Source: a virus
Reading direction: 5' to 3' (one strand)
Length of the DNA stretch: 64,000 nucleotides
Virus record (IMG/VR): IMGVR_UViG_3300034073_001700
Location: 56,143-120,142 of that record
Each line of letters begins with the position of its first letter. Within the stretch, counting starts at the first letter, position 1. The notes beneath the pieces are model-generated. The model was not told where the DNA came from, searched no databases, and worked only from the letters and a program-made list of their open reading frames with translations. Of the stretch, positions 1 through 64,000 are shown piece after piece. Made by a program: the position numbers and the translations under genes.

Positions 1-2
1 TT

Positions 3-440
3 TCTTGTACCAATAACTTTTCCTTAGAGGCAGCAGCCGAACTTGACTATAAAATAATTTTTTCTTACAAAGATTACAAGTTTGGATATTTTTTAGATAA
101 AAGCGTAGAAGGTCAGGAAAAGCCTGGGGATACTTTTGATTTATCTGGTAAAAAGATAACATTGGCAATATCTCCAATCATAAGAGAGACCCAGGAAGAA
201 ATAGACAGCGAGTTTCCAAAAGATGTAATTGTTCACCTATACGGTGGCAAGTCATATAAAGATAGACCAAGATTTGCAAAAGATACAGCATATTTTACGT
301 ATGACAGGTTTGTTACTTTTATAAAAGAATTAGAAGAAAGTGGTATTAAAGAAATTCTTCTAAACGGAATACCTGAATCTGAAAGAAATAATTTAATTAG
401 TTACGTTAAGAGGTATATAGAAGAACATGGAAATAATTAA
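3..440 (+). CDS. Hypothetical protein, 5' end outside the window
   Basis: An open frame runs from the first bases of the window to a TAA at 438-440, giving about 145 visible residues. A TTG at 162 could be read as a start, but the frame is open upstream of it and has coding character, so the true start most likely lies before base 1. No domain was recognised. The C-terminal part is predicted helical and Lys/Glu-rich. The next gene starts inside it (14-nt overlap), which implies one transcript and translational coupling. Confidence 0.6.
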   Translation, partial: SCTNNFSLEAAAELDYKIIFSYKDYKFGYFLDKSVEGQEKPGDTFDLSGKKITLAISPIIRETQEEIDSEFPKDVIVHLYGGKSYKDRPRFAKDTAYFTYDRFVTFIKELEESGIKEILLNGIPESERNNLISYVKRYIEEHGNN

Positions 441-984
441 ATTTGAAAATGTTTTTACTAAAGAGCAACTAAAAACAATTAAAGAAGTAATTAGTTCTTC
501 TGAAATAGACCAAATAAATACAGAATTAGGAAGATTACAATATAAGTCACCTTTGGATTTTCCATTTGATTTATTAAATGAAATTAATTATTTAATTTTT
601 AAAAATTTTAACAACTTAGCATTAGGCCCTGTTTCGGTAGTAGAATATAGTGCAAAATATGGTAAGCCAAATTTGCCAGTACATTACGATCATGATTCAA
701 GTGACCTGGTATTTAATTTTCAACTGGAATCAAACACATCTTGGGATATTGGCATAGATAAAACTGTTTATAGTTTAAAAGATAATGAGGCTATCCTATT
801 TAATCCAAATAAATACACTCATTGGAGACCGCATAAAACCTTTAAGGATGGTGAATATGTTAAGATGATATTCTTTAGGTTTCATAATCCAACAGAAATA
901 TCAGATTATTCTCACCTTGATTTGAGTCAAGAGAATGAAATTTTTAAAGAAGTTCGTGAATTTAGGGATAGCCTGGGCACTTGA
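427..984 (+). CDS. 2OG-Fe(II) oxygenase-like protein
   Basis: A 185-aa protein with the spacing of a double-stranded beta-helix dioxygenase. An HxD pair is visible at H86-Y-D88, a distal His candidate at H132 (or H136) and a basic residue near the end of the fold (R151) that could hold 2-oxoglutarate. These proteins couple oxidation of 2OG to hydroxylation of a protein, nucleic acid or small molecule; the substrate cannot be told. It overlaps the upstream gene by 14 nt. The -35 of the next promoter overlaps its stop codon. A cupin without catalytic activity is the alternative. Confidence 0.6.
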   Translation: MEIIKFENVFTKEQLKTIKEVISSSEIDQINTELGRLQYKSPLDFPFDLLNEINYLIFKNFNNLALGPVSVVEYSAKYGKPNLPVHYDHDSSDLVFNFQLESNTSWDIGIDKTVYSLKDNEAILFNPNKYTHWRPHKTFKDGEYVKMIFFRFHNPTEISDYSHLDLSQENEIFKEVREFRDSLGT

Positions 985-1010
985 CAAATACCCCCACTCT
1001 GTTCTATAAT
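981..1010 (+). promoter_or_regulatory. Sigma70-type promoter
   Basis: TTGACA at 981-986 and TATAAT at 1005-1010 with an 18-bp spacer, both perfect consensus hexamers. It overlaps the stop codon of the oxygenase gene and drives the 53-aa gene and the secreted-protein gene. It is the only promoter seen here with a full -35; most others rely on an extended -10. Confidence 0.8.
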
Positions 1011-1048
1011 TAATACTGTAAGCACACAACCTAACAGAAAGATATAAC

Positions 1049-1210
1049 ATGAGCAGATCATTTGCAGAGGCAGTTAAGTATAACGATACATATTCATCAA
1101 TGTTTGGACAAGATACAGTAATGGATCAGCCTACATGGGGAATTTTTCAAGATGCCCCCAGATTTCATGATGATTGGAACGAAGATCTATTTGAAGATGG
1201 TGAGGAATAA
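1049..1210 (+). CDS. Small acidic hypothetical protein (53 aa)
   Basis: ATG at 1049 to TAA at 1208-1210. The product begins MSRSFAEAVKY and ends in a strongly acidic tail with D/E runs and three Trp/Phe-rich patches. It lies directly behind a consensus promoter and ends 2 nt before the secreted-protein gene, so the two are co-transcribed. No family recognised. Acidic phage proteins of this size include DNA mimics and inhibitors, but nothing here proves that. Confidence 0.6.
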   Translation: MSRSFAEAVKYNDTYSSMFGQDTVMDQPTWGIFQDAPRFHDDWNEDLFEDGEE

Positions 1211-1212
1211 TA

Positions 1213-2427
1213 ATGAAAAAGTTAATCGCTATTGTTTTTGCAGTTTCTTTAATTGCTCCCTCGCCTGCTCAGGCTGATGATTTTTCTGACAAGACAAAGT
1301 TACAACAAGAGGCAGAGACTTTATACAGAACATCTCTTGAGCAAATTAATCAACAATACTCTAAAAATGTTTTAGATATTAAAAATAATTATGACCTAAA
1401 TTTACAAAAAATCAAAAACACTGCTGGTGTTAAAGAAACACAATCTATTTCTGACTATAACAATGCATTGTTAAAGTGGAAAGAAGTAGATCAGGTCAAG
1501 TTAAATAATTTTAGACCATATTCATGGCCTCTTGATGCAGGGAAATCATTTACATACACAATCAATAGTCCGTTTGTTGCGGGTGGGGTTTTGTCAGATA
1601 CCTTATCTTATCAAGATGATCCTCATGCTTTTAAAAATATCTTTAATGTAGTAAATTTTGATTCATGCTATGCAAATAATACATGGGCATGTCCACAAAA
1701 CAATATCTATCAACTCAAAGAAAGAGTTGATCGTAGACCAACATGGGATTTTGAAGGTATATCAAAAGGTGCAGTTTTTCATAAAACAACAGTCGCTTCT
1801 ACCATAGTTGCGTTTAATAACTCTTTATTAATTTCAGTAAAAGATGATGGATCGGCGGTACCTTTTTCAGAGTTTAGTTCTATTAGAAATAATGCAAAAA
1901 CATCTTACCTTAATATGCTATCTGCTCAGTCTGAACACCAAGCATTGATTGCATCAGTAAATACCGAATATGCTAATCAAATGTCAAATGCTGAAAAGTC
2001 TAAAAATTCTTTAATTGCAAAAGCAGAGTCGGACAGATCTGGCACATTATCTTCTATTAGTTGGGTTGATAATGCTAACAAGACACTGATTTCACATTTT
2101 CCAGACAAAGTTAAGTCTGAATTGATGAAAGATGGATACTTTAAACCATTAAAGCCATTTTATTATACTTCAAAAACTGGAAGGTATATTGTAAGTGCTA
2201 CAATGATTGATAACTATACTGTAGTTGCTACGGCTGGTCCAGAATACAAAAGATATAAGTATGTTTATACAAAAAAAGAACAGGCTGATCATATCAAAAG
2301 TTCTAAAAATTTGCTAAAGAAGCAAACAAAACCATATTACGATACAATTAATCAGGCAAAATCTATGGGATGGAAGGTAGAGTGTAAGGATAAAACCCCT
2401 TGCAAAATTAAATATATCAAAAACTAA
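1213..2427 (+). CDS. Sec-exported coiled-coil protein
   Basis: A 404-aa protein with a clear Sec signal peptide: MKK, a hydrophobic core over residues 4-16, and an Ala-x-Ala-like site near AQA-DD (residues 20-22). The mature part starts with a helical Gln/Asn/Lys-rich stretch (about 25-100), then a globular middle with two Cys in a CYANNTWAC segment, a second helical stretch (about 225-275) and a basic C-terminus with a Cys pair near the end. It sits 2 nt after the 53-aa gene. Function unknown; a secreted host-surface or superinfection factor is only a guess. Confidence 0.7.
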   Translation: MKKLIAIVFAVSLIAPSPAQADDFSDKTKLQQEAETLYRTSLEQINQQYSKNVLDIKNNYDLNLQKIKNTAGVKETQSISDYNNALLKWKEVDQVKLNNFRPYSWPLDAGKSFTYTINSPFVAGGVLSDTLSYQDDPHAFKNIFNVVNFDSCYANNTWACPQNNIYQLKERVDRRPTWDFEGISKGAVFHKTTVASTIVAFNNSLLISVKDDGSAVPFSEFSSIRNNAKTSYLNMLSAQSEHQALIASVNTEYANQMSNAEKSKNSLIAKAESDRSGTLSSISWVDNANKTLISHFPDKVKSELMKDGYFKPLKPFYYTSKTGRYIVSATMIDNYTVVATAGPEYKRYKYVYTKKEQADHIKSSKNLLKKQTKPYYDTINQAKSMGWKVECKDKTPCKIKYIKN

Positions 2428-2434
2428 GGTTTAA

Positions 2435-2508
2435 GGAGCAGTAGCCAAGTTGGTCAAGGCCCCGAACTCATAATTCGGTTATCGTAGGTTCGAGTCCTAC
2501 CTGCTCTA
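2435..2508 (+). tRNA. tRNA with CAT anticodon (Met or Ile2)
   Basis: Full cloverleaf: 7-bp acceptor stem (2435-2441 with 2501-2507, G-U at the first pair), D arm GCC/GGC, anticodon stem CCGAA/TTCGG with loop CTCATAA, T arm GTAGG/CCTAC with TTCGAGT loop, discriminator A. CCA is not encoded. Anticodon CAT fits elongator Met or, after lysidine modification, Ile(AUA), a codon this AT-rich genome uses often; the sequence alone does not separate them. Confidence 0.92.
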
Positions 2509-2511
2509 CAG

Positions 2512-2520
2512 TGATACAAT
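2512..2520 (+). promoter_or_regulatory. Extended -10 promoter in front of tRNA-Asn
   Basis: TGA-TACAAT at 2512-2520. The expected start point (about 2527) is 1-2 nt before the 5' end of tRNA-Asn, so tRNA-Asn may be made with almost no 5' leader to trim. Confidence 0.45.
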
Positions 2521-2528
2521 AGAATAAT

Positions 2529-2601
2529 TGATCTGTAGTTCAGTTGGTAGAACACTCGACTGTTAATCGAGATGTCGCAGGATCGAGACCTGCCAGATCA
2601 G
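2529..2601 (+). tRNA. tRNA-Asn (GTT)
   Basis: Perfect 7-bp acceptor stem TGATCTG/CAGATCA, D arm GTTC/GAAC, anticodon stem CTCGA/TCGAG with loop CTGTTAA, T arm GCAGG/CCTGC, discriminator G. CCA is not encoded. Confidence 0.94.
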
Positions 2602-2605
2602 CGAA

Positions 2606-2679
2606 GGTCCGTTAGTTCAGTTGGTTAGAACGCTACCCTGTCACGGTAGAGGTCGTGAGTTCAAGTCTCATACGGATCG
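2606..2679 (+). tRNA. tRNA-Asp (GTC)
   Basis: Acceptor GGTCCGT/ACGGATC (one G-U), D arm GTTC/GAAC, anticodon stem CTACC/GGTAG with loop CTGTCAC, T arm GTGAG/CTCAT with TTCAAGT, discriminator G. It follows tRNA-Asn by 4 nt. Confidence 0.93.
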
Positions 2680-2681
2680 CA

Positions 2682-2754
2682 GAGAAGGTAGGTGCTGTAT
2701 GTGTGCCAGGGAAAAGGGAAACACATGTATAGCAAGTTGCAACCCTACCTTCTC
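2682..2754 (+). ncRNA. Long structured hairpin inside the tRNA cluster
   Basis: A perfect 11-bp outer stem (2682-2692 with 2744-2754, arm GAGAAGGTAGG) stacks on a 13-bp inner stem (2693-2705 with 2722-2734, three G-U pairs). A 9-nt bulge AGTTGCAAC sits on the 3' strand and a purine-rich loop of 16 nt caps it. It fills the spacer between tRNA-Asp and tRNA-Glu and does not fold as a standard cloverleaf. It could be a small RNA, a tRNA-processing or stability element, or a degenerate tRNA-like relic. Confidence 0.6.
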
Positions 2755-2762
2755 CCTATTTT

Positions 2763-2834
2763 GGCACTATCGTCTATCGGCTAGGACATCGCCCTTTCAC
2801 GGCGGAAAGACGGGTTCGATTCCCGTTAGTGCTA
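2763..2834 (+). tRNA. tRNA-Glu (TTC)
   Basis: Acceptor GGCACTA/TAGTGCT (G-U at pair 1), anticodon stem TCGCC/GGCGG with loop CTTTCAC (anticodon TTC), T arm ACGGG/CCCGT with TTCGATT, discriminator A. Last tRNA of the first cluster. Confidence 0.92.
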
Positions 2835-2847
2835 CACTTTAAAGTTA

Positions 2848-2856
2848 TGGTATTAT
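2848..2856 (+). promoter_or_regulatory. Extended -10 promoter, leaderless start
   Basis: TGG-TATTAT at 2848-2856 with exactly 6 nt before the ATG at 2863, so the predicted transcript starts at the start codon. No Shine-Dalgarno is present. Confidence 0.55.
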
Positions 2857-2862
2857 ATAGAG

Positions 2863-3546
2863 ATGGAAAAAATATATTTAGATGAAGACAAAAAGGTTTG
2901 GATTATTGAAAACTTCCTTACCGAAGAAGAACTAAAATGGTTTAAAGAGCAAACCGACGATGAAAATGGGTGGTACCCAACAATGAGGTCTCCATATAGA
3001 AATATATTAAATAAATTTTTAAATATCGTTCCAAGATATGACGACACTGGTAACATTATATTCCCAGATGAAAACTCTCAAGTATTACAACTAGAAATTT
3101 TTACTAAACCTGGCGGAATTTGGGATAGACTTGAATCTGTATTGCCACCAGTATATGGAAGACATGCTACATTACAATCTTTTAAGTATATGACAGATGA
3201 AGAAATAAAGGAAGCAGTAAACGATACATTATTAAGAGAATATAAGATTAAAGTTGAAGATATAGACTTTGCTATGTACTGGCATCAAGATCCAGATGAA
3301 GAGCAGAACATAATTTGTTCTTTTAGTCTTTACCTAAACGACGACTTTGAAGGTGGAGAATTGGAATTTGCAGAAGTTCCAATCAAACTAAAGCCAAAGG
3401 CTGGGACCTTGGCCGTAATACCTGGCGGACATAAGTATCGACATAGGGTAAATAAGGTGTTAGGCCCTAATTCACGTCATACCCTATATGGAAACTCTTT
3501 TATAGATGCTTCTAAGATACCTCAAAGCACAAAAGATGACTGCTAA
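2863..3546 (+). CDS. 2OG-Fe(II) oxygenase (prolyl-4-hydroxylase type)
   Basis: A 227-aa protein with a complete Fe/2OG site: H141-Q-D143, distal H194 in the YRHRV segment and R205 in SRHTLYG, together with the typical strand FEGGELEF between them. The family hydroxylates proline or other residues of peptides, or free substrates. Its start has no ribosome binding site and lies 6 nt after a -10 element, suggesting leaderless translation. It directly precedes the peroxide cassette. The substrate is unknown. Confidence 0.82.
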   Translation: MEKIYLDEDKKVWIIENFLTEEELKWFKEQTDDENGWYPTMRSPYRNILNKFLNIVPRYDDTGNIIFPDENSQVLQLEIFTKPGGIWDRLESVLPPVYGRHATLQSFKYMTDEEIKEAVNDTLLREYKIKVEDIDFAMYWHQDPDEEQNIICSFSLYLNDDFEGGELEFAEVPIKLKPKAGTLAVIPGGHKYRHRVNKVLGPNSRHTLYGNSFIDASKIPQSTKDDC

Positions 3547-3551
3547 AAGAG

Positions 3552-3560
3552 TGTTATAAT
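3552..3560 (+). promoter_or_regulatory. Extended -10 promoter of the Gpx-like gene
   Basis: TGT-TATAAT at 3552-3560, no recognisable -35. Unlike the leaderless genes it is followed by a leader with AGGAGG (3577-3582), 6 nt before ATG 3589. Confidence 0.65.
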
Positions 3561-3588
3561 AATCCCATAACCCCACAGGAGGTAATTG

Positions 3589-4404
3589 ATGAAATCAATT
3601 TACGATATCGAATTGGAATCAGCCGAAGGCGTTCCACACTTTATGCAACAGTTTAAGGGCAAAGCGATCATGCTTATCAACACAACAGTTGGTTGTGGAA
3701 ATGCTGGTCAAATGCAACCCATTCAATGGATACAGGAAGACCTTGCGGGAGAAGATTTCTCCGTTGTTGCAATCCCAACAAATGATTTCTGTGGCCCAAG
3801 CATTACAAAAGGCAAGTGGTCTAAAGGAATTGAAAAAGGTTTAGACTCAAAGAACTACGGAGAAGATGTATACGGAGTTACATTCCCATTCTCACAAATG
3901 ATTACATCTAATCCAGCAGAGATTCCATTAGAGGCTCCATGGCTTGGAAAAGGCCCAGGACTTAACGGAAATGGAGAGCCTTTTGGAGAAAGACACGAAC
4001 TTTATTTAGAAGTTTCAGAACAAATTAAAGCAATACAGTTAAAGAAAATAGAACTTGGTATTGTAGAAAGGACAGATTACGAATCACGTTATTTAAATGA
4101 ACACAACGGTGGCTTGTATATGAACTGTAACTTTGAAAAATATTTAATTGATAAGGACGGATATGTTGTTAAGCACTATCCTTGCACAACATTAAATTAT
4201 GATGTTGAAAAGACACTCAAAGAAGACCTTTTAGAAAAGGGAATTTTTGCAAAAATGGGTCCAGATAGATCCCCTTCTATTTTTGACGAAGAAAACAGAG
4301 TTATCCGTGACCACATTCAGCGTCTTATGAATGGAGAAAAATCAATTATTAATCCTAGTAATACGCTAACAGAAAAGTCTAAAGAACCACTGACAATCTC
4401 ATAA
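3589..4404 (+). CDS. Divergent glutathione-peroxidase-like thiol peroxidase
   Basis: A 271-aa protein in the thioredoxin-fold Gpx family. The peroxidatic Cys motif is NTTVGCGNAG (C36), and the second and fourth family motifs are recognisable as IPTNDFC (64-68 region) and NCNFEKYLID. Compared with the usual Cys-Gln-Trp-Asn tetrad, Gln is Asp and Trp is Cys here; Cys and Asn remain. About 100 extra residues are inserted relative to a 160-aa Gpx. AGGAGG is spaced 6 nt from ATG 3589; a TTG at 3586 is too close. Likely reduces peroxides with a thioredoxin-type donor, or has a changed substrate. Confidence 0.7.
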   Translation: MKSIYDIELESAEGVPHFMQQFKGKAIMLINTTVGCGNAGQMQPIQWIQEDLAGEDFSVVAIPTNDFCGPSITKGKWSKGIEKGLDSKNYGEDVYGVTFPFSQMITSNPAEIPLEAPWLGKGPGLNGNGEPFGERHELYLEVSEQIKAIQLKKIELGIVERTDYESRYLNEHNGGLYMNCNFEKYLIDKDGYVVKHYPCTTLNYDVEKTLKEDLLEKGIFAKMGPDRSPSIFDEENRVIRDHIQRLMNGEKSIINPSNTLTEKSKEPLTIS

Positions 4405-4416
4405 AAATATAAACTA

Positions 4417-4462
4417 TTTTCTCCTATGGTATACTTAATATATAGCATAGGAGAAAATTTTT
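4417..4462 (+). promoter_or_regulatory. RBS-sequestering hairpin with a -10 element in the loop
   Basis: A perfect 12-bp stem, TTTTCTCCTATG (4417-4428) with CATAGGAGAAAA (4446-4457), 17-nt loop. The right arm contains the AGGAG site of the gpx start at 4463. TGG-TATACT at 4427-4435 would start RNA near 4442, after the left arm, leaving the site free. Read-through RNA from upstream would fold and hide it. The run of five T after the stem means it could also act as an intrinsic terminator of the upstream gene. Confidence 0.7.
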
Positions 4463-4894
4463 ATGAGCATATATGATTTATCATTTACTGATAACAATAA
4501 AAATGTTATACAGTTAAAGAATTTTGAAGGAAAAAATATATTAATAGTCAACACTGCAAGTCATTGTGGAAATACCCCACAGTATGCAGATTTACAAAAA
4601 ATACAAAGTGATTCGTTGGTTGTTATTGGCTTTCCTTGCAACCAGTTTGGTAATCAGGAGCCAGGAACCAATGATGAAATTAAGGCTTTTTGTACAACTA
4701 ATTACGGTGTAACCTTCCCAGTGTCTGAAAAGGTAGAGGTTAATGGTCCTAACGCTCACCCTATATATAAGTACTGCAAAGAGGCTACTGGAGTAAGTAA
4801 TATTGGATGGAACTTTGAGAAGTTTTTAATATCTGCTGATGGGTCCATCTCTCATTATCCTACATCTTGCCCAGTATCTGATATAATAAAATAA
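4463..4894 (+). CDS. gpx: Glutathione peroxidase family protein (Cys type)
   Basis: A 143-aa single-domain Gpx. Motifs in order: NTASHCGNTPQY with peroxidatic C35 in the Sec position, FPCNQFG with Gln61, and GWNFEKFLI with Trp and Asn, giving the complete tetrad. C78 in AFCTTNYG is a good candidate resolving Cys, which points to thioredoxin rather than glutathione as reductant; Actinobacteria generally lack glutathione. Reduces H2O2 and lipid peroxides in the cytoplasm. It sits between a divergent Gpx-like gene and katG, and a hairpin covers its ribosome binding site. Confidence 0.9.
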   Translation: MSIYDLSFTDNNKNVIQLKNFEGKNILIVNTASHCGNTPQYADLQKIQSDSLVVIGFPCNQFGNQEPGTNDEIKAFCTTNYGVTFPVSEKVEVNGPNAHPIYKYCKEATGVSNIGWNFEKFLISADGSISHYPTSCPVSDIIK

Positions 4895-4904
4895 CTACTA
4901 GTAG
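4879..4904 (+). promoter_or_regulatory. katG promoter with palindrome at the start point
   Basis: TGA-TATAAT at 4879-4887, inside the last codons of gpx. The predicted start point (about 4894) coincides with a perfect 10-bp palindrome CTACTAGTAG at 4895-4904, placed where a repressor would block initiation. The ribosome site GAAAGAAG follows. Confidence 0.5.
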
Positions 4905-4915
4905 AAAGAAGCATA

Positions 4916-7000
4916 ATGTCAGAAGCAAAATGCCCATTCACAGGCAATAGCCTAACAAACGAAGGAACATATAATAAGGATTGGTGGCCAAACCAGTTAG
5001 ATTTGTCTCCTTTAAGAAAAAATTCAGAAAAATCTGATCCTATGGGAGAAGACTTTGACTACGCTAAAGAGTTTAATAGTTTAGATCTTGATACTCTTAA
5101 GGCTGATATTGAGGAAGTTATGACTACCTCGCAAGATTGGTGGCCTGCCGATTACGGTAACTACGGCCCACTATTCATTCGTATGGCATGGCACTCTGCA
5201 GGTACATACAGAACAACTGATGGTCGTGGTGGCGCAGGAGAAGGCCTACATAGATTTGCTCCACAAAATTCATGGCCAGATAATGGTAATTTAGATAAGG
5301 CTCGAAGACTTCTTTGGCCTATTAAGAAGAAGTATGGAAAGAAGATTTCATGGGCAGACCTCATGATTCTTGCTGGTAACGTTGCTTTAGAAAACATGGG
5401 CTTTAAGACTTTCGGTTTTGGTGGAGGTCGTGAAGATGTTTGGGAAGCAGATGATACTTACTGGGGTAGTGAAAAGGAATGGCTTGCAGACAATCGCTAT
5501 AGCGGAGATCGTGAGTTAGAGAATCCTCTTGCTGCAGTTCAGATGGGTTTGATTTATGTAAACCCTGAGGGTCCAAATGGTAATCCAGATCCACTTCTAT
5601 CTGCTCGTGATATTCGTGAGACATTTGCTCGTATGGCAATGAACGATGAAGAGACTGTAGCACTTATTGCTGGAGGACATGCATTTGGTAAAGCACATGG
5701 TGCTGGAGATCCTAAGCATGTTGGTCCAGAACCAGAAGGTGCACCAATTGAAGAACAAGGTCTTGGATGGAAAAATTCATTTGGAAAGGGTAATGCAGAA
5801 GATACTATTACAAGTGGTATCGAAGGTGCATGGACTCCAACTCCAACAAAGTGGGATAACACCTACCTTAAACTATTATTTAAGTATGACTGGAAGCAGG
5901 TAAAGAGTCCTGCTGGTGCTACACAATGGATTCCCACAGATGAGTCTGCTGCTAATTTAGTTCCAGACGCACACGTTGAGGGTAAATTCCATGCTCCAGT
6001 TATGACAACTGCAGACTTAGCACTTAAGTTTGATCCAGAATATGAAAAGATTTCAAGACGATTCCTTGAAGACTTTGACTATTTCTCTGATCAATTTGCT
6101 CGTGCCTGGTTTAAGTTGACGCATAGAGATATGGGTCCAATTGCAAGGTATCTTGGTAAAGAGGTTCCTGTAGAAGAACTAATTTGGCAGGACCCAGTTC
6201 CTGTATCAATTACAAAGGATATTGATGTAGAGAGTATTAAGAATAGAATTAAATCTTCTGATATTCCTATGTATCATTTTGTCTATACGGCATGGGCTTC
6301 TGCGTCTACCTTCCGCAAAACAGATAAGCGTGGTGGTGCAAATGGCGCTCGTATACTACTTGAGCCACAGCGTAGTTGGGAAGTAAATGATAACTCAATA
6401 ATTTCTAGCGCTGTTGATTTCCTTAGCACGGTTCAAAAAGAACATATGATTTCTATGGCAGATTTAATTGTTCTTGCTGGATGTGCAGCAATCGAAAAGG
6501 CTTCTGGAGAAAGAGTTAAGGTTCCATTTACTCCTGGTCGTGGAGATGCAACTCAAGAGCAGACCGATGTTGAGTCTTTCAAAGTTCTTGAACCTATCGC
6601 AGATGGCTTTAGAAATTATTTAGGAAAAGGCACTACAGTTCCTTCAGAAATTTTGTTGGTAGAGAAGGCTAATATGCTAAATCTAACCCCAGTAGAGATG
6701 GTTGTTCTTCTTGCTGGAATGAGAACATTAGTGATTGATACACTAAATAATGGCTATCTGATTAGTCTTTTGTCTGGACAAATTTCTTGGAAGCAAACAT
6801 CTATTGATAATTTCCAAGGATATGTCAACGGAGAACTAGTTGGTAATGCAACTCGTGTTGATCTGATTACTGGATCAAACTCAGAACTCCGTGCTATTGC
6901 AGAGGTATATGCTTCTGACGATGCAAATGATAAGTTTGTGTCTGACTTTGCTAAAGCATGGAATAAGGTAATGATGCTTGATAGGTTTGATGTCAAGTAA
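4916..7000 (+). CDS. katG: Catalase-peroxidase KatG
   Basis: A 694-aa bifunctional haem enzyme that dismutates H2O2 and has peroxidase activity. The N-terminal active domain is complete: distal R89, W92, H93 (RMAWHSAG), Y214 and M240, which together with W92 would form the Met-Tyr-Trp adduct needed for catalase activity, and proximal H255 ([11 protein letters not shown]). The C-terminal non-haem domain is also full length, so the gene is intact and slightly shorter than the common 720-750 aa. It has its own extended -10 and follows two Gpx-type genes. An intact katG is not a standard phage gene and implies host origin. Confidence 0.97.
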
Positions 7001-7012
7001 TAAGTAGGGGTT

Positions 7013-7084
7013 GCCTCCTTAACTCAGGGGTAGAGTACCCGCCTTGTAAGCGGGTTGTCGTAGGTTCAAATCCTACAGGAGGCT
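7013..7084 (+). tRNA. tRNA-Thr (TGT)
   Basis: Perfect 7-bp acceptor stem GCCTCCT/AGGAGGC, D arm ACTC/GAGT, anticodon stem CCCGC/GCGGG with loop CTTGTAA, T arm GTAGG/CCTAC, discriminator T. It lies 12 nt after katG, outside the first tRNA cluster, so tRNA genes flank the peroxide cassette on both sides. Confidence 0.94.
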
Positions 7085-7085
7085 C

Positions 7086-7094
7086 TGATATAAT
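7086..7094 (+). promoter_or_regulatory. Extended -10 promoter, leaderless start
   Basis: TGA-TATAAT at 7086-7094 begins 2 nt after tRNA-Thr, and exactly 6 nt separate it from ATG 7101. No Shine-Dalgarno is present. Confidence 0.6.
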
Positions 7095-7100
7095 TTAATT

Positions 7101-7283
7101 ATGGATTTAGAAAAAGAAATTAAAAATATATTATTTAATATAGGAAAAGATATACAGATCCATAAACTTATTGATGGCAACATGATTATTGAAATAGATT
7201 ATGACAAATACGTATCTGAAATTAAAAATCTAATAGATAATTATTTACTGGAAGATGGATTCCAGAATAAAGAATCATTGTAA
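7101..7283 (+). CDS. Small hypothetical protein (60 aa)
   Basis: A 60-aa acidic, mostly helical protein beginning MDLEKEIKNILFNIG. The start is set by a -10 element 6 nt upstream. Its last 43 nt overlap the 3' end of the convergent sulfotransferase gene, marking the main strand switch of the window. No family recognised. Confidence 0.6.
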   Translation: MDLEKEIKNILFNIGKDIQIHKLIDGNMIIEIDYDKYVSEIKNLIDNYLLEDGFQNKESL

Positions 7284-7987
7284 TATATTTCTTTATCAAA
7301 CATAAAATGATTATAAATATAATCTTTTTCCTCTTGACTTAGTTTATTAAATAAAGATTCGGAGGCATAGTTTTTAAATGTTAGACTATCTGTTTCTCCT
7401 AAATTTATCTTTATATCTACGCCTAAGTCTGAAGATATTTTGTTGACTAGATCATAATAGTTCATATTTTTTAAATCTTTGTGCCTAAGCATCAAGTTAG
7501 TTCTTTTAATTCTTTTATATACTAATTCTTTATTTATTATAAAGTTATCTTTATGCTTCACCCTTGACTCATATATAGTATTGCCTATGCTTGGCTCTAA
7601 AATAAAGTTTTGTGATTGAAAATCTTTTAAGTAAGTAAACTCAGACAAAGCCTTATATATTTGATATTTCTCTATTTCTAGACTAGCGCCATTATGTTTT
7701 AGTATAAAGTTATTATTTTTATCTATTAGCCCAACTTCATCTGAAATCATATGTGCGAGGGCACTTATAAAAAATTCTACTGGATCTCTAAATATTGTAA
7801 TAACATATGTTTCATCATCTATATCTTTATACCAGCCACCATGCTTATGAATATTAGAAGGTAAACTAATAGTCTTAATATTGTTTTGTTCTAGTGTATT
7901 TTGTATTGGTTCTAGAATATATTTTGATAAGAACCTTCCGCCTGTTTTAGGTATGTGTAAAAAATATATCTTATTATACTTTTTCAC
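7241..7987 (-). CDS. Sulfotransferase-family protein
   Basis: A 248-aa protein with the 5'-phosphosulfate loop HIPKTGGRFL at residues 11-20, as in sulfotransferases that use PAPS. A second conserved element (TIFRDPVEFFISAL) matches the 3'-phosphate-binding Arg region that follows in this fold. It would transfer sulfate to a glycan or small molecule. Start is GTG (7985-7987), overlapping the stop of the 46-aa gene by 1 nt, so it is translationally coupled. A second such gene lies at 16.2-16.8 kb. The acceptor is unknown. Confidence 0.7.
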   Translation of the reverse strand: MKKYNKIYFLHIPKTGGRFLSKYILEPIQNTLEQNNIKTISLPSNIHKHGGWYKDIDDETYVITIFRDPVEFFISALAHMISDEVGLIDKNNNFILKHNGASLEIEKYQIYKALSEFTYLKDFQSQNFILEPSIGNTIYESRVKHKDNFIINKELVYKRIKRTNLMLRHKDLKNMNYYDLVNKISSDLGVDIKINLGETDSLTFKNYASESLFNKLSQEEKDYIYNHFMFDKEIYYNDSLFWNPSSSK

Positions 7988-8127
7988 TATTTGGTCTTTT
8001 TGTTATACTCGCCGTATTTGCCTAACACTGCTTTAACCGTACCGTCTTTTCTTAGACGAACAACCATTCCATCTTTGATTTGAATTGGGTTAAACTTATC
8101 GTGTCTTTTATATTTGCCAGAAGACAT
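7987..8127 (-). CDS. Small basic hypothetical protein (46 aa)
   Basis: ATG at 8125-8127 to TAG at 7987-7989, 46 aa, starting MSSGKYKRHDKFNPIQIKDG and Lys-rich throughout. It overlaps the upstream gene by 20 nt and the downstream GTG start by 1 nt, filling the gap exactly, which is good evidence that it is real. No family recognised. Confidence 0.6.
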   Translation of the reverse strand: MSSGKYKRHDKFNPIQIKDGMVVRLRKDGTVKAVLGKYGEYNKKTK

Positions 8128-8926
8128 TACCGCTACCACGAACTTTCTTGCTTTGTTTTTCTATTGTATTAAAAGTATCAGAAAACAATGCCTTATCTTT
8201 TTCTGCATTCACGATACGACGTGACCAAGAATAGCCAGCATCCCCACCCCATGCTAACCACATTATGTACCCATTAGACGGATTTGATTGATTAGCCCAA
8301 TCCTTCCCCTTTTTATCAACTTCATGACGAGAAAAATAAGAGTACATTCTTTTAACAGTACTAAGAGAAAGTGATTCTCCTCTTGCTAACTGTCCTGCAC
8401 GAGTCCATCCTACTGATGTACCCGCACCTTTTGCCTTACCTTGTTCTTTAAATCTAATTGCTTTTCTTGCTGCAGCACGTGCTCCTGCTGGTGGAGAATA
8501 TCCGTCTGCTTTTGAAACAGAATCAGTTTCATAAACCACATCATCAGAATCTTCCCAAAGATCATCGGCCTTTTCTGCTGGAACACAATTAGGAACTGGT
8601 TTGCCATTTTCTCCTGGCTTCATTCCTCTTTGTACATATCCGTCCCAGCATGGTGCTTGTTTTTCAACACTACCACAACAATCTGATTTCATATCTCCAG
8701 ACTGGCACTGTGGACATTGGTCACAGGTTACATCTAATTCTTTACACATTGGACATCCACATCCCTCATATGCCTTGCCTACGTTGCCCTCAGAGCGGTT
8801 TATGGCATAGATCTGGGCTGCTGCCTGCTCTTTGGTTTCATGGCATCCCATAACCTCTCCTGTGTCCTTTAAAGCGGGGTATCCAGAACAACCCGATGAC
8901 CCCTTAGCACCTACATGATATGGCAT
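8108..8926 (-). CDS. Phage protein with Cys-rich knuckle and conserved C-terminal domain
   Basis: A 272-aa protein. Residues 1-50 hold a segment (MPYHVGAKGSSGCSGYPA) seen in my memory in many phage proteins, then a Cys-rich part (CGCPMCKE, CDQCPQCQ, CC) likely binding zinc, then an acidic linker, and from about 140 a conserved basic domain containing SPPAGARAAARKA and a Trp-rich YIMWLAWGGDAGYSW motif. Similar modules occur in phage head or prohead-associated proteins, but that role is not shown here. The start follows a -10 element by exactly 6 nt with no ribosome site. Confidence 0.6.
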   Translation of the reverse strand: MPYHVGAKGSSGCSGYPALKDTGEVMGCHETKEQAAAQIYAINRSEGNVGKAYEGCGCPMCKELDVTCDQCPQCQSGDMKSDCCGSVEKQAPCWDGYVQRGMKPGENGKPVPNCVPAEKADDLWEDSDDVVYETDSVSKADGYSPPAGARAAARKAIRFKEQGKAKGAGTSVGWTRAGQLARGESLSLSTVKRMYSYFSRHEVDKKGKDWANQSNPSNGYIMWLAWGGDAGYSWSRRIVNAEKDKALFSDTFNTIEKQSKKVRGSGNVFWQI

Positions 8927-8963
8927 AGAAATAGTATAGCATATATTATGGTAAAATGACTAT
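8927..8963. promoter_or_regulatory. Compact divergent promoter pair, both leaderless
   Basis: 37 bp separate two divergent start codons. On the minus strand TGC-TATACT (8933-8941) lies 6 nt before ATG 8926. On the plus strand TGG-TAAAAT (8949-8957) lies 6 nt before ATG 8964. The -10 elements are 13 bp apart, so the two polymerases should exclude each other. Confidence 0.6.
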
Positions 8964-9143
8964 ATGAGTGAACAATTAACCCCAGAGCAGCATGCAGAAA
9001 TTATAGTTCATCAGATTATTCAGGCAACTAAAAATAAAATTATCAATATACTAGAGCCTCAATTTGATAAGATTTCTGGCGGACACCATCATTTTGATAA
9101 GGGTCTTGCTGACGCAATATTAGCAGATATTAGAAACGCATAA
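8964..9143 (+). CDS. Small hypothetical protein (59 aa)
   Basis: ATG 8964 to TAA 9141-9143, beginning MSEQLTPEQHAEIIVHQI, with a GGHHHFD segment in the second half. A helical protein; the His cluster could bind metal. It is the only plus-strand gene I could support between 7.3 and 64 kb and has its own extended -10 promoter with a leaderless start. Function unknown. Confidence 0.6.
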   Translation: MSEQLTPEQHAEIIVHQIIQATKNKIINILEPQFDKISGGHHHFDKGLADAILADIRNA

Positions 9144-9175
9144 TAAAAGAGCAGTTTGTCGTCATACTCAGGACG

Positions 9176-9199
9176 GAGTTAAGTATCGATACCTAACTC
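9176..9199. terminator. Bidirectional terminator-like inverted repeat
   Basis: A 24-nt near-perfect inverted repeat (arms GAGTTAAGTATC and GATACCTAACTC, one mismatch) between the convergent 59-aa gene and hsp20, followed by T-rich sequence on the plus strand. Its position favours a shared terminator; a perfect-symmetry protein-binding site is the alternative. Confidence 0.45.
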
Positions 9200-9202
9200 A
9201 GT

Positions 9203-9622
9203 TTATTTAATTTTGATTGCTTTTGGCTTTTTTTCTTCTGGGATGTTTCTTTCCACAATAACGCTAAGAATACCGTCTGCCATTTCAGCACGATCAACCT
9301 CCATATACTCTCCTAGAGCAAAGGTGCGTGTGAACTTGCGAGTTGCGATACCCTTATGAAGTACATTTTCTGTACCCTCTTCGGTTTTCTCACCCTTGAC
9401 GATTAATCTTCCATTATCCACAGAAACCTCGACTTCGTCTTTGCTGAATCCAGCAACTGCAAAGCGATAAGCATAAGTGTCCTCATCAAGTTTTACCACA
9501 TCATATGGTGGATAGGATTGACGAGTTGCCTCACGATGGATATTTGAAAGACGGTCCAACTCACGGTTGAAACCAATAAAAATTGGATCGTTAAACAGAT
9601 CCAATGCAAATGAACTTACCAT
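9203..9622 (-). CDS. hsp20: Small heat-shock protein Hsp20
   Basis: A 139-aa alpha-crystallin-domain chaperone (about residues 40-128), with a strand-exchange motif near the end of the domain (ADGILSVIVE) and a C-terminal IXI-like AIKIK. It would hold partly unfolded proteins in the cytoplasm. AAGGAGGA precedes ATG 9620-9622. The promoter (TGC-TATAAT, 9682-9690) sits across the stop codon of the upstream SGNH gene, and the leader contains a GC-rich hairpin. Hsp20 genes are known in other phages, notably cyanophages, where a role in folding or host fitness is assumed. Confidence 0.93.
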   Translation of the reverse strand: MVSSFALDLFNDPIFIGFNRELDRLSNIHREATRQSYPPYDVVKLDEDTYAYRFAVAGFSKDEVEVSVDNGRLIVKGEKTEEGTENVLHKGIATRKFTRTFALGEYMEVDRAEMADGILSVIVERNIPEEKKPKAIKIK

Positions 9623-9653
9623 TATTTCCTCCTTGTTAAGCGAGTCATTTTAA

Positions 9654-9690
9654 GTACCCCCCTTTGGGCAGGTACATTTATATTATAGCA
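9654..9690 (-). promoter_or_regulatory. hsp20 promoter and leader hairpin
   Basis: Extended -10 TGC-TATAAT on the minus strand (9682-9690), then an inverted repeat at 9654-9675 (GTACC/GGTAC outer, CCC/GGG inner, 3-nt loop) in the leader. The hairpin lies about 21 nt upstream of the AGGAGG site, so it could stabilise the mRNA or melt with temperature. It has no resemblance to HAIR or CIRCE boxes. Confidence 0.5.
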
Positions 9691-10492
9691 TATTATACAT
9701 AGATTCAGCAATATGTAATTGTCGGTGTAATCCCCAATGTCCTGGTGGCCAGTAGTCATAGTCTGCTGCATAGTTGAAAAATTTTTCATTAGCAAATTCC
9801 GAATGGCATGTTAGATGTGTTAAATCTATCTGATCTAAAAAAGACTTACTTTCAAAATATCCATCGCTAAATTGTTCTAGATTAAGCCTATCTATGCCAC
9901 TATAATCATATGCTGTCCATATAAATTTTATATTATTGATTTCGCAATATTGAATTAATATTTTTATAAATAAAATATTATAAAAAATTGCAAACTCTGG
10001 GGGGATTACATTTTCTATATCATGTGGTCCTTTAGAATATTTTAAAAGTTTGTGATCAGCAAGTATACCCTTCCCCATTCCATTAATATCAGAACTGAGA
10101 CCTGCCTTTAAATTAATTAATGGAGTTTCTAACCTTGGTAATGAAAAAACTGCAAATATATATTTGGGATGATAGAATTCTTTAAAAAATTGAAATGCTT
10201 TTATTACTTGAGCCTGAGCACCGTCTCCACCTTTTGCTAGATTAGCATAATCTTTATCCATTTTTTGTGACAATAAGTATGGCCAGGTTAAATGTATTGG
10301 CAATGCGTGGCCTTCTGTTTGAGAACATCCCAATACCAATATTTCCTGATTTTCAAATTCATTACACCTGTATCCATAAGAATTAAAGTTGTATTCTATT
10401 TCAACAGAGTCTGCTTCTTTTTTAAGAACACTATCACCCATATCTCTTAAGGATCTATTCAGAATTTTATTAAGAAGATTTGGGTTGGTCAT
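9683..10492 (-). CDS. SGNH/GDSL-like hydrolase
   Basis: A 269-aa protein with the block order of SGNH hydrolases: nucleophile segment VLGCSQTEGHA (S57), a Gly block in NLAKGGDGAQAQ, and a C-terminal Asp-x-x-His-like segment in DYWPPGHWGLH. The family includes esterases and O-acetyl or carbamoyl-type deacylases. It starts 4 nt after the carbamoyltransferase stop, so the two are one translational unit and may act on the same modified product. No signal peptide, hence cytoplasmic. Confidence 0.65.
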   Translation of the reverse strand: MTNPNLLNKILNRSLRDMGDSVLKKEADSVEIEYNFNSYGYRCNEFENQEILVLGCSQTEGHALPIHLTWPYLLSQKMDKDYANLAKGGDGAQAQVIKAFQFFKEFYHPKYIFAVFSLPRLETPLINLKAGLSSDINGMGKGILADHKLLKYSKGPHDIENVIPPEFAIFYNILFIKILIQYCEINNIKFIWTAYDYSGIDRLNLEQFSDGYFESKSFLDQIDLTHLTCHSEFANEKFFNYAADYDYWPPGHWGLHRQLHIAESMYNML

Positions 10493-10496
10493 ATTA

Positions 10497-11918
10497 CTAT
10501 TTTATCACTTTAGTATTATAGGTTTCTTGCCATTTTAATATATCATTTTCATCATTTAACAACGGCTGTCCTTTAATATTTAAACTAGTATTTAGCAATA
10601 TTGGCACCCCTGTCATTGCATACCAATTAGAAAGAACATCATATAGCCCAGGGTGTTGATCTTTATTTACTGTCTGTACCCTTGAAGTACCGTCTTGATG
10701 AACAACAGATGGAATTAGTTCTGGCTTTAAACATTTTGGAGTATATTGCATATATGGGGAGGCATAGTTCATATCAAACCATTTGCCTGCATGCTCTTCC
10801 ATAATAACTGGAGCAAAAGGTCTAAACAATTCTCTTTTTTTAATTAAATTAACTTTATCCTTAATATTTGGATCTCTTGGATCTGCAAGAATAGATCTAT
10901 TTCCAAGCGCTCTTGGGCCATACTCTGCTCTTCCTGTTGCGACTGCAACAATTTTATCTCTAATTAAGCCAGTGATAATTTCTTTTACTGGATATTCCCC
11001 GCCCAAATCATATCCTAAGTATGGATGTTGCCAATTAACATGCTTGCCATATGCTGCTGTTGCTGCACCCAAAGATGAACCAGCGTCACCAGGATTAGGC
11101 ATAATCCAAACATCATCAAACATTCTCCAAAGCATTGTGTTGGCTGCACAGTTAAGGGCACAACCACCCATAAAAACAAGGTTGCGTTTACCTGTAAGTT
11201 TCTGCGCCATGGCCATAAAATTAACTAATCTTTCTTCGTATACCCTTTGAACAGCAGCAGCAATATCAAACTGTTCTCTATGCCCTATATGTTCATTCCA
11301 GTCTATGATTCCTTTATGAAAATTATATTTTTGTGTATTTATATCTGGAAAATATTCTTTTACTTTAAGATAATATCTTGTCCAATCTCCATAGGCTGCC
11401 ATCCCCATCATAATATATTCTTCTTGATTTGGCATAAGTCCTACCAACTGAGTGAAAGCAGAATAAAATAAGCCGAAACTAAATGGGTAATTCTTTTTGT
11501 ATACTTGCTTTATTGAAGAGCCCTCTCCAACCCAAATAGTAGAAGTATTGTATTCTCCAATAGCATCGAGAACCACTATAACAGCATCATTAAATTTACT
11601 TGTATAGTAGCCAGCACAAGCGTGAGAATAGTGGTGGCTAAAGTATTTTACTGGTAAGTCCATAGGAATATTTGGTTTCCAATCTGCCGCTCCACCTCTT
11701 AACATTATTCTAGATCTTTTAAGCCAAGGCTTTTCATAATATGCTATGACATTAGGTGTCCCATAGTTTAATGCATCTAGTATAATTTCTTTATTATTGT
11801 ACCAATCATTTTTTTCCTTACTATATCTTTCTGCATGACCAGCAAAAAGTATTTCTCCATCTTTAATTAAAGATACAGATGCGTCGTGCGAAGTTTCATT
11901 TATTCCAAGAATTATCAT
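10497..11918 (-). CDS. NodU/CmcH-type carbamoyltransferase
   Basis: A 473-aa protein, N-terminal ASKHA-fold domain starting MIILGINETSHDASVSLI, metal-site motif HHYSHA (H95, H96, H99), and the C-terminal carbamoyltransferase domain with FMGGCALNCAAN and RAEYGPRALGNRSILADPRD. It transfers carbamoyl from carbamoyl phosphate, via carbamoyl-AMP, to a hydroxyl of a sugar, antibiotic or nucleobase. It is shorter than typical members (550-600 aa). Phage homologues have been linked to carbamoylation of hydroxymethyl-pyrimidines in DNA, from memory. A weak ribosome site is present; a 28-aa reading frame ends 12 nt before it. Confidence 0.88.
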   Translation of the reverse strand: MIILGINETSHDASVSLIKDGEILFAGHAERYSKEKNDWYNNKEIILDALNYGTPNVIAYYEKPWLKRSRIMLRGGAADWKPNIPMDLPVKYFSHHYSHACAGYYTSKFNDAVIVVLDAIGEYNTSTIWVGEGSSIKQVYKKNYPFSFGLFYSAFTQLVGLMPNQEEYIMMGMAAYGDWTRYYLKVKEYFPDINTQKYNFHKGIIDWNEHIGHREQFDIAAAVQRVYEERLVNFMAMAQKLTGKRNLVFMGGCALNCAANTMLWRMFDDVWIMPNPGDAGSSLGAATAAYGKHVNWQHPYLGYDLGGEYPVKEIITGLIRDKIVAVATGRAEYGPRALGNRSILADPRDPNIKDKVNLIKKRELFRPFAPVIMEEHAGKWFDMNYASPYMQYTPKCLKPELIPSVVHQDGTSRVQTVNKDQHPGLYDVLSNWYAMTGVPILLNTSLNIKGQPLLNDENDILKWQETYNTKVIK

Positions 11919-11930
11919 AATAACTACACC

Positions 11931-12017
11931 CTAATATATAAAGGTGCCCTTATCCCTTTTTCTGAAAAATTTTTTAATTTTATGATAAGTTATATAAATA
12001 TAATATTTAAATTTCAT
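11931..12017 (-). CDS. Possible 28-aa basic peptide upstream of carbamoyltransferase
   Basis: ATG 12015-12017 to TAG 11931-11933 on the minus strand. It has a strong AAGGAG site 6 nt upstream. The product starts MKFKYYIYITYHKIKKFF and is very rich in Lys, Tyr and Ile. It ends 12 nt before the carbamoyltransferase start, which itself has a poor ribosome site, so it may serve as a translation-coupling leader. It could equally be chance in an AT-rich gap. Confidence 0.4.
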   Translation of the reverse strand: MKFKYYIYITYHKIKKFFRKRDKGTFIY

Positions 12018-12030
12018 ATTATCTCCTTAA

Positions 12031-12062
12031 AATAAAACAGGGATGTTCATAAGAGCATCCCC
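12031..12062 (-). terminator. Intrinsic terminator on the minus strand
   Basis: 9-bp stem (12040-12048 with 12053-12061, one G-U) closed by an ATAA tetraloop, followed on the minus strand by TGTTTTATTTT. It ends the transcript of the 98-aa gene and the operon before it. Confidence 0.75.
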
Positions 12063-12079
12063 ATTTTATCATAATGACA

Positions 12080-12376
12080 CTAGGCCATTTGTGCAGGCTT
12101 TCCGCCTCCGCCAGACTTCTTCTTAGAAGCCTTTTTTTCTGCAGACTTTTTTGCTAACTTTTTAAGTTCTAAATCAGCAAGATTTGCCACCAAACCAAAC
12201 GCAGGGTCCTTTGGATTTACTGCCCTTATTGCTGGTCCTACTACTGCAATTAAACCTGCAATTAGTAAGCCGTCTATTCCAAGATCGCTATTGGCCTGAT
12301 ATGATTGTGCTACAGCAACACCGAACGATGCAATGTAGGTCTCTAGCACCTTCTTTTGCTTATCTTTAAGTTTCAT
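12080..12376 (-). CDS. Small membrane protein with Lys-rich tail
   Basis: A 98-aa protein with a basic N-terminus, one or two hydrophobic segments (about residues 13-25 and 33-52, GLLIAGLIAVVGPAIRAVN) and a highly basic C-terminal tail (KKLAKKSAEKKASKKK) followed by GGGG. The pattern resembles holin-like or membrane-tethered DNA/RNA-binding phage proteins; the lysis genes are 9 kb away, so a holin role is not favoured. Its TAGGAGGA site overlaps the stop of the XapX gene. Confidence 0.6.
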   Translation of the reverse strand: MKLKDKQKKVLETYIASFGVAVAQSYQANSDLGIDGLLIAGLIAVVGPAIRAVNPKDPAFGLVANLADLELKKLAKKSAEKKASKKKSGGGGKPAQMA

Positions 12377-12385
12377 TTTGTCCTC

Positions 12386-12553
12386 CTAGGATATGAACTT
12401 TGCTATGGCTACCCAAACTGGTTGAGCCAGCCATATACCCATTATACCAGCCACTCCAGCAAATACCTTAGGTGCTGGGAGCGGTAGTTTTAAGGATAAG
12501 CATATAAGGCCAAATCCTAGTCCAACAAGTAATGATATTAGTATATCTTTCAT
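12386..12553 (-). CDS. XapX-like (DUF1427) small membrane protein
   Basis: A 55-aa protein (ATG 12551-12553, TAG 12386-12388) starting MKDILISLLVGLGFGL, followed by LKLPLPAPKVFAGVAGIMGI. The Pro-x-Pro-Ala-Pro turn between two hydrophobic halves is the hallmark of the XapX family of two-helix membrane proteins, function unknown. Its ATG overlaps the upstream TAA by one base (TAATG). Confidence 0.7.
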   Translation of the reverse strand: MKDILISLLVGLGFGLICLSLKLPLPAPKVFAGVAGIMGIWLAQPVWVAIAKFIS

Positions 12554-12747
12554 TATTTTCCTTTCAAATTATCAGGATGATCCATTGGGGTTGGAATTGT
12601 TATCAAAGCCCCACATCTTGCACACTCACCGTCCAATAAATATAGTCCAATCTCATAGTCTGCAGGATCAATCTTTACAGCAACCTTTAAAAGGTCACAG
12701 TTGCATTCTGGACATACACAGGTCGGAATTCCTCTTGCGTCAATCAT
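12553..12747 (-). CDS. Zinc-ribbon protein (64 aa)
   Basis: A 64-aa protein with CVCPECNCD near residue 10 and ECARCG near residue 41, a two-knuckle zinc ribbon. It overlaps the upstream coiled-coil gene by 8 nt and the downstream XapX gene by 1 nt. Probably a small nucleic-acid or protein-binding factor; no specific role visible. Confidence 0.7.
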   Translation of the reverse strand: MIDARGIPTCVCPECNCDLLKVAVKIDPADYEIGLYLLDGECARCGALITIPTPMDHPDNLKGK

Positions 12748-13108
12748 TTGGAATATCTTCTGGAAACATCTTTTCTAATTTTTCAAAGGCTGATCTAAAT
12801 CTTAATATAGATAGGTCGTTTGGGTAATTTAAGTCAAATTCAATTTCATGTTTATATTCAATCAATGCTTTGTGCAGGTCTTCTATATACTTAAAAGCAT
12901 CTTCTCTTGTTTGTGTTAGAAATGCTATAAGGTGTTCTTTTTCTACTAAGGCATCGCCATTAAATCCATCTCTTAACATTTCAACATCATCAATGGTTTT
13001 CTTTAAAAGCATAACTAGTTCTAAGTTTTTATTTTTTATTCGTACAAAGGCAATAGAAACCAATGATACTAAGCAAGCCACGAAAACAAATATACCAAAC
13101 TCAAGCAT
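12740..13108 (-). CDS. Single-pass membrane coiled-coil protein
   Basis: I place the start at ATG 13106-13108 (122 aa, MLEFGIFVFV), which overlaps the upstream stop and has GAGAG at good distance; a longer start at 13174 would overlap the upstream gene by 74 nt. A transmembrane helix at residues 3-21 is followed by a helical, charged cytoplasmic part. Function unknown; spanin-like or signalling roles cannot be told apart. Confidence 0.6.
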   Translation of the reverse strand: MLEFGIFVFVACLVSLVSIAFVRIKNKNLELVMLLKKTIDDVEMLRDGFNGDALVEKEHLIAFLTQTREDAFKYIEDLHKALIEYKHEIEFDLNYPNDLSILRFRSAFEKLEKMFPEDIPND

Positions 13109-13598
13109 GGCGACTCTCATGTGTTGGCCAATAATATTTGCAGGGCTCTTTACGATCAGGGCAACATGGAACATTGTTGATACTTGTTACTGCATACTGA
13201 AATGGTGCATACAATATTGGATCTTTTTTGAATAAGTTGGCACGATGAGTAGTCACAATACGAAGCAACTTATTTTCATCTTGAAAATAGTCAGGCATAC
13301 TATTGCCCCAGTCATCCCAACACAAATCTTTTAAATTGTTTAGGTTTGCCTCATTGTTCTCAGTCTTGATGCCACGAGACTTGGCTTCAGCAATCATGGC
13401 TTGTACATAGTTCCAAAGACCACGCTCAAAACCTTTCCACATAAGTACTGCTGGATGATTACGCCAACCACCTGTAGGCGATTTGCCAGACAAAACATTT
13501 AGTATCTGGTAGCATTCTAAAATTTGTTTGTTGAGGCGCTTACTATCTAAAATAGCAGCAGACACACGATAATCTGACTGTGGCAGAAATGTTTGCAT
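13101..13598 (-). CDS. MSMEG_6728-like / pyrimidine-dimer glycosylase superfamily protein
   Basis: A 165-aa protein. The N-terminus MQTFLPQSDYRVSAAILDSK with RLNKQILECYQIL and GWRNHPAVLMWKGFE matches the family I know as MSMEG_6728 or Pyr_excise-like, common in Actinobacteria and their phages. The related enzymes cut at UV photoproducts, which would suit a phage of sunlit water, but catalytic residues were not verified. C-terminal Cys residues in NVPCCPDRKEPCKYYW may bind metal. GAAGGG lies 7 nt upstream of the ATG. Confidence 0.65.
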   Translation of the reverse strand: MQTFLPQSDYRVSAAILDSKRLNKQILECYQILNVLSGKSPTGGWRNHPAVLMWKGFERGLWNYVQAMIAEAKSRGIKTENNEANLNNLKDLCWDDWGNSMPDYFQDENKLLRIVTTHRANLFKKDPILYAPFQYAVTSINNVPCCPDRKEPCKYYWPTHESRHA

Positions 13599-13610
13599 TA
13601 CGACACCCTT

Positions 13611-13895
13611 CTATATCCAGTACTTAAGTATAGCAGTTATGGCTAAAATTGTCCAGAGTATATTAAACCAAATTAGTGTGGGTATTGTTTTTACAGTAGA
13701 AGACCATATTAGCATTAGGCTTGAAGCGAGGGCAAAAATATAAAGCCACCACCATTGCTTATTAAATAATAGTCCTGGGATAATTATTACTGCCTTGGTC
13801 ACAAAAGCAAAAAATTCAACAATATTAGGTTTATTCCAGTAGGATTTATTGCCCATGGTTTTTAATGCATAAAGCCAATCTAATTTAAAATTCAT
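13611..13895 (-). CDS. Multi-pass small membrane protein
   Basis: A 94-aa Trp-rich protein with about three hydrophobic helices (residues 27-45, 46-62, 70-90). Its start overlaps the 3' end of the halogenase gene by 11 nt, so it is translated from the same message. It could anchor or transport the halogenated product, but nothing in it identifies a family. Confidence 0.65.
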   Translation of the reverse strand: MNFKLDWLYALKTMGNKSYWNKPNIVEFFAFVTKAVIIIPGLLFNKQWWWLYIFALASSLMLIWSSTVKTIPTLIWFNILWTILAITAILKYWI

Positions 13896-15435
13896 TTAAT
13901 TGCTCCAAAAATTTTCTATGCCCAATACATTCAAATTTTTTATAGTCTTGAACACTTGTAAAATAATCATAGTTATCACAAGCATCTTTATATTTTTGAG
14001 AATAGTTTATATATTTTTCAGCAAGACTCTTATTTATTTTATTAATTCCTAAACCAACAACGAGCCAACTATCAAATGACCAATATGTTCCACTATCATG
14101 TTTGTTTGGAAATCTCTCCTGCCACAAATCTATCTTATTTTTTAAACTGTCTGGCGCATTGTTATAAGAAAATTTTGACCAAAACTCTGTATCTTTTCTG
14201 TCTCCCATATAATGAAAATAAACAAACTCTGCTATATCATTATTCATTTTGACTACATCTTTATTAAATTCTTTTCTTAAATTATCTGTGTTGCCAAACA
14301 ACCACTCTGGATTAGAGAATAATCTTTTTAACATATTTATGCTCGCCCAAATAGAAGTAGCCTCTAATGGCTCTATAAAGTTTGATGCAAGACCTATTGC
14401 AACACAGTTATTAACCCAAGGAGTCTCATAACATCCAGCACTAAATTTAAATCCACCCTTATCTTTACGTGGATATGATGGCTCATACCCTAAATATTCT
14501 TCTATCTCTTGTACTGCTTCAGACTCTGATATCATAGATGAATCATATACATACCCGCATCCAAATCTAGACTGTAAAGGAATCTTCCACATCCAGCCAT
14601 ACTTCATTGCTATTGCCTCAGTATATGGGGGAATTTCTTCTGTCATCTCAATAAAAAATGGTAGTGCTGAATCTACTGGAAGGAAATCACTATAACTCTT
14701 CCACTCTGATTTAAATAGTTTGCCTATGATTAACCTATGAAATCCACTGCAATCAAATACAAAATCACATGGCTCCATACTTCCATCTTCAAATGAAACA
14801 CTTTGTATATTATCATTGTAGTCTAGTGATATATTATTAATTGTTTTTTCAATTATCTTTATACCACGATCTATACCTATTGACTTTAGCCTATCGGCAA
14901 ATTTAGAGGCGTTAAAATGTATGGAGTGGGACGCTAAATTATCATAATCTGAATTTAAATTTTTAGTATAGGAATTTTTATCAACGAAAGGAACCTTGTT
15001 ATCTTCTGAAATTTTTTCTATAAAGTCAACTGGTCCAAACTTATTGTTTTTTATAATGCTAGAAATTATAAGAGGATGGGTTAAAAGTCCAGCAGACCCC
15101 GCATCGAATCCTGCTGATGTAGATTGCTTTACCGAAAAGGCATGATAATAAAAATCACCATCGTTGTTCCAGTTAGTAAACTTAATTCCATTTTTAATAG
15201 TGGTATCACAGTGCTGTACTAGATCATGCAATGGTATATCTAAACTATTAAGAAAGTCTACTATTTGTGGGGTAGATCCTTCTCCTGCACCTAAAATGCC
15301 AATATCCTTAGACTCAACCAATGTAACATTAAGATCTGGATATATCTTGTTTATATATAGTGCGGTCAACCAACCAGCGCTACCGCCTCCAACTACCAAA
15401 ATATTTTTGATGCTAATCTTCTTTACCACCCTCAC
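13885..15435 (-). CDS. Flavin-dependent tryptophan-halogenase-family protein
   Basis: A 516-aa enzyme. The FAD-binding VVGGGSAGW (14-22), the GEGSTP element (51-56), a Lys in the halogenase position (K81, in TTIKNGIKFTNW) and the diagnostic WMWKIP (281-286, WxWxIP) are all present. With FADH2, O2 and a halide such enzymes make hypohalous acid, which Lys passes to an aromatic substrate. They need a flavin reductase, normally the host's. A cyanophage relative (VirX1) is a proven iodinase with broad substrates, from memory. Start is GTG at 15433-15435, inside the upstream gene; nearby alternative starts exist. Confidence 0.9.
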   Translation of the reverse strand: MRVVKKISIKNILVVGGGSAGWLTALYINKIYPDLNVTLVESKDIGILGAGEGSTPQIVDFLNSLDIPLHDLVQHCDTTIKNGIKFTNWNNDGDFYYHAFSVKQSTSAGFDAGSAGLLTHPLIISSIIKNNKFGPVDFIEKISEDNKVPFVDKNSYTKNLNSDYDNLASHSIHFNASKFADRLKSIGIDRGIKIIEKTINNISLDYNDNIQSVSFEDGSMEPCDFVFDCSGFHRLIIGKLFKSEWKSYSDFLPVDSALPFFIEMTEEIPPYTEAIAMKYGWMWKIPLQSRFGCGYVYDSSMISESEAVQEIEEYLGYEPSYPRKDKGGFKFSAGCYETPWVNNCVAIGLASNFIEPLEATSIWASINMLKRLFSNPEWLFGNTDNLRKEFNKDVVKMNNDIAEFVYFHYMGDRKDTEFWSKFSYNNAPDSLKNKIDLWQERFPNKHDSGTYWSFDSWLVVGLGINKINKSLAEKYINYSQKYKDACDNYDYFTSVQDYKKFECIGHRKFLEQLNEF

Positions 15436-15655
15436 GAACTAGCAAAACTATTGCCCCATTATCCTCAAGAGCCTTTTTTACCCTTACCATATACTCTACA
15501 GCACGACGTTTGTCTGAGTCATGTAATGACATAAAGGATTTTTCCGATGCTTTAACAGTTAAAAAATGTTCATTGTCTATAATTTGTACCTGAAAACCAC
15601 TAGGACAAAAATGATCTAATGACCTAAAAGATTTACGCATACTATCTGTATACAT
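15413..15655 (-). CDS. Hypothetical protein (80 aa)
   Basis: An 80-aa protein, start ATG 15653-15655 coupled to the upstream stop as TAATG; a second Met at residue 6 is possible. A mixed alpha/beta protein with a basic helix (DKRRAVEYMVRVKKAL) and an acidic end. It overlaps the halogenase start by 23 nt. No family recognised. Confidence 0.6.
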   Translation of the reverse strand: MYTDSMRKSFRSLDHFCPSGFQVQIIDNEHFLTVKASEKSFMSLHDSDKRRAVEYMVRVKKALEDNGAIVLLVREGGKED

Positions 15656-16215
15656 TATTTTTTTATTTCTACGTTCGGCATAATATCAATAAGTAGATGT
15701 ACCCTATCTATATTGCTATTATTTTTAACAAGATGATGTCTAGAATTATTTACTTCCCAACATTCTCCAGCCTTCATGTTAACTTCTTCATCTCCAACTC
15801 CAAAAAGAACTCCGTCTGAAGTTATAATTGGTATGTGATTTCTTCTAGAAAACATTAGGTAATCTCCAGAGTCATGATGTATGGGTATATCCTCGTTTGC
15901 TTTCAACTTAATTAACAAAACCATTCCCCTTACTCCGTCATGGATTCTTTCTAAATCTTTAACGATTGGCTCTACCAAATCTAACAGAGTTTGATCTTGA
16001 GACTTAGTTTCGACAATAAATTCTTCTCCGTCTTTCCAATAAAGGTTAGCCCTATTAATATAATAGGTAAAGGTTTGCTTATGTATCTTGGAGTTATCTT
16101 GTCTGGCAGTATCTATAAGCCATTCGTCAGAAAAATTTTCTACATACTTTCTGATTTTATCAACATTATATTCAGCAAGTTTTTTAAAATTAAAATTTTC
16201 TACTGTCTTTCTCAT
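15655..16215 (-). CDS. Aspartyl/asparaginyl beta-hydroxylase (AspH) family
   Basis: A 186-aa cupin-fold 2OG-Fe(II) enzyme. Family signatures: IPIHHDSGD (H113/H114, D115), RRNHIPI (R125, H127), the GECWEVNNSRHH segment with distal His at 160/161, and NIDRVHLLIDI with R171. It would hydroxylate Asp or Asn in a protein or a small molecule. It sits between a sulfotransferase (4-nt overlap, ATGA) and the halogenase, so its product may feed the same tailoring pathway. It is the third 2OG-type enzyme in the window. Confidence 0.88.
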   Translation of the reverse strand: MRKTVENFNFKKLAEYNVDKIRKYVENFSDEWLIDTARQDNSKIHKQTFTYYINRANLYWKDGEEFIVETKSQDQTLLDLVEPIVKDLERIHDGVRGMVLLIKLKANEDIPIHHDSGDYLMFSRRNHIPIITSDGVLFGVGDEEVNMKAGECWEVNNSRHHLVKNNSNIDRVHLLIDIMPNVEIKK

Positions 16216-16796
16216 AGTACCTCCAATGACTTTTCAAACTCCAGGGGATATCCAAAATTATTAAAATCTTCAATGTATATATCCCTGGTCATTTGTATGG
16301 TTTGCTCCGTATAGTCTTCTTTATATGATTGTACCATATAATTACCTATGTTGTATTTACCCAAAGTCCATCCAAAATCACGCTCTAGTTCAACCAAATT
16401 TTCAAAATTATATAACTTAGTAACCTGAAGCATTTTTTGTTCAATAATATAAAAAGACTGAGACAGGTGTAGTAGTGGAGTTATCTGAGAAATTTTATTT
16501 TCCTGGATATTGGTAAGGTATTCTAGAAAAGATATATCAACCTGATTTGCTTTTTTATATTGACCAAAACAACTATAGGTTCTGGTGTATGGATTTCTAA
16601 CAACAGAAAAAGAAAATGTTTTATCATTAATGTCATTAACTTCTTTTAAATAAAAGTACGGGTCATGGTGTCTTGGCCAACCCCTTTTCCAATTATCTAA
16701 ATTATTTTCATTTAATATTTTAGATATAGACGATCCTGCAGTTTTTGGAATATGAACAAACAAAACTGAATCATATTCCTCATTTGCTATAATCAT
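16212..16796 (-). CDS. Sulfotransferase-family protein
   Basis: A 194-aa protein with the phosphosulfate loop FVHIPKTAGSSI at residues 13-24 and the following SFSVVRNPYTRTYSCF segment carrying the 3'-phosphate Arg and Ser. It resembles carbohydrate sulfotransferases (Sulfotransfer_2). Its stop overlaps the AspH start. It and the gene at 7241-7987 share the same core, so they are probably paralogues or parallel acquisitions. Confidence 0.8.
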   Translation of the reverse strand: MIIANEEYDSVLFVHIPKTAGSSISKILNENNLDNWKRGWPRHHDPYFYLKEVNDINDKTFSFSVVRNPYTRTYSCFGQYKKANQVDISFLEYLTNIQENKISQITPLLHLSQSFYIIEQKMLQVTKLYNFENLVELERDFGWTLGKYNIGNYMVQSYKEDYTEQTIQMTRDIYIEDFNNFGYPLEFEKSLEVL

Positions 16797-16811
16797 TAAT
16801 GTACCAATCTA

Positions 16812-17093
16812 TTAGTCTAATGTTAAATTTTGCCAAGCATTTGCCCAGTCCTGTGCAGTTTTGTGGTCGTTAAATTCTTTAGAAATAGAACCAGCATCCA
16901 AATAAATACCGCCCCACACTCCATATTCTTTGCTTGATACACCAACAGCAAAACATGTTTTTGCTACTGGACAATTTAAACAAAGTAGATCTATTGCTGG
17001 CCTAAGAGCAGACTCTTCTTCGTACTTATCAAAAAATAAATTAGTATCATAATCTAAACAAGATGCCTGATCTTTCCATTTAAGTTTGTGCAT
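16812..17093 (-). CDS. whiB: WhiB-family Fe-S transcription regulator
   Basis: A 93-aa protein with the four Fe-S ligands C12, C38, C41 and C47 (LCLNCPVAKTC) and the GVWGG turn at 58-62. WhiB proteins exist only in Actinobacteria and their phages; they bind the primary sigma factor region 4 and can redirect transcription, sensing O2 or NO through the cluster. The basic C-terminal tail typical of DNA-binding members is missing, so it may work mainly through sigma. A mycobacteriophage WhiB blocks host WhiB2, from memory. Confidence 0.92.
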   Translation of the reverse strand: MHKLKWKDQASCLDYDTNLFFDKYEEESALRPAIDLLCLNCPVAKTCFAVGVSSKEYGVWGGIYLDAGSISKEFNDHKTAQDWANAWQNLTLD

Positions 17094-17304
17094 GTCCTAT
17101 TACAAACCTTTCTGGAATATCCCAGCCATTTCTATTGGGGACAAATCGTCTCGACATATACCAATTATTTTTAAAATATACGCCATACTTAGAAGTTTTT
17201 GCTTTATCAGATCTGTATCGATTTACTACAGACCATCCATCCCAATACAAATCTTTATTATTGGAAACAATAGACTCCATTTGTTCTAAATTATCTATAA
17301 TCAT
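17080..17304 (-). CDS. Hypothetical protein (74 aa)
   Basis: ATG 17302-17304 has AGGAG 5 nt upstream and is preferred over a start 36 nt earlier. A Tyr/Trp-rich basic protein (NRYRSDKAKTSKYGVYF, NNWYMSRRFV) that overlaps whiB by 14 nt. A small DNA- or RNA-associated protein is plausible; no family recognised. Confidence 0.55.
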   Translation of the reverse strand: MIIDNLEQMESIVSNNKDLYWDGWSVVNRYRSDKAKTSKYGVYFKNNWYMSRRFVPNRNGWDIPERFVIGHAQT

Positions 17305-17311
17305 TTTTCTC

Positions 17312-17662
17312 CTAGTATTTAAAAATTCCAAATTCAACATTATTAAGTTGTGCTTCTGATACTAACTTTGAATTTCCTTCTTTTGGATTTGCCAGATAAA
17401 CAAAGTAATTGATATCTGACATGTTTTCTAAAATCCAAGAAGGAGCAACCTTATACATTTTTATTTTTTTGCCACGAGACCTCATTCCCTTTTCAGAAAC
17501 ATTTGTAAATTCCATAACCATAGAGTTTACTTTGGCAGGACCAGCGCTATAAATATAAAAATAATTATCGTCTACTGGCATACCCGAAAGGGCTACGCCC
17601 ATGGCACGAAGGAAAACCTGGTAGTCATCAAAACTACTAGTACCCTGTACTCCCACTATCAT
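17312..17662 (-). CDS. Rossmann-like phage protein, possibly SLOG-type
   Basis: A 116-aa alpha/beta protein. The N-terminal strand-turn MIVGVQGTSSFDDY and the later FYIYSAGPAKVNS suggest a nucleotide-binding Rossmannoid fold like SLOG proteins, which bind nucleotides or nucleotide-derived signals. This is a pattern match only. It overlaps the upstream gene by 26 nt. Confidence 0.5.
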   Translation of the reverse strand: MIVGVQGTSSFDDYQVFLRAMGVALSGMPVDDNYFYIYSAGPAKVNSMVMEFTNVSEKGMRSRGKKIKMYKVAPSWILENMSDINYFVYLANPKEGNSKLVSEAQLNNVEFGIFKY

Positions 17663-18065
17663 TGAAGTTGTTCCCTTCTTGTAGACGATCCATTATGAAG
17701 ATCATTTTATCTAATTGTACCTTATTCATAGCCATTGTGTCAACTGTTCTGGTTGTTTCTTTATCAACATCACCGTGAACCATATCAGCAGTATAAAAAA
17801 CATTGTCTTTAACCCAATACGCCTGATTGTCCACAATAATCACACGTATCTTTGTTCGCTCTTCGTGCTTACGAGACTGAGTTTCTTTTTTAGTCTCTGT
17901 AGTTTGATTTTGACTATTAATTGCTTGCTTTATAATATGTTTGCTACTTTGAGTTTTAACAAATTGTTTTGTAGAAAACTCATTAAAAATATTAAATTTA
18001 TTTTGTAGTATATTAATAAAATAGATTAATGCAAATGCAAAGGCAAACCCAATATAATATTTCAT
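17637..18065 (-). CDS. Membrane-anchored hypothetical protein
   Basis: A 142-aa protein with an N-terminal transmembrane helix (residues 4-19), a polar Gln/Lys/Thr-rich linker and a C-terminal globular part with VIIVDNQAYWVKDNVFYTAD. A TATAAT lies at 18081-18086 on the minus strand, 15 nt before the start, with GGTGAT as a weak ribosome site. Function unknown. Confidence 0.6.
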   Translation of the reverse strand: MKYYIGFAFAFALIYFINILQNKFNIFNEFSTKQFVKTQSSKHIIKQAINSQNQTTETKKETQSRKHEERTKIRVIIVDNQAYWVKDNVFYTADMVHGDVDKETTRTVDTMAMNKVQLDKMIFIMDRLQEGNNFNDSGSTGY

Positions 18066-18089
18066 ATTATCACCAATACAATTATACTA

Positions 18090-18401
18090 CTATCTTAAAA
18101 CATGTCTTTTGATTTCTTTTAATGTGTGCTTTAAGTCCTCGTCTAAGGTCTCTACAATTTCTTTGTTAAAAGCCTTTTCTGTAAGCCTTACAATTGGATT
18201 CTCATCCATTACATTCATTCTGAGTATACCAATTTCCCAAAGTTTCATGACATGTTCGTTGAACATATTGTCAACCTCCCTGGCCAATAGGGGGCTGACA
18301 TCCTTTAGTTTATTGGTAAAACTATAAAGCATCTCCCCAGTTTCGGAATCTATCCCTGCTGGCTCCACTGCTCCGCTTAAAATTAAATCTTCTATATCCA
18401 T
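18090..18401 (-). CDS. Hypothetical protein, paralogue of the adjacent gene
   Basis: A 103-aa protein. Its first 60 residues (LILSGAVEPAGID, SETGEMLYSFTNKLKDVSP) align with the protein encoded just upstream at 18403-18627, which has the same L-G-E-D-ETGE-Y-T-KLK pattern. The C-terminal 40 residues are unique and helical. The two genes are 1 nt apart, a tandem duplication. No function known. Confidence 0.65.
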   Translation of the reverse strand: MDIEDLILSGAVEPAGIDSETGEMLYSFTNKLKDVSPLLAREVDNMFNEHVMKLWEIGILRMNVMDENPIVRLTEKAFNKEIVETLDEDLKHTLKEIKRHVLR

Positions 18402-18402
18402 A

Positions 18403-18627
18403 TTAATCTCTTATCCTCCATGTCATTGATTTTGGACCACGCTTATCTAAAATAAAAAGGTGGTGCTTAAATTGATCCTCTAACTCTTGATAAAGTTCTG
18501 GGGCTAATTCTTTAAGTTTATCTGTAATATTATAGTAGGTTTCTCCAGTTTCAAGGTCTATGTCTGAAATTTCTAGACCACCTTGTAAAACTAAATGCTC
18601 TACTAAAGCATTAGTTTTTGGATTCAT
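18403..18627 (-). CDS. Hypothetical protein, paralogue of the adjacent gene
   Basis: A 74-aa protein with LVLQGGLEISDIDLETGETY, then YNITDKLKELAPELY, matching the neighbouring gene at 18090-18401 over most of its length. GGAAAG precedes the ATG, and the start abuts the SNase stop. Function unknown. Confidence 0.65.
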   Translation of the reverse strand: MNPKTNALVEHLVLQGGLEISDIDLETGETYYNITDKLKELAPELYQELEDQFKHHLFILDKRGPKSMTWRIRD

Positions 18628-19035
18628 CTACTTTCCTGACTTCTGTCTTTGTGCTGCCAATAAAGAAAAGTCTTTTACCTTAGTTTCTCCCAAGTAGGCC
18701 CAGGCATAGCCGTCTTCAATCATATGATCGTTTACAGAAACCGTATCTCCATCCACATACAGCCAACCAAGTATACGTCCATACTTTTCTGAAGAGTCTG
18801 GTTTTTCTGTTTTTATTATTACATCTTTGGCTTCTTTAAGTTTTGACTTTAGATATTCTTTAGACTCAATACCCAGGGTTTTTTCAAACTTATCTTTTGT
18901 TCTAGACTCTGGAGTATCTATTCCAGCCAAACGAACTCGTTGAGAAAATGATACATTAAATCCAAGGTCTATCTCTACATCTATTGTGTCACCATCTACG
19001 ATGTTAGTAATTTTTTTAACCCTATAGGTATACAT
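18628..19035 (-). CDS. Staphylococcal-nuclease-like (thermonuclease) protein
   Basis: A 135-aa SNase-fold protein with IVDGDTIDVEIDLG, then the RLAGIDTPE core (Asp and Arg of the active site) and KYGRILGWLYVDG carrying the second Arg. The Ca2+-dependent family cuts DNA and RNA to 3'-mononucleotides. No signal peptide, so it acts inside the cell, perhaps on host nucleic acid or in recombination. It starts at the stop of the DUF7455-like gene. Confidence 0.88.
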   Translation of the reverse strand: MYTYRVKKITNIVDGDTIDVEIDLGFNVSFSQRVRLAGIDTPESRTKDKFEKTLGIESKEYLKSKLKEAKDVIIKTEKPDSSEKYGRILGWLYVDGDTVSVNDHMIEDGYAWAYLGETKVKDFSLLAAQRQKSGK

Positions 19036-19292
19036 TAGTTTTCACTTCCTACAAGTTTGTTTTCAATAAGCCTATCTCTTTCGTCAACGATATCTATGGC
19101 AAACTTCATCATCTTGTCATACCCCACGGCATTATCCATGATCTTATTATAATGATGGCCACAAAATAGTAACGACATATTCTCCTGACCAGTAACCTTT
19201 ACGTATGCCTGAGCACCACATCTGTCACATCTATCGGTAGCATCGAGCAAATAAACTTTTTCTTCTGGCTTAGACTTTAGCATACTAAACAT
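19035..19292 (-). CDS. DUF7455-like Zn-binding protein
   Basis: Start chosen at ATG 19290-19292 (85 aa), with AGAAGG 7 nt upstream; the longer reading overlaps the FmdB gene. The core LLDATDRCDRCGAQAYV followed by LLFCGHHY is the pattern of a short Actinobacteria-specific family (DUF7455) with two Cys pairs and His. It supports an actinobacterial host. Function unknown. Confidence 0.7.
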   Translation of the reverse strand: MFSMLKSKPEEKVYLLDATDRCDRCGAQAYVKVTGQENMSLLFCGHHYNKIMDNAVGYDKMMKFAIDIVDERDRLIENKLVGSEN

Positions 19293-19293
19293 A

Positions 19294-19479
19294 TTATACC
19301 CTTCTATTGTCAGTTGTATAGAATCCAGAGCCATTGAATGTGACTCCTACATTAGAGTATACACGAACCAGGGGGTTTTGGCAAGTTTCACATAAATACC
19401 CTGGATCATTTTCTGACATGCCTCTAACCTTTGTATATCTTACGGCACATGCCATACAGTCATATTCGTATGCTGCCAT
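19294..19479 (-). CDS. FmdB-type zinc-ribbon protein
   Basis: ATG 19477-19479 gives 61 aa starting MAAYEYDCMACAVRY, with a second pair YLCETCQ and the family end motif FNGSGFYTTD. FmdB-family ribbons are small putative regulators. Its stop is 2 nt from the next start, and its own start is coupled to the upstream 36-aa gene by TAATG. Confidence 0.75.
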   Translation of the reverse strand: MAAYEYDCMACAVRYTKVRGMSENDPGYLCETCQNPLVRVYSNVGVTFNGSGFYTTDNRRV

Positions 19480-19589
19480 TATTTCTTCTTTGTCTTGGCC
19501 TTTACATACCAAACAGGAAGTTTAAGTTCATCCCCAGACCATTCGTATCCCAGAGCCTTTACCACAAACTTAATAATCTTTATTCTCAT
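19479..19589 (-). CDS. Small basic protein (36 aa)
   Basis: ATG 19587-19589 to TAA 19479-19481; product starts MRIKIIKFVVKALGYEW and ends in TKKK. Its ATG overlaps the upstream TGA (ATGA) and its TAA overlaps the downstream ATG (TAATG), so it fits exactly into the operon. Amphipathic and basic; function unknown. Confidence 0.6.
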   Translation of the reverse strand: MRIKIIKFVVKALGYEWSGDELKLPVWYVKAKTKKK

Positions 19590-19756
19590 TTTGCTTTTCT
19601 CTCCCACTTTGTTCCTTCTTGTATAATACCATCTTTGTCACGATCTACCGCATTAGGATTAAATCCTTGAGAAATTTTTTTGTTTAGCCTATCTTCTTTA
19701 ATTGTAATAATAGAAATAATTAATGCCAAACCAATATAAACAAGTAATGCTTCCAT
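19586..19756 (-). CDS. Small membrane protein with EF-hand-like loop (56 aa)
   Basis: ATG 19754-19756, TGA 19586-19588. An N-terminal helix MEALLVYIGLALIISIITIK spans the membrane, and the short C-terminal part has D-R-D-K-D-G-I-I-Q-E-G (about residues 38-48), the DxDxDG pattern of a calcium-binding loop. Coupled to both neighbours by TAATG and ATGA overlaps. Function unknown. Confidence 0.65.
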   Translation of the reverse strand: MEALLVYIGLALIISIITIKEDRLNKKISQGFNPNAVDRDKDGIIQEGTKWERKAK

Positions 19757-19974
19757 TACCCAACCTTCTTTCCAAATCTAGCCCACACTCTTTCATGAAG
19801 GTAGAAGAAAGTCATTTCTAGTGTTAGGTATGAAAGTCCATAAAGACCTACATATTCCCACTCTGCTTCTCCAGTGTAATACTTTAGAACGAAATAAATT
19901 ATTCCAGAAACAAAAGTAAAATGCACAAATGGCCAACTAATTGTTTTTAATAAAGATCGTTTTGATGATTCCAT
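19756..19974 (-). CDS. DUF2061-like membrane protein
   Basis: ATG 19972-19974 (72 aa) has AAAGGAG upstream. The sequence RSLLKTISWPFVHF, two hydrophobic helices and a C-terminal YLHERVWARFG match DUF2061, a small two-helix membrane family of unknown function. The transcript starts from TGC-TATAAT at 20001-20009. It is the first gene of the small-gene operon leading to whiB. Confidence 0.75.
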   Translation of the reverse strand: MESSKRSLLKTISWPFVHFTFVSGIIYFVLKYYTGEAEWEYVGLYGLSYLTLEMTFFYLHERVWARFGKKVG

Positions 19975-20000
19975 TTTATTCTCCTTTGTGAATCTATACA

Positions 20001-20036
20001 ATTATAGCATTTATTGGGCAGTTTTAGTCATGCCCA
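20001..20036 (-). promoter_or_regulatory. Extended -10 promoter next to a hairpin
   Basis: TGC-TATAAT (20001-20009, minus) for the small-gene operon. Just upstream a 6-bp hairpin (20015-20020 with 20031-20036) follows the subtilase stop and may be its terminator, although the T run is poor. Confidence 0.5.
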
Positions 20037-20046
20037 GGACTATAGT

Positions 20047-20877
20047 TTATCGAATAAATGGATATGTTAGAAAGTTTGTAAACCCAGAAATAAACTGAGA
20101 AAACAGGCTTGTTTGTCCAACATATTTTGTTGCTGCAACAACATTTGCCACAGATGTTCCTGATATGGTGGCAGTTGTTCCATTGTCCCTTACAATTGAC
20201 ATATCTCCAACAGCGACAGCATCTAGTCCAGGACCTCGATTTGTTACCGCAGAAAGCATATCTGCTTTAGCAGTCAAGGCACCGACACCCACTGCACCGT
20301 CTACGCAGGCTGGAAATCCAACTTTATTAGTCGATCTATTATTTCCTGTTGATACAAATGTAGGAATATTTTGTGCTTGTAGATTTGTTATAGCATTTGA
20401 TACAAGCAAATCAGTTGGACAATTTGTAAAATTAACTCTTGACTGACTTACTGAAAGAGCATCAATACTATACTTAGATGCGTTTTTAGATACCCAATCC
20501 ATGGCCTCTGACAGGCTTTTGCCAGAGTTCAAAGAGCCTCCAGATTTAGAAACATCTGAAATTCTGATAAATACAATTTTAATATTTGGATCAGTCTTCA
20601 CTGATGCTGCTACCATTGAGTGTCCATGGTAAATTGCATTAAGCATAGAAGAAGGCCATACAGGTGAATTTGCAGAACCTTTGCCCTCCATAAACTTTTC
20701 ACCATTTAAACATGATCTATTTTGTGTAAAGCATACCTCATGAATAATAGAAGGATGCTTGTCTGAATTAATTGCAGAGTCAATAATTGCTACGACTCTT
20801 TCATCTGATGCTTTTGCAACCTGCATAGGTGCAAAAATTGTTACTGCTGATATTACTGCTATTAGTATTTTTTTCAT
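20047..20877 (-). CDS. Secreted subtilase-like serine protease
   Basis: A 276-aa protein with a Sec signal peptide (residues 1-23, cleavage near AKA-S) and a compact S8 subtilase fold. The triad is visible: D33 in AIIDSAIN, H86 in HGHSMVA, S242 in SGTSVANV, with the oxyanion N179 in STGNN. There is no pro-domain of usual size. It would cleave proteins outside the cell or at the envelope, for example host surface proteins, or process the phage's exported proteins. It has its own promoter (TGC-TATACT) and AGAAAGAG leader. Confidence 0.85.
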   Translation of the reverse strand: MKKILIAVISAVTIFAPMQVAKASDERVVAIIDSAINSDKHPSIIHEVCFTQNRSCLNGEKFMEGKGSANSPVWPSSMLNAIYHGHSMVAASVKTDPNIKIVFIRISDVSKSGGSLNSGKSLSEAMDWVSKNASKYSIDALSVSQSRVNFTNCPTDLLVSNAITNLQAQNIPTFVSTGNNRSTNKVGFPACVDGAVGVGALTAKADMLSAVTNRGPGLDAVAVGDMSIVRDNGTTATISGTSVANVVAATKYVGQTSLFSQFISGFTNFLTYPFIR

Positions 20878-20914
20878 TTTTCTCTTTCTGTTTGTTTGTT
20901 GTTCTTACACTATA

Positions 20915-20923
20915 AGTATAGCA
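20915..20923 (-). promoter_or_regulatory. Extended -10 promoter of the subtilase gene
   Basis: TGC-TATACT on the minus strand at 20915-20923, about 35 nt upstream of the start codon and overlapping the region of the upstream stop codon. Confidence 0.6.
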
Positions 20924-21457
20924 TTAGATGCTAAGTATGTCAATAGGACCCTTACAAGACATAGAGTGATTGATTGCAGCATTTACTGCAAGTACCGCTC
21001 TTTTCCTTGCGTCCTTTTGTTTTTGTGTAGAATACAAAGATCCAAGGGCTAGGTCTCCACCAGAACCCATGGCAAGATAATCTTGTTCATACTGTGTTAA
21101 TGACATATCTCCTGCGTTATGCTCATATATCTTTCCACGAACACAAATAATCATTCCAAAATCTGATGATGTAGATGTATCTACCCACCAATTTTCATAA
21201 AATGTTCTTAGGGCTTTTAGAAATTTACTATACATAAATTTATCAATACTGCCCCTACCTTCAAATGTTGGTGGAACAAATAAATGTTTTATTCTGTCGC
21301 CATCCATAGACCCAGCATATCCAAATAGGTAGCCTTCTTTTTTCCATATCTTAGGACTAGAGCAAACATTAATTGTATTATCATCAGAGACACCACGATC
21401 TCCAGCCATCCAAAGTTTATTATTTACTTTGTCACGGACTACCGCTATGCAAGTCAT
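20924..21457 (-). CDS. Proteasome/HslV-like Ntn hydrolase
   Basis: A 177-aa protein starting MTCIAVV. After Met removal the N-terminal Thr would be the nucleophile, with Asp at +18 (MAGDRG) and Lys at +34 (SPKIW), matching T1/D17/K33 of proteasome beta subunits; the late AMGSGGDLALG motif corresponds to the catalytic Ser-Gly region. No propeptide is encoded. It may form its own ring peptidase or join the host proteasome of actinobacteria. It lies between the endolysin and the subtilase, with AAAGG as ribosome site. Confidence 0.82.
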   Translation of the reverse strand: MTCIAVVRDKVNNKLWMAGDRGVSDDNTINVCSSPKIWKKEGYLFGYAGSMDGDRIKHLFVPPTFEGRGSIDKFMYSKFLKALRTFYENWWVDTSTSSDFGMIICVRGKIYEHNAGDMSLTQYEQDYLAMGSGGDLALGSLYSTQKQKDARKRAVLAVNAAINHSMSCKGPIDILSI

Positions 21458-21473
21458 TCAAAGCCTTTCTATG

Positions 21474-22097
21474 CTATTGAATTAGTGTACCAGAGCCTCC
21501 GCCACCTGTCAACTTGGCTGGCATGTTTTGTCCACATGTTGGACATTTCTTTATTTCAGTCTTATTAGATTCTACTTTATTTTCAGATGCTGCTGCACCT
21601 TTGAATTTTGGACGACCAAATCCTACAATAGATACCTGCACACCCTTTTTATTTTTCTTATATGCACGAAGTTGTTTACAAACTTCTCCACCATTTCTTT
21701 GGCTACCGCCTTTACGATTAGTTGTATTTCCTTCTATGCACCATACAGTTCCATCTTCATTATCTTTAATAACAATACCTACATGTGAGATGCGATCTAC
21801 ACCATCTGCTGGGAAATCAAAGTAAGCAATGTCCCCTGGTTCTGGATCACAAATTTGTGCATCATACCAACGACCAGCCTTTTTAAATGCTGCTGCGCCT
21901 GATGGAGTATAAACTGTATTAGGAACTTTTACGCCAGCCTTATCTGCACACCACATAACGAAAGATCCACACCATGGTTGAAAGTTAGCCTTTGTAAAGG
22001 CACCATACTTTGTTTCATTATCTTTTGGACCTTCAATTGTTCCAAGTTCTTCTTTAGCAATTTCAATAAGTTTTGCTGCTGTTCCTAATTCTGCCAT
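21474..22097 (-). CDS. CHAP-domain endolysin
   Basis: A 207-aa protein with a CHAP amidase/peptidase: C43 in PWCGSFVMWC, H105 in ISHVGIV, and E122/N124 in WCIEGNTTN. This cleaves peptidoglycan peptides. A linker leads to a C-terminal CPTCGQNMP ribbon fragment, which could bind the wall or metal. No signal peptide, so release needs a holin; two candidate membrane genes follow immediately upstream in the same operon. Confidence 0.88.
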   Translation of the reverse strand: MAELGTAAKLIEIAKEELGTIEGPKDNETKYGAFTKANFQPWCGSFVMWCADKAGVKVPNTVYTPSGAAAFKKAGRWYDAQICDPEPGDIAYFDFPADGVDRISHVGIVIKDNEDGTVWCIEGNTTNRKGGSQRNGGEVCKQLRAYKKNKKGVQVSIVGFGRPKFKGAAASENKVESNKTEIKKCPTCGQNMPAKLTGGGGSGTLIQ

Positions 22098-22099
22098 GA

Positions 22100-22324
22100 T
22101 TACTCGTCACCTTTACTTTTACCAGCGAAATATCCGCCAATGATTCCAATTAAACCTACAAGAGCATTTTGAACTAAAGCAATAGCATCAGGGTTTGTAC
22201 CTACAGCCTCGCCAGTCGCAAACTGAGCAGAAAGCATGGCGGTATATTCACCAATTACAACAAGACCAATAAAACCTAAAATACCTAAAGTTATATATAC
22301 CATTAATCTATCTTTTATCTTCAT
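22100..22324 (-). CDS. Holin candidate (74 aa)
   Basis: A 74-aa protein with two transmembrane helices (about residues 8-33 and 47-66), short charged N- and C-termini, 2 nt before the endolysin start. Size, topology and position fit a class II holin. The linked 125-aa protein is the alternative. Confidence 0.6.
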   Translation of the reverse strand: MKIKDRLMVYITLGILGFIGLVVIGEYTAMLSAQFATGEAVGTNPDAIALVQNALVGLIGIIGGYFAGKSKGDE

Positions 22325-22701
22325 TAGTCTTTATCCCAATCTTCATCAACTTCTGTTTCTTCTGGCATTTCGCCTTCTGATTTTCCTTCAAGAACTGGCT
22401 TTTCTTCTTCAACAACTACATCATCACTTACTTCAACTGGTGCTGATTCTTCTGATCCAGAATTAGTTTTACCAATTAATATACCAGCAAGCGTTCCAGT
22501 AATAAAGGTAGCAATAGAATTTAAAAGATTAAAAAACATTTTATCATTTTCTGCTTGAGCGCCTATTGGTTGCTCTACAAATATTAAGGCGTATAGATTT
22601 CCAGCAACAATTAAAAATACCATAGCCCCAAGCATTATAGCCAATATAAATTTTAGTCTTGAATCTAACTCTGCTGATGTATATCTAGACTTTGTACTCA
22701 C
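22324..22701 (-). CDS. Two-helix membrane protein, holin or antiholin candidate
   Basis: A 125-aa protein, GTG start with AAAGGAAA upstream. Two hydrophobic helices (about 17-41 and 60-80, ending GTLAGILIGK) and a long, very acidic tail (EEEKPVLEG...DEDWDKD). It overlaps the next gene by 1 nt. The pairing with a 74-aa two-helix protein suggests a holin/antiholin pair, but which is which cannot be told. Confidence 0.55.
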   Translation of the reverse strand: MSTKSRYTSAELDSRLKFILAIMLGAMVFLIVAGNLYALIFVEQPIGAQAENDKMFFNLLNSIATFITGTLAGILIGKTNSGSEESAPVEVSDDVVVEEEKPVLEGKSEGEMPEETEVDEDWDKD

Positions 22702-23040
22702 TTAGTTTCCTTTCGATAAGTCATCAACCATTTGGTTAATCTCATCTACATTATCTGGTGCTGGCGCACTCTTTGGTTCTTCAATTATATCAGAAGTTGT
22801 TTCTTCTTGTGGTTCATCTAACATTTCTGGCATTTCTGATATTTCCTCTTTGCCTTCGGTTGGATCATATCCAAGCAGATCTTCTGTGCAGTAACTTGTA
22901 CATAGTGGTTTTGTACATCCAGGAGTGCCCCAATTTTCTGGGTCTTGGCATTCATACCTATACTTGCCTTCAAAAACACCACATGCGGTTAATCCAATAA
23001 CCAACAGAAGGGCAGAAAATATAGATGCTATAGTCTTCAT
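22702..23040 (-). CDS. Lipoprotein in the lysis cluster
   Basis: Start placed at ATG 23038-23040 (112 aa; MKTIASIFSALLL), where TATAAT lies 7 nt upstream; an ATG 9 nt earlier overlaps that hexamer. A lipobox LTAC gives a lipid-anchored Cys near residue 19. The mature part has four to five further Cys, then an acidic Pro/Glu-rich tail. Its place next to holin and endolysin suggests an envelope role such as a spanin-like or superinfection factor. Confidence 0.65.
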   Translation of the reverse strand: MKTIASIFSALLLVIGLTACGVFEGKYRYECQDPENWGTPGCTKPLCTSYCTEDLLGYDPTEGKEEISEMPEMLDEPQEETTSDIIEEPKSAPAPDNVDEINQMVDDLSKGN

Positions 23041-23047
23041 TATTGAC

Positions 23048-23053
23048 ATTATA
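23048..23053 (-). promoter_or_regulatory. -10 element, possible leaderless start
   Basis: TATAAT on the minus strand, 7 nt before ATG 23040. No TG extension and no ribosome site. Confidence 0.4.
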
Positions 23054-23323
23054 CTATTCTTTTTCCTCTCTGAGCGGTATTGTTATAAGCCATAATACTG
23101 TGGCTGCTACTGTTGCTATACCCACAATTTGTTGGGCAGTACCAGTCAAGGTAAGCCATGCAATGAAGAATCCAAGCAATGTCCACACCTGTGCGATGCT
23201 CTCCTTAATAGCCTTACCAAACCACCTCAGAAGCCCGTTTACGCCCTTTAAAAGCCATTCTATACCCTTCCTTAAAGCATTGACCACTTTTATTTTAGAT
23301 AAAATAGTCTTAAGTTTTGTCAT
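23054..23323 (-). CDS. Membrane protein (89 aa)
   Basis: An 89-aa protein: basic amphipathic N-terminal half (KTILSKIKVVNALRKGIEWL) and two hydrophobic helices in the C-terminal half (about 43-62 and 64-82). The start follows TATAAT by exactly 6 nt; an AGGAGG lies 14 nt away, too far for normal use. First gene of the lysis cluster; holin-like or accessory. Confidence 0.6.
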   Translation of the reverse strand: MTKLKTILSKIKVVNALRKGIEWLLKGVNGLLRWFGKAIKESIAQVWTLLGFFIAWLTLTGTAQQIVGIATVAATVLWLITIPLREEKE

Positions 23324-23329
23324 GATTGT

Positions 23330-23335
23330 ATTATA
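23330..23335 (-). promoter_or_regulatory. -10 element, leaderless start
   Basis: TATAAT on the minus strand embedded in the stop codon of the PA14 protein gene, with 6 nt to ATG 23323. Confidence 0.45.
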
Positions 23336-25493
23336 CCCTCCTTGTTAACGCAGAAGCCACAGAAGAAATTATATTAGAAACAAGAATAACTGGAACAATT
23401 ACCTCTTGTGCCTTTTCTTTTTGATCATCTGTCATATCTTTACCCCATTGAGTAGGGTCAGATAATTCTTCTAAATCTATACTGCTAAATACCGCCAAAG
23501 GATCCTCTAAAAATAACTCAGCAGCAGCCTCAGTAATAGCGTCTGCAATTGTATATGGCATAGGGGCATCAGCGTTTTCCTCTGCCTTTTCAGCAAATGT
23601 TACGATGGCAGCAGCGACTGCAGGATTATCTTGTGCTTCTTCTGCAAGGATTGCTATATCATCTGTCTTTACTCCAAGATCTTTAGCCAACTCAACCTTA
23701 GCCTCTGGGGCGAGGGTAGTCAAAGATTGACCAACAGCAGACATTTGTTCTGGTGTTAATTTAACAATAATATTATCTTTGCTAGTTAGGTTAGCAATAA
23801 CGCTAGTTAAGTCAATGGTGGTATTATTAGGTGGTGATGGTTTTGGAGAAGGTGCTACAGGAGATTTCTCTGGTTGAGGACTTGGAGTGGGAAGAGGATC
23901 TATATCCGTTTGCTGAGGTGTTGGCTCTGGCTGAGGCTCTGGAGATATCTCAGGCTCAGGGTCTGGAGTTACGGATGATTCATCACCTGTTTGATCGGTT
24001 GGCTGAGGATTGGGGAAATCTGGTTCTGTTTGCTCAGGCGATGGCTCAGGATTTGGGGTAGGCTCTGGTGAAGGCTCTATGGAAGGTTCTGGCTCTATCT
24101 CTGGGGTTGGCTCTGGAGTTGGCTGTGTACTTTCTTCTGGTGTGGGGGTTGGCTCTGGCTCTGGCGTTGGTTGTGGCTGGTTTGCTATAGCCTGTGCAAT
24201 TGCTGCAGCCACCCTTTGACTTTCTTCAAATTGCCACTGTTTGTTATACTCAGTTTGAGCATTTAGTATTGCTTGCTGCATGTCTGGTATTGAAACCTCA
24301 TATTCATTTTGATCTTGTGTGAGGTTTTCTGATGCTATTGTTAGGTTTTCTTGAGCCTGTGTTAGGTTTGATTCTTCCTCAGAAAGAGTTTGTTGGTATG
24401 CTAATAATATAGAGTTCTGCTCATTGTAATAAGATAGTTTATTATTATAAATCTGAACCATAGAGTTATAGTCTTGCTGTGCTTGGGCTTGATCTGATAC
24501 CGCTTGATTATACGCATCAATTTGCGCCTGTGTTGCTCCTTCTCCATAAGAAAATGTGTTTAGATTGCAACTAAATCCTACTCCCCAGCCTCCAGTATAA
24601 TCGCATCCTGCTCCAGTCCAGCCACCAGGAATTGCCCATCCAAGATGATATGATCCTGGGCCTCCTCCGTTATACCACCATATCTCTACATCTAAAGTTT
24701 TATCTACGCTAACATCATATACTGGTGAATATGGACTCCATGTTGCTCCCTGCTCCTGCCAGTTATTAATAGCAAGTTGTCCATCAACATACATTCTAAA
24801 GCCATCGTCTGTATATCCTGCAAAGTAGGTGGTTGTCCAGTGATCTGGTACTGTTATTTTTCCAGTAAATCTAACTATAAAATCTTCATATCTTCCACAT
24901 ACTGGAAGGTTCATTGAATTTGAATTCCATACTCCAGTACATATTATTCCATTTGTAATGGCCTCTCCGTTATACCCTCTTGCTAAATAATAAACAGTAT
25001 ATTGTAGACCTGCATTTCCAGCGTTTTGAATTACTATCTGTGCTGTTTGTAGATTTATATTAGCGATATCAAGTTGATCTTGTGCATCATTCTTATCTTG
25101 TAATGCTTGATCTTTATCTTCTAATGCAGTAGCCACAGTAACTGTTTGGCCATCTACAGCAGATAGAGCAAGAGTTTTAGCCTCTAATGCTAAGGACTCC
25201 TGCTCTACCGCCGTATCATATTCTTGCTCAGATTCTTCTAAGTTATATTTTGACTGTACTGCATAGTTATACTTATCTATTGCGATATCTAGTAATTCTT
25301 GAGTTTTTGCCTTGTCATTTAGTTTATTGATATCTGATTGTAATTCTTGGATGTCTTCATACGCTTGTATCAATGGGTCAGGCTCTGCTTGAGATGCTGT
25401 TGAAAATGTCCACCCTAGCGCAAATATAACTGAAAGAATGATTCTAAATAAATTATTCTTAATTTCCTTTCTCCAATGTATGTCTCCATACAA
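23331..25493 (-). CDS. Exported PA14-domain surface protein
   Basis: About 720 aa. Signal segment near residues 15-36 (IILSVIFALGWTF, cleavage near SQA-E), a long helical repeat region (40-160), a PA14-like beta domain at about 165-310 (YTVYYLARGYNG, FAGYTDDGFRMYVDG, aromatic Asp/Asn-rich), a second helical region, a Pro-Glu-Pro-Thr repeat linker (about 435-560), and a C-terminal helical domain with a final hydrophobic stretch. PA14 domains bind glycans. The start is uncertain: TTG 25491-25493 is shown, but the ribosome site GGAGAAAGG suggests a start about 30 nt further in. Probably displayed on infected cells. Confidence 0.7.
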   Translation of the reverse strand: MYGDIHWRKEIKNNLFRIILSVIFALGWTFSTASQAEPDPLIQAYEDIQELQSDINKLNDKAKTQELLDIAIDKYNYAVQSKYNLEESEQEYDTAVEQESLALEAKTLALSAVDGQTVTVATALEDKDQALQDKNDAQDQLDIANINLQTAQIVIQNAGNAGLQYTVYYLARGYNGEAITNGIICTGVWNSNSMNLPVCGRYEDFIVRFTGKITVPDHWTTTYFAGYTDDGFRMYVDGQLAINNWQEQGATWSPYSPVYDVSVDKTLDVEIWWYNGGGPGSYHLGWAIPGGWTGAGCDYTGGWGVGFSCNLNTFSYGEGATQAQIDAYNQAVSDQAQAQQDYNSMVQIYNNKLSYYNEQNSILLAYQQTLSEEESNLTQAQENLTIASENLTQDQNEYEVSIPDMQQAILNAQTEYNKQWQFEESQRVAAAIAQAIANQPQPTPEPEPTPTPEESTQPTPEPTPEIEPEPSIEPSPEPTPNPEPSPEQTEPDFPNPQPTDQTGDESSVTPDPEPEISPEPQPEPTPQQTDIDPLPTPSPQPEKSPVAPSPKPSPPNNTTIDLTSVIANLTSKDNIIVKLTPEQMSAVGQSLTTLAPEAKVELAKDLGVKTDDIAILAEEAQDNPAVAAAIVTFAEKAEENADAPMPYTIADAITEAAAELFLEDPLAVFSSIDLEELSDPTQWGKDMTDDQKEKAQEVIVPVILVSNIISSVASALTRRV

Positions 25494-25498
25494 GGCAA

Positions 25499-25507
25499 TT
25501 ATAACAT
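25499..25507 (-). promoter_or_regulatory. Extended -10 promoter of the PA14 gene
   Basis: TGT-TATAAT on the minus strand, directly after the terminator of the upstream surface-protein gene. Confidence 0.6.
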
Positions 25508-25513
25508 TTAATT

Positions 25514-25547
25514 AAAAGAAAAAGGCGGGAGCAAATGCATCCCGCCC
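25514..25547 (-). terminator. Strong intrinsic terminator
   Basis: 7-bp GC-rich stem GGCGGGA/TCCCGCC (25525-25531 with 25541-25547) followed on the minus strand by TTTTTCTTTT. The strongest terminator in the window, placed after the Ala-rich surface-protein gene. Confidence 0.85.
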
Positions 25548-25563
25548 TAATCTTAAGTTTAGA

Positions 25564-26736
25564 TTACTTAATCAAAGCAACCTTGGCTTTTGGATTCTTT
25601 TTATTCCACTTCTTAGCCAACTTGTTAAATGCAACCTTAACTGCAGCAAGAGCAGCAGCATTGTCTGCCTTTACCTTATCAAGTTCTGCAGCATTAGCAG
25701 CAGCAAGATCAGCAAGTGCTTTATCAGCAGCGACCTTAGCAGTTACTGCATCAGCCTTAAGTGTTACTACTTCTGACTTTAGAGAAAGAATCTCTGTGTC
25801 AGATGCCAACTTAGCATCGGCAGCAGCCTTATCAGCAGCAGCCTTTGCATCAGCAAGAGCCTTGTCTGCAGCAACCTTATCAGCAGCACGTGCTGCCTTT
25901 TCTGCATCAAGTGCAGCGTTTGCAGCAGCCAACTCTGTCAAAAGATCACGAACTGCAATCTCAGCAAATGGAGATAGTGTACGTGCTGTTAGTCCAGTTA
26001 CATCTGCAGAAGAAGCCTCTCCTGCTGTAGTTGGAGCAAATGTTACAAGTGAACGAGTTCCAGTTGTTGGAAGTGTCAACTTAAACTTTGCCTGACCAAA
26101 GTCAGATAGTGTTGCACCAGTTGTTGCTGTTGCGGAATCAAGTGTTCCAAGACCAGCAAATACTGTAGCGGTTAGAGACTTACCAGAAATCTTGTTTCCG
26201 AATACGTCTGTTGCAGTTACAACAATGTCCTGCTTAGTTCCTGCAGCACCATTTGCTGGAGCAGAAACGGAAAGGTTGTTAATCAAACCTGCAGTACCTT
26301 GTACATAATATGTTAGTGTTGTTCCTTGATTGGTAACAACAACGGTACCAACAGCAGTCGTTTTAGTATATACATAGAACGTTGCGGTTGTACCTGTGCC
26401 AGTAGCAATTGTGATGCTGGATGATCCAGAACTTGCTGATACTGGTGCAGCAACTGTATGTAGTGCTGTTACGATAGTTGCGTTTGTTGCAGTTACAGTT
26501 ACGGCTGTTCCCGTATCAACTGTTGCAACAAAACGTAGTGCGTCAGTAGCATCGATAGTGTTATCGGCTGGTACTGGTAGCGCAGCAGGTGTTGCAGAAG
26601 ATGAAGCAGTTGTATTAGCAACTGAGTTCAAATCTACAGCAACTGTCATGACAGCAGCACTTGCAGGTGTTGCGACAAGTGTGCCCATAGTCATGGCTGC
26701 AACCACGGCTAGAGCGATTTTCTTAAATGAATTCAT
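25564..26736 (-). CDS. Exported Ala-rich surface protein, S-layer-like
   Basis: A 390-aa protein: Sec signal (MNSFKKIALAVVAAMTMGTL, cleavage near ASA-A), a Thr/Ala/Val-rich beta part (30-245) with an Ig-like VFGNKISGKSLTATVF segment, and a C-terminal Ala/Lys/Asp coiled coil (265-370) ending in a basic NKKNPKAKVALIK tail. The style resembles abundant surface proteins of freshwater actinobacteria. AAAAGGAG precedes the ATG. Codon choice and composition look richer in GC and Ala than its neighbours, suggesting acquisition from a host. It could coat the cell and block secondary phages. Confidence 0.7.
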   Translation of the reverse strand: MNSFKKIALAVVAAMTMGTLVATPASAAVMTVAVDLNSVANTTASSSATPAALPVPADNTIDATDALRFVATVDTGTAVTVTATNATIVTALHTVAAPVSASSGSSSITIATGTGTTATFYVYTKTTAVGTVVVTNQGTTLTYYVQGTAGLINNLSVSAPANGAAGTKQDIVVTATDVFGNKISGKSLTATVFAGLGTLDSATATTGATLSDFGQAKFKLTLPTTGTRSLVTFAPTTAGEASSADVTGLTARTLSPFAEIAVRDLLTELAAANAALDAEKAARAADKVAADKALADAKAAADKAAADAKLASDTEILSLKSEVVTLKADAVTAKVAADKALADLAAANAAELDKVKADNAAALAAVKVAFNKLAKKWNKKNPKAKVALIK

Positions 26737-26758
26737 TTTTCTCCTTTTATATTCATTC

Positions 26759-28543
26759 TTATATTGTTTTAAGTCTATCCAAATAGTCTTTTATATCTTC
26801 TATTTGACTAGGTTTATATTGTATCACGTTCTCAGGGAGCGTGTCAACTCTGCGGGGCTGGCCACGAAAAGTATGAACTTCTACTTCAAGGTTTTGATCT
26901 CTGGGTGTATAAGAAATGGCACCAAAAATAGAACCACAAACAGCATCAGCCAAGTCCTTAGATTTTTTACGGGGGTGGTCAACCTTATCATTTTTCATAA
27001 TCTTAAGTTCAGTTAACTCTTCAAACAAAAGTTCTATAGCAGGCATAGCAAGTCGTTCTTCATACACAAGCATGGCCATATCTTCATAATGCTTCTTTGC
27101 TACTGAGACTGTCTCTGTTCTCATTCCTACTGCCTGTAATTCATTTTGAATATCAAATGATTGCCAACGGTCAAATGTAACTAATCCTATATTAAACCCA
27201 AGCCTTCTTAGATTTTGTATCCACTGTTTTACTTCAGATAGATTAACTGGCCCCTCTACCTTTGGCTCCCACCAAGCAACAGCATCTACAACAACAATTG
27301 GGGATATTTGTTCATAGTCTTTAATTACTTGAACATTAACCCATTTCTCAACATGGGCGATTGCGACAGCACACTTGTCATGCTTTTGTGCAAGGTCAGC
27401 ATGAACATAATAAATTTTTTCTGGGTCTGGCTTAAAGTTTTCCTCAAACCTTCTAAAGGCATCAAGAGGATTTCTAATAGTCATACATGCCCTTACTTTA
27501 TTAGCCTGCTTAAAAAATGCATCAGAAGCATAAGTAGGAACACAGGCAAAACGCATCATTGCATCTCCAAGGTCAGTCATAAAAGCAATTTTAAAATCAT
27601 CTATTTGACGAGTAGGATTTACTTCCCATGTTGGGCGCTTAAGTGCAAACACTCCAGGGTATTTATATGATTTTATGTGATCTTCATCCCAAGCAATCTC
27701 AAACCAGTTATCCTTATCATCTTCTGGTAATAATGGATTAATAATAAATCTATGTGTTTTACCTATAACTTCCTTATCTGCAATTACTGATTCATACCGC
27801 TCAGAAATAAAGTCTCCGTTATATCTTGGGAACGAAAGAAGAACTACCTTGCCAAGATCAGGAAAGCGGGAGTCAACTGACCCACGGAATGCTTTATAGA
27901 TATTGTCAGCAGTCTTTCCTTGTTCATTGCCTGTTGCTACCTCTGATGCAAAACCAGAAATCTCGTCAAGAACTGCTAGTAAAAGATTAAGACCCTCATG
28001 AGATTCTCTTTCTGAGTGTCCAGAATAAACTGTAATTGATTTGTCAAAACTAATAGAGTCTACCTTTGCTTCATACTTGCCAGCAAACCAAGGTGATCTT
28101 TCTATCTTTGATTTAAAGCCTTTAAAGAAAACATTCTTAGCCTGCTGTGCGTTAATAGCAACATTAATAAGATCTATTGCATCTCCACTTGGTTTTCCGA
28201 AATATCTTGCAGGGTCTTTAAGACATAATAACTTATAGACAATATAAGAACAGGCAACAGTAGAAGTAAAGTCCTTCCCACTGCCCTTCCCAAGTTGAAG
28301 AATAATTTCGTTCTTTGTGTATTTTTCATAATATCTTGCTCCTTCCTCTTCTCCCATAATAGACTGAAGATCTTCTTTACGATATATCTGACTCATCGCT
28401 TCAACAATGTCATATTGAATATCAGATAGTGATGGCTGCCCCAAATAATCTGGAGATTCGACAAATGTTTTAGCGTCTACTGGGGTTTCTTCAAAATTAT
28501 TATCGGCAAGCGCTTCAAGAAAATCATCAAACATCATGGACAA
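26759..28543 (-). CDS. terL: Terminase large subunit
   Basis: A 594-aa packaging motor. Walker A LGKGSGKD at residues 84-91, Walker B LLAVLDE near 190, and the coupling motif LLSFPRYNGDF. The nuclease domain begins with YYVHADLAQKHDKCAV (first Asp) and ends with KDLADAVCG (last Asp), the RNase H-like sites. It drives DNA into proheads with the portal. It overlaps the small-subunit candidate by 17 nt. It sits more than 30 kb from the capsid genes, an unusual spread. Confidence 0.93.
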   Translation of the reverse strand: MSMMFDDFLEALADNNFEETPVDAKTFVESPDYLGQPSLSDIQYDIVEAMSQIYRKEDLQSIMGEEEGARYYEKYTKNEIILQLGKGSGKDFTSTVACSYIVYKLLCLKDPARYFGKPSGDAIDLINVAINAQQAKNVFFKGFKSKIERSPWFAGKYEAKVDSISFDKSITVYSGHSERESHEGLNLLLAVLDEISGFASEVATGNEQGKTADNIYKAFRGSVDSRFPDLGKVVLLSFPRYNGDFISERYESVIADKEVIGKTHRFIINPLLPEDDKDNWFEIAWDEDHIKSYKYPGVFALKRPTWEVNPTRQIDDFKIAFMTDLGDAMMRFACVPTYASDAFFKQANKVRACMTIRNPLDAFRRFEENFKPDPEKIYYVHADLAQKHDKCAVAIAHVEKWVNVQVIKDYEQISPIVVVDAVAWWEPKVEGPVNLSEVKQWIQNLRRLGFNIGLVTFDRWQSFDIQNELQAVGMRTETVSVAKKHYEDMAMLVYEERLAMPAIELLFEELTELKIMKNDKVDHPRKKSKDLADAVCGSIFGAISYTPRDQNLEVEVHTFRGQPRRVDTLPENVIQYKPSQIEDIKDYLDRLKTI

Positions 28544-29060
28544 TTGTAATCACTTCATCTCTTTTGGCAACATCAGATAGCCTACGCATAATCTCATCAC
28601 GAATCTGAGGATACTCTGAAGCAATATCTTTAAGGATTCCCATGAGAATTTCTTGCTTCTTTTCTATTTGTAGCATTTCCTCTGCTAACTCTTTATTTTC
28701 TAATAGTCCTGCCTTTTGTAGCATATCAATTCTTTTAGATTCAATATCCATAACAAGTTTTATAGCCTGTGTTTTTGCTCCAAGATTATTGGTTAGTGAT
28801 GCCTCGTCTATAACCTCATATGATTTTGCAATTAACTTATTGTAATGAGTATCTGCAACAGCAAGGGCTTCTTTTGCACGTGCACGAATTGCATCATTAG
28901 CAGAAGCCATAACCTTCCACTCATTAATATGCTGAACTACACGTGTCCTTGGAATAGCAAGATCTTTAGATATTTTTGTAGCATCATTGCCCTTAAGATA
29001 CTCTCCAACAACTGTATTTATTTCGTCTAAATGTTTAACTAAATCTTCTTCAGTCGACAT
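28527..29060 (-). CDS. terS: Terminase small subunit candidate
   Basis: Start at ATG 29058-29060 (177 aa; MSTEEDLVKHLDE), with AGGAGG 9 nt upstream; an ATG 6 nt earlier is also possible. N-terminal helix-turn-helix (ATKISKDLAIPRTRVVQHINEW) followed by a long helical oligomerisation region. Architecture and position next to TerL fit TerS, which recognises the packaging site. Confidence 0.7.
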   Translation of the reverse strand: MSTEEDLVKHLDEINTVVGEYLKGNDATKISKDLAIPRTRVVQHINEWKVMASANDAIRARAKEALAVADTHYNKLIAKSYEVIDEASLTNNLGAKTQAIKLVMDIESKRIDMLQKAGLLENKELAEEMLQIEKKQEILMGILKDIASEYPQIRDEIMRRLSDVAKRDEVITIVHDV

Positions 29061-29412
29061 GGCCATACGCCTCCTGTCTTTGTAATTCTTTTGCTTTTGC
29101 AATCTTTAGCAAGACAAGGTATCCTATCAAATCATCTATATCATTATCACCTATGTACTCTGTGCCACGCATTATCCTGCTTAATTTATCATCAATCCGA
29201 ACATGTAGTTGTTCTCTTGGATCCGCTTTACTAAAAATACGAACAGGCTCTAATGCTGAGTTACCATATGCAATATTTTTTTTAATTAGCATATGTGCTA
29301 TTTCATGACAAGATTGATAAATTTCTTTACCAGCAGATGTTCCTACGGTTAATAGGTATAAGTCCTCACACTTAAAACGTTTCATATCTGGAAAAACTGG
29401 ATCTAGGCTCAT
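29050..29412 (-). CDS. DUF1599 / Nmad1-like protein
   Basis: A 120-aa protein. KKNIAYGNSALEPVRIFSK with RIDDKLSRIMRGTEY and DDLIGYLVLLKIA is the pattern of the nucleotide-modification-associated domain 1 family (DUF1599), a MazG-like fold found beside DNA-modification genes in phages. It may hydrolyse or handle modified dNTPs. Its ATG overlaps the stop of the 51-aa gene upstream (ATGA). Confidence 0.65.
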   Translation of the reverse strand: MSLDPVFPDMKRFKCEDLYLLTVGTSAGKEIYQSCHEIAHMLIKKNIAYGNSALEPVRIFSKADPREQLHVRIDDKLSRIMRGTEYIGDNDIDDLIGYLVLLKIAKAKELQRQEAYGHVD

Positions 29413-29564
29413 CGCTTTGACTTCCTCAACCCAAACTTAGCAAGATACACATATATAGTCTCCACACTTACCCCACATTCTTTTGCTATAGCCTCTGGAG
29501 ATTTTTTATCAATATGATATCTCTTTTTAAGCCATAGTTCATTTGTATATAGTTTAGCACCCAT
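29409..29564 (-). CDS. Small helix-turn-helix protein (51 aa)
   Basis: ATG 29562-29564 to TGA 29409-29411. Product starts MGAKLYTNELWLKKRYHI and has the HTH SPEAIAKECGVSVETIYVYL. A minimal DNA-binding protein, perhaps a regulator or a second packaging-site factor. Coupled downstream by an ATGA overlap. Confidence 0.7.
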   Translation of the reverse strand: MGAKLYTNELWLKKRYHIDKKSPEAIAKECGVSVETIYVYLAKFGLRKSKR

Positions 29565-29565
29565 G

Positions 29566-30147
29566 TTATTTTTTGTCAACTCCAATTGCTTTATCCCAGT
29601 TGTTAATTGCCCAATGACCTATACCGCAGGCATCCGCAGCATCATAATCGTCTATCTCTTTGTCATAAATAACATTTAACAATTTAATTGTTCGTTGTTT
29701 CCTAAACTCTCTTTCATATGACTTATACCAAGAAGCAGACTTTCCTGGATTAGAAGATCTTATTTTTAGTTGTTCTTCTTTGGTTAATTTTTTATTTCCT
29801 AAATAACTTTGCCAGGTAATTGGAGATACCTTTCCTATAACATTAATGCCAGTCATTCCAGCCCCGCCAAGAATTGCACCCTGAACAAGTGCTAAGTCTG
29901 CTGCCGTTTTGGGGGAATTCATAAATACAGTATGCTCAATTACTATAGCCTGCATGCAATTATAATAGGTAAACAGGGCTTTAGATTTTTTACATGCATC
30001 AATTATCTTTTCGTATACATCATTTCCCTCAAAGTTAATTTTTCCATACTTGGCCAATTTGCCATGGGAGTAGATGGCAAATGCTAAACTATTTGTGCTG
30101 GCATCTATTGCACAAATGTTATAAGGAATTTCACTTTGTTGTGTCAT
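29566..30147 (-). CDS. RuvC-like Holliday junction resolvase
   Basis: A 193-aa RNase H-fold nuclease. Catalytic residues: D15 in CAIDASTNS, E71 in AIVIEHT and the C-terminal DDYDAADAC pair. It resolves four-way junctions before packaging. It overlaps the upstream zinc-finger gene by 17 nt and belongs to the replication/recombination operon. Confidence 0.85.
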   Translation of the reverse strand: MTQQSEIPYNICAIDASTNSLAFAIYSHGKLAKYGKINFEGNDVYEKIIDACKKSKALFTYYNCMQAIVIEHTVFMNSPKTAADLALVQGAILGGAGMTGINVIGKVSPITWQSYLGNKKLTKEEQLKIRSSNPGKSASWYKSYEREFRKQRTIKLLNVIYDKEIDDYDAADACGIGHWAINNWDKAIGVDKK

Positions 30148-30418
30148 TCATTTGTCCCTTAATTTGTTTTAGTGCTTTTTTAACATCACTAGGATTTATA
30201 TTACATTTATTGCAAAGTGGGTCATCATTGTAGATGGATAATCTTGACCCACATTTTTTACATGTTCTATTTTTCCCTTTTCTTTTCTGCCTTCTAGCCT
30301 GAATATATCTCTGGGCTATTTTTTCTTTGGTAGCATCTTCTCTACATTTCTCAGAGCAATATATTTGATAAGAAATATCTGAAGTAAAATCTTTATCGCA
30401 CCATTTACAATTTTTCAT
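30131..30418 (-). CDS. Zinc-finger protein (95 aa)
   Basis: A 95-aa basic protein with two Cys clusters: CKWCDKDF with YCSEKCRED (residues 4-25) and CKKCG with LCNKCN (53-75), joined by a Lys/Arg-rich helix. Probably DNA- or RNA-binding. Located between the Cas4-like nuclease and the RuvC-like gene. Confidence 0.7.
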   Translation of the reverse strand: MKNCKWCDKDFTSDISYQIYCSEKCREDATKEKIAQRYIQARRQKRKGKNRTCKKCGSRLSIYNDDPLCNKCNINPSDVKKALKQIKGQMNDTTK

Positions 30419-31265
30419 CTTCTAGCAACTCCAGAGGTTTAAGTTTAATTACCCCTGTCCCTGCTTCGGCACATGCCTTCTGTATTGGACAAACCTTGCA
30501 TATCTTAGAATTAGACCTATATGGTTTTTGTGGCAGTTCTTGCCTCTTCCAACTTTGATATGTTTCTTTCATCCAATCAAATGCCTGGTCTACCCACCGA
30601 CGGAAATGATCGTTCATTATAACTGGTAGTGTAAGTAACTCATGATTATTTTTATTTTCATAAATCATGACACCTTTATCCACATTCCATACTCGCATAT
30701 AAATTAGCAATTGCATAAGATGTCCCATCTTTGCTTTTCTGCTATTCTTTTTATATTCGAATCCTTCGTTGCTGATAGTTTTTATTTCTCCAACTACCCT
30801 TTCACCATCTACATTAAGCATTACGTCTCCGTAACCATCGAATGGTGGATCATCCAACTTTACCCTAAACTCCATAGCGGGATGAGTTTGTTTATTATAC
30901 TTACGTGGTAATGGATCCATCTGCATGTCTTTATCTAACAGTCCAGATGCTTCTATTGCCTCCTGAATTCTTTCATGGCCCAAAGTTCCATTAGTTCTGT
31001 TTGCCACTCCGAATGCAGTAGAATCATCGTAATGTACTGCACCATCAAATGCGAGGTACCAATATCTAGGACACTCTCCTGCTCCATATGTTATTGCTGA
31101 TGCAGAGAAATTGCTTTTTTTGCTAAACCTAGGCTTAGTTTTAGTTAGATATCCAGACTCTATCTTTGATATAATTCCATCCACAAACGAGGTGTCGTCA
31201 GAACTATGAGCATATTTTGTTTTAGTAGATTCTTGAACCATTACTTCTTTTAATAAATTTTTCAT
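30405..31265 (-). CDS. Cas4/RecB-like PD-(D/E)XK nuclease
   Basis: A 286-aa protein with an early Cys (AGECPRYWYL), the Asp of motif II in DGYGDVML, the E-x-K motif GEIKT, and a C-terminal CKVCPIQKAC that together with the early Cys can hold an Fe-S cluster as in Cas4/AddB enzymes. Such phage proteins act as 5'-3' exonucleases in recombination. No cas1/cas2 or repeat array is nearby, so a CRISPR role is not indicated. TGA-TATAAT at 31287-31295 drives it. Confidence 0.82.
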   Translation of the reverse strand: MKNLLKEVMVQESTKTKYAHSSDDTSFVDGIISKIESGYLTKTKPRFSKKSNFSASAITYGAGECPRYWYLAFDGAVHYDDSTAFGVANRTNGTLGHERIQEAIEASGLLDKDMQMDPLPRKYNKQTHPAMEFRVKLDDPPFDGYGDVMLNVDGERVVGEIKTISNEGFEYKKNSRKAKMGHLMQLLIYMRVWNVDKGVMIYENKNNHELLTLPVIMNDHFRRWVDQAFDWMKETYQSWKRQELPQKPYRSNSKICKVCPIQKACAEAGTGVIKLKPLELLEDEKL

Positions 31266-31286
31266 TGTTTTCCTTTTGTTTGTATA

Positions 31287-31295
31287 ATTATATCA
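31287..31295 (-). promoter_or_regulatory. Extended -10 promoter
   Basis: TGA-TATAAT on the minus strand upstream of the nuclease gene, with AAAGGAA as ribosome site in the leader. Confidence 0.65.
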
Positions 31296-31299
31296 GATA

Positions 31300-31605
31300 T
31301 CAGCGAGTGATATATTTGAGAGCAGACACAAGATTATTAATTGCCTCTGCTGCTGTATAATAAATATTCTTTTTACTACGGTCTGACTTATCCACATTAG
31401 CCATCCATGTAGCCTTTAAAGCCATTTTTGCTGCAATGGCTTGAAGCCTAACTATCTCTACCGTAGCAACATTCATAGGAATATCTGGCTTTACGATAAG
31501 TTTGGCTATAAAGGTTAATGCCTTAGTTAACTCTTCATCTTCCATAAAATCTGCAATTTCGGATAGCCCATTGATCATTTCAAGTGTTGTATTATTTTGT
31601 TCCAT
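31300..31605 (-). CDS. Hypothetical protein (101 aa)
   Basis: A 101-aa all-helical protein (LEMINGLSEIADFMEDEELT, VRLQAIAAKMALKATWM). It overlaps the upstream gene by 14 nt. Similar small helical proteins occur beside RecA and nuclease genes in actinophages; no function is known. Confidence 0.6.
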   Translation of the reverse strand: MEQNNTTLEMINGLSEIADFMEDEELTKALTFIAKLIVKPDIPMNVATVEIVRLQAIAAKMALKATWMANVDKSDRSKKNIYYTAAEAINNLVSALKYITR

Positions 31606-31882
31606 TATTCACCATCTGTTCTAGTAGTTCTAACTCTATTATAGCAAGTCTGGTCTTCTTACTTCCCTCGCCAAGTACGACTACAATGGCTGGATCGTTG
31701 CCATTTCGTATAGCATCTGTAGTGGCCTTAGCCCACACATCATGATTAAGAGTAAAAGATTTTGAGTTCTCTTTAAAATCTACAGTAAAGTTTTCCCAAG
31801 TAGCATCGCCCTTCTTGGTATTTCTACCAGAATTCTTATGTTGCTTTGCACCCAATCTTTTGCTCTCATTTTTTTCACTCAT
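31592..31882 (-). CDS. Hypothetical protein (96 aa)
   Basis: A 96-aa protein with a basic disordered start (KRLGAKQHKNSGRNTKKGD) and a compact alpha/beta remainder (ENFTVDFKENSKSFTLNHDV, PAIVVVLGEGSKKTRLAI). Its ATG overlaps the stop of the GTG-started 58-aa gene. Possibly a Holliday-junction or endonuclease accessory; unassigned. Confidence 0.6.
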   Translation of the reverse strand: MSEKNESKRLGAKQHKNSGRNTKKGDATWENFTVDFKENSKSFTLNHDVWAKATTDAIRNGNDPAIVVVLGEGSKKTRLAIIELELLEQMVNNGTK

Positions 31883-32051
31883 ATTTTTTTACCTTTTTGT
31901 ATCCTACCTTAAATAATTGAACTTCTGATAAGTGCTTTTCTGAACACATCCAAGATGCCATCCCAGTTAATGCATAAATCCTAATAGTCTTTACTTCTTT
32001 TTTACAAGTCTTGCAAGGAAATTTTCCTTCGTAGATTGTATACTTATCCAC
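31875..32051 (-). CDS. Small CxxC protein (58 aa)
   Basis: GTG 32049-32051 to TGA 31875-31877; 58 aa starting MDKYTIYEGKFPCKTCKKEV, with a later MCSEKH. A Cys pair plus Cys/His suggests a single zinc site. It starts inside the recA 3' end (8 nt) and ends inside the next gene, filling the gap exactly. Confidence 0.65.
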   Translation of the reverse strand: MDKYTIYEGKFPCKTCKKEVKTIRIYALTGMASWMCSEKHLSEVQLFKVGYKKVKKYE

Positions 32052-33057
32052 TGATTTTATTCTTAATCATGTCTTGTAGATCAAGATCCTCTCTTACTTT
32101 ATTAACAAATCCTTCTCTACCCTGAACCTTTGAGCCATCTGGAAGCAAATACCAAGCACCAGTGCGCTCAACTATACCCATTAATTCAGCAGTATCAACA
32201 AGATCAGCGACCCCATCAATGCCCAGGTTATCGCCTCTAAAATAGAAATCATATTCACCAGACTGAAAAGAAGGACTGGTTTTACTAAACTGGAGTTCCC
32301 ATCTAATTTTTCTACCAATTTTTTCTTCAATAGCCTTGTCACCAACATATATTTTTCCTTTCAATGCCTGATTGTCTGATTCAGATGAAAATAACTTAAC
32401 AACTGTAGATGAGTAAAACTTTGTAGCCTGACCACCAGTTGGTTGTTGGCTAGTATACATTGCATTAATATTATTACGAGACTGAGAAATAAGTATTAAT
32501 AGTGTAGGCTTAATTTTGTTATTTGCATAGTTAAGCATTTTCCAAGCATTGCTAAAGTCCCTAGACTCAGCACCTATCTGTTTTGTATTTTCTAATTGTT
32601 TAAGTTCGCTTGAATCTTTTTCAAAATAAATTGCAGGTAACAAAGAAGTGATTGAGTCAACAACTATAATATCTACACCCGCCTCAATTAAATTTACTCC
32701 TACATCAACCATTTCATTTATTGTTCTTGCCTGAGATACGATTAACTTTGATGTATCTACCCCCAACTTTTCTGCCCAGTCTTTGTCATATGACATCTCT
32801 GCATCAATCCAAGCACAGATCTTTCCTTCTTTTTGGGCAATCGCTATTGTCTGAAGGCACAAAGATGATTTAGCACTCGACTTACTTCCCCATATAAGAA
32901 CCTGCCTACCATATGGCAGACCGCCATTTAGGGCACGATTAAGTCCAAAACTTGGTGTTGCAGCGTATTCTGTCTTGGGAACTTCGTCACCCACTAAAAT
33001 ATTTTTTCTTAATTTTGGATTTAGTTGTGCTAATACATCTTCAAGGCTAACTGACAT
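32044..33057 (-). CDS. recA: RecA-family recombinase
   Basis: A 337-aa ATP-dependent strand-exchange protein. Core elements: Walker A GSKSSAKSS (57-65), ACAWIDAEM-like switch region (CAWIDAEM), Walker B DIIVVDSITSL, and ISQSRNNI. The Walker A differs from the canonical GPESSGKTT by Ala for the last Gly and Ser for Thr; the catalytic Lys63 is kept. It overlaps dnaE by 11 nt, so recombination and replication are expressed together. Confidence 0.92.
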   Translation of the reverse strand: MSVSLEDVLAQLNPKLRKNILVGDEVPKTEYAATPSFGLNRALNGGLPYGRQVLIWGSKSSAKSSLCLQTIAIAQKEGKICAWIDAEMSYDKDWAEKLGVDTSKLIVSQARTINEMVDVGVNLIEAGVDIIVVDSITSLLPAIYFEKDSSELKQLENTKQIGAESRDFSNAWKMLNYANNKIKPTLLILISQSRNNINAMYTSQQPTGGQATKFYSSTVVKLFSSESDNQALKGKIYVGDKAIEEKIGRKIRWELQFSKTSPSFQSGEYDFYFRGDNLGIDGVADLVDTAELMGIVERTGAWYLLPDGSKVQGREGFVNKVREDLDLQDMIKNKISG

Positions 33058-36000
33058 TTATATCCTCCAATATTACTGTGCCGTCTTTGGTTTTACCTAA
33101 TTCAAATTTATATGCATTTCCTTCTTCAATTTTCATATATGCCTTAGCAAATGCAGTAGGAAATACTGTTACTGGATGAAGTTCTCTAGAGGTGTCTGCT
33201 AGAGTCAGAGAAGCCATCTTCTTTCCTGCTTTCGTTATCCTAGGTTTAAAGGATACCACAAATAACTCATCATCTTTATAGGGCAACATTCTATAATTTA
33301 AAAATTTAATTAAGGCAGAGTCAGATCCTTTTATTTCGTCCACAGGAACAGCACTAACAATTCTATTGTCAGAACAGAGTGCAATATAACTTCGTCCAGC
33401 CTCAATTGTTGTTTGCTCTTCATCAAACACCCCTATACTTCCAGTCTTGTCTAATATCTCTACACGAGACCAGCCTTTGCCTCGTTTAATTCCTTTAACC
33501 ATACCCATAAGAATAAAGGAACCCTTTTCTTCAAAATCTTCTACTGGATTTATAAATGCATGATAGTGTGACGGAACAGTTTGAGTAAACTCTGGTAATC
33601 CTAAATACTCATATAGATTATCTCTAATCTCATTATCATTTCTTGGATTATCTGGAAATGTTGCAGCGCCTATAAGTCTTAATGCTTCTAAGGCTCTGCT
33701 ATTTACTCCGTTACCCTTTGTGAATGTAAACTCTTTAAGTTGTTCAAAAGACTTAAAAGGTCGTGCCGATATATATCGTTCTGCAATCTTATCAGAGATA
33801 AACTTGATCCCCGACAATCCAAACCGAATACCTTTACCCTCAATCTTAAAATCAATATCCGAATCATTAACATGAGGTAGTTTAATGCTAATCCCCATTC
33901 TCTTCGCTTCAATAAGATATTCAGTTCGTGCATCTTTGTCCTTTTCGTTTTTAAGCAATGAGTACATAAACTCAATTGGATAATAATACTTTAGCCATGC
34001 CGTCCAATACGAGAGCGTAGAGTAAGCAACCGCATGAGACTTGTTGAACGAATAGCCCGCATGCGCCTCAAAGTCATGCCATAAATCACGAGCCTGATTA
34101 GGACTAATAAACCTAGAAGCACCTTTAACAAACTTTTCCTGGAACGCATCAAATTCTCTTGCATCTTTCTTTTTACCAATAATCTTACGAACCTTATCGG
34201 CTTCAGACCAAGACATACCTCCCAATTCAACGCAAGCCTGCATAACCTGCTCTTGGTATAGGATACACCCATATGTCTCATCTGTAAAAGGCTTCATGAC
34301 CTGATGAAGATAATTTACTGCCTGCCTTCCATGCTTGCGCTCAATATAGTCCTTACCAATGGTGTTCATGGCACCTGGACGAACTAGAGCATTAGAGGCA
34401 GAAAGTTCTGCTAGACTTTTTACCCCCATTTTTACCAGAAGATTTGTGTATGGGGTTGCTTCACACTGAAAAACACCCTTAGTATATCCTTCAGAAAGCA
34501 TTTGATAAACTTTTTGATCAGTCATGTCAAGACTGAGTAAATCTATATCTGTACCATCACGTTCTTTAATAATCTTTAAGGTATCATTAATAACACTAAG
34601 AGTTTTAAGTCCTAGGGCATCTATCTTGATAAGCCCAATTTTTTCAGCCTCTTCCATGTCCACCGCCACAACAGGTATGCGGTCATCGGAACCAGGAGAA
34701 GAGCGTGTCTCCAACGGTGCGTACCTAAAAATAGGATTTTTACTAGTGACAACACCAGCAGCGTGTATGCCAGTACCTCTAATACGACCACGTAATTGTT
34801 CTCCATATTGTTCTACCTCTGGATATTTCTCTCTAAACCATGCAGTTGTTTTTGAAGTACAGTATTCGTCCCAAGTGTCAACTAACTTAAGAACCTTATT
34901 AACATCTGCCAATGGAATATTTAAAGCACGAGCAACATCTCGCACTACGCCTTTATCTTTAAATTCTAAGAATGTTGCAATAGAGGCAACATGCTTGTAT
35001 TGTCTTATTAAATAATCTTTTACTTCATCACGACGTGTATCTTGAATGTCTGTATCTATATCTGGAAAGTCATTACGCTCTGGATTAATAAATCGGAAAA
35101 ACAAAAGACCGTTCTCTATTGGATCAATATCTGTAATTCCAAGGGTGTAGCAAAGCAAGGATCCAGCAGACGATCCACGGCCTGGGCCTACCATAATCCC
35201 CTCTTTCTTAGCCCAAGAGATCATGCTCTGAACAACAAGAAAGTATGGACTAAACTTTTTATCTTTGATAACTTTTAGTTCTTCTTCAAGCCTATCCATA
35301 TATTCTTTGTTGTCTGCAAGACCTTTATCTTTTAGTCCTTGATAGGCAAGATCCGATAATTGCTTATCTGGATTTTTATATTGAACAGGTAATAGATTTA
35401 GGTTATCTTTAATATCATAATCCTCTATTTTATTAGCAAGGTCTATGGTGTTTTCATATATATCTGTTCTAAAGATTGCCTGCTTTTCCATTGCAGCCTG
35501 AATCTCTTCATATGATAAAAGATGAATATCAAATTTATTAAAAGACATTTGCCTATCTGCACCATACAAATAATCTAAGCGCTTCATTAAATCGCCTTGC
35601 TTTTTGGACTTCTCATATGTAGCATCTTTTTGAATCTTATTAGAATAAGTATTTAGAATTAATTTTAATTCTTGTATTTCTTTTTGTGATGAATCAACAT
35701 GGTGGCAGTCTGGAGTAACTATAGGCTTAATCTTAAACTCGTCTGCTAGTTGTAATATGGTACTATTTATTGATTCATTATTGTGTGGCATTACCTCAAG
35801 GTAATAGTCATCGCCAAACTCTTCTTTAAACCATTTAATGTATTTCTTTGCCATGCCAAGTTCGCCAAGTTCAATTGACTTAGCAACAATTCCACTTGGG
35901 CAAGCAGATGAAACAATAATTCCTTCTTTATACTTTGAGAGAACTTCAAAATCTATTCTTGGTTTTTTGTAATAACCCTCTGTCCACGCTATCTCATTTA

Positions 36001-36325
36001 ATTTATTTAAGTTTTCTAGGCCTACCTTGTTCTTGGCAAGAAGGATAATATGATTATAAACCATATCTAGTGGAGTAGTTCGATCTTCTTTATCTCGTCG
36101 ATCAAATCTATCCTCACACATATATCCTTCTACGCCAAGAATAGGCTTGATTCCATTAGACTTAGCAACACGATACATATCTCTGTGGCCAGAAAGGGAG
36201 CCATGGTCAGTAATCGCTATTGCAGGCATACCCAACTTAGTAGCACGATCAACATATTCAGACGGCAACCCAATACCGTCGAATAGTGAAAAGTGAGTAT
36301 GTAAATGTAATGGAACGTAATTCAT
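33047..36325 (-). CDS. dnaE: DNA polymerase III alpha subunit (DnaE type)
   Basis: A 1092-aa replicative polymerase. The PHP domain opens with PLHLHTHFSLFDG, the palm carries the three Asp of FPDIDTDIQD (about residue 417-423), followed by finger and tandem HhH regions and a C-terminal OB-like domain with SFILMGMVKGIKRGKG. Family C polymerases in phages usually use the host clamp. It starts 3 nt after the SSB-like gene stop. Confidence 0.95.
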   Translation of the reverse strand: MNYVPLHLHTHFSLFDGIGLPSEYVDRATKLGMPAIAITDHGSLSGHRDMYRVAKSNGIKPILGVEGYMCEDRFDRRDKEDRTTPLDMVYNHIILLAKNKVGLENLNKLNEIAWTEGYYKKPRIDFEVLSKYKEGIIVSSACPSGIVAKSIELGELGMAKKYIKWFKEEFGDDYYLEVMPHNNESINSTILQLADEFKIKPIVTPDCHHVDSSQKEIQELKLILNTYSNKIQKDATYEKSKKQGDLMKRLDYLYGADRQMSFNKFDIHLLSYEEIQAAMEKQAIFRTDIYENTIDLANKIEDYDIKDNLNLLPVQYKNPDKQLSDLAYQGLKDKGLADNKEYMDRLEEELKVIKDKKFSPYFLVVQSMISWAKKEGIMVGPGRGSSAGSLLCYTLGITDIDPIENGLLFFRFINPERNDFPDIDTDIQDTRRDEVKDYLIRQYKHVASIATFLEFKDKGVVRDVARALNIPLADVNKVLKLVDTWDEYCTSKTTAWFREKYPEVEQYGEQLRGRIRGTGIHAAGVVTSKNPIFRYAPLETRSSPGSDDRIPVVAVDMEEAEKIGLIKIDALGLKTLSVINDTLKIIKERDGTDIDLLSLDMTDQKVYQMLSEGYTKGVFQCEATPYTNLLVKMGVKSLAELSASNALVRPGAMNTIGKDYIERKHGRQAVNYLHQVMKPFTDETYGCILYQEQVMQACVELGGMSWSEADKVRKIIGKKKDAREFDAFQEKFVKGASRFISPNQARDLWHDFEAHAGYSFNKSHAVAYSTLSYWTAWLKYYYPIEFMYSLLKNEKDKDARTEYLIEAKRMGISIKLPHVNDSDIDFKIEGKGIRFGLSGIKFISDKIAERYISARPFKSFEQLKEFTFTKGNGVNSRALEALRLIGAATFPDNPRNDNEIRDNLYEYLGLPEFTQTVPSHYHAFINPVEDFEEKGSFILMGMVKGIKRGKGWSRVEILDKTGSIGVFDEEQTTIEAGRSYIALCSDNRIVSAVPVDEIKGSDSALIKFLNYRMLPYKDDELFVVSFKPRITKAGKKMASLTLADTSRELHPVTVFPTAFAKAYMKIEEGNAYKFELGKTKDGTVILEDINVS

Positions 36326-36328
36326 CTA

Positions 36329-36991
36329 CTACCAGTCGATATTCGTCGCTGATGTTGTAGATGGAGAATCAAAGCCAAGATAGAAAGCCTCTTGCTCTGC
36401 ATATGGGACACGTCGCAATGCCTTATCTAAAGCATATGGCTCAATGCCTTCCCAATTAAATGGCTCCTTATCTGGAGCAGATGGGATAAGAGTATATGAT
36501 GTTTCTGTTCCCTGTCCATTTCGCTTCAACTTCCACTGAAGATTAGAAATGCTTCCTGTCTCAAGTGCATATTCACGAATGGTATTAAATGATGATTGCT
36601 TGCTAATACCCATTGACCAGATTGCAACATATGGCTTGTCCTCAATTCCGTCATCGACAAGAACGTTGCAATAGAAACGAAGACGGCCACGCCATCCACT
36701 GTTTCCCTTTGGATCTTTGCGGTACATCTCTTCAGCCCAGTCACGGCCCTCTGTATCCATTGTGTCTACAGCCTTACGCTTGTAGTCCTTTGGATTTGTG
36801 TGTTCCTTAACAACGAAGGCAAGTCCACGCTTTTCGCTATAGTTTGCAGAGTCTTCGTCCAACTCTTCAATAAATCTAATCTTTACTGCTTGTCCATCAG
36901 CCAACTTTAGCCAACGAACCTTTGGACCGCTTTCGTCTGTCTTTTTATCTAGTAAAGCATTTATGTTTTTTAGTCCTACTATTTTATTCAT
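36329..36991 (-). CDS. Single-stranded DNA-binding protein candidate
   Basis: ATG 36989-36991 (220 aa; MNKIVGLKNINALLDKKTD) has AAGGAG upstream; a longer reading adds 16 improbable residues. A central KIRFIEELDE, EGRDWAEEMYRKDPK and a C-terminal acidic/aromatic end fit phage SSB proteins found between primase and polymerase genes. OB-fold residues were not verified. Confidence 0.65.
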   Translation of the reverse strand: MNKIVGLKNINALLDKKTDESGPKVRWLKLADGQAVKIRFIEELDEDSANYSEKRGLAFVVKEHTNPKDYKRKAVDTMDTEGRDWAEEMYRKDPKGNSGWRGRLRFYCNVLVDDGIEDKPYVAIWSMGISKQSSFNTIREYALETGSISNLQWKLKRNGQGTETSYTLIPSAPDKEPFNWEGIEPYALDKALRRVPYAEQEAFYLGFDSPSTTSATNIDW

Positions 36992-37007
36992 TATTTCTCC
37001 TTGTTTT

Positions 37008-37952
37008 CTATTGTAGCATAGACAGTATTGATCTGTCAAACTGTAAGTCCAGTTCTTTTATTGACTTATCATCCATATCGCCTATATCTTTATATTTTTT
37101 ATCTATATTTATTACAGTAACCTGAGAGCCTAATCTTTCAACTATTTTATCTTTCATGTTACCGCCTGCTTCATCGTTATCAGCAATAATCATTATATCA
37201 CTGAAGTACTTTTGAAGCAAACCTATTTGTTTTGATGACACATTAGCGCCAAGGGTAGCGACTGCGGGTAGTCCAACTTGATCAAGTCTTATGGCATCAA
37301 ATGATGACTCTACAACATAAACACGACTTGCATTCTTAACACGATTTAAATTAAATAATAACTTTGACTTTGGAAGCCCTGGCGTATTTTTAAATTCTTT
37401 ACCCTCGATTGATCTTGCCACAAATCCAACGCAGAATCCTTCGTGATTGTGAACAGGGACAATAACCATATCTTGATTTTCAGAATATCCTAATTTAAAT
37501 TTTTCTATAGAACTTTTATTTATATTTCTTTTATTAAAATATTCTATGGCTCTTTGGTTTATGGTTGCCTGAGAATATAGTTTATTTACTATATTAACAT
37601 CAAACTCAGGCCACTCTTCTTTTTCAACTAACTTAGAAGTAATATCCGACACAATGTTTGTTTCTACTTCTTTACTTTTAATAAATCTAACAGACTCAAA
37701 ATACGTTCTATTAGAACAATGCATTACTAACTCTATTAAGTCTGCAGTATGGCTACAAGAAAAACAAAAGAACAAACCGCTATATTTATTTATTTCACCA
37801 GCAGGGGTTCTATGATTGGCATGGAATGGACAAAATACAATATACTCAGACTCTGCTTCTTTTTCTATATTTAAGCCAGATCCTGCGAGTACTCTTTTAA
37901 TTTGGCTGGCTGTATATGAATTGCCCTCGTTCCGTCTACTCCTAGTGTCCAT
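37008..37952 (-). CDS. DnaG-like primase
   Basis: A 314-aa protein. The N-terminal CHC2-type zinc site is C41, H44, C63, C66 (FCPFHANHR, FFCFSCS). The Toprim core shows VYVVESSFDAIRL with the catalytic Glu and ADNDEAGGN with the Asp pair. The C-terminal helicase-binding domain of DnaG is short or missing. It lays RNA primers for DnaE. A promoter for the SSB-like gene sits in its 3' end. Confidence 0.9.
   Translation of the reverse strand: MDTRSRRNEGNSYTASQIKRVLAGSGLNIEKEAESEYIVFCPFHANHRTPAGEINKYSGLFFCFSCSHTADLIELVMHCSNRTYFESVRFIKSKEVETNIVSDITSKLVEKEEWPEFDVNIVNKLYSQATINQRAIEYFNKRNINKSSIEKFKLGYSENQDMVIVPVHNHEGFCVGFVARSIEGKEFKNTPGLPKSKLLFNLNRVKNASRVYVVESSFDAIRLDQVGLPAVATLGANVSSKQIGLLQKYFSDIMIIADNDEAGGNMKDKIVERLGSQVTVINIDKKYKDIGDMDDKSIKELDLQFDRSILSMLQ
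37010..37018 (-). promoter_or_regulatory. Extended -10 promoter of the SSB-like gene
   Basis: TGC-TACAAT on the minus strand within the last codons of primase; AAGGAG lies in the short leader. Confidence 0.5.
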
Positions 37953-38197
37953 TCGCTTTTCTTTCTCCCTATATATATTCCGTATATGCTTAGTATAAAG
38001 TTGTATGTATTATTTTTATCATTATATTCTATTGTAAATTGTGGATCAATGTCAAATCTTGGAACATACCCAGATAGGCGCATTTCAGATACAAGCAGTC
38101 TGATATATTCCTGCTGTAACCTGTATATGGCAGAGTCATCATTAATAACCCCGTCCAAACCAAACCTTTTTATAGGCTTGTGATGATATGCTTCCAT
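37871..38197 (-). CDS. Hypothetical replication-operon protein (108 aa)
   Basis: A 108-aa protein with a helical start and a beta-rich end (FTIEYNDKNNTYNFILSIYGIYIGR). It overlaps primase by 82 nt in another frame, a long overlap; the primase start could be later. TATAAT lies 7 nt before its ATG with no ribosome site. Function unknown. Confidence 0.55.
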   Translation of the reverse strand: MEAYHHKPIKRFGLDGVINDDSAIYRLQQEYIRLLVSEMRLSGYVPRFDIDPQFTIEYNDKNNTYNFILSIYGIYIGRKKSEWTLGVDGTRAIHIQPAKLKEYSQDLA

Positions 38198-38204
38198 ACC
38201 GCAT

Positions 38205-38210
38205 ATTATA
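38205..38210 (-). promoter_or_regulatory. -10 element, possible leaderless start
   Basis: TATAAT on the minus strand over the dnaB stop region, 7 nt before ATG 38197; no TG extension. Confidence 0.4.
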
Positions 38211-39432
38211 CTGTCTTATCTTCATAATCCTTATACCTATAGTATCCCTTGTCAAAATCAGCCTGAACCAAGAATTCTCCCATAAAACCGTTACGATTCT
38301 TTCTAAAAACGCACTCAATAATATCACTATTGGCCCCTCGACCAAGTGCCAATACCCAGTCAGCATCGTAGGCTATCTGCCTCGACCATGCGGTTTGACC
38401 AAGGGTTGGCACGGTCTCTAATTTAGTCACATCGTCAGGGGTAGCAGAAGAAATAGCAATAATAGGAACCTCTTCCGCAATAGCCATTAACTTTAATTCA
38501 CGAGATAGATTCTTCATACGAATAGTTTCATTATCAGACTTACTGTTTGGACTCATCAGTTGTAAATAATCAACAATAACAAAGTCTGGTTTATATTGAT
38601 CAATCTTTCCACGCAATACTAATGGAGTAATGTCTCCGCCAGTATCGTTTGAAATAATGTGGAACTCTGGCTTTCCTTGAACACTTTTAGTGTGCCAAGA
38701 TTTAAGCATATCCATTTCAACTTGACCAGCACTAAGTTTGCGGTGAGACCATACCCCTTCACCCATAATGGCAAACACACGGTTGCGAACTTCTACCTCA
38801 GACATTTCAAGACTTATGATCATTGGACTACGACCCTGTTTCCAGGCCTGTACAGCGAAATAGAGAGACAACCAAGACTTTCCTATGCCTGGGTATGCAA
38901 GGAATACTCCTAACTGCCCTGGCATGATTCCAGAGGGTAGGTAGTTATCAAAGCCTGGAAGTCCAGTCTTTATTCCTAATGCACCAGCCTCTTGTTGCTT
39001 CTTTAGGTTTTCAAAGTATGCAACAGCAGAGTCAAGATCTGTTACATCGATATCACGAATTGCTGCTGTATTTTTTCTCAGTTCTGCAGTCTTGCTAATT
39101 AAGGTTTCAAGAGCCTCCACACCAAGACCGCCCTGGACATCGGTAGCAGCAGATCGCAAAATATCCTTAAGGCTATTAACAAGATACTCCGCCTGTAACT
39201 CCTCAAGGTGATGTTTGGTTGAACCAACGCTGTCAGAAATCTCAAAATCTCTAAACTTTTCAACAACTAACTCTACTGGCGGAACCATAGAATTATGCTC
39301 GTAATATTTTCTAATGAATTGCCAAACATCTAAGTGTGTTTTTAGTATGCCTTCGACATTTGCCTGAAGCATAACATGGGCTTGCTTATCCTTAAGAACG
39401 GCTGAGATTAATTTTGATTCTGAATTATTCAC
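38206..39432 (-). CDS. dnaB: Replicative DNA helicase DnaB
   Basis: A 408-aa RecA-fold helicase. Short N-terminal helical domain, Walker A AYPGIGKSWL (about 180-190), ISLEM motif, Walker B PDFVIVDYLQLM, and the Arg-finger region. It unwinds the fork and recruits primase. Its start overlaps the upstream 102-aa gene by 8 nt. Confidence 0.94.
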   Translation of the reverse strand: MNNSESKLISAVLKDKQAHVMLQANVEGILKTHLDVWQFIRKYYEHNSMVPPVELVVEKFRDFEISDSVGSTKHHLEELQAEYLVNSLKDILRSAATDVQGGLGVEALETLISKTAELRKNTAAIRDIDVTDLDSAVAYFENLKKQQEAGALGIKTGLPGFDNYLPSGIMPGQLGVFLAYPGIGKSWLSLYFAVQAWKQGRSPMIISLEMSEVEVRNRVFAIMGEGVWSHRKLSAGQVEMDMLKSWHTKSVQGKPEFHIISNDTGGDITPLVLRGKIDQYKPDFVIVDYLQLMSPNSKSDNETIRMKNLSRELKLMAIAEEVPIIAISSATPDDVTKLETVPTLGQTAWSRQIAYDADWVLALGRGANSDIIECVFRKNRNGFMGEFLVQADFDKGYYRYKDYEDKTV

Positions 39433-39733
39433 CTAGCCACTCCTTTGCTTTCAACCGTCTCTGCTGTCTTTCCCTTAAATCTTTTTCTTGTCTTTCTTTT
39501 GCCTCTAGTATAGCATTTGCAAAATAAACAAAATGCTTCCAATCTGGCGACTCTGCAACTTCAAAATAATATTCAACTAGTTCATAACATTTTTCAATGC
39601 CGTATGACTCTATAAGAGCGTCTGCCTTACTTTGCTCTACCCATTTGTTATATGTTGGATTTTGCCCTAGTTTAAACTTATAGTGTTTGTCAAACCTACT
39701 TAACAGAGCAAATCGCTGCTGTTTTTCTGCCAC
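39425..39733 (-). CDS. Hypothetical protein next to DnaB, helicase-loader candidate
   Basis: A 102-aa helical, charged protein (RFDKHYKFKLGQNPTYNKW, ending LRERQQRRLKAKEWLGE). Position directly upstream of dnaB and size suit a helicase loader or DnaD-like adaptor; this is positional inference only. Confidence 0.55.
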   Translation of the reverse strand: MAEKQQRFALLSRFDKHYKFKLGQNPTYNKWVEQSKADALIESYGIEKCYELVEYYFEVAESPDWKHFVYFANAILEAKERQEKDLRERQQRRLKAKEWLGE

Positions 39734-39734
39734 A

Positions 39735-39941
39735 CTATTCGCTTTCTTCTAGTTCCGTTTTGGCTTCTGTGATTTTACTGGTTAGTTTTTCTTCAACAAA
39801 CTTGTATACACGCTCAAATGCTTGATCTGTATTTTCTCCATCACGCTTTGAGTCTGTTACCCCTAAGTCTAATCTAAGTGATTGGAAATTTCCAAGATTA
39901 AGTGTATATCCAAGTGATACAGATACTTTTGTATCTTCCAT
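39735..39941 (-). CDS. Hypothetical protein (68 aa)
   Basis: ATG 39939-39941 has GAAGGG 7 nt upstream and is preferred to a longer start. The product reads MEDTKVSVSLGYTLNLGNFQ and then a helical C-terminal half. The pattern KVSVSLGYTLNLGNFQS recurs in phage replication operons, from memory, without a function. Confidence 0.6.
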   Translation of the reverse strand: MEDTKVSVSLGYTLNLGNFQSLRLDLGVTDSKRDGENTDQAFERVYKFVEEKLTSKITEAKTELEESE

Positions 39942-39955
39942 TTCATACCCTTCTA

Positions 39956-40498
39956 CTAAATTGATTCCGACCAAATTGGTATAAATCTACCATCTTCAGT
40001 TCTCGTATATGTAAGTATACCATCTCCCATTCGTCTGGTCAACTCAGCCTTGCTGGGAGTAATATCATTTGTTATTAAATTATCTTTTCTTGGTCTACCA
40101 ATATGGTATGTTGCCAGTATATCACGAATGTCTCTGACTTGCGACTCTGAATAATAACTTCTTACCTGCCATCCCCTTGCCCCACCCTTTTGAGATCCAG
40201 TTGGAAATGGTATAATGCCACGCTTCATAAGTGATGGCATATATTTTTTATGACGGTTAACAAGATCTGCAGTTTCGCCAACTGTATACGCCCTTTCTCT
40301 TTTAGATTTAAAATCAGATACTAAACAACTTTCAAGTCTATCTTTTGTAATATTATAAACAGACATAATACCATTAGATCTATTTAGATGATGAACTCTT
40401 ACTAAGTCCCCGTTTAAAAACCAAACCTTTTTGTTACCAGGAATTACAGGGGCGAGATTGTACTCTTCGCTCGTTCTATTTCCTTTACGAGTAGCCAT
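39956..40498 (-). CDS. MerR-like winged-helix DNA-binding protein
   Basis: A 180-aa basic protein. YTVGETADLVNRHKKYMPSL with KRGIIPFPTG forms a MerR/excisionase-like wHTH at about 70-110; the C-terminus has a second helical part. Possibly a regulator of the replication operon or an initiator. It overlaps the zinc-finger gene by 55 nt. Confidence 0.6.
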   Translation of the reverse strand: MATRKGNRTSEEYNLAPVIPGNKKVWFLNGDLVRVHHLNRSNGIMSVYNITKDRLESCLVSDFKSKRERAYTVGETADLVNRHKKYMPSLMKRGIIPFPTGSQKGGARGWQVRSYYSESQVRDIRDILATYHIGRPRKDNLITNDITPSKAELTRRMGDGILTYTRTEDGRFIPIWSESI

Positions 40499-40635
40499 CT
40501 ACCTTCCTCCGAATCTGAGGGTGGATGTAAAAACCTCCTTGAGCCACAAATCAAACAATATAACTCTAGATGAGAAACTGAGTTGTAAACTCTGTCTACT
40601 AGCATATTTCGAGAACATTTTTTGCATTTTATCAT
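40444..40635 (-). CDS. Zinc-finger protein (63 aa)
   Basis: A 63-aa protein with CKKCSRNM at residue 4 and YCLICGSRR at about 26, one zinc ribbon, then a helical tail. Its ATG overlaps the upstream stop by 1 nt. First gene after the structural operon. Confidence 0.65.
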   Translation of the reverse strand: MIKCKKCSRNMLVDRVYNSVSHLELYCLICGSRRFLHPPSDSEEGRWLLVKEIERAKSTISPL

Positions 40636-41078
40636 TAAAGCGGTATGCCGATGACCAAGATATTAACTGCTACTGATAGATTACCAGTTTCATTAAATCT
40701 TACTAGCCCTTCGACTCTTGATGTTCCAACGCTTTTTAAAACTACTGAAACATTTTCACCTGCAGGTGTTTGACCTATGTTTTCTGGTGTAGCAATTGCA
40801 ATTGGTCTAAACTTAAATTCTGCTGGGTAAACATACTCAAAGGGTTCTTCGTCTCCAATATTTTTTGAAGAATTAGTAACAACCATCTTATAGGCACCAA
40901 TTATTCGGGCCTCAGACGCTTTCACAGACTGTCTGTCTGCACCTGGTACATCTATTGTGACATACTTAGATGATGAAGGAGATATTTGCTGGGCCATATC
41001 ATTAATTGCATTAGCCATAGCAAACATATAATTCACATCTAGAGGCTGCCCTCTTTCTGGTAGTGGTACTCTCGCCAT
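40635..41078 (-). CDS. Structural-region hypothetical protein (147 aa)
   Basis: The second of two adjacent ATGs (41076-41078) is 4 nt from AGGAGGA and is used here. Helical start (YMFAMANAINDMAQQI) and a beta-rich body (YVTIDVPGADRQSV, ENVSVVLKSVGTSRVEGLV). Likely a tail-fibre-associated or decoration protein, judged by position after the tail genes. It has its own extended -10 promoter. Confidence 0.5.
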   Translation of the reverse strand: MARVPLPERGQPLDVNYMFAMANAINDMAQQISPSSSKYVTIDVPGADRQSVKASEARIIGAYKMVVTNSSKNIGDEEPFEYVYPAEFKFRPIAIATPENIGQTPAGENVSVVLKSVGTSRVEGLVRFNETGNLSVAVNILVIGIPL

Positions 41079-41093
41079 CATTCCTCCTGTATA

Positions 41094-41102
41094 ATTATAC
41101 CA
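41094..41102 (-). promoter_or_regulatory. Extended -10 promoter with very short leader
   Basis: TGG-TATAAT on the minus strand; only about 15 nt to the start codon, just enough for AGGAGGA. Confidence 0.6.
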
Positions 41103-41517
41103 AACTTAAACTTCCAGTATAAATAGTATTAGAATCTTTTCTTTCTTTAAAGATTCCTCCTATTTGTATGGCTATGTATATGGTATTTGTTCCTTGATTT
41201 ATAATAGAATAGTTATTTGATGATGAAGATCCGTGATATGTATAATCTTCTTGATCATCATATTTTACAAAAATATCGTAAGAAGATATATCCTGAACGC
41301 TGTCCCAAGCCAACATAATTATAGACTCTACCTTTTGAATTACTGCGTTTACTGTTGGCAATTCTTTTCCTATAACCCTATATATTGGAGACCAGTGTGA
41401 GTATCTATTTTTATCCTGCGAGGCAATTCTATAACGAACTAAATATTCTCTATTTTTGCCTGCTGGAGGAAGTGAAGATTTTGTGATAATTACTTTTTTA
41501 ATTCCCTGATCAGACAT
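41095..41517 (-). CDS. Fibronectin-III-like tail-region protein
   Basis: Start ATG 41515-41517 (140 aa) with GGGAG upstream. The strand pattern EYLVRYRIASQDKNRYSHW, then YDIFVKYDD and TIYIAIQIGG fits one or two Fn3-like domains, common in phage tail tips. It may aid adsorption. It overlaps the upstream gene by 8 nt. Confidence 0.55.
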   Translation of the reverse strand: MSDQGIKKVIITKSSLPPAGKNREYLVRYRIASQDKNRYSHWSPIYRVIGKELPTVNAVIQKVESIIMLAWDSVQDISSYDIFVKYDDQEDYTYHGSSSSNNYSIINQGTNTIYIAIQIGGIFKERKDSNTIYTGSLSLV

Positions 41518-42661
41518 CATTAACTCCCATGGCAAACCTAAACTCTATGTAACTGGTGCTGTTAGAAGACTTAATAATAGTTTCAGCATCATTATTTTTA
41601 ATAACTGTATAGCCAACAAGACCATAAAGGGGGTTGACAGATGTTACATTTTCAAGTCTAATTGCATCAAAACAAATATAAAAATCGTCTGATAAATTAT
41701 CATCTTTAATAATAGACGTATACACCTTCACGGTATTTACTGCTGACCAGTCAAAACCAGATGTGCTCTTTCTAAGTTCCTGTAACTCTTTAGTTATAAC
41801 TATATATCTATTTGATTCAAAATCATAATTATCAAGTATTACCTCAAGCCTAGCCCATTGGCCTGACTCATATGTATCACTATCAGAAAACTCTATTAAA
41901 ATATAAACCTTGTCTGGATTTATTGGAGATATGTCAGCCTTATTTTTATTGACTACAGAAAATGCCAACTTCATTTGATCGGTTGGGGCATTCTTACTTA
42001 GCGACATACTGGTTCCAGTTATTCCAACATAATTACTTCCAGGGTTTGCCTTTAATCTAGTTATACCATTTATAACTTCTGTAGAAATATTTGACATCGC
42101 CCCATTGGTAATAATTATATTATTTAAAAACCTACACCGTTCATATCTTGCAACTCGTTCTGGGTTGGTAAAAATTCTATTATTTGCGTTTGTTTGAAAT
42201 GCCATTATGTCATTTTCTTCGCTATCCTTAACATATATCTCACCACTAGAACCGCCAGTATCAAGTGGGGCGTATTTAGATTCTAGAACTGTTTGATTAT
42301 TATATTGCCAGTTCTCTGCCTCTGAAAATGAAAATAAAGTCTTGCTATCATATGCCCCAGCAGTTGGATTTGCTCCTGCCGAATAAACTCCTATTTCACT
42401 AATCTCATATCTTTCTTCGGTTGGTAATTCTGCCGTAAGCACTACTTTGGCTGTACCGTCGTCATCTTTAACAAAGCCTCGTGAAGTTATTGGAACTCTA
42501 AACATTTCAAAATCTAATGTCTTTTTTTCAGAGTAGTCTGCAAACTCTTGATCAGGTGCCAGTGGTGTTGGCCCACATCCTACAGCAATGAATGAAGCAT
42601 ATGCTGGTGACTGTCCGACCAGGTATTTGGCAATTATCGTTTTCCCACTGTTAGTTATCAT
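41510..42661 (-). CDS. Tail fibre / receptor-binding-type protein
   Basis: A 383-aa beta-rich protein. The N-terminus MITNSGKTIIAKYLVGQSP, FIAVGCGPTP and ISEIGVYSAGANP resembles proteins that join fibres to a baseplate; the later part (180-330) looks like a carbohydrate-binding jelly roll (PDKVYILIEFSDSDTY, FYICFDAIRLENV). Predicted to contact the cell surface. Confidence 0.6.
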   Translation of the reverse strand: MITNSGKTIIAKYLVGQSPAYASFIAVGCGPTPLAPDQEFADYSEKKTLDFEMFRVPITSRGFVKDDDGTAKVVLTAELPTEERYEISEIGVYSAGANPTAGAYDSKTLFSFSEAENWQYNNQTVLESKYAPLDTGGSSGEIYVKDSEENDIMAFQTNANNRIFTNPERVARYERCRFLNNIIITNGAMSNISTEVINGITRLKANPGSNYVGITGTSMSLSKNAPTDQMKLAFSVVNKNKADISPINPDKVYILIEFSDSDTYESGQWARLEVILDNYDFESNRYIVITKELQELRKSTSGFDWSAVNTVKVYTSIIKDDNLSDDFYICFDAIRLENVTSVNPLYGLVGYTVIKNNDAETIIKSSNSTSYIEFRFAMGVNDV

Positions 42662-42663
42662 AT

Positions 42664-43185
42664 TTATTCCACCTCGTATATTGTATCACTAAGAACAATC
42701 CCCTGCTGAAGTATTTGTACCTCTACCTGCTCTTCTTTACCCATGTTAATAACATTGATAATAATGCTTCCGTCTACTGGATCACAGTATACTGTCTTAC
42801 AGTTTGGGATTTCTTCTCCATCAATAATAACATAACCAGTACCACAGTCTGGAACCTTGTCCCCAAGTTTTATTGGAAAGTTTCTAAAATACGATTCGGA
42901 GGTTTTTTGAAGGGCTAGTATATTCTGAGGGTTATATTGAAAGAATATAGAACTTAAATTTTTAATTGGCTTATAAATAACATCCTGACCATTAATTAAA
43001 TCATTTCTAGAAATATTAATAAGTTCATGGCCACCAATATCTTCAAAAACCAGGTCTGTCATTATTTCTATTGGAACAGACTCATTTGGCATTAATATTA
43101 GATCTGGTGTTGCTATCCTGATAGCAGGCATAGTTGATGACTGCCTTAGCGGTTCTGGTAATTGTGGGGTTGAACTAACCGACAT
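42664..43185 (-). CDS. Tail-associated hypothetical protein (173 aa)
   Basis: A 173-aa beta-rich protein with a DCGTGYVIIDGEEIPNCKTV turn holding two Cys. It starts at the stop of the 1417-aa tail protein (1-nt overlap) and lies 2 nt before the fibre gene. Probably a tail-tip or adaptor component. Confidence 0.55.
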   Translation of the reverse strand: MSVSSTPQLPEPLRQSSTMPAIRIATPDLILMPNESVPIEIMTDLVFEDIGGHELINISRNDLINGQDVIYKPIKNLSSIFFQYNPQNILALQKTSESYFRNFPIKLGDKVPDCGTGYVIIDGEEIPNCKTVYCDPVDGSIIINVINMGKEEQVEVQILQQGIVLSDTIYEVE

Positions 43186-46100
43186 TACAACACCTCGCTT
43201 AAATAAAGAGTCATACTAGGACCACTTATATCTTTGGAATAATCAATATAATATACAACATATCTGGTATTTTCTACCTTTTCAATATCATCTTTTACAT
43301 ACTTAATAGAAACCAGATCGCCTAACTGTATTGTAGGATTGTTAAATATTTTTACCCCTACCGCTTTTCTTGGCTTGCTGATTTTACCGATTAACCATTT
43401 CATTAAACTGTTTGCGTCATCTTGTGTCTGTACGTATGTTGTGTTTATAGAAAAATCTTTTCTACCATACGTCATTCTACTTAACTTAATGTCCTCATAG
43501 TCTTTCTTTATCTTGAATGGTGAGACAATCACATTAGAACCCTCTATGACTGGATCAGACAAAGAACTATTCTTAATAAAATAATCATCAACAGTTAATT
43601 CATTAGTAGACTGTTGCGTAAATGTAACTCCCTGTATTCTTAAATAGTTTCCAGTTGTTTCGTCTAAACTTAAGGCTGTATCTGTAGCATTGAATATTAA
43701 AAATTCTGCGCCATACGATCCTGCCCTAAAGCCAGAAACTGTATAGCCTTTTATTCTGTTAAATGTTGGAGATAGTTTTGCGTATAAGGCTGGGTATGCT
43801 TTATCATATTTAATGTTAAAGGTTGCAGCCTCTCTCATGATAGTGCCAAACTCTTCAAAATAAATATTATATTTGGGTGGCTCCGAACTACTAATTCCAG
43901 ACAAATAGGTTCCCTGAACTACACCGCTCATTGCATATTTACGGAAAGATTCTGTTGCATCTATTTCATCGTCAAAGATTGAGTTAACTGGAGTGTTCAA
44001 GGCAAACTGTGTATTTTGGCTATAGTTGTTGGCAAGTGCATATATGTTTTCAAACATAACTCTTGAAGATCCTCTTACAAACAAGGCCATATTGTTGTAT
44101 GCTGGCAGTGGGTCTTGATCTACTACTGTAGTAAGCAGAGCACCATTCATATAAAGATGAAATCTTCTAGCACTACCTATATCCTCATACTCAATTCCGA
44201 TATCGTATACAGTTGGATTTTGCTCTGCAACCATCCTATATTGTCCAGTAAACTTGCCATCATCTACAATGATATTTCCTAGACCCTCCCATATTTTTAC
44301 TGGAATTGCATCTGAGGAGGCAGAGTCTTTTTTAATTTTATAAAACATAACATTATGAACATTTTGTTTTTCTAGCATTGTAATATTGGCGCTGCCCAAT
44401 GTACTAAGTTCAAGATAGTATCCATTGTTAGTTTCTGGGTTAATCATTACAGCCAATCCGCCACCGCCACCAGATATAGTAATATCTTTATCTGGGGTTA
44501 GTCCTGGAACAACAAAATAATTTGTACTTCCATTTGCTGTCTGACCTCTACTAAATCCATTTTCAATTCTTCCAATAATTCTCATCCGTGTACCAAAATG
44601 TTTATATCTATTGTCTAATGACTTATAAAGATATGACACAAAGTCTCTTGGCTTATCTGTTGCAGAAAAAGATGGACCCTGCATAACCAAAGCAGAAGAC
44701 TGTATAGTTCCAGGTTTTGTTTGCTTAAAATTGTTTACGTCAGACTCTGCATTATATGTAGATGACATAAAGTTTCTAATAACTCCAGTTCGTGTAGTTT
44801 TTTTGGCAAGTTCATTATTTGATCCTGCCAAACCAACAACAGTTGATGGGGCTTCTTGATTGTTCTCAAACAAATATTTTGATTGCATCATACATCCACG
44901 CATGTTGTTGTTATCTACCCAATATTCAGACAGACCAGCACTATGTAATGCTATAGAGGTACCGAACTGTGCTCTACCATGAACTGCTACTGGACCGTTT
45001 TTTAATTTTAAAAATCCATTAACTTCTTCATAATTTGGCTCAGAGTATATTCTTACTAATCCTGTTGGATATATTTTTCCATTAAACGGCAGGCTTGAAA
45101 AATAATATTGATACTCTTGATTGCTGCTAATCCATACATTACCTACACCAGATACATTAAACTGTACTGCATCATATTTAATAATTTCTCCATTGGAATA
45201 AAAGTATCCATTATATCTTGCTATCCAATAAATACCCTCGCCGAAATCAATAACATTATTAATTACTTCTCTGTTAACAACTTCTGGAAGTGTTGCTGTA
45301 AGATCAGAGTTAAGGGGTATTGCAGATAAAGTATAACTAGACTGTGTTGATGTTTCTCCGTTAATAGACTTTGTATTTTCAGTTCCAGTTACCTCCCATA
45401 GAAGCACAGGCTTATATATCCAAGACCTATCCATGTCTATTAGACTTGCCTGCTTTATTGTTCCAACAGATCTTTGAATGTATTTTTCCGAATAATTTAT
45501 TTTGCCGTCATTATAAACTTTATTTTCTTGAGAAGATATTTCAATAATATTAGGCATTACATCAGACTCAGATTCTTTTTCATTGCCAGATATTACAAGA
45601 TCCGTAGCCCTTTGATCTTCTGTAGGCATCATATAGTCTTTACTCATCATGACAAAGTTATTGTACTCATCAAAAAACATTGCTGTTTGTGAAGAAATAG
45701 CAAGGTCTTGTAATACTTCTGCAACGCTAGTGTCTGGCTCTACATGAAAGAATGGAATAATTAATTCTGTTTCACCCTCTACTCTTTTAAATACATAATT
45801 AGAAAATCCAATAGAGTCTAATAGCATTGATACTGCAGAACTTAGAGAAACGCTAGTCATTAGTGTTTGTGGCGCTGTTATATTTTCAAAGTAAAAGAAC
45901 ATATCTCTTAACTCTAAAGCAACTGTTTGCTCTGTATTGTTTATATCTGGAAACGAGTCCGAATACAAAGTTTTAAGTGGAACATAGTAATCCCAACCAT
46001 CTACATTAAAAATAATGTCATAAAATTTAAACTGAATGTGTTTATCAATTAAATTTTTAATAATACTGTTTTCATTATTATTATTGAATGCGTCATCGTA

Positions 46101-47438
46101 ATCAAATATTGTTAAGGACCCTGTTGAGGCTAGTAATTGTCCAACTGGCATTCCGCTTACCCCAAGATCTGATGCATTTTTCTTTAATGAAAAATCACGT
46201 ACCTTATCCGATATATCTGCACATAATCTTGGCGATATCTCAATTAAGTCAAATGTACAGTTTGGCTTATTCATAGTATCTACAACAAGCCTAATTCCTT
46301 TTATTTTTTCAAACTCTCTATACTTGTAAGAATTATTAATACCAGTAAATTTAGCAGGGTTTGTCATATCTTTAACAAAGTTAGTTAGTCTGTCTACCTC
46401 TGCTTCTTCTAAATACCAGCCGTAATCTGGGGTAAAGGTTCTGTAATCATTGATCTCATCTAGCCATATGTAAAAGGTACCAATGTCATTTTCGTTTTCA
46501 GTAATCAAATAGGAATATCCGTTCAATGCTTTTTCTGGAAGCAGGGTGTCAGAGGCGTACTGTTCTGCAAATATAAATATATCTCTGTATTGTTTAGGAA
46601 CCTTTAGCCCATATGATATTTCAACGTATCCATCAGGACCTATGATAGGAGTACCGTCGCTTCTTGTAGAAGACTGTGTAAATGAAACAATGTCTGACCA
46701 AGAGTTATTTTTAAGAGCCTGTATCTTCCACCTTACTGGAGTAGCCTTTTTTGAATCTCCGTAAAACGGATCTGAAATTGATTGAGAAGCAGAAGAGAAA
46801 GTTCCTAAATCTTTGTTTCCCACGTGAGTTTGCATTTTAACAATAATTCGATTAGCGGCAACTTCTTCATTGTAAACTATAAATGGCGCTGTATCTTCTA
46901 TTGCATTCTCTCCGTTTTTAGGAATAGAAATTCCATACTCAATTCCTTCCTCAGTTCTAAATGAGGTCCAGTATTTAAAATAATCTTTTTTATCTGGCAT
47001 ATAGTATCTTGGTCTATTAGCCATATTAATATTTGGATGATGTAAATAGTTGCCTGGAAGATATCTTGCTTTATTAATTCCAGATCTTGGTCTAAACATC
47101 TTAAAACAATCTTCTAAAGAATAAAGCATTTTTAATTTTTCTTTATTTTGTTTTAGGGTTACTGGCAGCCCGTCATCATCGAATCCTCCATCTATCACTA
47201 CATCAGAGTCTGTTGCGTTAAAATAAAAAGGAATAAGGGTATCTTTATTTTCCAACGGGTCGAAGGTTGATGGTATTATTTTGTAAAGAGAATCATTTTG
47301 AGTTGGTCTATATCTATAGTTTCCAATCTTAAATATATTAGTTGGAGAGTTTAAATTCCATTCTGCTATAACGGCTGTCTTGGTTTTTACTACAGATGCG
47401 GACTCTAAATGTTTTTTAAGATCTTCGTCTTGAAACAT
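43185..47438 (-). CDS. Large tail-tip / baseplate protein
   Basis: ATG 47436-47438 (1417 aa; MFQDEDLKKHL) is coupled to the upstream stop as TAATG. The N-terminal third is baseplate-hub-like with SPRLCADISDKVRDFSLKK, the middle has beta domains, and residues about 1000-1170 look like a LamG/ConA-type lectin (FHLYMNGALLTTVVDQ). The C-terminus QLGDLVSIKYVKDD matches hub proteins. It would form the tail tip and bind the host. It follows tape measure and distal-tail genes. Confidence 0.75.
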   Translation of the reverse strand: MFQDEDLKKHLESASVVKTKTAVIAEWNLNSPTNIFKIGNYRYRPTQNDSLYKIIPSTFDPLENKDTLIPFYFNATDSDVVIDGGFDDDGLPVTLKQNKEKLKMLYSLEDCFKMFRPRSGINKARYLPGNYLHHPNINMANRPRYYMPDKKDYFKYWTSFRTEEGIEYGISIPKNGENAIEDTAPFIVYNEEVAANRIIVKMQTHVGNKDLGTFSSASQSISDPFYGDSKKATPVRWKIQALKNNSWSDIVSFTQSSTRSDGTPIIGPDGYVEISYGLKVPKQYRDIFIFAEQYASDTLLPEKALNGYSYLITENENDIGTFYIWLDEINDYRTFTPDYGWYLEEAEVDRLTNFVKDMTNPAKFTGINNSYKYREFEKIKGIRLVVDTMNKPNCTFDLIEISPRLCADISDKVRDFSLKKNASDLGVSGMPVGQLLASTGSLTIFDYDDAFNNNNENSIIKNLIDKHIQFKFYDIIFNVDGWDYYVPLKTLYSDSFPDINNTEQTVALELRDMFFYFENITAPQTLMTSVSLSSAVSMLLDSIGFSNYVFKRVEGETELIIPFFHVEPDTSVAEVLQDLAISSQTAMFFDEYNNFVMMSKDYMMPTEDQRATDLVISGNEKESESDVMPNIIEISSQENKVYNDGKINYSEKYIQRSVGTIKQASLIDMDRSWIYKPVLLWEVTGTENTKSINGETSTQSSYTLSAIPLNSDLTATLPEVVNREVINNVIDFGEGIYWIARYNGYFYSNGEIIKYDAVQFNVSGVGNVWISSNQEYQYYFSSLPFNGKIYPTGLVRIYSEPNYEEVNGFLKLKNGPVAVHGRAQFGTSIALHSAGLSEYWVDNNNMRGCMMQSKYLFENNQEAPSTVVGLAGSNNELAKKTTRTGVIRNFMSSTYNAESDVNNFKQTKPGTIQSSALVMQGPSFSATDKPRDFVSYLYKSLDNRYKHFGTRMRIIGRIENGFSRGQTANGSTNYFVVPGLTPDKDITISGGGGGLAVMINPETNNGYYLELSTLGSANITMLEKQNVHNVMFYKIKKDSASSDAIPVKIWEGLGNIIVDDGKFTGQYRMVAEQNPTVYDIGIEYEDIGSARRFHLYMNGALLTTVVDQDPLPAYNNMALFVRGSSRVMFENIYALANNYSQNTQFALNTPVNSIFDDEIDATESFRKYAMSGVVQGTYLSGISSSEPPKYNIYFEEFGTIMREAATFNIKYDKAYPALYAKLSPTFNRIKGYTVSGFRAGSYGAEFLIFNATDTALSLDETTGNYLRIQGVTFTQQSTNELTVDDYFIKNSSLSDPVIEGSNVIVSPFKIKKDYEDIKLSRMTYGRKDFSINTTYVQTQDDANSLMKWLIGKISKPRKAVGVKIFNNPTIQLGDLVSIKYVKDDIEKVENTRYVVYYIDYSKDISGPSMTLYLSEVL

Positions 47439-48073
47439 TATGCCTCTTCCAAACTTATAGATATGTCCCAAAAATCGAATGTACTTCCACCACGCCTATT
47501 AACAGAATAAGAAAAGTCAGCAAAAAATACTTCTACCAATTGATTATATTGTGGTAGATGTGCATAGGCAGAATCGTCTTTTCCAAATACTGAATATTTA
47601 TCATATGCTAGATAACACCAGAATGAGCCCTGATGGTTTTCATACCAATCTAATACTTCTACGCCTCCCGCTCCACCATCACTTGTATACTGCTGTGTTG
47701 GATCCGTAAACTGCGGTTTTCCGTTAGAGTCAAAATCACCAGACAAAGGAAAGGCTCTTGATGGCAAATTGTTGTACGAAAGAGATATTTGTAATTTATC
47801 TGCAATATGGTAAGACCTCATTCGTCCATTAATCATTCTTTCTCTTTTTTCAATTCTATTAATGCCAAACTCTATTGGAGATCTATTGTCATCAGATAAT
47901 ACTAAGAACTGATCTATATTTGCTGGATCTGTTTCAGAACCAGGGTTAGCATTAATCTCAAGTCCGTTAGGTATATACAAACCATTTTCTAGTTTGCCAG
48001 GATTTTCTGCCCATAGCATTGCCTGAGGTCTTTGATATTTTTTACGACCAATCATATATGTGCTAGTTGCCAT
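47438..48073 (-). CDS. Distal tail protein candidate
   Basis: A 211-aa protein (MATSTYMIGRKKYQRPQAML) between tape measure and tail tip, the conserved place of Dit. Beta-rich C-terminus with VEVFFADFSYSVNRRGGSTFDFWDI. Its ATG overlaps the tape-measure stop (TAATG). Confidence 0.7.
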   Translation of the reverse strand: MATSTYMIGRKKYQRPQAMLWAENPGKLENGLYIPNGLEINANPGSETDPANIDQFLVLSDDNRSPIEFGINRIEKRERMINGRMRSYHIADKLQISLSYNNLPSRAFPLSGDFDSNGKPQFTDPTQQYTSDGGAGGVEVLDWYENHQGSFWCYLAYDKYSVFGKDDSAYAHLPQYNQLVEVFFADFSYSVNRRGGSTFDFWDISISLEEA

Positions 48074-51000
48074 TATATTCTTACACCTCTCAATCCTTGT
48101 GAATTAACTCTTTGAATGTGTGTCATTACTGCCCTTGCGATATCATCTGGGTTGGCATCAGACTTAACATTTACGTTAATACTATAATTATACACTGAAT
48201 CACCAACTGCTTCGCCACTATTAATAGCCTTCATTTTATCTAGACCGTAAGATTGAACAGCATATTTATTCATTACAAATTCTCCAGGAGTAAGCATTGC
48301 TGGTATCTTGTCAGATCCCCTTGCAAATCCTCCTGCTGCTAAATATTTAGGCTTAATAAATCCACCCTTAGATTCAAATAGCATTCCATACTTTCCACCG
48401 CCACCACCGAATGTGGGCTTAGAAGCATTTGAGGCTACGGTTGCTGCAGCCATAGCAGCAAGTTTTGTGCGTTCATCAACGACATTTGGTCCTGTTGTTG
48501 GATTTTTTAAAACATCAGTTAATTCATCTATATGTTCTTTAAGTATAAAATTAATTCCTGTTCCAGCATCTGTTGATTTTCTCAACTCTGTAAGAGAGTC
48601 AATTTGATCCCTAACTTGGTCAGCAGTAAATTCGGTTCCTCCAGGACTTGTAAGAACAACATTGGAGCCTCCACCGCCTCCGCCTCCGCCTCCGCCACCT
48701 GGGCTTCCTCCTGGGCCTTCAACTGTACTGCCAACAACGTAGTTTACGGTTACAGTAACGCTTTTATCTTTTATAGAATCATATAAATCTTTAATTCTCT
48801 TCCAAGTTTCTTCAGCAGTCATTGTGTCTTTATTAAATAGAGCAAGTGCATCAGCAATATCTTTTCTTAGTTTTTCATCCATCAGAGTTTGTTGAGCAAG
48901 CATTTGCTCCCACTGCTCTCTAGTCATTCCAGCAATTTCTCTGTTACGATCATTAGCCTCAATAATATTTCCAAGTTTAATTAATTGATATTCTAAAGCA
49001 AGATTTTTAACAGTTTCAATATCAAGTTGTTGCTGTAATGGGAAAATCTTATCTTGTTCAATCTGGTATATTCTTTCTTCGTGTTCTCTAATCTTAAGTA
49101 ATTTATCTTCTCGTTTTTCTTCAATAGTATAGATAGCATCCTTGGCCTCTTGAATACTTTTTTCAAGTGCTAATCTTGTAGGGTCATTTTCTAGTGCATA
49201 AATTTCTCTTGATATCTGCCAACGGCGCTCCTCAATTTGTTCTCTAGTCATACCTTGAGCATTTGTCAAAGCATCGATAGCATTTTCTCTTGCTTGTCCA
49301 AGAACATCGGATTGGCTCGTAGCAAAGTCTTCTGCACTTGATGCCCTCATATCTTGTGCTGCTCGTGCTGCTGCAGCGATATCTCCTTGTGTCAAGGCAT
49401 CTGCAAGATCTAACTGTTGTTCTTGCTGCCTAATAATAGACTCATTAACCTTTTGAACTTCTTCCAATGCTTTTGCTTGGTCTTCATATGTATCATTAAT
49501 TTTCTTTGCCTGGTAATCCATGACCTCAAGATCGTTGGACAATATATTGGACTCATCTTGAAGCGTCTTAATTGGACGCTCATACTGCATCTCTATTTCA
49601 CGTTCCCAATCGCTTATCTGTTCTTTAAGATCTTCTAAGACATACTTTAGTTTTCCAGTTACCTTCTTGCCGTCAACTGTTAAATCGAACTCGGCAACAT
49701 CCATATTTTCAATAGATCTTTCAATCTGTTCAATTTCTGAACGAATCATAGAAATCTGATGTTCATAAATTGCTAGTTGTGCATTTAATTCTGCAAGTGT
49801 TTCATTACTTTCAGCGCTCAATCTTTCTAATTGCTTAAAGTTTTTACTGTTAAACTGGCTTACTCCTGTCTCGTCACCAAATCCAGAGGCTTGAGACTTT
49901 AGTGTATACTGATCCATCGTCCTATATGCATCAAAAACCTTCATCGCTGCATCGTATGCTTTTTGGAATCTTTCAAGAGGAGTCATCAAATTCTTTTCTA
50001 AATCCTTGGCAACTTCTGCATTATTTATAAAATCAAACAATTGCTTAAATCCATCTTCTGCCTTTAAGGTTCCAGCATTTATTGCTTCCATAATTGCAAC
50101 CATGGATATTAAATCTTCTGGATCTTGTATTGCATCATATATAGATGTGATGCTTAAGGAAACCTGATTACCTTGGTCATCTATAGTTTTTAATTGGCTT
50201 AAGAAATTGATAAGGTCTGGAGCCTTTTGAAGTGCCGAAATTCTTGTTTCGCTTTGCTGGGTTTTATCTGTTATACTTTTGATTTGTTCTCTTAATAATG
50301 CTTGTTTTTGTAATGCAGCATTTGTCTGTAACTCTTTCTTAGTTATTTCTCCAGTGGCAATAGCAGTTACATATGCCTGATTTTCCATAGCCTTTTCTAT
50401 TTCTAAATTAGACAAACCTAATCCCTTTAGTGTTTTATATGCCACCTCTTGTTCTTTTAGACTCTTTAATAAATCTTTTTGTGCTAACTGGAATTCTCCA
50501 ACTACCGCCTTGTCAAATGCTTGGCGCATTGTATTACCTTTTTCTGTTAATACAAAGTCACCCTTCTTAAACTTAACAGTTCGTGTTTGCATTTTGCCAG
50601 TTTCATAATCAAACTCTTTGTATTTTCTTTTTCCAGCCTTAGTAGCGGTTGCACCAAATTTCTTTTGTTCTTGAGGATCAAGTCCAGTAATGTAGTTAAT
50701 GAAGTCTCTGCTTAGGCCTTGCTTCATCATCTGCTGCTCAATACCCACAAACTTATCGGCTACTGATTTATCTCCAGATGCAGCAATTGCCTTTTGTAAT
50801 TCTTTAAAGCCTCCTGCTGCATTTATGGCCGCATTTCTAACATTTTTTAATCTAGCGAGTATATCAGCAAAAGGATTCTTTTTAGAGCCATCGTTTGGTG
50901 TATTAACAGATGAAGCAGCATTACTTTCAATATCCTGCCTTACTCTTTGCATTGTCCTGTCGGCAGCCAAATATTGTCTTACTGACTCTCTTCCAGCCTC

Positions 51001-54000
51001 AGTTCGATAATAATCTGCTACGGTTGAAGCGCCACCAGCAGCGTCTATTCGTTGTGCTATTTCTGAATCAATTGCATCATCCGTAATAAATTTGTGCAAT
51101 GTTACATATTCTTGTATTACTGTTTTTTTAGTTTCATCGTCAAGATTTTCAAATTCTGACCATCTTTCCAATATACCCTCTAAACTTACACCCCCCAACT
51201 CTTCAACTTCTGTTAATGCCTTAAGTGTAAATGGACCTTTGTGGTCTTCTACTGCCTGCAAAGAATCGGCCAAATCATTTAATCTTTCTGTTGCATCCTC
51301 GCCCTCAAAAAATGCTTTTAGATCTACTTCTTTACCATCCATTTTTTGCAGCAATGCAATTGATGACATTAACTTATCTGCTTGTTCTGGATTTTCTTTT
51401 GACATCTTAACAAGCATTTTAATATTTTTCTTGCCAACCTTGGGATCCATTCCACTAAAGAAATTAACTATCTCCATAAACTTTCCTGGATCTTGGTACT
51501 TAAGTGCTGCGTTTAATGTTTTCTGAAGTCCCTTTTCATCCTCAGCAAACATTGTCATCAATGAGGTAGCAGCCATAGGGCTTAATTGTCCAGAAGCAAC
51601 TACAGTATCTATTATAACTTCTAACTCTTTGCTGTCAAGGTTGGCAGCCTGCTTTAAAAATGCTTCTGTCATGGGATCATCTGCCCATTTTGTTTTTACT
51701 TGACTCTTCAAAGAATCAAAAAATGCATCCTCTATTGCACCTCTTTGTTGTGCTACCTTAAATGATGCCAACTGATCTTTCATAATATCTTTATTTACCA
51801 ATCTTAATTCTTTTGACTGTGACTCTTGATCAGATTTTAATTTTGCAATTTTTTCATCTAACTCTGCCTGTTTTGCTTTATCAGTTGTTGAGGCTTTTTG
51901 TTTTTCTAATATCGCAATTTCTTTTTCATATTGCAAATTCAATGAGTCTATCTGTGCCTGATTGAACTCTAAGTTTTGTGCACCGTAAGCAGCAGCGCCT
52001 GAAGCCATGGCTTCTCCAGCAGTTTGAGTAAACATTTCTGCTGCAGAGTATTGTAAAAATCCTGGAGCCAGCCTATCTCCCAGAGAAGTTCCTTGTAGTA
52101 AGCCTCCCAGTGCTGTCATAGGACCAATTCCTGGAATAACTATTTTTGAAGCCTGAGAAATAAGATTTTCAGCACTAGTGTTATAACTTGATAAGTTATT
52201 TGCTAGTCCGCCACTTATCTGCTCTGAAACATCCCTTTGAGCATTAACTAGATTTACTCTTACCTCAAGAGGATTTTTTAGTAGATCCTCACCACTTGGT
52301 CCTATTAAGTCTAATAACTCAGCACTAATTTTTGCACCTAATGCAGTATTCCTTAAATTTAAACCTATCGCTTCCGCAACACTATGAGCCTGTTCTGCAG
52401 ACAAAATACCATCTGATACATATCCTGCTAGTTGGATAGACATTTGTTGAGCAGAAACCTCTGCTCCATTTCTAACAATGTTTTCTTTTATTCCTTCAAA
52501 TACTTCTTTGCCAACTTCGCTCTCTAAAAATGTAGTTCCAAATGGCTGCTTTCCTCTTTCAAAACCAGTAACAAATCTATCTGACGCTTGCTGATTTCTT
52601 CTTTTTGACATTATTTCTGATGCGCCAACCTTATTTGTTATTTCCCCAATTCTAGCCATTCTTGCTGTGGTAGATGTTGTAGCATCAACTAGTTTAGATG
52701 TTGCCTCTGCCTGATCCCTACTCTTTTTATTTAAGTAAATAAGCGTTCCCCCAAGGGCTAAGGCTGCTGCTCCTGCTGCTACATAAGGATTCATAAGCAT
52801 AGGAGCCATACCAGCGACTGCTGATGCTCCCATTAATCCCATGCCCATACCCGTATTTCCAGAAAACATTGCTGCCATACCAGCAGTTCCAAGAGCCATT
52901 GACATACCGCCAGAGAATCTACCAACTCTTTCCTGACTTGCCATTCTTCTATCCTGTGCTGCCTTTTTTTCACTTTGCTTTTTTGCTTTTAATTCTCTAT
53001 CCTGACCTTCTTTAACAGCAGCATCATAGTTTGTCATATATGCATAATTTAATTTATCACGTCTTACTTGTTCAGCAAATGCTTTTTTAGAAGCCTCTGC
53101 TGATTTCTTTTGAACATTTGCCTGTTCTCTTTGTCTGTAGGCCTCAGTTCTTGCTGCTTTTTCTGATGCAGCAGTTTGTGTTTCTTTAATTCTAAGTTCT
53201 TTCTTTGCCAACTTTTTTAAAATTTTATCAATTTCACTTTGGCTATATCCCTTACTGCGTAGGTCAGCAGCAATATTTCCTTGACGAACTGTAGGATTTT
53301 TTACTGTTGTATCTCCTGGAGTTCCTGTTATTCTGCCTGGTAGTAATGGAACTGGACGAACTCCTCCACCTCTAGGATAATATGTGTATTTCTTTTCATC
53401 TCCCAGGATGGTGTCTTTTGGACTACCGCCAAGACGCTGCGCTCCTGAAGGTGCTGACTGACCTCCACGAACAATAGAAACCTCTCCTGTCTTATTATTA
53501 ACACGAATCTCACCAGGTGCTACCAAAACCTTTCCTGACTGTGCTGCAGAAAGATCCATCAATCTTCCTGGCTTTATTGTGCTACCTGGATCAAGTACAG
53601 CCTGGAGCGCCTGCATGTGTGTAACAGAACTCTTAGACAAAAATCGCTTTGGAATCTTATTGCCTCTTGCAGATGCTTCTAATGCCAATTGATCTAACTG
53701 GGCAGACCTCGCTACTAATGCTCTTTCTGTTGCATTTATTGGATGCCTTCCTTTAGACATAAACTCTGCTGCTTTTTGATATTCATTTATCTGTGCTACA
53801 TTTAAAAATGGATTACCCTTCTTTCCAGCAGCAAGTAATTCCATTTGTTTTTTATTCCAATTTACAATTTCCAATGGGCTCTTTTGTCTTCTCATATAGT
53901 CATTTACGATTCTGGCATCATACATTCCAAAGCCAGTCTTCATAGACTGTGATCCCTGACGCTCTCCTAATTGATGTCCTTGTAGGTGAGATAACTCTGG

Positions 54001-57000
54001 TCTTAATAAATATCTAATATCGGCATCGGCATATCCTGCCCGACTTAATAGTTGACCCGCTCTTGTCTTAACAGAGTCTCCTCTTCTTGCCAAGAAGGAC
54101 TTCCTTTCTTCATCAGCAATTGCCCTTACAGTCTTGGACAATAAAGAACTTCCGCCACCAGCACCCTTGTTAGATGTCTGTAAATCAAAAGCAAATGCTG
54201 ATGCGTTTAGTGCTCTTGACTTACTTAAATCTCCTCCGCCAACAAATCTACCACTTGCATCTGGTCTTAGTCCCATTCTATAAAGACCACGTTCAAGGAT
54301 ATGTTCTTTAGTTCTTGCATGTTTTATTTGATTGTCTGGATCTCTAGAGAATTTATCCATATCTGCTTTAGAAACATAAAGAGTTTGATCTCCAACTTTA
54401 ACTGGAACCATATCCTTTAGTACTTGTGCAAATTGACTTTGTCTAGCAGATTGGAATGATCCTTGACCTTTCCATGCTTTCTCAATTTGTGCTGCCCTAT
54501 CTGGATTGGTTGACTTTAATCTTTCTAAATCTCTTGCAAACTCATTATCAAAATCATTAACCAGTTGTGAAGATATTCTAGACATTTGACTTTCTGCAAC
54601 CATATACTTGGATAACGCCCTTTGCATACTTCTTTCATTTTGAGAAGGATCGAGACCAACCTCATACTTAGGTACTTTTTGTCCAGCAGCAACATGAACA
54701 GAATGTAGTTTTTGCCAATCTACTTTTTTGCCAGCGTCTAATCTAGCATACATATTTTCATAAACTTGTTTTTCTACAGGATTCAAATTCCAACTATCGA
54801 TAAGTTTTCTAAGTTTAGGAAGGGATTTGTCTATTTCTTTAACAATCATTTGCTCATATTGCTTAGGAGTCATCTTTGCTGCTAAAGCAGATGTTTCCTG
54901 TGCAAAGAACTTCTTAGCGCCACCCTTTACTCCAAGAAGATTAATCATACCCATCTCTCCCATTCCAGGAAGAACTGTTTGATAATCTCTAAATCCAGAG
55001 GCTCTTGCAAATACTCCAGCAGTGCCAGGATCTGCTAAAACCTTACCAAATACATTTGAAGGAGATAAATCTTTATCCGCTCTCAAGGTAGATGCCACTA
55101 ACTGAGTAGTCATTTCTTTTTGAGTAAACTTACCAGTAGATTCTGCAATTCTATTATCATATGGGGATTCGAGAACAATAATCTTTCTCTTACGGGCAGG
55201 ATCTGTTGGATCCATCATTGTCTTAATGGTTTGCTTTGGAGATACTAAACCATGAACCTTTCTTGCTATCTCTGTAGCACGAACCTCAGCCAATGCTGTC
55301 TTTTCATCCATTGTTGGTTTAACTACTACCATCTTGCCGTCTGGCTTTCTGTATACCCCGCCAACTCCAGGTATTGGGAAACTACGACCAGAGAATGGTT
55401 GTACCAAGGTTCCAAAATCTGTAGGCTTCATCTTTCCAAATCTGCCAGACTTAACTGCTTTATCTATTTGATCTGCGACTAATCTTTGTGACTGTGTCTC
55501 TGCAAAACTCTTAGGACCCTTTAGATCTATTGGACCAGTTTGTTTTGTTGGATGAGCATTTCCCCAAGGTAATCGTCCTGTGCTAAATCCAGGAACTTTA
55601 TCTTGGAACATTGCAGTAATTAGGCCACGATACTTCTGTGAAGTTTTTGCTGGTATGATTGCTTCACCTGGAGAAACCATTGCAGGTACAACATCTCCAG
55701 CCCCCTTAGGTCCTGGAACACTTATAACGCCATCGGCATACTTTTTAACTGGTGGCAATCCCTTAACTGCTGTTCTTGCTCCTGCTGCACCACCCATAAA
55801 CAAACCTGGATTTTGAGCAGCCAGCGCTCTCATCTGTGTGCTTAATGCTCCATAGGATGCAGAAAGTTGCTGAATTGCAACCTTTTCAACATTAAATACT
55901 TCGGTTAATCTAGTGTGAGTATTATGAAGTGCTTGAGATGCTGCTTGGTTTTCTAATTCTTGTTGTGTAACATAATCAAAACCGCCACCAAGTATTTTAT
56001 TTTGTCCATTAAGTTTTGCTATTCCCCCACGCAATACTGCAAATAGTTTAATTAAGTTTGCTACGCCGTTAGCAACTAGACCAAATGTCATAAGGGCAAT
56101 AGGGCCAATGCCAGCAAGTACTGCGGTTACTACAGCAAATACCTTTTTTGTACCGTCACTTAGTCCATTAAATTTTTCTAATAAACTGGAGAAGAATTTT
56201 ACTACTGGAGTTAAAGCCTCTAGGAATGCCTTTCCTAATGGCATAATATCTTGCTTGAATTGTTCCATTGCTGCCTGGAATTTAAACCCAGTTGCTTCTT
56301 CAATTTTTTTCATTTCTCGTTCAGACATAACTGCTAATTCTTCAATAGATGCGCCAGCCAAATCGAATGCTCTTGACGCCTGAGATCCGTCCCTGACAAC
56401 ATTCTGGAATAGTGTTGATAAACGAGCAAACTGGAATTTACCAAACAACTGCTCAATTGCACGTGCACGAGTAAGAGGATCTAGTTCATCTAAGGCTCTT
56501 GCGAATCCTACAACAACACCCTTAATGTCTCCCTGATTAGCCTCAACAATTCCGTTTATGTTAACGCCCATATCAGCAAGCATCTTGCTTGCTTTTTCTG
56601 TTGGGTTGATAAGAGAGGCAAGGCCTGACTTAAGTGCGTTTGCACCCTGTGATGCATTAATACCGCCTTCCTTCATTGCTGTTAAAAAGAATGCAAGGTC
56701 TTCAACGGTACCACCCAACTGCTTAACTACTGGAGCGGCCTTAGGAATTGCAATCGTTAAATCTTCAATAGAAAGCAAAGTTTGGTTTTCAACAGCATTA
56801 AGAAAGTTAATCTTTTCTGCAAGTTGATCTGATGATAAGCCAAAAGCAGTCTGCAAAGAAATAGTTGTTTCCAGTGCCTGCTGTTGCTCTACCTGCCCAA
56901 GCACTGCTAACTTGCTTGCTGTTTTGATTTGCTGCTCTAAATCTCTACCCTGAAAGCCTGCTGCAGCAGCATCTGCAGCCATAGCCATTGTGTCCTTAAC

Positions 57001-57795
57001 TGCAACACCAAACTTAACATATTCGTTTGCTATTGTTCTTACATTTTCTACAGCAGCATTAGTCTCTGCTTCATTTGTAAATGCGTCACCATAAACACGT
57101 CTAAACTTTATTATTTCTTTTTCTAATTCTCTAAATGACTTTGCTGCATAGCCACCCAACATGGCCAATGGTATTGTTAAACCAACCATCAACTGACGAC
57201 CAGCCCACTGCGTGTTCTTACCAAAGTTTAAAAGTTGTGTTGAACCTTGTCTTAATAATTGATTTAAGAATTGTTGTCTTTGTGCTGCATATTGAATTCT
57301 AGTTCCAAGTTCTGTAAATTGACCATTAGCCATCATCAGCGTTCTTGGCATAATTCGCATTGCATTAACAAAGCCACCCTGAGCCTTGGCCATTTGTATG
57401 TATTGTGACTGTAGTGCTTTTACTCTATCTCTACGTGCACGGTTAATTATCTCACGCTCTTGTGCAAACATCCTAGATAAAGTTCTAGTATTAGCCGTAG
57501 CGGCAGCAGCAGAATATCTAAAATATTCTTTAAGACTTAATTTATTTTTTTCTAAAGCAGTTGTAAAAGCAAGTGTACTAGTTGCAACTGCTTTTTGACT
57601 TACAGCAAACTTTCCATTTGCAGCGATGCTTTGTGCTAGGGCAGCATTAAGGCCCTTCTGAGCATTGGCAGCAGCAAGATTACCTTCGGCTAAAGTTTGA
57701 TGGAATTTACTTAAACCTGCCTGAAGTCGTCTTAACTGACCAAGTGCACCAGCCGTGTCAAAATCTATGCCTATACGAGCATTAACATCTGACAC
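48073..57795 (-). CDS. Tail tape measure protein
   Basis: 3240 aa, GTG start with GAGGTG 9 nt upstream. Domains: coiled-coil start (1-190), a TP901-type core (about 215-480, VGLTIPLAMLGGYAAKSF onward), a membrane-like segment at 552-585, a soluble insertion at about 765-1030 with kinase-like features, a long helical part, hydrophobic segments near 1700, charged coiled coils (2450-2900), a poly-Gly linker and a C-terminal domain. At roughly 0.15 nm per residue the tail would be very long (about 480 nm) if the whole chain were extended; the folded insertions make it less. Confidence 0.93.
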   Translation of the reverse strand: MSDVNARIGIDFDTAGALGQLRRLQAGLSKFHQTLAEGNLAAANAQKGLNAALAQSIAANGKFAVSQKAVATSTLAFTTALEKNKLSLKEYFRYSAAAATANTRTLSRMFAQEREIINRARRDRVKALQSQYIQMAKAQGGFVNAMRIMPRTLMMANGQFTELGTRIQYAAQRQQFLNQLLRQGSTQLLNFGKNTQWAGRQLMVGLTIPLAMLGGYAAKSFRELEKEIIKFRRVYGDAFTNEAETNAAVENVRTIANEYVKFGVAVKDTMAMAADAAAAGFQGRDLEQQIKTASKLAVLGQVEQQQALETTISLQTAFGLSSDQLAEKINFLNAVENQTLLSIEDLTIAIPKAAPVVKQLGGTVEDLAFFLTAMKEGGINASQGANALKSGLASLINPTEKASKMLADMGVNINGIVEANQGDIKGVVVGFARALDELDPLTRARAIEQLFGKFQFARLSTLFQNVVRDGSQASRAFDLAGASIEELAVMSEREMKKIEEATGFKFQAAMEQFKQDIMPLGKAFLEALTPVVKFFSSLLEKFNGLSDGTKKVFAVVTAVLAGIGPIALMTFGLVANGVANLIKLFAVLRGGIAKLNGQNKILGGGFDYVTQQELENQAASQALHNTHTRLTEVFNVEKVAIQQLSASYGALSTQMRALAAQNPGLFMGGAAGARTAVKGLPPVKKYADGVISVPGPKGAGDVVPAMVSPGEAIIPAKTSQKYRGLITAMFQDKVPGFSTGRLPWGNAHPTKQTGPIDLKGPKSFAETQSQRLVADQIDKAVKSGRFGKMKPTDFGTLVQPFSGRSFPIPGVGGVYRKPDGKMVVVKPTMDEKTALAEVRATEIARKVHGLVSPKQTIKTMMDPTDPARKRKIIVLESPYDNRIAESTGKFTQKEMTTQLVASTLRADKDLSPSNVFGKVLADPGTAGVFARASGFRDYQTVLPGMGEMGMINLLGVKGGAKKFFAQETSALAAKMTPKQYEQMIVKEIDKSLPKLRKLIDSWNLNPVEKQVYENMYARLDAGKKVDWQKLHSVHVAAGQKVPKYEVGLDPSQNERSMQRALSKYMVAESQMSRISSQLVNDFDNEFARDLERLKSTNPDRAAQIEKAWKGQGSFQSARQSQFAQVLKDMVPVKVGDQTLYVSKADMDKFSRDPDNQIKHARTKEHILERGLYRMGLRPDASGRFVGGGDLSKSRALNASAFAFDLQTSNKGAGGGSSLLSKTVRAIADEERKSFLARRGDSVKTRAGQLLSRAGYADADIRYLLRPELSHLQGHQLGERQGSQSMKTGFGMYDARIVNDYMRRQKSPLEIVNWNKKQMELLAAGKKGNPFLNVAQINEYQKAAEFMSKGRHPINATERALVARSAQLDQLALEASARGNKIPKRFLSKSSVTHMQALQAVLDPGSTIKPGRLMDLSAAQSGKVLVAPGEIRVNNKTGEVSIVRGGQSAPSGAQRLGGSPKDTILGDEKKYTYYPRGGGVRPVPLLPGRITGTPGDTTVKNPTVRQGNIAADLRSKGYSQSEIDKILKKLAKKELRIKETQTAASEKAARTEAYRQREQANVQKKSAEASKKAFAEQVRRDKLNYAYMTNYDAAVKEGQDRELKAKKQSEKKAAQDRRMASQERVGRFSGGMSMALGTAGMAAMFSGNTGMGMGLMGASAVAGMAPMLMNPYVAAGAAALALGGTLIYLNKKSRDQAEATSKLVDATTSTTARMARIGEITNKVGASEIMSKRRNQQASDRFVTGFERGKQPFGTTFLESEVGKEVFEGIKENIVRNGAEVSAQQMSIQLAGYVSDGILSAEQAHSVAEAIGLNLRNTALGAKISAELLDLIGPSGEDLLKNPLEVRVNLVNAQRDVSEQISGGLANNLSSYNTSAENLISQASKIVIPGIGPMTALGGLLQGTSLGDRLAPGFLQYSAAEMFTQTAGEAMASGAAAYGAQNLEFNQAQIDSLNLQYEKEIAILEKQKASTTDKAKQAELDEKIAKLKSDQESQSKELRLVNKDIMKDQLASFKVAQQRGAIEDAFFDSLKSQVKTKWADDPMTEAFLKQAANLDSKELEVIIDTVVASGQLSPMAATSLMTMFAEDEKGLQKTLNAALKYQDPGKFMEIVNFFSGMDPKVGKKNIKMLVKMSKENPEQADKLMSSIALLQKMDGKEVDLKAFFEGEDATERLNDLADSLQAVEDHKGPFTLKALTEVEELGGVSLEGILERWSEFENLDDETKKTVIQEYVTLHKFITDDAIDSEIAQRIDAAGGASTVADYYRTEAGRESVRQYLAADRTMQRVRQDIESNAASSVNTPNDGSKKNPFADILARLKNVRNAAINAAGGFKELQKAIAASGDKSVADKFVGIEQQMMKQGLSRDFINYITGLDPQEQKKFGATATKAGKRKYKEFDYETGKMQTRTVKFKKGDFVLTEKGNTMRQAFDKAVVGEFQLAQKDLLKSLKEQEVAYKTLKGLGLSNLEIEKAMENQAYVTAIATGEITKKELQTNAALQKQALLREQIKSITDKTQQSETRISALQKAPDLINFLSQLKTIDDQGNQVSLSITSIYDAIQDPEDLISMVAIMEAINAGTLKAEDGFKQLFDFINNAEVAKDLEKNLMTPLERFQKAYDAAMKVFDAYRTMDQYTLKSQASGFGDETGVSQFNSKNFKQLERLSAESNETLAELNAQLAIYEHQISMIRSEIEQIERSIENMDVAEFDLTVDGKKVTGKLKYVLEDLKEQISDWEREIEMQYERPIKTLQDESNILSNDLEVMDYQAKKINDTYEDQAKALEEVQKVNESIIRQQEQQLDLADALTQGDIAAAARAAQDMRASSAEDFATSQSDVLGQARENAIDALTNAQGMTREQIEERRWQISREIYALENDPTRLALEKSIQEAKDAIYTIEEKREDKLLKIREHEERIYQIEQDKIFPLQQQLDIETVKNLALEYQLIKLGNIIEANDRNREIAGMTREQWEQMLAQQTLMDEKLRKDIADALALFNKDTMTAEETWKRIKDLYDSIKDKSVTVTVNYVVGSTVEGPGGSPGGGGGGGGGGGSNVVLTSPGGTEFTADQVRDQIDSLTELRKSTDAGTGINFILKEHIDELTDVLKNPTTGPNVVDERTKLAAMAAATVASNASKPTFGGGGGKYGMLFESKGGFIKPKYLAAGGFARGSDKIPAMLTPGEFVMNKYAVQSYGLDKMKAINSGEAVGDSVYNYSINVNVKSDANPDDIARAVMTHIQRVNSQGLRGVRI

Positions 57796-57818
57796 TTTTC
57801 ATAACACCTCTTTATCTT

Positions 57819-58151
57819 TTATTTTTTACCGACTGTATTTAGAATATCTGCGGTATCTACACCTTGAAGATTTACTCCAGATGCTACGTCGATTATCTTA
57901 TATACAGTTGGAAGATCGATATTATTTTCTAGTTCCTCACGATCATCGGCAAGTTCTGGCTTGTATTGTTTAAGTGCAATCTGTACACAATCTAGCAATA
58001 CGTCCATTGATTTATCATTATCGTCGGCGACTGATGTTAAGTCCGCAAACCTTTTCATGAAAGGTCTTAGAAGCGAGATTTTTAGTGGTACCGCCTTTAG
58101 TACTGATCCGTCAATTAGTTTAATTTCTGATGGCTGAGTTTTGTCTGCCAT
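57819..58151 (-). CDS. Short tail assembly chaperone
   Basis: A 110-aa protein just upstream of the tape measure, with AAGGAGG at good distance. LIDGSVLKAVPLKISLLRPF and IDLPTVYKIIDVASGVNL align clearly with the larger protein at 58196-58888, so the two are paralogues. It corresponds to the short (G-like) chaperone but is a separate gene with its own promoter. Confidence 0.8.
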   Translation of the reverse strand: MADKTQPSEIKLIDGSVLKAVPLKISLLRPFMKRFADLTSVADDNDKSMDVLLDCVQIALKQYKPELADDREELENNIDLPTVYKIIDVASGVNLQGVDTADILNTVGKK

Positions 58152-58177
58152 TATTCCTCCTTAAGGTAAGTGAAATA

Positions 58178-58186
58178 ATTATACCA
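58178..58186 (-). promoter_or_regulatory. Extended -10 promoter between chaperone paralogues
   Basis: TGG-TATAAT on the minus strand, about 27 nt before the start of the short chaperone. It would allow the short form and tape measure to be made in excess of the long form. Confidence 0.6.
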
Positions 58187-58195
58187 CAAAGGACT

Positions 58196-58888
58196 TTATT
58201 TTTTTGTTAAATCTTCGTAGTCCAAACCCATGCCAATTCCAAAGCCAGCCTTTTGAGCATTATATCCTTGTAGGGAAGTGATGTCATTAGGGTCTTTTGT
58301 TTTGCCCTTACTGAATACCCTCGACTTCATCTCTTCCCAAGCGTTATTATTATTTTTACCAGTTTGCTTGTCAAGATCTACCCCCTGCATAGCAGCAAGA
58401 AATTTTTTGCTATCATAATCAAGATCTCTTTTTACCTTTAGGGTTGCCATAATTTCTGGCATAGATAAAGAAGACTCTAATTCATCATAGTCTCTCCATA
58501 TGCCAAGCAGAAATAGTTCTGATTCTAGTTTAGCCAAATCTAACGTATCCCATGTGGATCCGCTTTCTATTGCTTGATCCTTTACTGGCTCTTCAGAGTT
58601 TTTATTTATTTTTATACCTGCAGCAATATATAACAATTTGTATATACTTGGTAAATCAATTTTATCTTCCATCTCTTCTATTGTTTTTATTGATGGATAA
58701 TATTGTTGCATGCTAATTAGTGCACATTTTGATAATGCTGACATTGCCTCGTCGTCGTCTCTAGCATTTTTAACTTCTTCAAAAACAACCATAAAATCTC
58801 TTAAGTATTTTACTTTTAATGGCGTAAGAAAAACACTTGTGCCATCAATTAAAATAATATTATCTGTATCATATATTTTTGTTGCCAT
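58196..58888 (-). CDS. Long tail assembly chaperone
   Basis: Start ATG 58886-58888 (230 aa; MATKIYDTDNIILIDGT), exactly 6 nt after TGC-TATAAT with no ribosome site; a longer frame start lies before the promoter. The N-terminal half matches the short paralogue (LTPLKVKYLRDFM, IDLPSIYKLLYIAAGIKI). The C-terminal half (LGIWRDYDELESSLSMPEI) matches the tape-measure-binding T domain of frameshifted chaperones. It guides tail assembly and is absent from virions. Confidence 0.8.
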   Translation of the reverse strand: MATKIYDTDNIILIDGTSVFLTPLKVKYLRDFMVVFEEVKNARDDDEAMSALSKCALISMQQYYPSIKTIEEMEDKIDLPSIYKLLYIAAGIKINKNSEEPVKDQAIESGSTWDTLDLAKLESELFLLGIWRDYDELESSLSMPEIMATLKVKRDLDYDSKKFLAAMQGVDLDKQTGKNNNNAWEEMKSRVFSKGKTKDPNDITSLQGYNAQKAGFGIGMGLDYEDLTKK

Positions 58889-58894
58889 TACTTT

Positions 58895-58903
58895 ATTATA
58901 GCA
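58895..58903 (-). promoter_or_regulatory. Extended -10 promoter, leaderless start
   Basis: TGC-TATAAT on the minus strand with exactly 6 nt to ATG 58888. It lies directly after the terminator of the major tail protein gene. Confidence 0.7.
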
Positions 58904-58940
58904 AACAGAAAAGCCCAGCCTTTTCAAATATGACTGGGCT
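58904..58940 (-). terminator. Intrinsic terminator after the major tail protein
   Basis: 7-bp stem AGCCCAG/CTGGGCT (58912-58918 with 58934-58940) followed on the minus strand by TTTTCTGTTT. Explains high, separate expression of the tail protein. Confidence 0.75.
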
Positions 58941-58958
58941 ATCTGTTATTAAGTTGTA

Positions 58959-59591
58959 TTATGCTGGAACTACTGCTGGGATTGTACGATCTACAATCTT
59001 GCCATATGACGCATCATCATTTGGAAGTAGGCGGAATGAAACTTCAAACATTGTAGCCTCATCACGCTTTGCGCCAACTGTTACGCTCTCAATAGAGAGT
59101 GCACGGTAAGCGACATAGACTCTTTCAATCTGATCAGATGCAGCGCAATCACCAGTTCCTGGACCAACGGCAACCAAACCACGCTCGACAGGGCATTCAC
59201 CGATGTCGCCTGCAGAAAGATTTAATGTTGGATTATTAGATACTGTTTCTAGATCGTCGTCTTTAGATGCAAGAGCAAATAGAAGATTTTCTAGTGTTGA
59301 CTCTGCAAATGTAGTATTTAGGTTAACCTGCATACCCTGCTTGTAGAGTTTAGCAACGTCAAGAACCTGGTCAACCTGTACTTCACCGAAGTCAGGCTGG
59401 AATTGGATTTCAAGACCGTTCATTGTATAACCAACATTACGGAAACTTGCGTCATTTGTCAAGGTTTCCTTGAATGAGACGTTGTCTACGTAGGCTGGTA
59501 AATCACCATCAGCGAGAACGCCATCTTCGTATGTGAAGAGTGCGGCTGCACCAACGATAATGTTATTGCTTGTACCACGAGTATAAGCCAT
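58959..59591 (-). CDS. Major tail protein candidate
   Basis: A 210-aa beta-rich protein (MAYTRGTSNNIIVGAAALFT) with balanced charge and well-spaced domain, AGAGGTGA as ribosome site and its own terminator. Position before the tail chaperones and strong expression signals are typical of the tail-tube subunit. Confidence 0.75.
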   Translation of the reverse strand: MAYTRGTSNNIIVGAAALFTYEDGVLADGDLPAYVDNVSFKETLTNDASFRNVGYTMNGLEIQFQPDFGEVQVDQVLDVAKLYKQGMQVNLNTTFAESTLENLLFALASKDDDLETVSNNPTLNLSAGDIGECPVERGLVAVGPGTGDCAASDQIERVYVAYRALSIESVTVGAKRDEATMFEVSFRLLPNDDASYGKIVDRTIPAVVPA

Positions 59592-59620
59592 TTATTTCAC
59601 CTCTTTTTTTGTTTAGAATA

Positions 59621-59659
59621 AAAAGGCGTGTTTCCTCATTTCTAAGTATACAGCCTTTT
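59621..59659 (-). terminator. Possible weak terminator
   Basis: A 7-bp stem AAAAGGC/GCCTTTT with a long loop overlaps the stop of the tail-terminator gene; on the minus strand it ends in TTTTTATTC. Weak because of loop size. Confidence 0.35.
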
Positions 59660-60224
59660 ATGAATTTACTGAGTCTATAATGTCCTGCATTTGATGGTAG
59701 TCGTAGTCGATGATGATCTTATTTCCCGCATAAGTTCGGGCTGTTCCAAAGTCGACTATATCACGTGCCTCTTCTAAATGATATATTTTAAAGTCATGGA
59801 AGTAGAACTTACACAACATGCCACCAATACCACCTGCATCACTTTTGGCTTTGGCCCATGCATTTAAGTCTTGAGCAGTTTCGTCTCCACGATCTAAGTA
59901 TCTCATTACTATTTCTTGTATTTGTATCATTGTTGGTACTGGATTGCTTGCCTGTGCATAAAAATAATACAAAACCTGCTCACACTTAATGTGCGGGAAT
60001 GGCCCCCTACGCATTCTAAACATTCTGTCCCAAACAGCCATGACTCCAGTTTCTGGAAATGATGTTTGAAGTGCCTCAAGACTGGAAGGGCCTGTTGGGA
60101 AAAATGGAAATATTAATGCTGGGCTTCCTGTATTTTCTGGATCTACAATAGGCTTAAGTTTTTCTTGTAAGTATGTATTAATCCATAGCACTGGTGTATT
60201 TAATACTGATGTAGATTCTGTCAT
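59658..60224 (-). CDS. Tail terminator / completion protein candidate
   Basis: A 188-aa protein (NTPVLWINTYLQEKLKPIV, YYFYAQASNPVPTMIQIQEI). Size, alpha/beta composition and location between neck genes and the tail-tube gene fit a tail terminator. It overlaps the upstream gene by 4 nt (ATGA). Confidence 0.6.
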   Translation of the reverse strand: MTESTSVLNTPVLWINTYLQEKLKPIVDPENTGSPALIFPFFPTGPSSLEALQTSFPETGVMAVWDRMFRMRRGPFPHIKCEQVLYYFYAQASNPVPTMIQIQEIVMRYLDRGDETAQDLNAWAKAKSDAGGIGGMLCKFYFHDFKIYHLEEARDIVDFGTARTYAGNKIIIDYDYHQMQDIIDSVNS

Positions 60225-60892
60225 GTCATTGCTCCCGCCCTAACAACCCACTGATATCCTGTTTTTATTCCAGCATATCTTCCACTACGTTTTCCGTATG
60301 CTAGGTTTTTCTTGAATACTACTGGATTATTAAAATATTGTTTTAAACCGCTTGCCGTTAAAAATGACTGTCTAAAGTATATGCTAAAAAATTCATTAAT
60401 TGCTTTTGTAAATTGTCCTTCAGTATTTCCACCTGGATTATTTACGGTAACCTGATTAGGTGTGAATACCTCTACTCCATCTACCTCAAATGCTAAAACC
60501 TTTGACCTCTTGGGCTTAATGGTAACAGCAGCACCTCTTTCCATAATAGAAGCCTTATCATAAAATGGTACATTCGATCCGTTTTTAATACTTGTAGACT
60601 GTTTAAATTTAGATGTAAATACAATTCCAATTTTGCTAACTGTAAAGTCAATATCAAATAATCTTGCCTTAGGGCTTCCTGTTTGATGCCATTCATATAT
60701 ATGATGCAATGTTTCTGGATTAATTCTAGCGTTAGCATCTATATACTGAGAAGCAAGTTCTGCTATTTTTGGAGCGAGGGCAAAGTACATAGCGGTTTTG
60801 CCTTGTTGAGTTCCATCCAAAAAACCAAACGAGTATTTCATAATATTATCCATATCACGTTTAAATCTCTTAGATTCGATTCTTACTCTCAT
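60221..60892 (-). CDS. Neck / HK97 gp10-like protein
   Basis: A 223-aa basic protein (MRVRIESKRFKRDMDNIMKY, AMYFALAPKIAELASQYIDA) of the kind found at the head-tail join. Both neighbours overlap by 4 nt, so stoichiometric co-translation is likely. Confidence 0.6.
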   Translation of the reverse strand: MRVRIESKRFKRDMDNIMKYSFGFLDGTQQGKTAMYFALAPKIAELASQYIDANARINPETLHHIYEWHQTGSPKARLFDIDFTVSKIGIVFTSKFKQSTSIKNGSNVPFYDKASIMERGAAVTIKPKRSKVLAFEVDGVEVFTPNQVTVNNPGGNTEGQFTKAINEFFSIYFRQSFLTASGLKQYFNNPVVFKKNLAYGKRSGRYAGIKTGYQWVVRAGAMT

Positions 60893-61338
60893 ACATCTAC
60901 CGCCTGATTTTCAGACCTACGAAGAATAAGTTTGTAGTATTCCACATCTCCAAATGGACCAGCAAAAGGGTCTTGGGTTGCTATTTCAAAAATAGTAGAC
61001 TTTCCTGCACGTGGACCTGATGTTTCTAAATAAATTTCATTACAGTTTTTATCTTTTATATTTGTGATAATAACATTTGTAATTGAATTACGAGCCTCTA
61101 AACTAGATATTCTAATGTCGGTTTTGCATCTGCCGAGAAGTAACTTGTCTTGTGTTATATTAATATTTGGAGTTACTTCTTCTTTCCATGCAGTTCCTGC
61201 TGAAGTAAAAGAACATGCAATGGTTCTGTCTAATATCCAAGTCTTTTTAACTTCTCCGTAAATTCCTTGCTCAACTATTGGGTGATATACATCTGCTTGC
61301 ATAGGAAATGCGAAGTCTGGAGTTTCGCATATAACCAT
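60889..61338 (-). CDS. Head-closure-type protein
   Basis: A 149-aa beta-rich protein (MVICETPDFAFPMQADVYHP, YGEVKKTWILDRTIACSF). SPP1 gp16-like head-closure proteins have this size and place; the fold was not verified. GGAG upstream of ATG, 1-nt overlap with the connector gene. Confidence 0.6.
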   Translation of the reverse strand: MVICETPDFAFPMQADVYHPIVEQGIYGEVKKTWILDRTIACSFTSAGTAWKEEVTPNINITQDKLLLGRCKTDIRISSLEARNSITNVIITNIKDKNCNEIYLETSGPRAGKSTIFEIATQDPFAGPFGDVEYYKLILRRSENQAVDV

Positions 61339-62216
61339 TACAATACTCCAACAAACTCAATCGGCTTGCGATATTTATCAAGTATCTTATCTACAATTAA
61401 ATTGCCAGTACCTTCAAATACTGCTTTATCAAATTGAATTCTAAATTGATCCGTATTGTATGCGCCAATATAACGCTTGTAATAATCTAATTTCCCACAA
61501 TCTATATCATGAATTAAAAGTTCTGTTGCTCTTACGATATCAGTTGGAACCTTGCTATATCCAACTTCTAAAACAACTGTATAGTCCCATCCTTTAGGAA
61601 ATCCTCGTGCTGAATAGTCTAACTCTGCAATATCTGTAGGAGATGCTGGTAACAAAATACGAGCAGATTCATCTCTATTAATTGCATCATTAAAAGTCAT
61701 TGTAATTGCAGATCCATCTGGAATAATCTCAAAGTGGGTTGGAGAATTTTCTAAATTATCTACATCATATAATAAAACGTTGTTTTCATAAACCTTCAAA
61801 ACCTTTTTAGCATCAACCCATATAGGCAAGTAATCTACGCCTTGTCCTGTTGTTTGAACTACTCTTTTCTTATAATAAAACTCTACATCACAAATAGAGT
61901 CTATAATGGCTCTTGCCAATTCTTCATTAGACGCATAAGCATTAATTTCTGTTGCTGTTGTTCCGTGCTGATTTGGGTCTACGTATGGCCTTACGACATC
62001 AACATAATGTTCGTCGCCATCTATATTAATTTGATATTGTGTATCATATTTTGAAGAAAGATTAATTGTTACTTTTGAATCTATGCCAGAAGTTACGCTT
62101 CCTTCTGTAATTGAAAAGTCCGCCATATCGACAATGGTATAGTCGTACTCTGTGGATGGTAATCCAACAGTTAGATCTACACTAAGACTATATGGCGGGA
62201 CTCTCAATATTTGCAT
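61338..62216 (-). CDS. Head-tail connector protein
   Basis: A 292-aa protein. An N-terminal beta domain (LRVPPYSLSVDLTVGLPSTEY) is followed by an alpha part with YASNEELARAIIDSICDVEF, typical of connectors that sit under the portal, and a later TELLIHDIDCGKLDYYKRY helix. Sits right after the 161-aa gene. Confidence 0.6.
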   Translation of the reverse strand: MQILRVPPYSLSVDLTVGLPSTEYDYTIVDMADFSITEGSVTSGIDSKVTINLSSKYDTQYQINIDGDEHYVDVVRPYVDPNQHGTTATEINAYASNEELARAIIDSICDVEFYYKKRVVQTTGQGVDYLPIWVDAKKVLKVYENNVLLYDVDNLENSPTHFEIIPDGSAITMTFNDAINRDESARILLPASPTDIAELDYSARGFPKGWDYTVVLEVGYSKVPTDIVRATELLIHDIDCGKLDYYKRYIGAYNTDQFRIQFDKAVFEGTGNLIVDKILDKYRKPIEFVGVL

Positions 62217-62702
62217 TTAGCGACCAAACTCCTTGGCTACTTCTTCTGGTGTAGCAAGTCTTGTATGATTGCGTGTAAGCCATTTCTCTGCTTGTTCTGG
62301 TGTCACAATGTTATATCCACGATATACCTTGCCAACTCCAGACCAACTTACATTCTTTGTAGAATGAATGGCAACTGTTTTCTTTGACTCTTGTTTGACA
62401 GCAGCAACAGCCTCTTTTGGCTTGTTCTCTACTTGAGTAACACCGATAACACCGTTAGCGACAGATCCTACAGCCTGCGCTGTTCCTGATCCTCTTGCTA
62501 AATCTTGTGTGGTAATTGAGTTATTATCTGCAGGCTCTTCTGCTGCAGAAATTTTAAACTTTTCCCAAGCGGTTGGTTCCTGAGCAACTGGCTCAGATAC
62601 TGCTGGCTCTGCATTTGCCTCTGGCATAGGAGCCTCAACAACTGATTCAGCAACGATTGGTGCCTCTACTGGTGTTTCATTATTTAAATTATTTTCTTCC
62701 AT
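62217..62702 (-). CDS. Disordered Ala/Glu/Pro-rich virion protein
   Basis: A 161-aa protein: a long acidic, Pro/Ala/Glu-rich disordered region (1-110) and a short folded end (YNIVTPEQAEKWLTRNHTRL). Such genes between capsid and connector proteins encode neck or head-associated proteins. It has TGT-TATAAT (62725-62733) and AGGAGG upstream. Confidence 0.65.
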   Translation of the reverse strand: MEENNLNNETPVEAPIVAESVVEAPMPEANAEPAVSEPVAQEPTAWEKFKISAAEEPADNNSITTQDLARGSGTAQAVGSVANGVIGVTQVENKPKEAVAAVKQESKKTVAIHSTKNVSWSGVGKVYRGYNIVTPEQAEKWLTRNHTRLATPEEVAKEFGR

Positions 62703-62724
62703 TATTTAACCTCCTATGTGAACT

Positions 62725-62733
62725 ATTATAACA
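62725..62733 (-). promoter_or_regulatory. Extended -10 promoter
   Basis: TGT-TATAAT on the minus strand between the capsid-gene terminator and the head-associated gene. Confidence 0.65.
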
Positions 62734-62739
62734 GAATAC

Positions 62740-62781
62740 TAAAGATTAAGAGGGGGAGGAGATCTAGCCCCTGCCCCCTCT
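62740..62781 (-). terminator. Terminator after the major capsid gene
   Basis: An 8-bp GC-rich stem (62749-62756 with 62774-62781, arm AGAGGGGG) followed on the minus strand by TAATCTTT. It separates the capsid transcript from the neck operon. Confidence 0.75.
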
Positions 62782-62801
62782 CAAAGGTTACTGATTACAG
62801 A

Positions 62802-63929
62802 TTATGCATCTGAAGCAGCGTCTGCCCATGCAATAGCGTCTTCTTCTTCCCATTGAATACCGAAGCGGACGAATACAGTGTATTCAATTGTGTCCTTCTT
62901 CGCAACGTATTCACGGTTGACGACGATATCACGCTGGAAGCCCCATACACGGTTCTGAGGGAATGTCAAATCGACATATCCATCTGGATAGTAAGGAACT
63001 TCTTGGACATCGATACCTAGAACACGTGTTGTACGTGCTCCACCGAATGTCTGGCCTTGACCATCAAGGTAGGCCTGTGTGTTTGCGTAGGTATTACCAT
63101 TCTTACCAAGTGCCTCAGCGATTGCATCAGACAATGTACCATTATTCTTAACGATACCTGCGAATGCATCTGTACCTGCGTAGAACTTAAGATTGTTCTT
63201 AAGTGCACGGTACTTACGTGGCATAGCAAGGATGATCTCCTGCATCTTTTCTGGAGTCCATGCATTGTCAGCAACGGTAATCGCTGCTTCATGTGAATCT
63301 CCATTGTCCTTGTGCTTCTTGATGAAGCCAGGCATAATTGAAAGGAATGGTGCTGTTGAACCATCACCATTAATTGCTAGATCTTCAATGTCATTAGCGA
63401 ATGCATTTGTCATCAAGCGTACGAGATGATCTTCTAATGCAGCCCCCTCGACATTGTCTTCTAGTGCTTCAGCAGAAACTTCCCAATCCAAACGGATTTT
63501 CTTTGTGGTAAGTTCTACCTTTGAGAACTGAGCACCAGTGTTGGTGTAGTCTCCGATTGCTTGTGCAGCAGCACGGATAACACGCTCTCCAACATTGATC
63601 TTCTCAAGTTCCATGGTGTTTGCTCGCATTGTCACACGACGACCATCTTGGGCGAGAATTGTTGCATCCCATACGTAGTCAATAAAACGACGTGCCTGTT
63701 CAGGGCGTAGGATTCCGCTTGCAGCATCACCCGAAGGATTAACGGCATTTGGACCAGTGGTAACACCAAAATTGGCATTAGGGATGTTTCCAAGTGTATC
63801 TGCACCTGGATCTGTTACACCACCAATACCACCTGAAGCGAATGCACCTTGACCTTGATAAAGACCAGGGGCTGTTCCGCCTAGTTCGCCAGATTCTCCT
63901 GGCTGGTTTTTCTTAATCTCTTCCGACAT
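62802..63929 (-). CDS. Major capsid protein
   Basis: A 375-aa protein. A Gly-rich flexible N-terminus (1-75), then RPEQARRFIDYVWDATILAQ, the long alpha/beta region ALEDHLVRLMTNAFANDIED and LAINGDGST, and a beta-rich C-terminus (TTRVLGIDVQEVPYYPDG). The order is that of HK97-fold capsid proteins; no maturation-protease cleavage site could be located. AGGAGGTGAC is an ideal ribosome site and the gene has its own terminator. Confidence 0.85.
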   Translation of the reverse strand: MSEEIKKNQPGESGELGGTAPGLYQGQGAFASGGIGGVTDPGADTLGNIPNANFGVTTGPNAVNPSGDAASGILRPEQARRFIDYVWDATILAQDGRRVTMRANTMELEKINVGERVIRAAAQAIGDYTNTGAQFSKVELTTKKIRLDWEVSAEALEDNVEGAALEDHLVRLMTNAFANDIEDLAINGDGSTAPFLSIMPGFIKKHKDNGDSHEAAITVADNAWTPEKMQEIILAMPRKYRALKNNLKFYAGTDAFAGIVKNNGTLSDAIAEALGKNGNTYANTQAYLDGQGQTFGGARTTRVLGIDVQEVPYYPDGYVDLTFPQNRVWGFQRDIVVNREYVAKKDTIEYTVFVRFGIQWEEEDAIAWADAASDA

Positions 63930-63952
63930 ATTGTCACCTCCTAAGTGATTAC

Positions 63953-64000
63953 TTAATTAAATAAGTCGGCTGTTTTGAGGAAACGTCCGCCCCATAGGGA
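63953..64000 (-). CDS. 3' end of an upstream capsid-module gene (partial)
   Basis: On the minus strand a frame is open from the window edge to TAA 63953-63955, with 15 residues visible (SLWGGRFLKTADLFN). The other two frames are also open over this distance, so the frame is not certain. In this position a scaffold, protease or decoration protein is expected. Confidence 0.35.
   Translation of the reverse strand, partial: SLWGGRFLKTADLFN

What the first reader, a model, noticed from the sequence alone, without database searches (positions are those of the whole stretch)
3552..7000. Phage-borne peroxide-detoxification cassette: Gpx-like, Gpx and intact KatG
Seen: three consecutive plus-strand genes coding two thioredoxin-fold peroxidases and a full-length catalase-peroxidase with all catalytic and adduct residues (W92, H93, Y214, M240, H255). 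They sit in a genome with terminase, capsid and tape measure genes, so this is a phage cassette and not flanking host DNA. Known: KatG removes H2O2, and Gpx-type enzymes remove lipid and low-level peroxides. From memory, cultured freshwater acI actinobacteria are limited by peroxide and grow when catalase is supplied. Inference: the phage keeps its host alive under light-driven peroxide stress during infection, or protects it from a peroxide burst caused by infection.
Basis: partly seen in the sequence, partly recalled or inferred. Interest (0 to 1): 0.88.

Follow-up and report, generated by a model that had tools for sequence, protein, structure and literature searches.

The report
Phage-borne peroxide-removal genes between tRNAs
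A virus of actinobacteria carries an intact-looking hydrogen-peroxide-removing enzyme (KatG) related to that of the abundant lake bacteria called acI, next to two thiol-peroxidase-type genes; comparison with other phages shows these are two separate gene modules that share one slot between tRNA genes, so the idea of phages protecting their host from peroxide holds up but the 'three-gene cassette' does not.

Summary
In detail: 3589-4404 (Gpx-like), 4463-4894 (Gpx) and 4916-7000 (KatG) are intact plus-strand genes in a 120-kb actinophage record. KatG passes both NCBIfam KatG cut-offs and keeps all 12 active-site residues checked. The phage assignment is right: close katG relatives lie in at least 147 viral contigs, and 25 of 47 records tested also carry this phage's terminase (55-95% identity). 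Phage KatGs form one clade (SH-aLRT 99) beside Nanopelagicaceae (acI) KatGs, under strong purifying selection. The cassette is mis-drawn. The conserved unit is 2OG-oxygenase/gpxL/gpx; katG is a separate module found on only two of 48 close gpxL contigs. Related phages fill the same tRNA-Glu/tRNA-Thr slot with katG alone or with oxygenase/gpxL/gpx alone; this phage has both. Each gene has its own extended -10 promoter. gpx also has a covarying hairpin that hides its ribosome site and carries its promoter. The Gpx-like protein lacks the Gln and Trp of the Gpx tetrad, so its peroxidase activity is doubtful. No Gpx was found in 296 Nanopelagicaceae genomes. Phage katG and phage peroxide defence are already published; the modularity, single origin, GpxL and hairpin look new. 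Function in infection is untested.

The parts
2763..2835 (+). tRNA-Glu(ttc): left edge of the cargo slot (preceded by tRNA-Met 2435-2509, tRNA-Asn 2529-2602, tRNA-Asp 2606-2680)
   Evidence: ARAGORN, Rfam; same left edge in L006-L010, L218, L221, L222
2848..2856 (+). extended -10 promoter-like element TGGTATTAT, 15 nt before the oxygenase gene
   Evidence: pattern scan; the stricter TGNTATAMT form lies 10-70 nt upstream of 26/129 genes in sense and 2/129 in antisense
2863..3546 (+). 2OG-Fe(II) oxygenase (OX2OG), first gene of the conserved OX2OG-gpxL-gpx unit
   Evidence: Pfam 2OG-FeII_Oxy_3 1.9e-8; a 2OG oxygenase lies directly upstream of gpxL in 48/48 close loci
3552..3560 (+). extended -10 element TGTTATAAT, 37 nt before gpxL
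3589..4404 (+). gpxL: Gpx-fold protein with a long insertion; Cys36, Cys68 and Asn181 invariant, Gln replaced by Asp66, Trp lost
   Evidence: Pfam GSHPx 9e-9; 33-sequence alignment; predicted fold matches Gpx structures
4416..4458 (+). inverted repeat/hairpin: 3' arm holds the gpx Shine-Dalgarno (AGGAG 4449-4453); extended -10 TGGTATACT (4427-4435) lies across the end of the 5' arm and the loop
   Evidence: dG -21.8 kcal/mol, z -5.1; 4 of 12 pairs with compensatory change, 98.6% of cells paired against 46-62% when slid
4463..4894 (+). gpx: small Cys-type glutathione/thioredoxin peroxidase with complete Cys/Gln/Trp/Asn tetrad and a resolving-type Cys
   Evidence: Pfam GSHPx 4.7e-38; aligned to yeast Hyr1
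4879..4887 (+). extended -10 element TGATATAAT of katG, lying inside the last codons of gpx; module junction
   Evidence: the same leader TGATATAATxGAATAACTACTAGTAGAA occurs in katG-only phages
4916..7000 (+). katG, bifunctional catalase-peroxidase
   Evidence: NCBIfam PRK15061 1113.5 bits, TIGR00198 997 bits; catalytic residues; tree; dN/dS
7013..7085 (+). tRNA-Thr(tgt): right edge of the cargo slot
16815..17096 (-). WhiB-like regulator, marker of actinobacterial phages
   Evidence: Pfam Whib 8e-12
26759..28543 (-). terminase large subunit
   Evidence: PHROG; about 55% identity to 130-kb Streptomyces phages; present in 25/47 katG records

Best explanation
Two independently moving antioxidant modules have come together in one inter-tRNA slot of an actinophage whose host is probably an acI-like (Nanopelagicaceae) bacterium. 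Module 1 is katG with its own promoter and leader. It encodes a bifunctional catalase-peroxidase that disproportionates H2O2 in the infected cell (activity inferred from sequence), and phages acquired it once from a Nanopelagicaceae-type bacterium (shown by the tree). Module 2 is 2OG-oxygenase/gpxL/gpx. Gpx reduces peroxides through a Cys thiol, probably with thioredoxin, and needs no haem (inferred). GpxL is a degenerate Gpx-fold protein, more likely a redox partner of the oxygenase than a peroxidase (inferred). The genes look like self-contained units, each with its own extended -10 promoter (shown as sequence). gpx has in addition a hairpin that should silence it on read-through mRNA but free it on transcripts starting inside the hairpin, as in T4 gene e (inferred). 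The expected result is lower peroxide in the infected cell until lysis (inferred, untested).
For: KatG: family cut-offs; 12/12 active-site residues in 40/40 phage KatGs; dN/dS 0.03-0.10 in the haem domain and 0.13-0.28 in the C-terminal domain; at least 147 viral contigs; one clade beside Nanopelagicaceae group A, whose sister L176 lies on a contig with ordinary bacterial genes. Slot and modules. tRNA adjacency: 64/81 katG genes, 35/40 dereplicated, against 6.8% of other genes. Promoters. Hairpin. No Gpx in 296/296 host-family genomes and no katG match in 158/296. Actinophage. Gpx tetrad. GpxL linked to the oxygenase.
Against: No activity, expression or infection data. The host is inferred, not shown. 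The nearest assayed relative, the KatG of acI strain IMCC25003, was reported as not a functional catalase (PMC7527133, citing Kim et al.). Ferrochelatase exceeds the cut-off in only 10 of 296 Nanopelagicaceae genomes, so the protein may lack haem. The C-terminal domain is shortened and fast-evolving in phages. The inverted repeat could equally be a DNA operator or a terminator.
Confidence: 0.62

Rival explanations
1. The peroxidases defend mainly against an oxidative burst rather than ambient light-made peroxide: either of a grazing protist that swallows the infected cell, or of the host's own response to infection.
For: Kavagutti et al. 2019 (PMC6802176) propose phage-mediated ROS defence in protist phagolysosomes and list glutathione peroxidases, superoxide dismutases and ferritin among genes carried by more than 10% of their freshwater phages.
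Against: Nothing in the sequence tells the peroxide source. It is not exclusive of the main explanation, since the enzyme chemistry is the same.
Confidence: 0.2
2. KatG is retained but does little as a catalase: it is haem-starved or of low activity like its acI relative, and is kept for another peroxidase reaction or as cargo moved with tRNA genes.
For: IMCC25003 KatG reported not functional as a catalase (PMC7527133); ferrochelatase rare in the host family; eroded C-terminal domain.
Against: All active-site residues kept in 40/40; dN/dS far below 1 in both domains; own promoter.
Confidence: 0.15
3. The genes support oxidative biosynthesis or modification rather than defence: the record has nine 2OG-oxygenase-like genes (OX2OG included), a tryptophan halogenase and a TauD-type oxygenase, and Gpx/GpxL/KatG manage peroxide from uncoupled oxygenases.
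For: Nine OX2OG-type genes in the record, halogenase, TauD; gpxL lies beside 2OG-oxygenase genes in both gpxL groups.
Against: katG does not share this link: it sits directly beside tRNAs without the gpx unit in most phages.
Confidence: 0.12
4. Mis-assembly, or host DNA joined to phage DNA.
For: None found.
Against: Other viral records, from many different IMG metagenome numbers, hold katG with the same tRNA edges and phage genes; phage KatGs are one clade separate from cellular ones.
Confidence: 0.01

Closest known systems
Virus-encoded katG auxiliary metabolic gene of lake viruses (Zhou et al. 2025, cited in PMC12713726; also estuary viruses, PMC13390420)
   Same: katG on viral contigs, read as H2O2 decomposition; estuary viral katG is more abundant at low salinity
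   Different: The passages read do not describe gene neighbourhoods, the single acI-related clade, the tRNA slot or the gpx unit; the Zhou paper itself was not held, so this is not a full comparison
Phage-mediated ROS defence (Kavagutti et al. 2019, PMC6802176)
   Same: Freshwater phages with glutathione peroxidases and other ROS genes
   Different: katG and catalase do not occur in its main text; the oxygenase/gpxL/gpx unit is not described in the passages read
KatG of Nanopelagicaceae group A (e.g. acI strain IMCC25003)
   Same: Nearest cellular relatives, about 65-70% identity over full length; same active site
   Different: Phage forms are a separate clade; C-terminal domain about 36 aa shorter at the median and divergence much more skewed to that domain
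Cys-type Gpx / thioredoxin peroxidases (yeast Hyr1, poplar Gpx5)
   Same: Gpx keeps the tetrad and a resolving-type Cys
   Different: GpxL lacks Gln and Trp of the tetrad and has a long insertion
T4 gene e / soc / I-TevI hairpin that hides the ribosome site, with an internal promoter (PMC3014915, PMC2988022)
   Same: Hairpin hides the ribosome site; a promoter inside it would give transcripts that lack the 5' arm
   Different: Here the promoter-like element is an extended -10, upstream of a peroxidase gene, in an actinophage; not tested

Membership tests
KatG (catalase-peroxidase HPI) | curated equivalog/subfamily score | tested here: met
   TIGR00198 997 > 770; PRK15061 1113 > 981
KatG (catalase-peroxidase HPI) | distal Arg/Trp/His, proximal His/Trp/Asp, Met-Tyr-Trp adduct residues, mobile Arg | tested here: met
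   R89 W92 H93 Y214 M240 H255 W306 D367 R404
KatG (catalase-peroxidase HPI) | two-domain architecture with C-terminal domain | tested here: met
   full-length match to 5l05, query 2-693; C-terminal domain shorter
KatG (catalase-peroxidase HPI) | haem binding and catalase activity | not testable with these tools
   needs purified protein
Glutathione peroxidase family, gpx (4463-4894) | Pfam GSHPx score and Cys/Gln/Trp/Asn tetrad | tested here: met
   129.5 bits, cut-off 27; tetrad aligned
Gpx7 / BtuE-type equivalogs, gpx (4463-4894) | NCBIfam equivalog cut-offs | tested here: not met
   108.7 < 207 and 137 < 270
Glutathione peroxidase family, gpxL (3589-4404) | Gpx fold / Pfam score | tested here: met
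   35.3 bits > 27; best PDB matches are Gpx
Glutathione peroxidase family, gpxL (3589-4404) | complete catalytic tetrad | tested here: not met
   Gln to Asp66 and no Trp in 33/33 sequences
Phage auxiliary metabolic gene | lies in a bona fide phage genome, recurrent in relatives | tested here: met
Phage auxiliary metabolic gene | changes host metabolism during infection | not testable with these tools
   needs infection experiment
T4-type ribosome-site-hiding hairpin switch | conserved hairpin hiding the Shine-Dalgarno | tested here: met
   absent in many relatives
T4-type ribosome-site-hiding hairpin switch | transcript start inside the hairpin that frees the site | not testable with these tools
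   promoter-like element only

The most novel reading that the evidence does not exclude
GpxL is a phage-specific Gpx-fold family (invariant Cys36/Cys68, no Gln/Trp) that serves 2OG-Fe(II) oxygenases rather than removing peroxide, while katG and gpx are swappable antioxidant units in a tRNA-bounded cargo slot. gpx timing would be set by a hairpin with an embedded promoter, and the phage would supply acI cells with a haem-free peroxidase class that the host family lacks.
Probability: 0.3. Interest if true: 0.68.

Novelty: new variant of a known kind. Interest (0 to 1): 0.5.

Why it matters
acI actinobacteria are among the commonest lake bacteria; axenic culture succeeded when catalase was added, and their katG is patchy and, in one assayed strain, reported not functional as a catalase (PMC7527133). 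A phage lineage that has kept a KatG of acI-related origin under strong purifying selection makes a direct test possible: does infection supply the missing catalase, and is the enzyme better than the host's? The slot comparison also shows how phages swap such genes: small self-promoted units between tRNA genes, apparently joined at short shared sequence.

Tried and rejected
(1) katG remnants downstream of gpx in katG-less relatives: the hits were ORFs reading through tRNA genes that single-linkage clustering had merged with KatG; rejected. (2) KatG in the annotated phage collection: the 7 hits (<60% identity) look like bacterial genes in short unannotated, large or mislabelled records; not used. 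(3) AlphaFold of KatG on 14 similar sequences: mean pLDDT 56, uninformative; not used. (4) PHROG 'ferrochelatase' label on 427-984: partial match (E 1.3e-6) without Pfam support; not taken as haem synthesis. (5) Sigma-70 -35/-10 scan: fewer sites than in shuffles; the extended -10 motif found by upstream enrichment replaced it. (6) Two papers (Zhou 2025; a DOI tried from memory for the acI catalase paper) are not held. (7) Paper search on tRNA arrays as cargo hotspots gave nothing. (9) Rfam: only the tRNAs, so the hairpin is no known RNA family.
Full report
WHAT IS THERE. The window is bases 56143-120142 of a 120142-bp virus record. KatG passes both NCBIfam KatG models and matches solved KatG structures over its whole length. 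The record has terminase, major head protein, tape measure, minor tail protein, DNA polymerase and helicase, primase, and portal and a B12-dependent ribonucleotide reductase. It also carries WhiB (window 16815-17096), taken in the literature as an actinophage marker (PMC9878933). Its terminase is nearest, at about 55%, to 130-kb Streptomyces phages. So it is an actinophage.

NOT AN ASSEMBLY ACCIDENT. A scan of viral contigs with KatG found 147 stretches encoding close relatives (80 kept, 73-89% identity). Of 47 of these records, 25 also carry this phage's terminase at 55-95% identity, and many of the rest are fragments. In the closest ones katG sits between the same two tRNA genes.

ORIGIN AND SELECTION. 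In a tree of 109 KatGs the 40 dereplicated phage sequences form one clade (SH-aLRT 99); the phage sequences and 30 Nanopelagicaceae 'group A' sequences lie together (93, below the starred level). The sister of the phage clade, L176, is on a contig with ordinary bacterial genes. The tree is a quick one without bootstraps, so the exact attachment is provisional; a single phage clade is the firm part. Branch lengths show long evolution inside phages, not recent capture. All 12 active-site positions are invariant in 40/40 phage, 41/41 Nanopelagicaceae and 28/28 other sequences. dN/dS of the window gene against 17 phage relatives is 0.03-0.10 in the haem domain and 0.13-0.28 in the C-terminal domain. 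The phage C-terminal domain is about 36 residues shorter at the median than in group A, and its divergence relative to the haem domain is 3.3-fold, against 1.2-1.7-fold in cellular KatGs. The enzyme core is held tightly while the supporting domain erodes.

THE CASSETTE IS TWO MODULES. A scan with gpxL found 149 phage stretches (80 kept). In the 48 close ones (L218-L265, 78-88% identity) a 2OG-Fe(II) oxygenase gene lies directly upstream in all 48, and gpx directly downstream in 47, the other contig (L244) ending there. katG is on only two of these contigs: L246 (= L040), directly after gpx, and L231 (= L038), about 2 kb further on. None of 33 other gpxL records, up to 118 kb, has katG; that search had no positive control of its own, but the same query found katG in other genomes. 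Conversely 9 of 22 large katG records have any Gpx-family gene. The slot between tRNA-Glu(ttc) and tRNA-Thr(tgt) shows it plainly: katG without the gpx unit in L006-L010 and L053; oxygenase/gpxL/gpx without katG in L218, L221 and L222; both in the window. Overall, katG lies within 200 bp of a tRNA gene in 64 of 81 loci (35 of 40 dereplicated), against 77 of 1125 other genes in the same loci.

THE JUNCTION. The katG leader of katG-only phages, TGATATAATxGAATAACTACTAGTAGAA, is present in the window, but there its promoter-like part is also the last codons and stop of gpx (TCT GAT ATA ATA AAA TAA). In L218, without katG, gpx ends TCT GAT ATT GTA AAG TAA. A crossover at this short shared sequence would join the modules; that step is inferred.

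EXPRESSION SIGNALS. TGNTATAMT lies 10-70 nt upstream of 26 of 129 genes in sense and 2 in antisense, so it is a real promoter signature of this phage. In a slightly relaxed form the motif occurs five times on the plus strand between 2300 and 7200, each 15-37 nt before a gene: oxygenase, gpxL, gpx, katG and the small ORF at 7101. The genes look like separate transcription units. Between gpxL and gpx a hairpin (dG -21.8 kcal/mol, z -5.1) hides the gpx ribosome site and carries the gpx promoter. Four of 12 stem pairs show compensatory changes over six distinct sequences, and 98.6% of cells pair, against 46-62% when slid. Many relatives lack it and have short plain spacers. T4 genes e and I-TevI use such a hairpin so that only transcripts starting inside it are well translated (PMC3014915, PMC2988022). 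By analogy gpx would be silent on read-through mRNA. A DNA operator or a terminator would also fit, since the repeat is palindromic and followed by T5.

THE GPX PAIR. Gpx keeps Cys, Gln, Trp and Asn of the Gpx tetrad and a Cys where thioredoxin-type Gpx have their resolving one (the mechanistic reading is from general knowledge of the family). GpxL has invariant Cys36, Cys68 and Asn181, but Asp66 in place of Gln and no Trp in any of 33 sequences, plus a long insertion. Its predicted fold (pLDDT 82.5) matches Gpx structures. No full-length cellular homologue appeared in 397 Actinomycetota genomes, only partial matches of the kind ordinary Gpx would give, so it may be a phage family. Its constant neighbour is a 2OG oxygenase, and in the more distant gpxL group (52-56%) most members also lie beside 2OG-oxygenase genes.

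HOST AND FUNCTION. In 296 Nanopelagicaceae genomes a katG match is found in 138, Gpx in none, and ferrochelatase over the cut-off in 10; some of these genomes may be incomplete. PMC7527133 reports that the KatG of acI strain IMCC25003 was assayed by Kim et al. and was not a functional catalase, that no haem synthesis pathway is recorded for the group, and that axenic acI cultures were maintained by adding catalase. If the host is of this family, Gpx brings a haem-free peroxidase the host lacks, and KatG may replace a poor or missing enzyme but must obtain haem. The host family is inferred from KatG, WhiB and terminase only.

AGAINST WHAT IS KNOWN. Viral katG as an auxiliary gene is published (Zhou et al. 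2025, through PMC12713726; PMC13390420), and so is phage-mediated ROS defence with Gpx in freshwater phages (PMC6802176). New here, as far as the held papers show: the single acI-related clade, the two-module slot between tRNAs, GpxL, the absence of Gpx in the likely host family, and the hairpin. The finding is a well-supported variant of a known kind; the function in infection remains untested.

Noticed in passing
window 4416-4458: Covarying hairpin that hides the gpx Shine-Dalgarno and carries an extended -10 promoter; variants in L218, L219, L234, L236, L251.
   Followed up: yes
window 1-64000 and the rest of record G000: Phage promoter signature TGNTATAMT 10-70 nt upstream of about a fifth of the genes (26/129 sense, 2/129 antisense).
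   Followed up: partly
record G000, e.g. window 2863-3546 and L003:9285-15446: Nine 2OG-oxygenase-like genes in one phage by homology to OX2OG, plus a TauD-type oxygenase (L005:11149-11973).
   Followed up: no
window 13885-15435 (-): Tryptophan halogenase family gene (PHROG and Pfam) in the phage; substrate unknown.
   Followed up: no
window 10497-11918 (-): Nol-like carbamoyltransferase near a sulfotransferase-like ORF (7241-7987), suggesting glycan modification.
   Followed up: no
L003:7161-9191 (-): B12-dependent (class II) ribonucleotide reductase in the phage.
   Followed up: no
Nanopelagicaceae genomes: Several host katG matches carry an in-frame stop within the matched stretch, and two divergent katG groups exist; the position of the stops was not checked.
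   Followed up: no
L267-L297: A second gpxL group (52-56% identity) in phages mostly without this terminase, next to 2OG oxygenases but without the adjacent gpx.
   Followed up: partly

What the first reader, a model, noticed from the sequence alone, without database searches (positions are those of the whole stretch)
4417..4462. T4-lysozyme-like switch in front of gpx: promoter in the loop of an RBS-masking hairpin
Seen: a perfect 12-bp stem whose right arm contains the AGGAG of gpx, and TGG-TATACT at 4427-4435 whose start point (about 4442) lies beyond the left arm. Long transcripts from upstream therefore fold and hide the site; short transcripts cannot. The same logic controls the T4 e gene (early RNA masked, late RNA free). 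The five T after the stem add a possible terminator role.
Basis: partly seen in the sequence, partly recalled or inferred. Interest (0 to 1): 0.78.

Follow-up and report, generated by a model that had tools for sequence, protein, structure and literature searches.

The report
Phage promoter inside RBS-masking hairpin
A phage antioxidant gene carries its own promoter inside an RNA hairpin that hides its ribosome-binding site, so in prediction only messages started right there can be translated; the trick is known from phage T4, but here it is backed by paired evolutionary changes in relatives and recurs in many unrelated phages.

Summary
A perfect 13-bp stem (4416-4428 / 4446-4458) buries the AGGAGA of a glutathione peroxidase gene (gpx, ATG 4463), with TGG-TATACT (4427-4435) between the arms. 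Chance does not give this. Transcripts starting at or before 4416 fold so that opening the start region costs 16-20 kcal/mol; one starting at A4442 costs about 3.7. The start point is supported by many sister-phage genes where the same -10 lies exactly 6 nt before ATG (leaderless). Where a gpx paralogue lies directly upstream, gpx has either no promoter and no hairpin, promoter plus hairpin, or a leaderless promoter. The terminator idea is not supported; T4-like late timing is untested. The mechanism type is known (T4 e, I-TevI); gene, phage group and promoter type appear new. IMG/VR pattern scans with scrambled controls (61 v 6 and 4; 59 v 8 stretches) indicate that an anti-Shine-Dalgarno element in a sigma70-like promoter recurs widely in phages.

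The parts
4416..4428 (+). left arm (anti-SD), ATTTTCTCCTATG
   Evidence: covaries with the right arm in relatives
4446..4458 (+). right arm CATAGGAGAAAAT, contains the Shine-Dalgarno AGGAGA (4449-4454)
4427..4435 (+). extended -10 promoter element TGG-TATACT between the arms
   Evidence: TGrTATAmTTA conserved in all hairpin-bearing relatives; same motif 6 nt before ATG in leaderless sister genes
4442..4442 (+). predicted transcription start (7th base after the -10 hexamer)
   Evidence: inference from the sharp 6-nt -10 to ATG spacing in leaderless genes of the same phage group
4458..4462 (+). T run in the SD-ATG spacer; not a terminator by our evidence
   Evidence: kept in hairpin-less L004/L036-type relatives
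4463..4894 (+). gpx, glutathione peroxidase (PF00255), the controlled gene
3589..4404 (+). upstream GPx-family paralogue; source of read-through RNA
   Evidence: PF00255, E 9e-9
3553..3561 (+). TGTTATAAT, likely promoter of the paralogue, a candidate source of long transcripts
   Evidence: 28 nt before its ATG; consensus match only
981..1010 (+). TTGACA-18-TATAAT, another candidate upstream promoter of the co-directional run
   Evidence: consensus match only

Best explanation
The element is a translational insulator built into a promoter. RNA entering gpx from upstream promoters carries the left arm, folds into the 13-bp hairpin and cannot load ribosomes. RNA started by the extended -10 promoter inside the hairpin begins at about 4442, lacks the left arm, exposes AGGAGA and is translated. 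gpx is thereby uncoupled from the paralogue upstream and made only when its own promoter fires. Shown here: the stem, its conservation with paired changes, the conserved -10 between the arms, predicted masking. Inferred: the start site (strongly), masking in vivo, and the purpose (independent, perhaps later or stress-linked, expression of gpx).
For: Chance excluded. Both arms change together in relatives: T-A to C-G in L008/L012; A-T to T-A and G-C to A-T plus length changes of both arms in L022 and L048; distance between arms 29, 33 or 35. -10 motif constant. Start site rule from leaderless genes (93 matches at exactly 6 nt in related contigs). Opening 4447-4465 costs 16-20 kcal/mol for 5' ends at or before 4416 and 3.7 from 4442. 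With the paralogue upstream, a gpx promoter is always paired with either the hairpin or leaderless initiation. The same layout is enriched at unrelated phage genes over scrambled controls.
Against: No transcription or translation data. No clear -35. The short RNA keeps a weak local hairpin (SD about 30% unpaired). Only six distinct gpx hairpin sequences, so the covariation rests on few events. Hairpin states are scattered on a weakly supported tree, so recombination of leaders is possible.
Confidence: 0.85

Rival explanations
1. The dyad is a DNA operator: a regulator (for instance a peroxide-responsive one) binds two half-sites flanking the -10; the RNA hairpin is incidental.
For: Perfect dyad around a promoter of an antioxidant gene.
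Against: Arm spacing changes by 4 and 6 bp between relatives (29, 33, 35), arm sequence drifts while pairing is kept, one pair is G-T; the right arm is always the SD; analogous pairs sit at many unrelated genes.
Confidence: 0.07
2. The hairpin plus T run is an intrinsic terminator of the upstream gene or an attenuator of gpx.
For: 13-bp stem followed by TTTT.
Against: T run kept where no hairpin exists (L004, L036); stem base is all A-T; most analogous hairpins at other genes lack a T run.
Confidence: 0.04
3. The stem is an RNA processing site (double-strand nuclease) that matures read-through RNA to free gpx; the -10 match is fortuitous.
For: A long perfect stem could be a substrate; not testable here.
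Against: Does not explain the constant -10 between the arms nor the leaderless promoters at the equivalent place in sister phages.
Confidence: 0.04

Closest known systems
T4 gene e (lysozyme) leader, also soc and gene 49 (PMC3014915, read)
   Same: Long upstream transcripts fold and hide the SD; a promoter within the region encoding the 5' strand gives RNA lacking that strand, which is translated.
   Different: T4 uses late promoters of its own late transcription system and the timing is proven; here an extended -10 promoter in an actinophage-like virus, an antioxidant gene, and no timing data.
T4 I-TevI/II/III, segB and Aeh1 mobE hairpins (PMC2988022, read)
   Same: Promoter placed so that its transcript lacks the 5' half of an RBS-sequestering hairpin, inside longer early transcripts.
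   Different: Homing endonuclease genes in T-even phages; here a metabolic gene in an unrelated phage group.
Tn10/IS10 and IS200 protection from external promoters (Davis et al. 1985 and Beuzon et al. 1999, cited in PMC2965389; details from own knowledge)
   Same: RNA entering from outside folds over the translation start while the element's own promoter gives an open message.
   Different: Uses terminal regions of a transposable element and guards against insertion near promoters.

Membership tests
T4 e-type promoter-in-hairpin switch (as a mechanism) | SD paired with an upstream arm in read-through RNA | tested here: met
   covariation
T4 e-type promoter-in-hairpin switch (as a mechanism) | Promoter whose start lies 3' of the left arm | tested here: inconclusive
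   Sequence and comparative evidence strong; no mapped 5' end
T4 e-type promoter-in-hairpin switch (as a mechanism) | Long RNA poorly, short RNA well translated | not testable with these tools
   Only energies computed
T4 late-gene leader (by descent) | Late promoter TATAAATA served by a T4-type late sigma factor | tested here: inconclusive
   The site is TATACTTA with an upstream TG, matching the phage group's general TGnTATAmT motif; presence of a gp55-like factor was not searched
T4 late-gene leader (by descent) | T4-like phage | tested here: not met
   DNA polymerase closest (about 55%) to Streptomyces phages; PHROG hits not T4-specific apart from a UvsX-like recombinase
Intrinsic terminator | G+C-rich stem followed directly by a T run that depends on the stem | tested here: not met
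   A-T stem base; T run independent of the hairpin; not listed by the terminator scan, whose loop limit is 8
Known Rfam RNA family | Score above gathering threshold | tested here: not met

The most novel reading that the evidence does not exclude
Promoters that carry an anti-Shine-Dalgarno word in or next to their -35/-10 spacer, so that only RNA started there can be translated, are a general, repeatedly evolved insulator in phages of several host groups and not a peculiarity of T4 late genes; at gpx the module is interchangeable with leaderless promoters, a second solution to the same read-through problem.
Probability: 0.6. Interest if true: 0.68.

Novelty: new member of a known kind. Interest (0 to 1): 0.55.

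Why it matters
Phage genes are packed behind one another and read-through is the rule. A promoter that silences translation from all RNA except its own lets one gene keep its own schedule inside a long operon with no protein regulator and fewer than 50 bases. If it is common, predictions of co-expression from operon structure are wrong for such genes, and the module is a compact natural insulator for genetic circuits.

Tried and rejected
Divergent-gene rival (left arm as SD of a leftward gene): rejected; most recurrence families have a co-directional ORF just upstream and the left arm has no leftward start at SD distance. Operator, terminator and processing readings: see rivals. Named phage relatives of the locus: none by DNA, only distant GPx proteins. 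A named phage for recurrence family L205: none. Search of 399 genomes of one bacterial phylum (that of a Cohnella genome) for the second pattern: 0 matches, but about 1 Gb is underpowered. The layout at other genes of the gpx-bearing phages: only one candidate, L074, not followed. The MAFFT alignment of leaders put the arms out of register, so pairs were compared by hand, anchored on CTCC/GGAG. Paper searches for anti-SD elements in promoters found nothing in the held library, which lacks most subscription journals.

Full report
WHAT IS THERE. The window is bases 56143-120142 of a 120-kb virus record. In a co-directional run (2OG oxygenase 2863-3546, GPx paralogue 3589-4404, gpx 4463-4894, catalase-peroxidase-like gene 4916-7000) the 58-nt gap before gpx holds a perfect 13-bp inverted repeat, 4416-4428 / 4446-4458. 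The right arm contains AGGAGA and TGG-TATACT lies between the arms. Twenty random windows of the same dinucleotide make-up held no perfect stem of 13 bp; the fold has z = -5.1.

COVARIATION. A search for gpx relatives gave 78 IMG/VR loci. Besides the window, five distinct upstream sequences (L001, L008/L010, L012-L014, L022 group, L048 group) carry SD, left arm and -10 together. L008/L012 change one outer pair T-A to C-G. Anchored on the CTCC/GGAG core, L022 and L048 change A-T to T-A and G-C to A-T on the inner side and shorten the outer side of both arms by one or two pairs; L048 adds inner pairs and has one G-T pair. All other pairs are kept. The -10 core TGrTATAmTTA is constant while the rest of the loop differs. 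The distance between CTCC and GGAG is 29, 33 or 35, which fits an RNA helix better than two half-sites of a DNA-binding dimer. The number of independent events is small.

START SITE. In this phage group TGnTATAmT is followed by a start codon at exactly 6 nt in 93 matches, at 7 nt in 7 and at 5 nt in 1 (related contigs, so not 93 independent events), as expected of leaderless transcripts that start at the A of ATG. The same holds at gpx itself in L002, L024/L037 and L045/L046/L052/L057. Applied here, the rule puts the start at A4442, 14 nt past the left arm. This is inference from sequence, not mapping.

MASKING. With 5' ends at 3568, 4300, 4350, 4400, 4410 or 4416, freeing 4447-4465 costs 16-20 kcal/mol; from 4442 it costs 3.7. 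The other gpx variants behave alike. The remaining 3.7 comes from a weak local hairpin in the short RNA.

NATURAL EXPERIMENT. With the paralogue directly upstream, relatives fall into three states: gap 14-27 nt with neither promoter nor hairpin; gap 58-70 nt with promoter and hairpin; gap 53-54 nt with a leaderless promoter and hence no SD to mask. The only relative of this clade with promoter and SD but no hairpin (L320-L322, one sequence) lacks the paralogue upstream, as do the leaderless L045-type. So next to the paralogue a gpx promoter always comes with a device that should keep read-through RNA untranslated. States are scattered on a weakly supported gpx tree; leaderless L024/L037 group closely with hairpin-bearing L008/L012 (100/99), so one has replaced the other recently.

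TERMINATOR. The TTTTT before ATG is present in hairpin-less L004/L036-type relatives, so it belongs to the SD-ATG spacer. A terminator role is not supported.

RECURRENCE. Two patterns with explicit controls followed. TCTCCT-(0-8)-TGnTATAAT-(8-24)-AGGAGA-5-ATG: 61 stretches in 25 N-terminal families (about 18 after merging obvious relatives by eye), against 6 and 4 stretches for scrambled left words. CTCCTT-(0-8)-TGnTATAAT-(8-24)-AAGGAG-8-ATG: 59 stretches (60 matches, 35 families) against 8 (5 families). In the first set 11 of 18 families extend the required 6 bp by 3 or more pairs (expected 16%, p about 2e-5), and the median SD-opening energy is 11.2 kcal/mol on long v 1.5 on short RNA. Most families have a co-directional ORF just upstream. 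Genes include a transcription-regulator-like 86-aa protein, a tryptophan halogenase, a thioredoxin, a ring-hydroxylase-like protein, a dual-specificity-phosphatase-like protein and a tetrapyrrole-methylase-like protein. Some hits remain chance-like (6-bp stems, short ORFs), in line with the controls.

COMPARISON. The mechanism type is established for T4 e, soc, 49 and homing endonucleases (PMC3014915, PMC2988022), and protection of Tn10 from external promoters is a related principle (cited in PMC2965389). Here it is found in an actinophage-like virus (DNA polymerase 55% identical to Streptomyces phages) with an extended -10 promoter and an antioxidant gene. It works like T4 e; it is not a T4 late leader by descent. 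Whether it gives T4-like timing is unknown.

Noticed in passing
window 3589-7000: Two GPx-family genes and a catalase-peroxidase-like gene stand in a row in a phage genome, an unusual antioxidant cluster.
   Followed up: partly
window 7101(+), 8926(-), 58888(-); L081-L083; L001-L059: This phage group appears to use leaderless promoters widely: TGnTATAmT exactly 6 nt before ATG at many genes.
   Followed up: partly
window 3553-3589 and relatives: The upstream paralogue itself switches between an SD-led start (27-29 nt after the -10) and a leaderless start (6 nt) among relatives.
   Followed up: no
L087:1955-2860 (minus strand): A tetrapyrrole-methylase-like gene carries the same promoter-in-hairpin layout with a 19-pair stem, and its product also begins MSIY like gpx, hinting at leader transfer with the first codons.
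   Followed up: no
L136, L164: Tryptophan halogenase leaders with full TTGACA, anti-SD in the spacer and stems of 18-20 pairs; the window also has a halogenase gene (13885-15435, minus) whose leader was not flagged.
   Followed up: partly
L063, 100 nt upstream of gpx: A terminator-like hairpin (AACAATG...CATTGTT then T-rich) precedes the gpx promoter in a distant relative, possibly another way of shielding from read-through.
   Followed up: no
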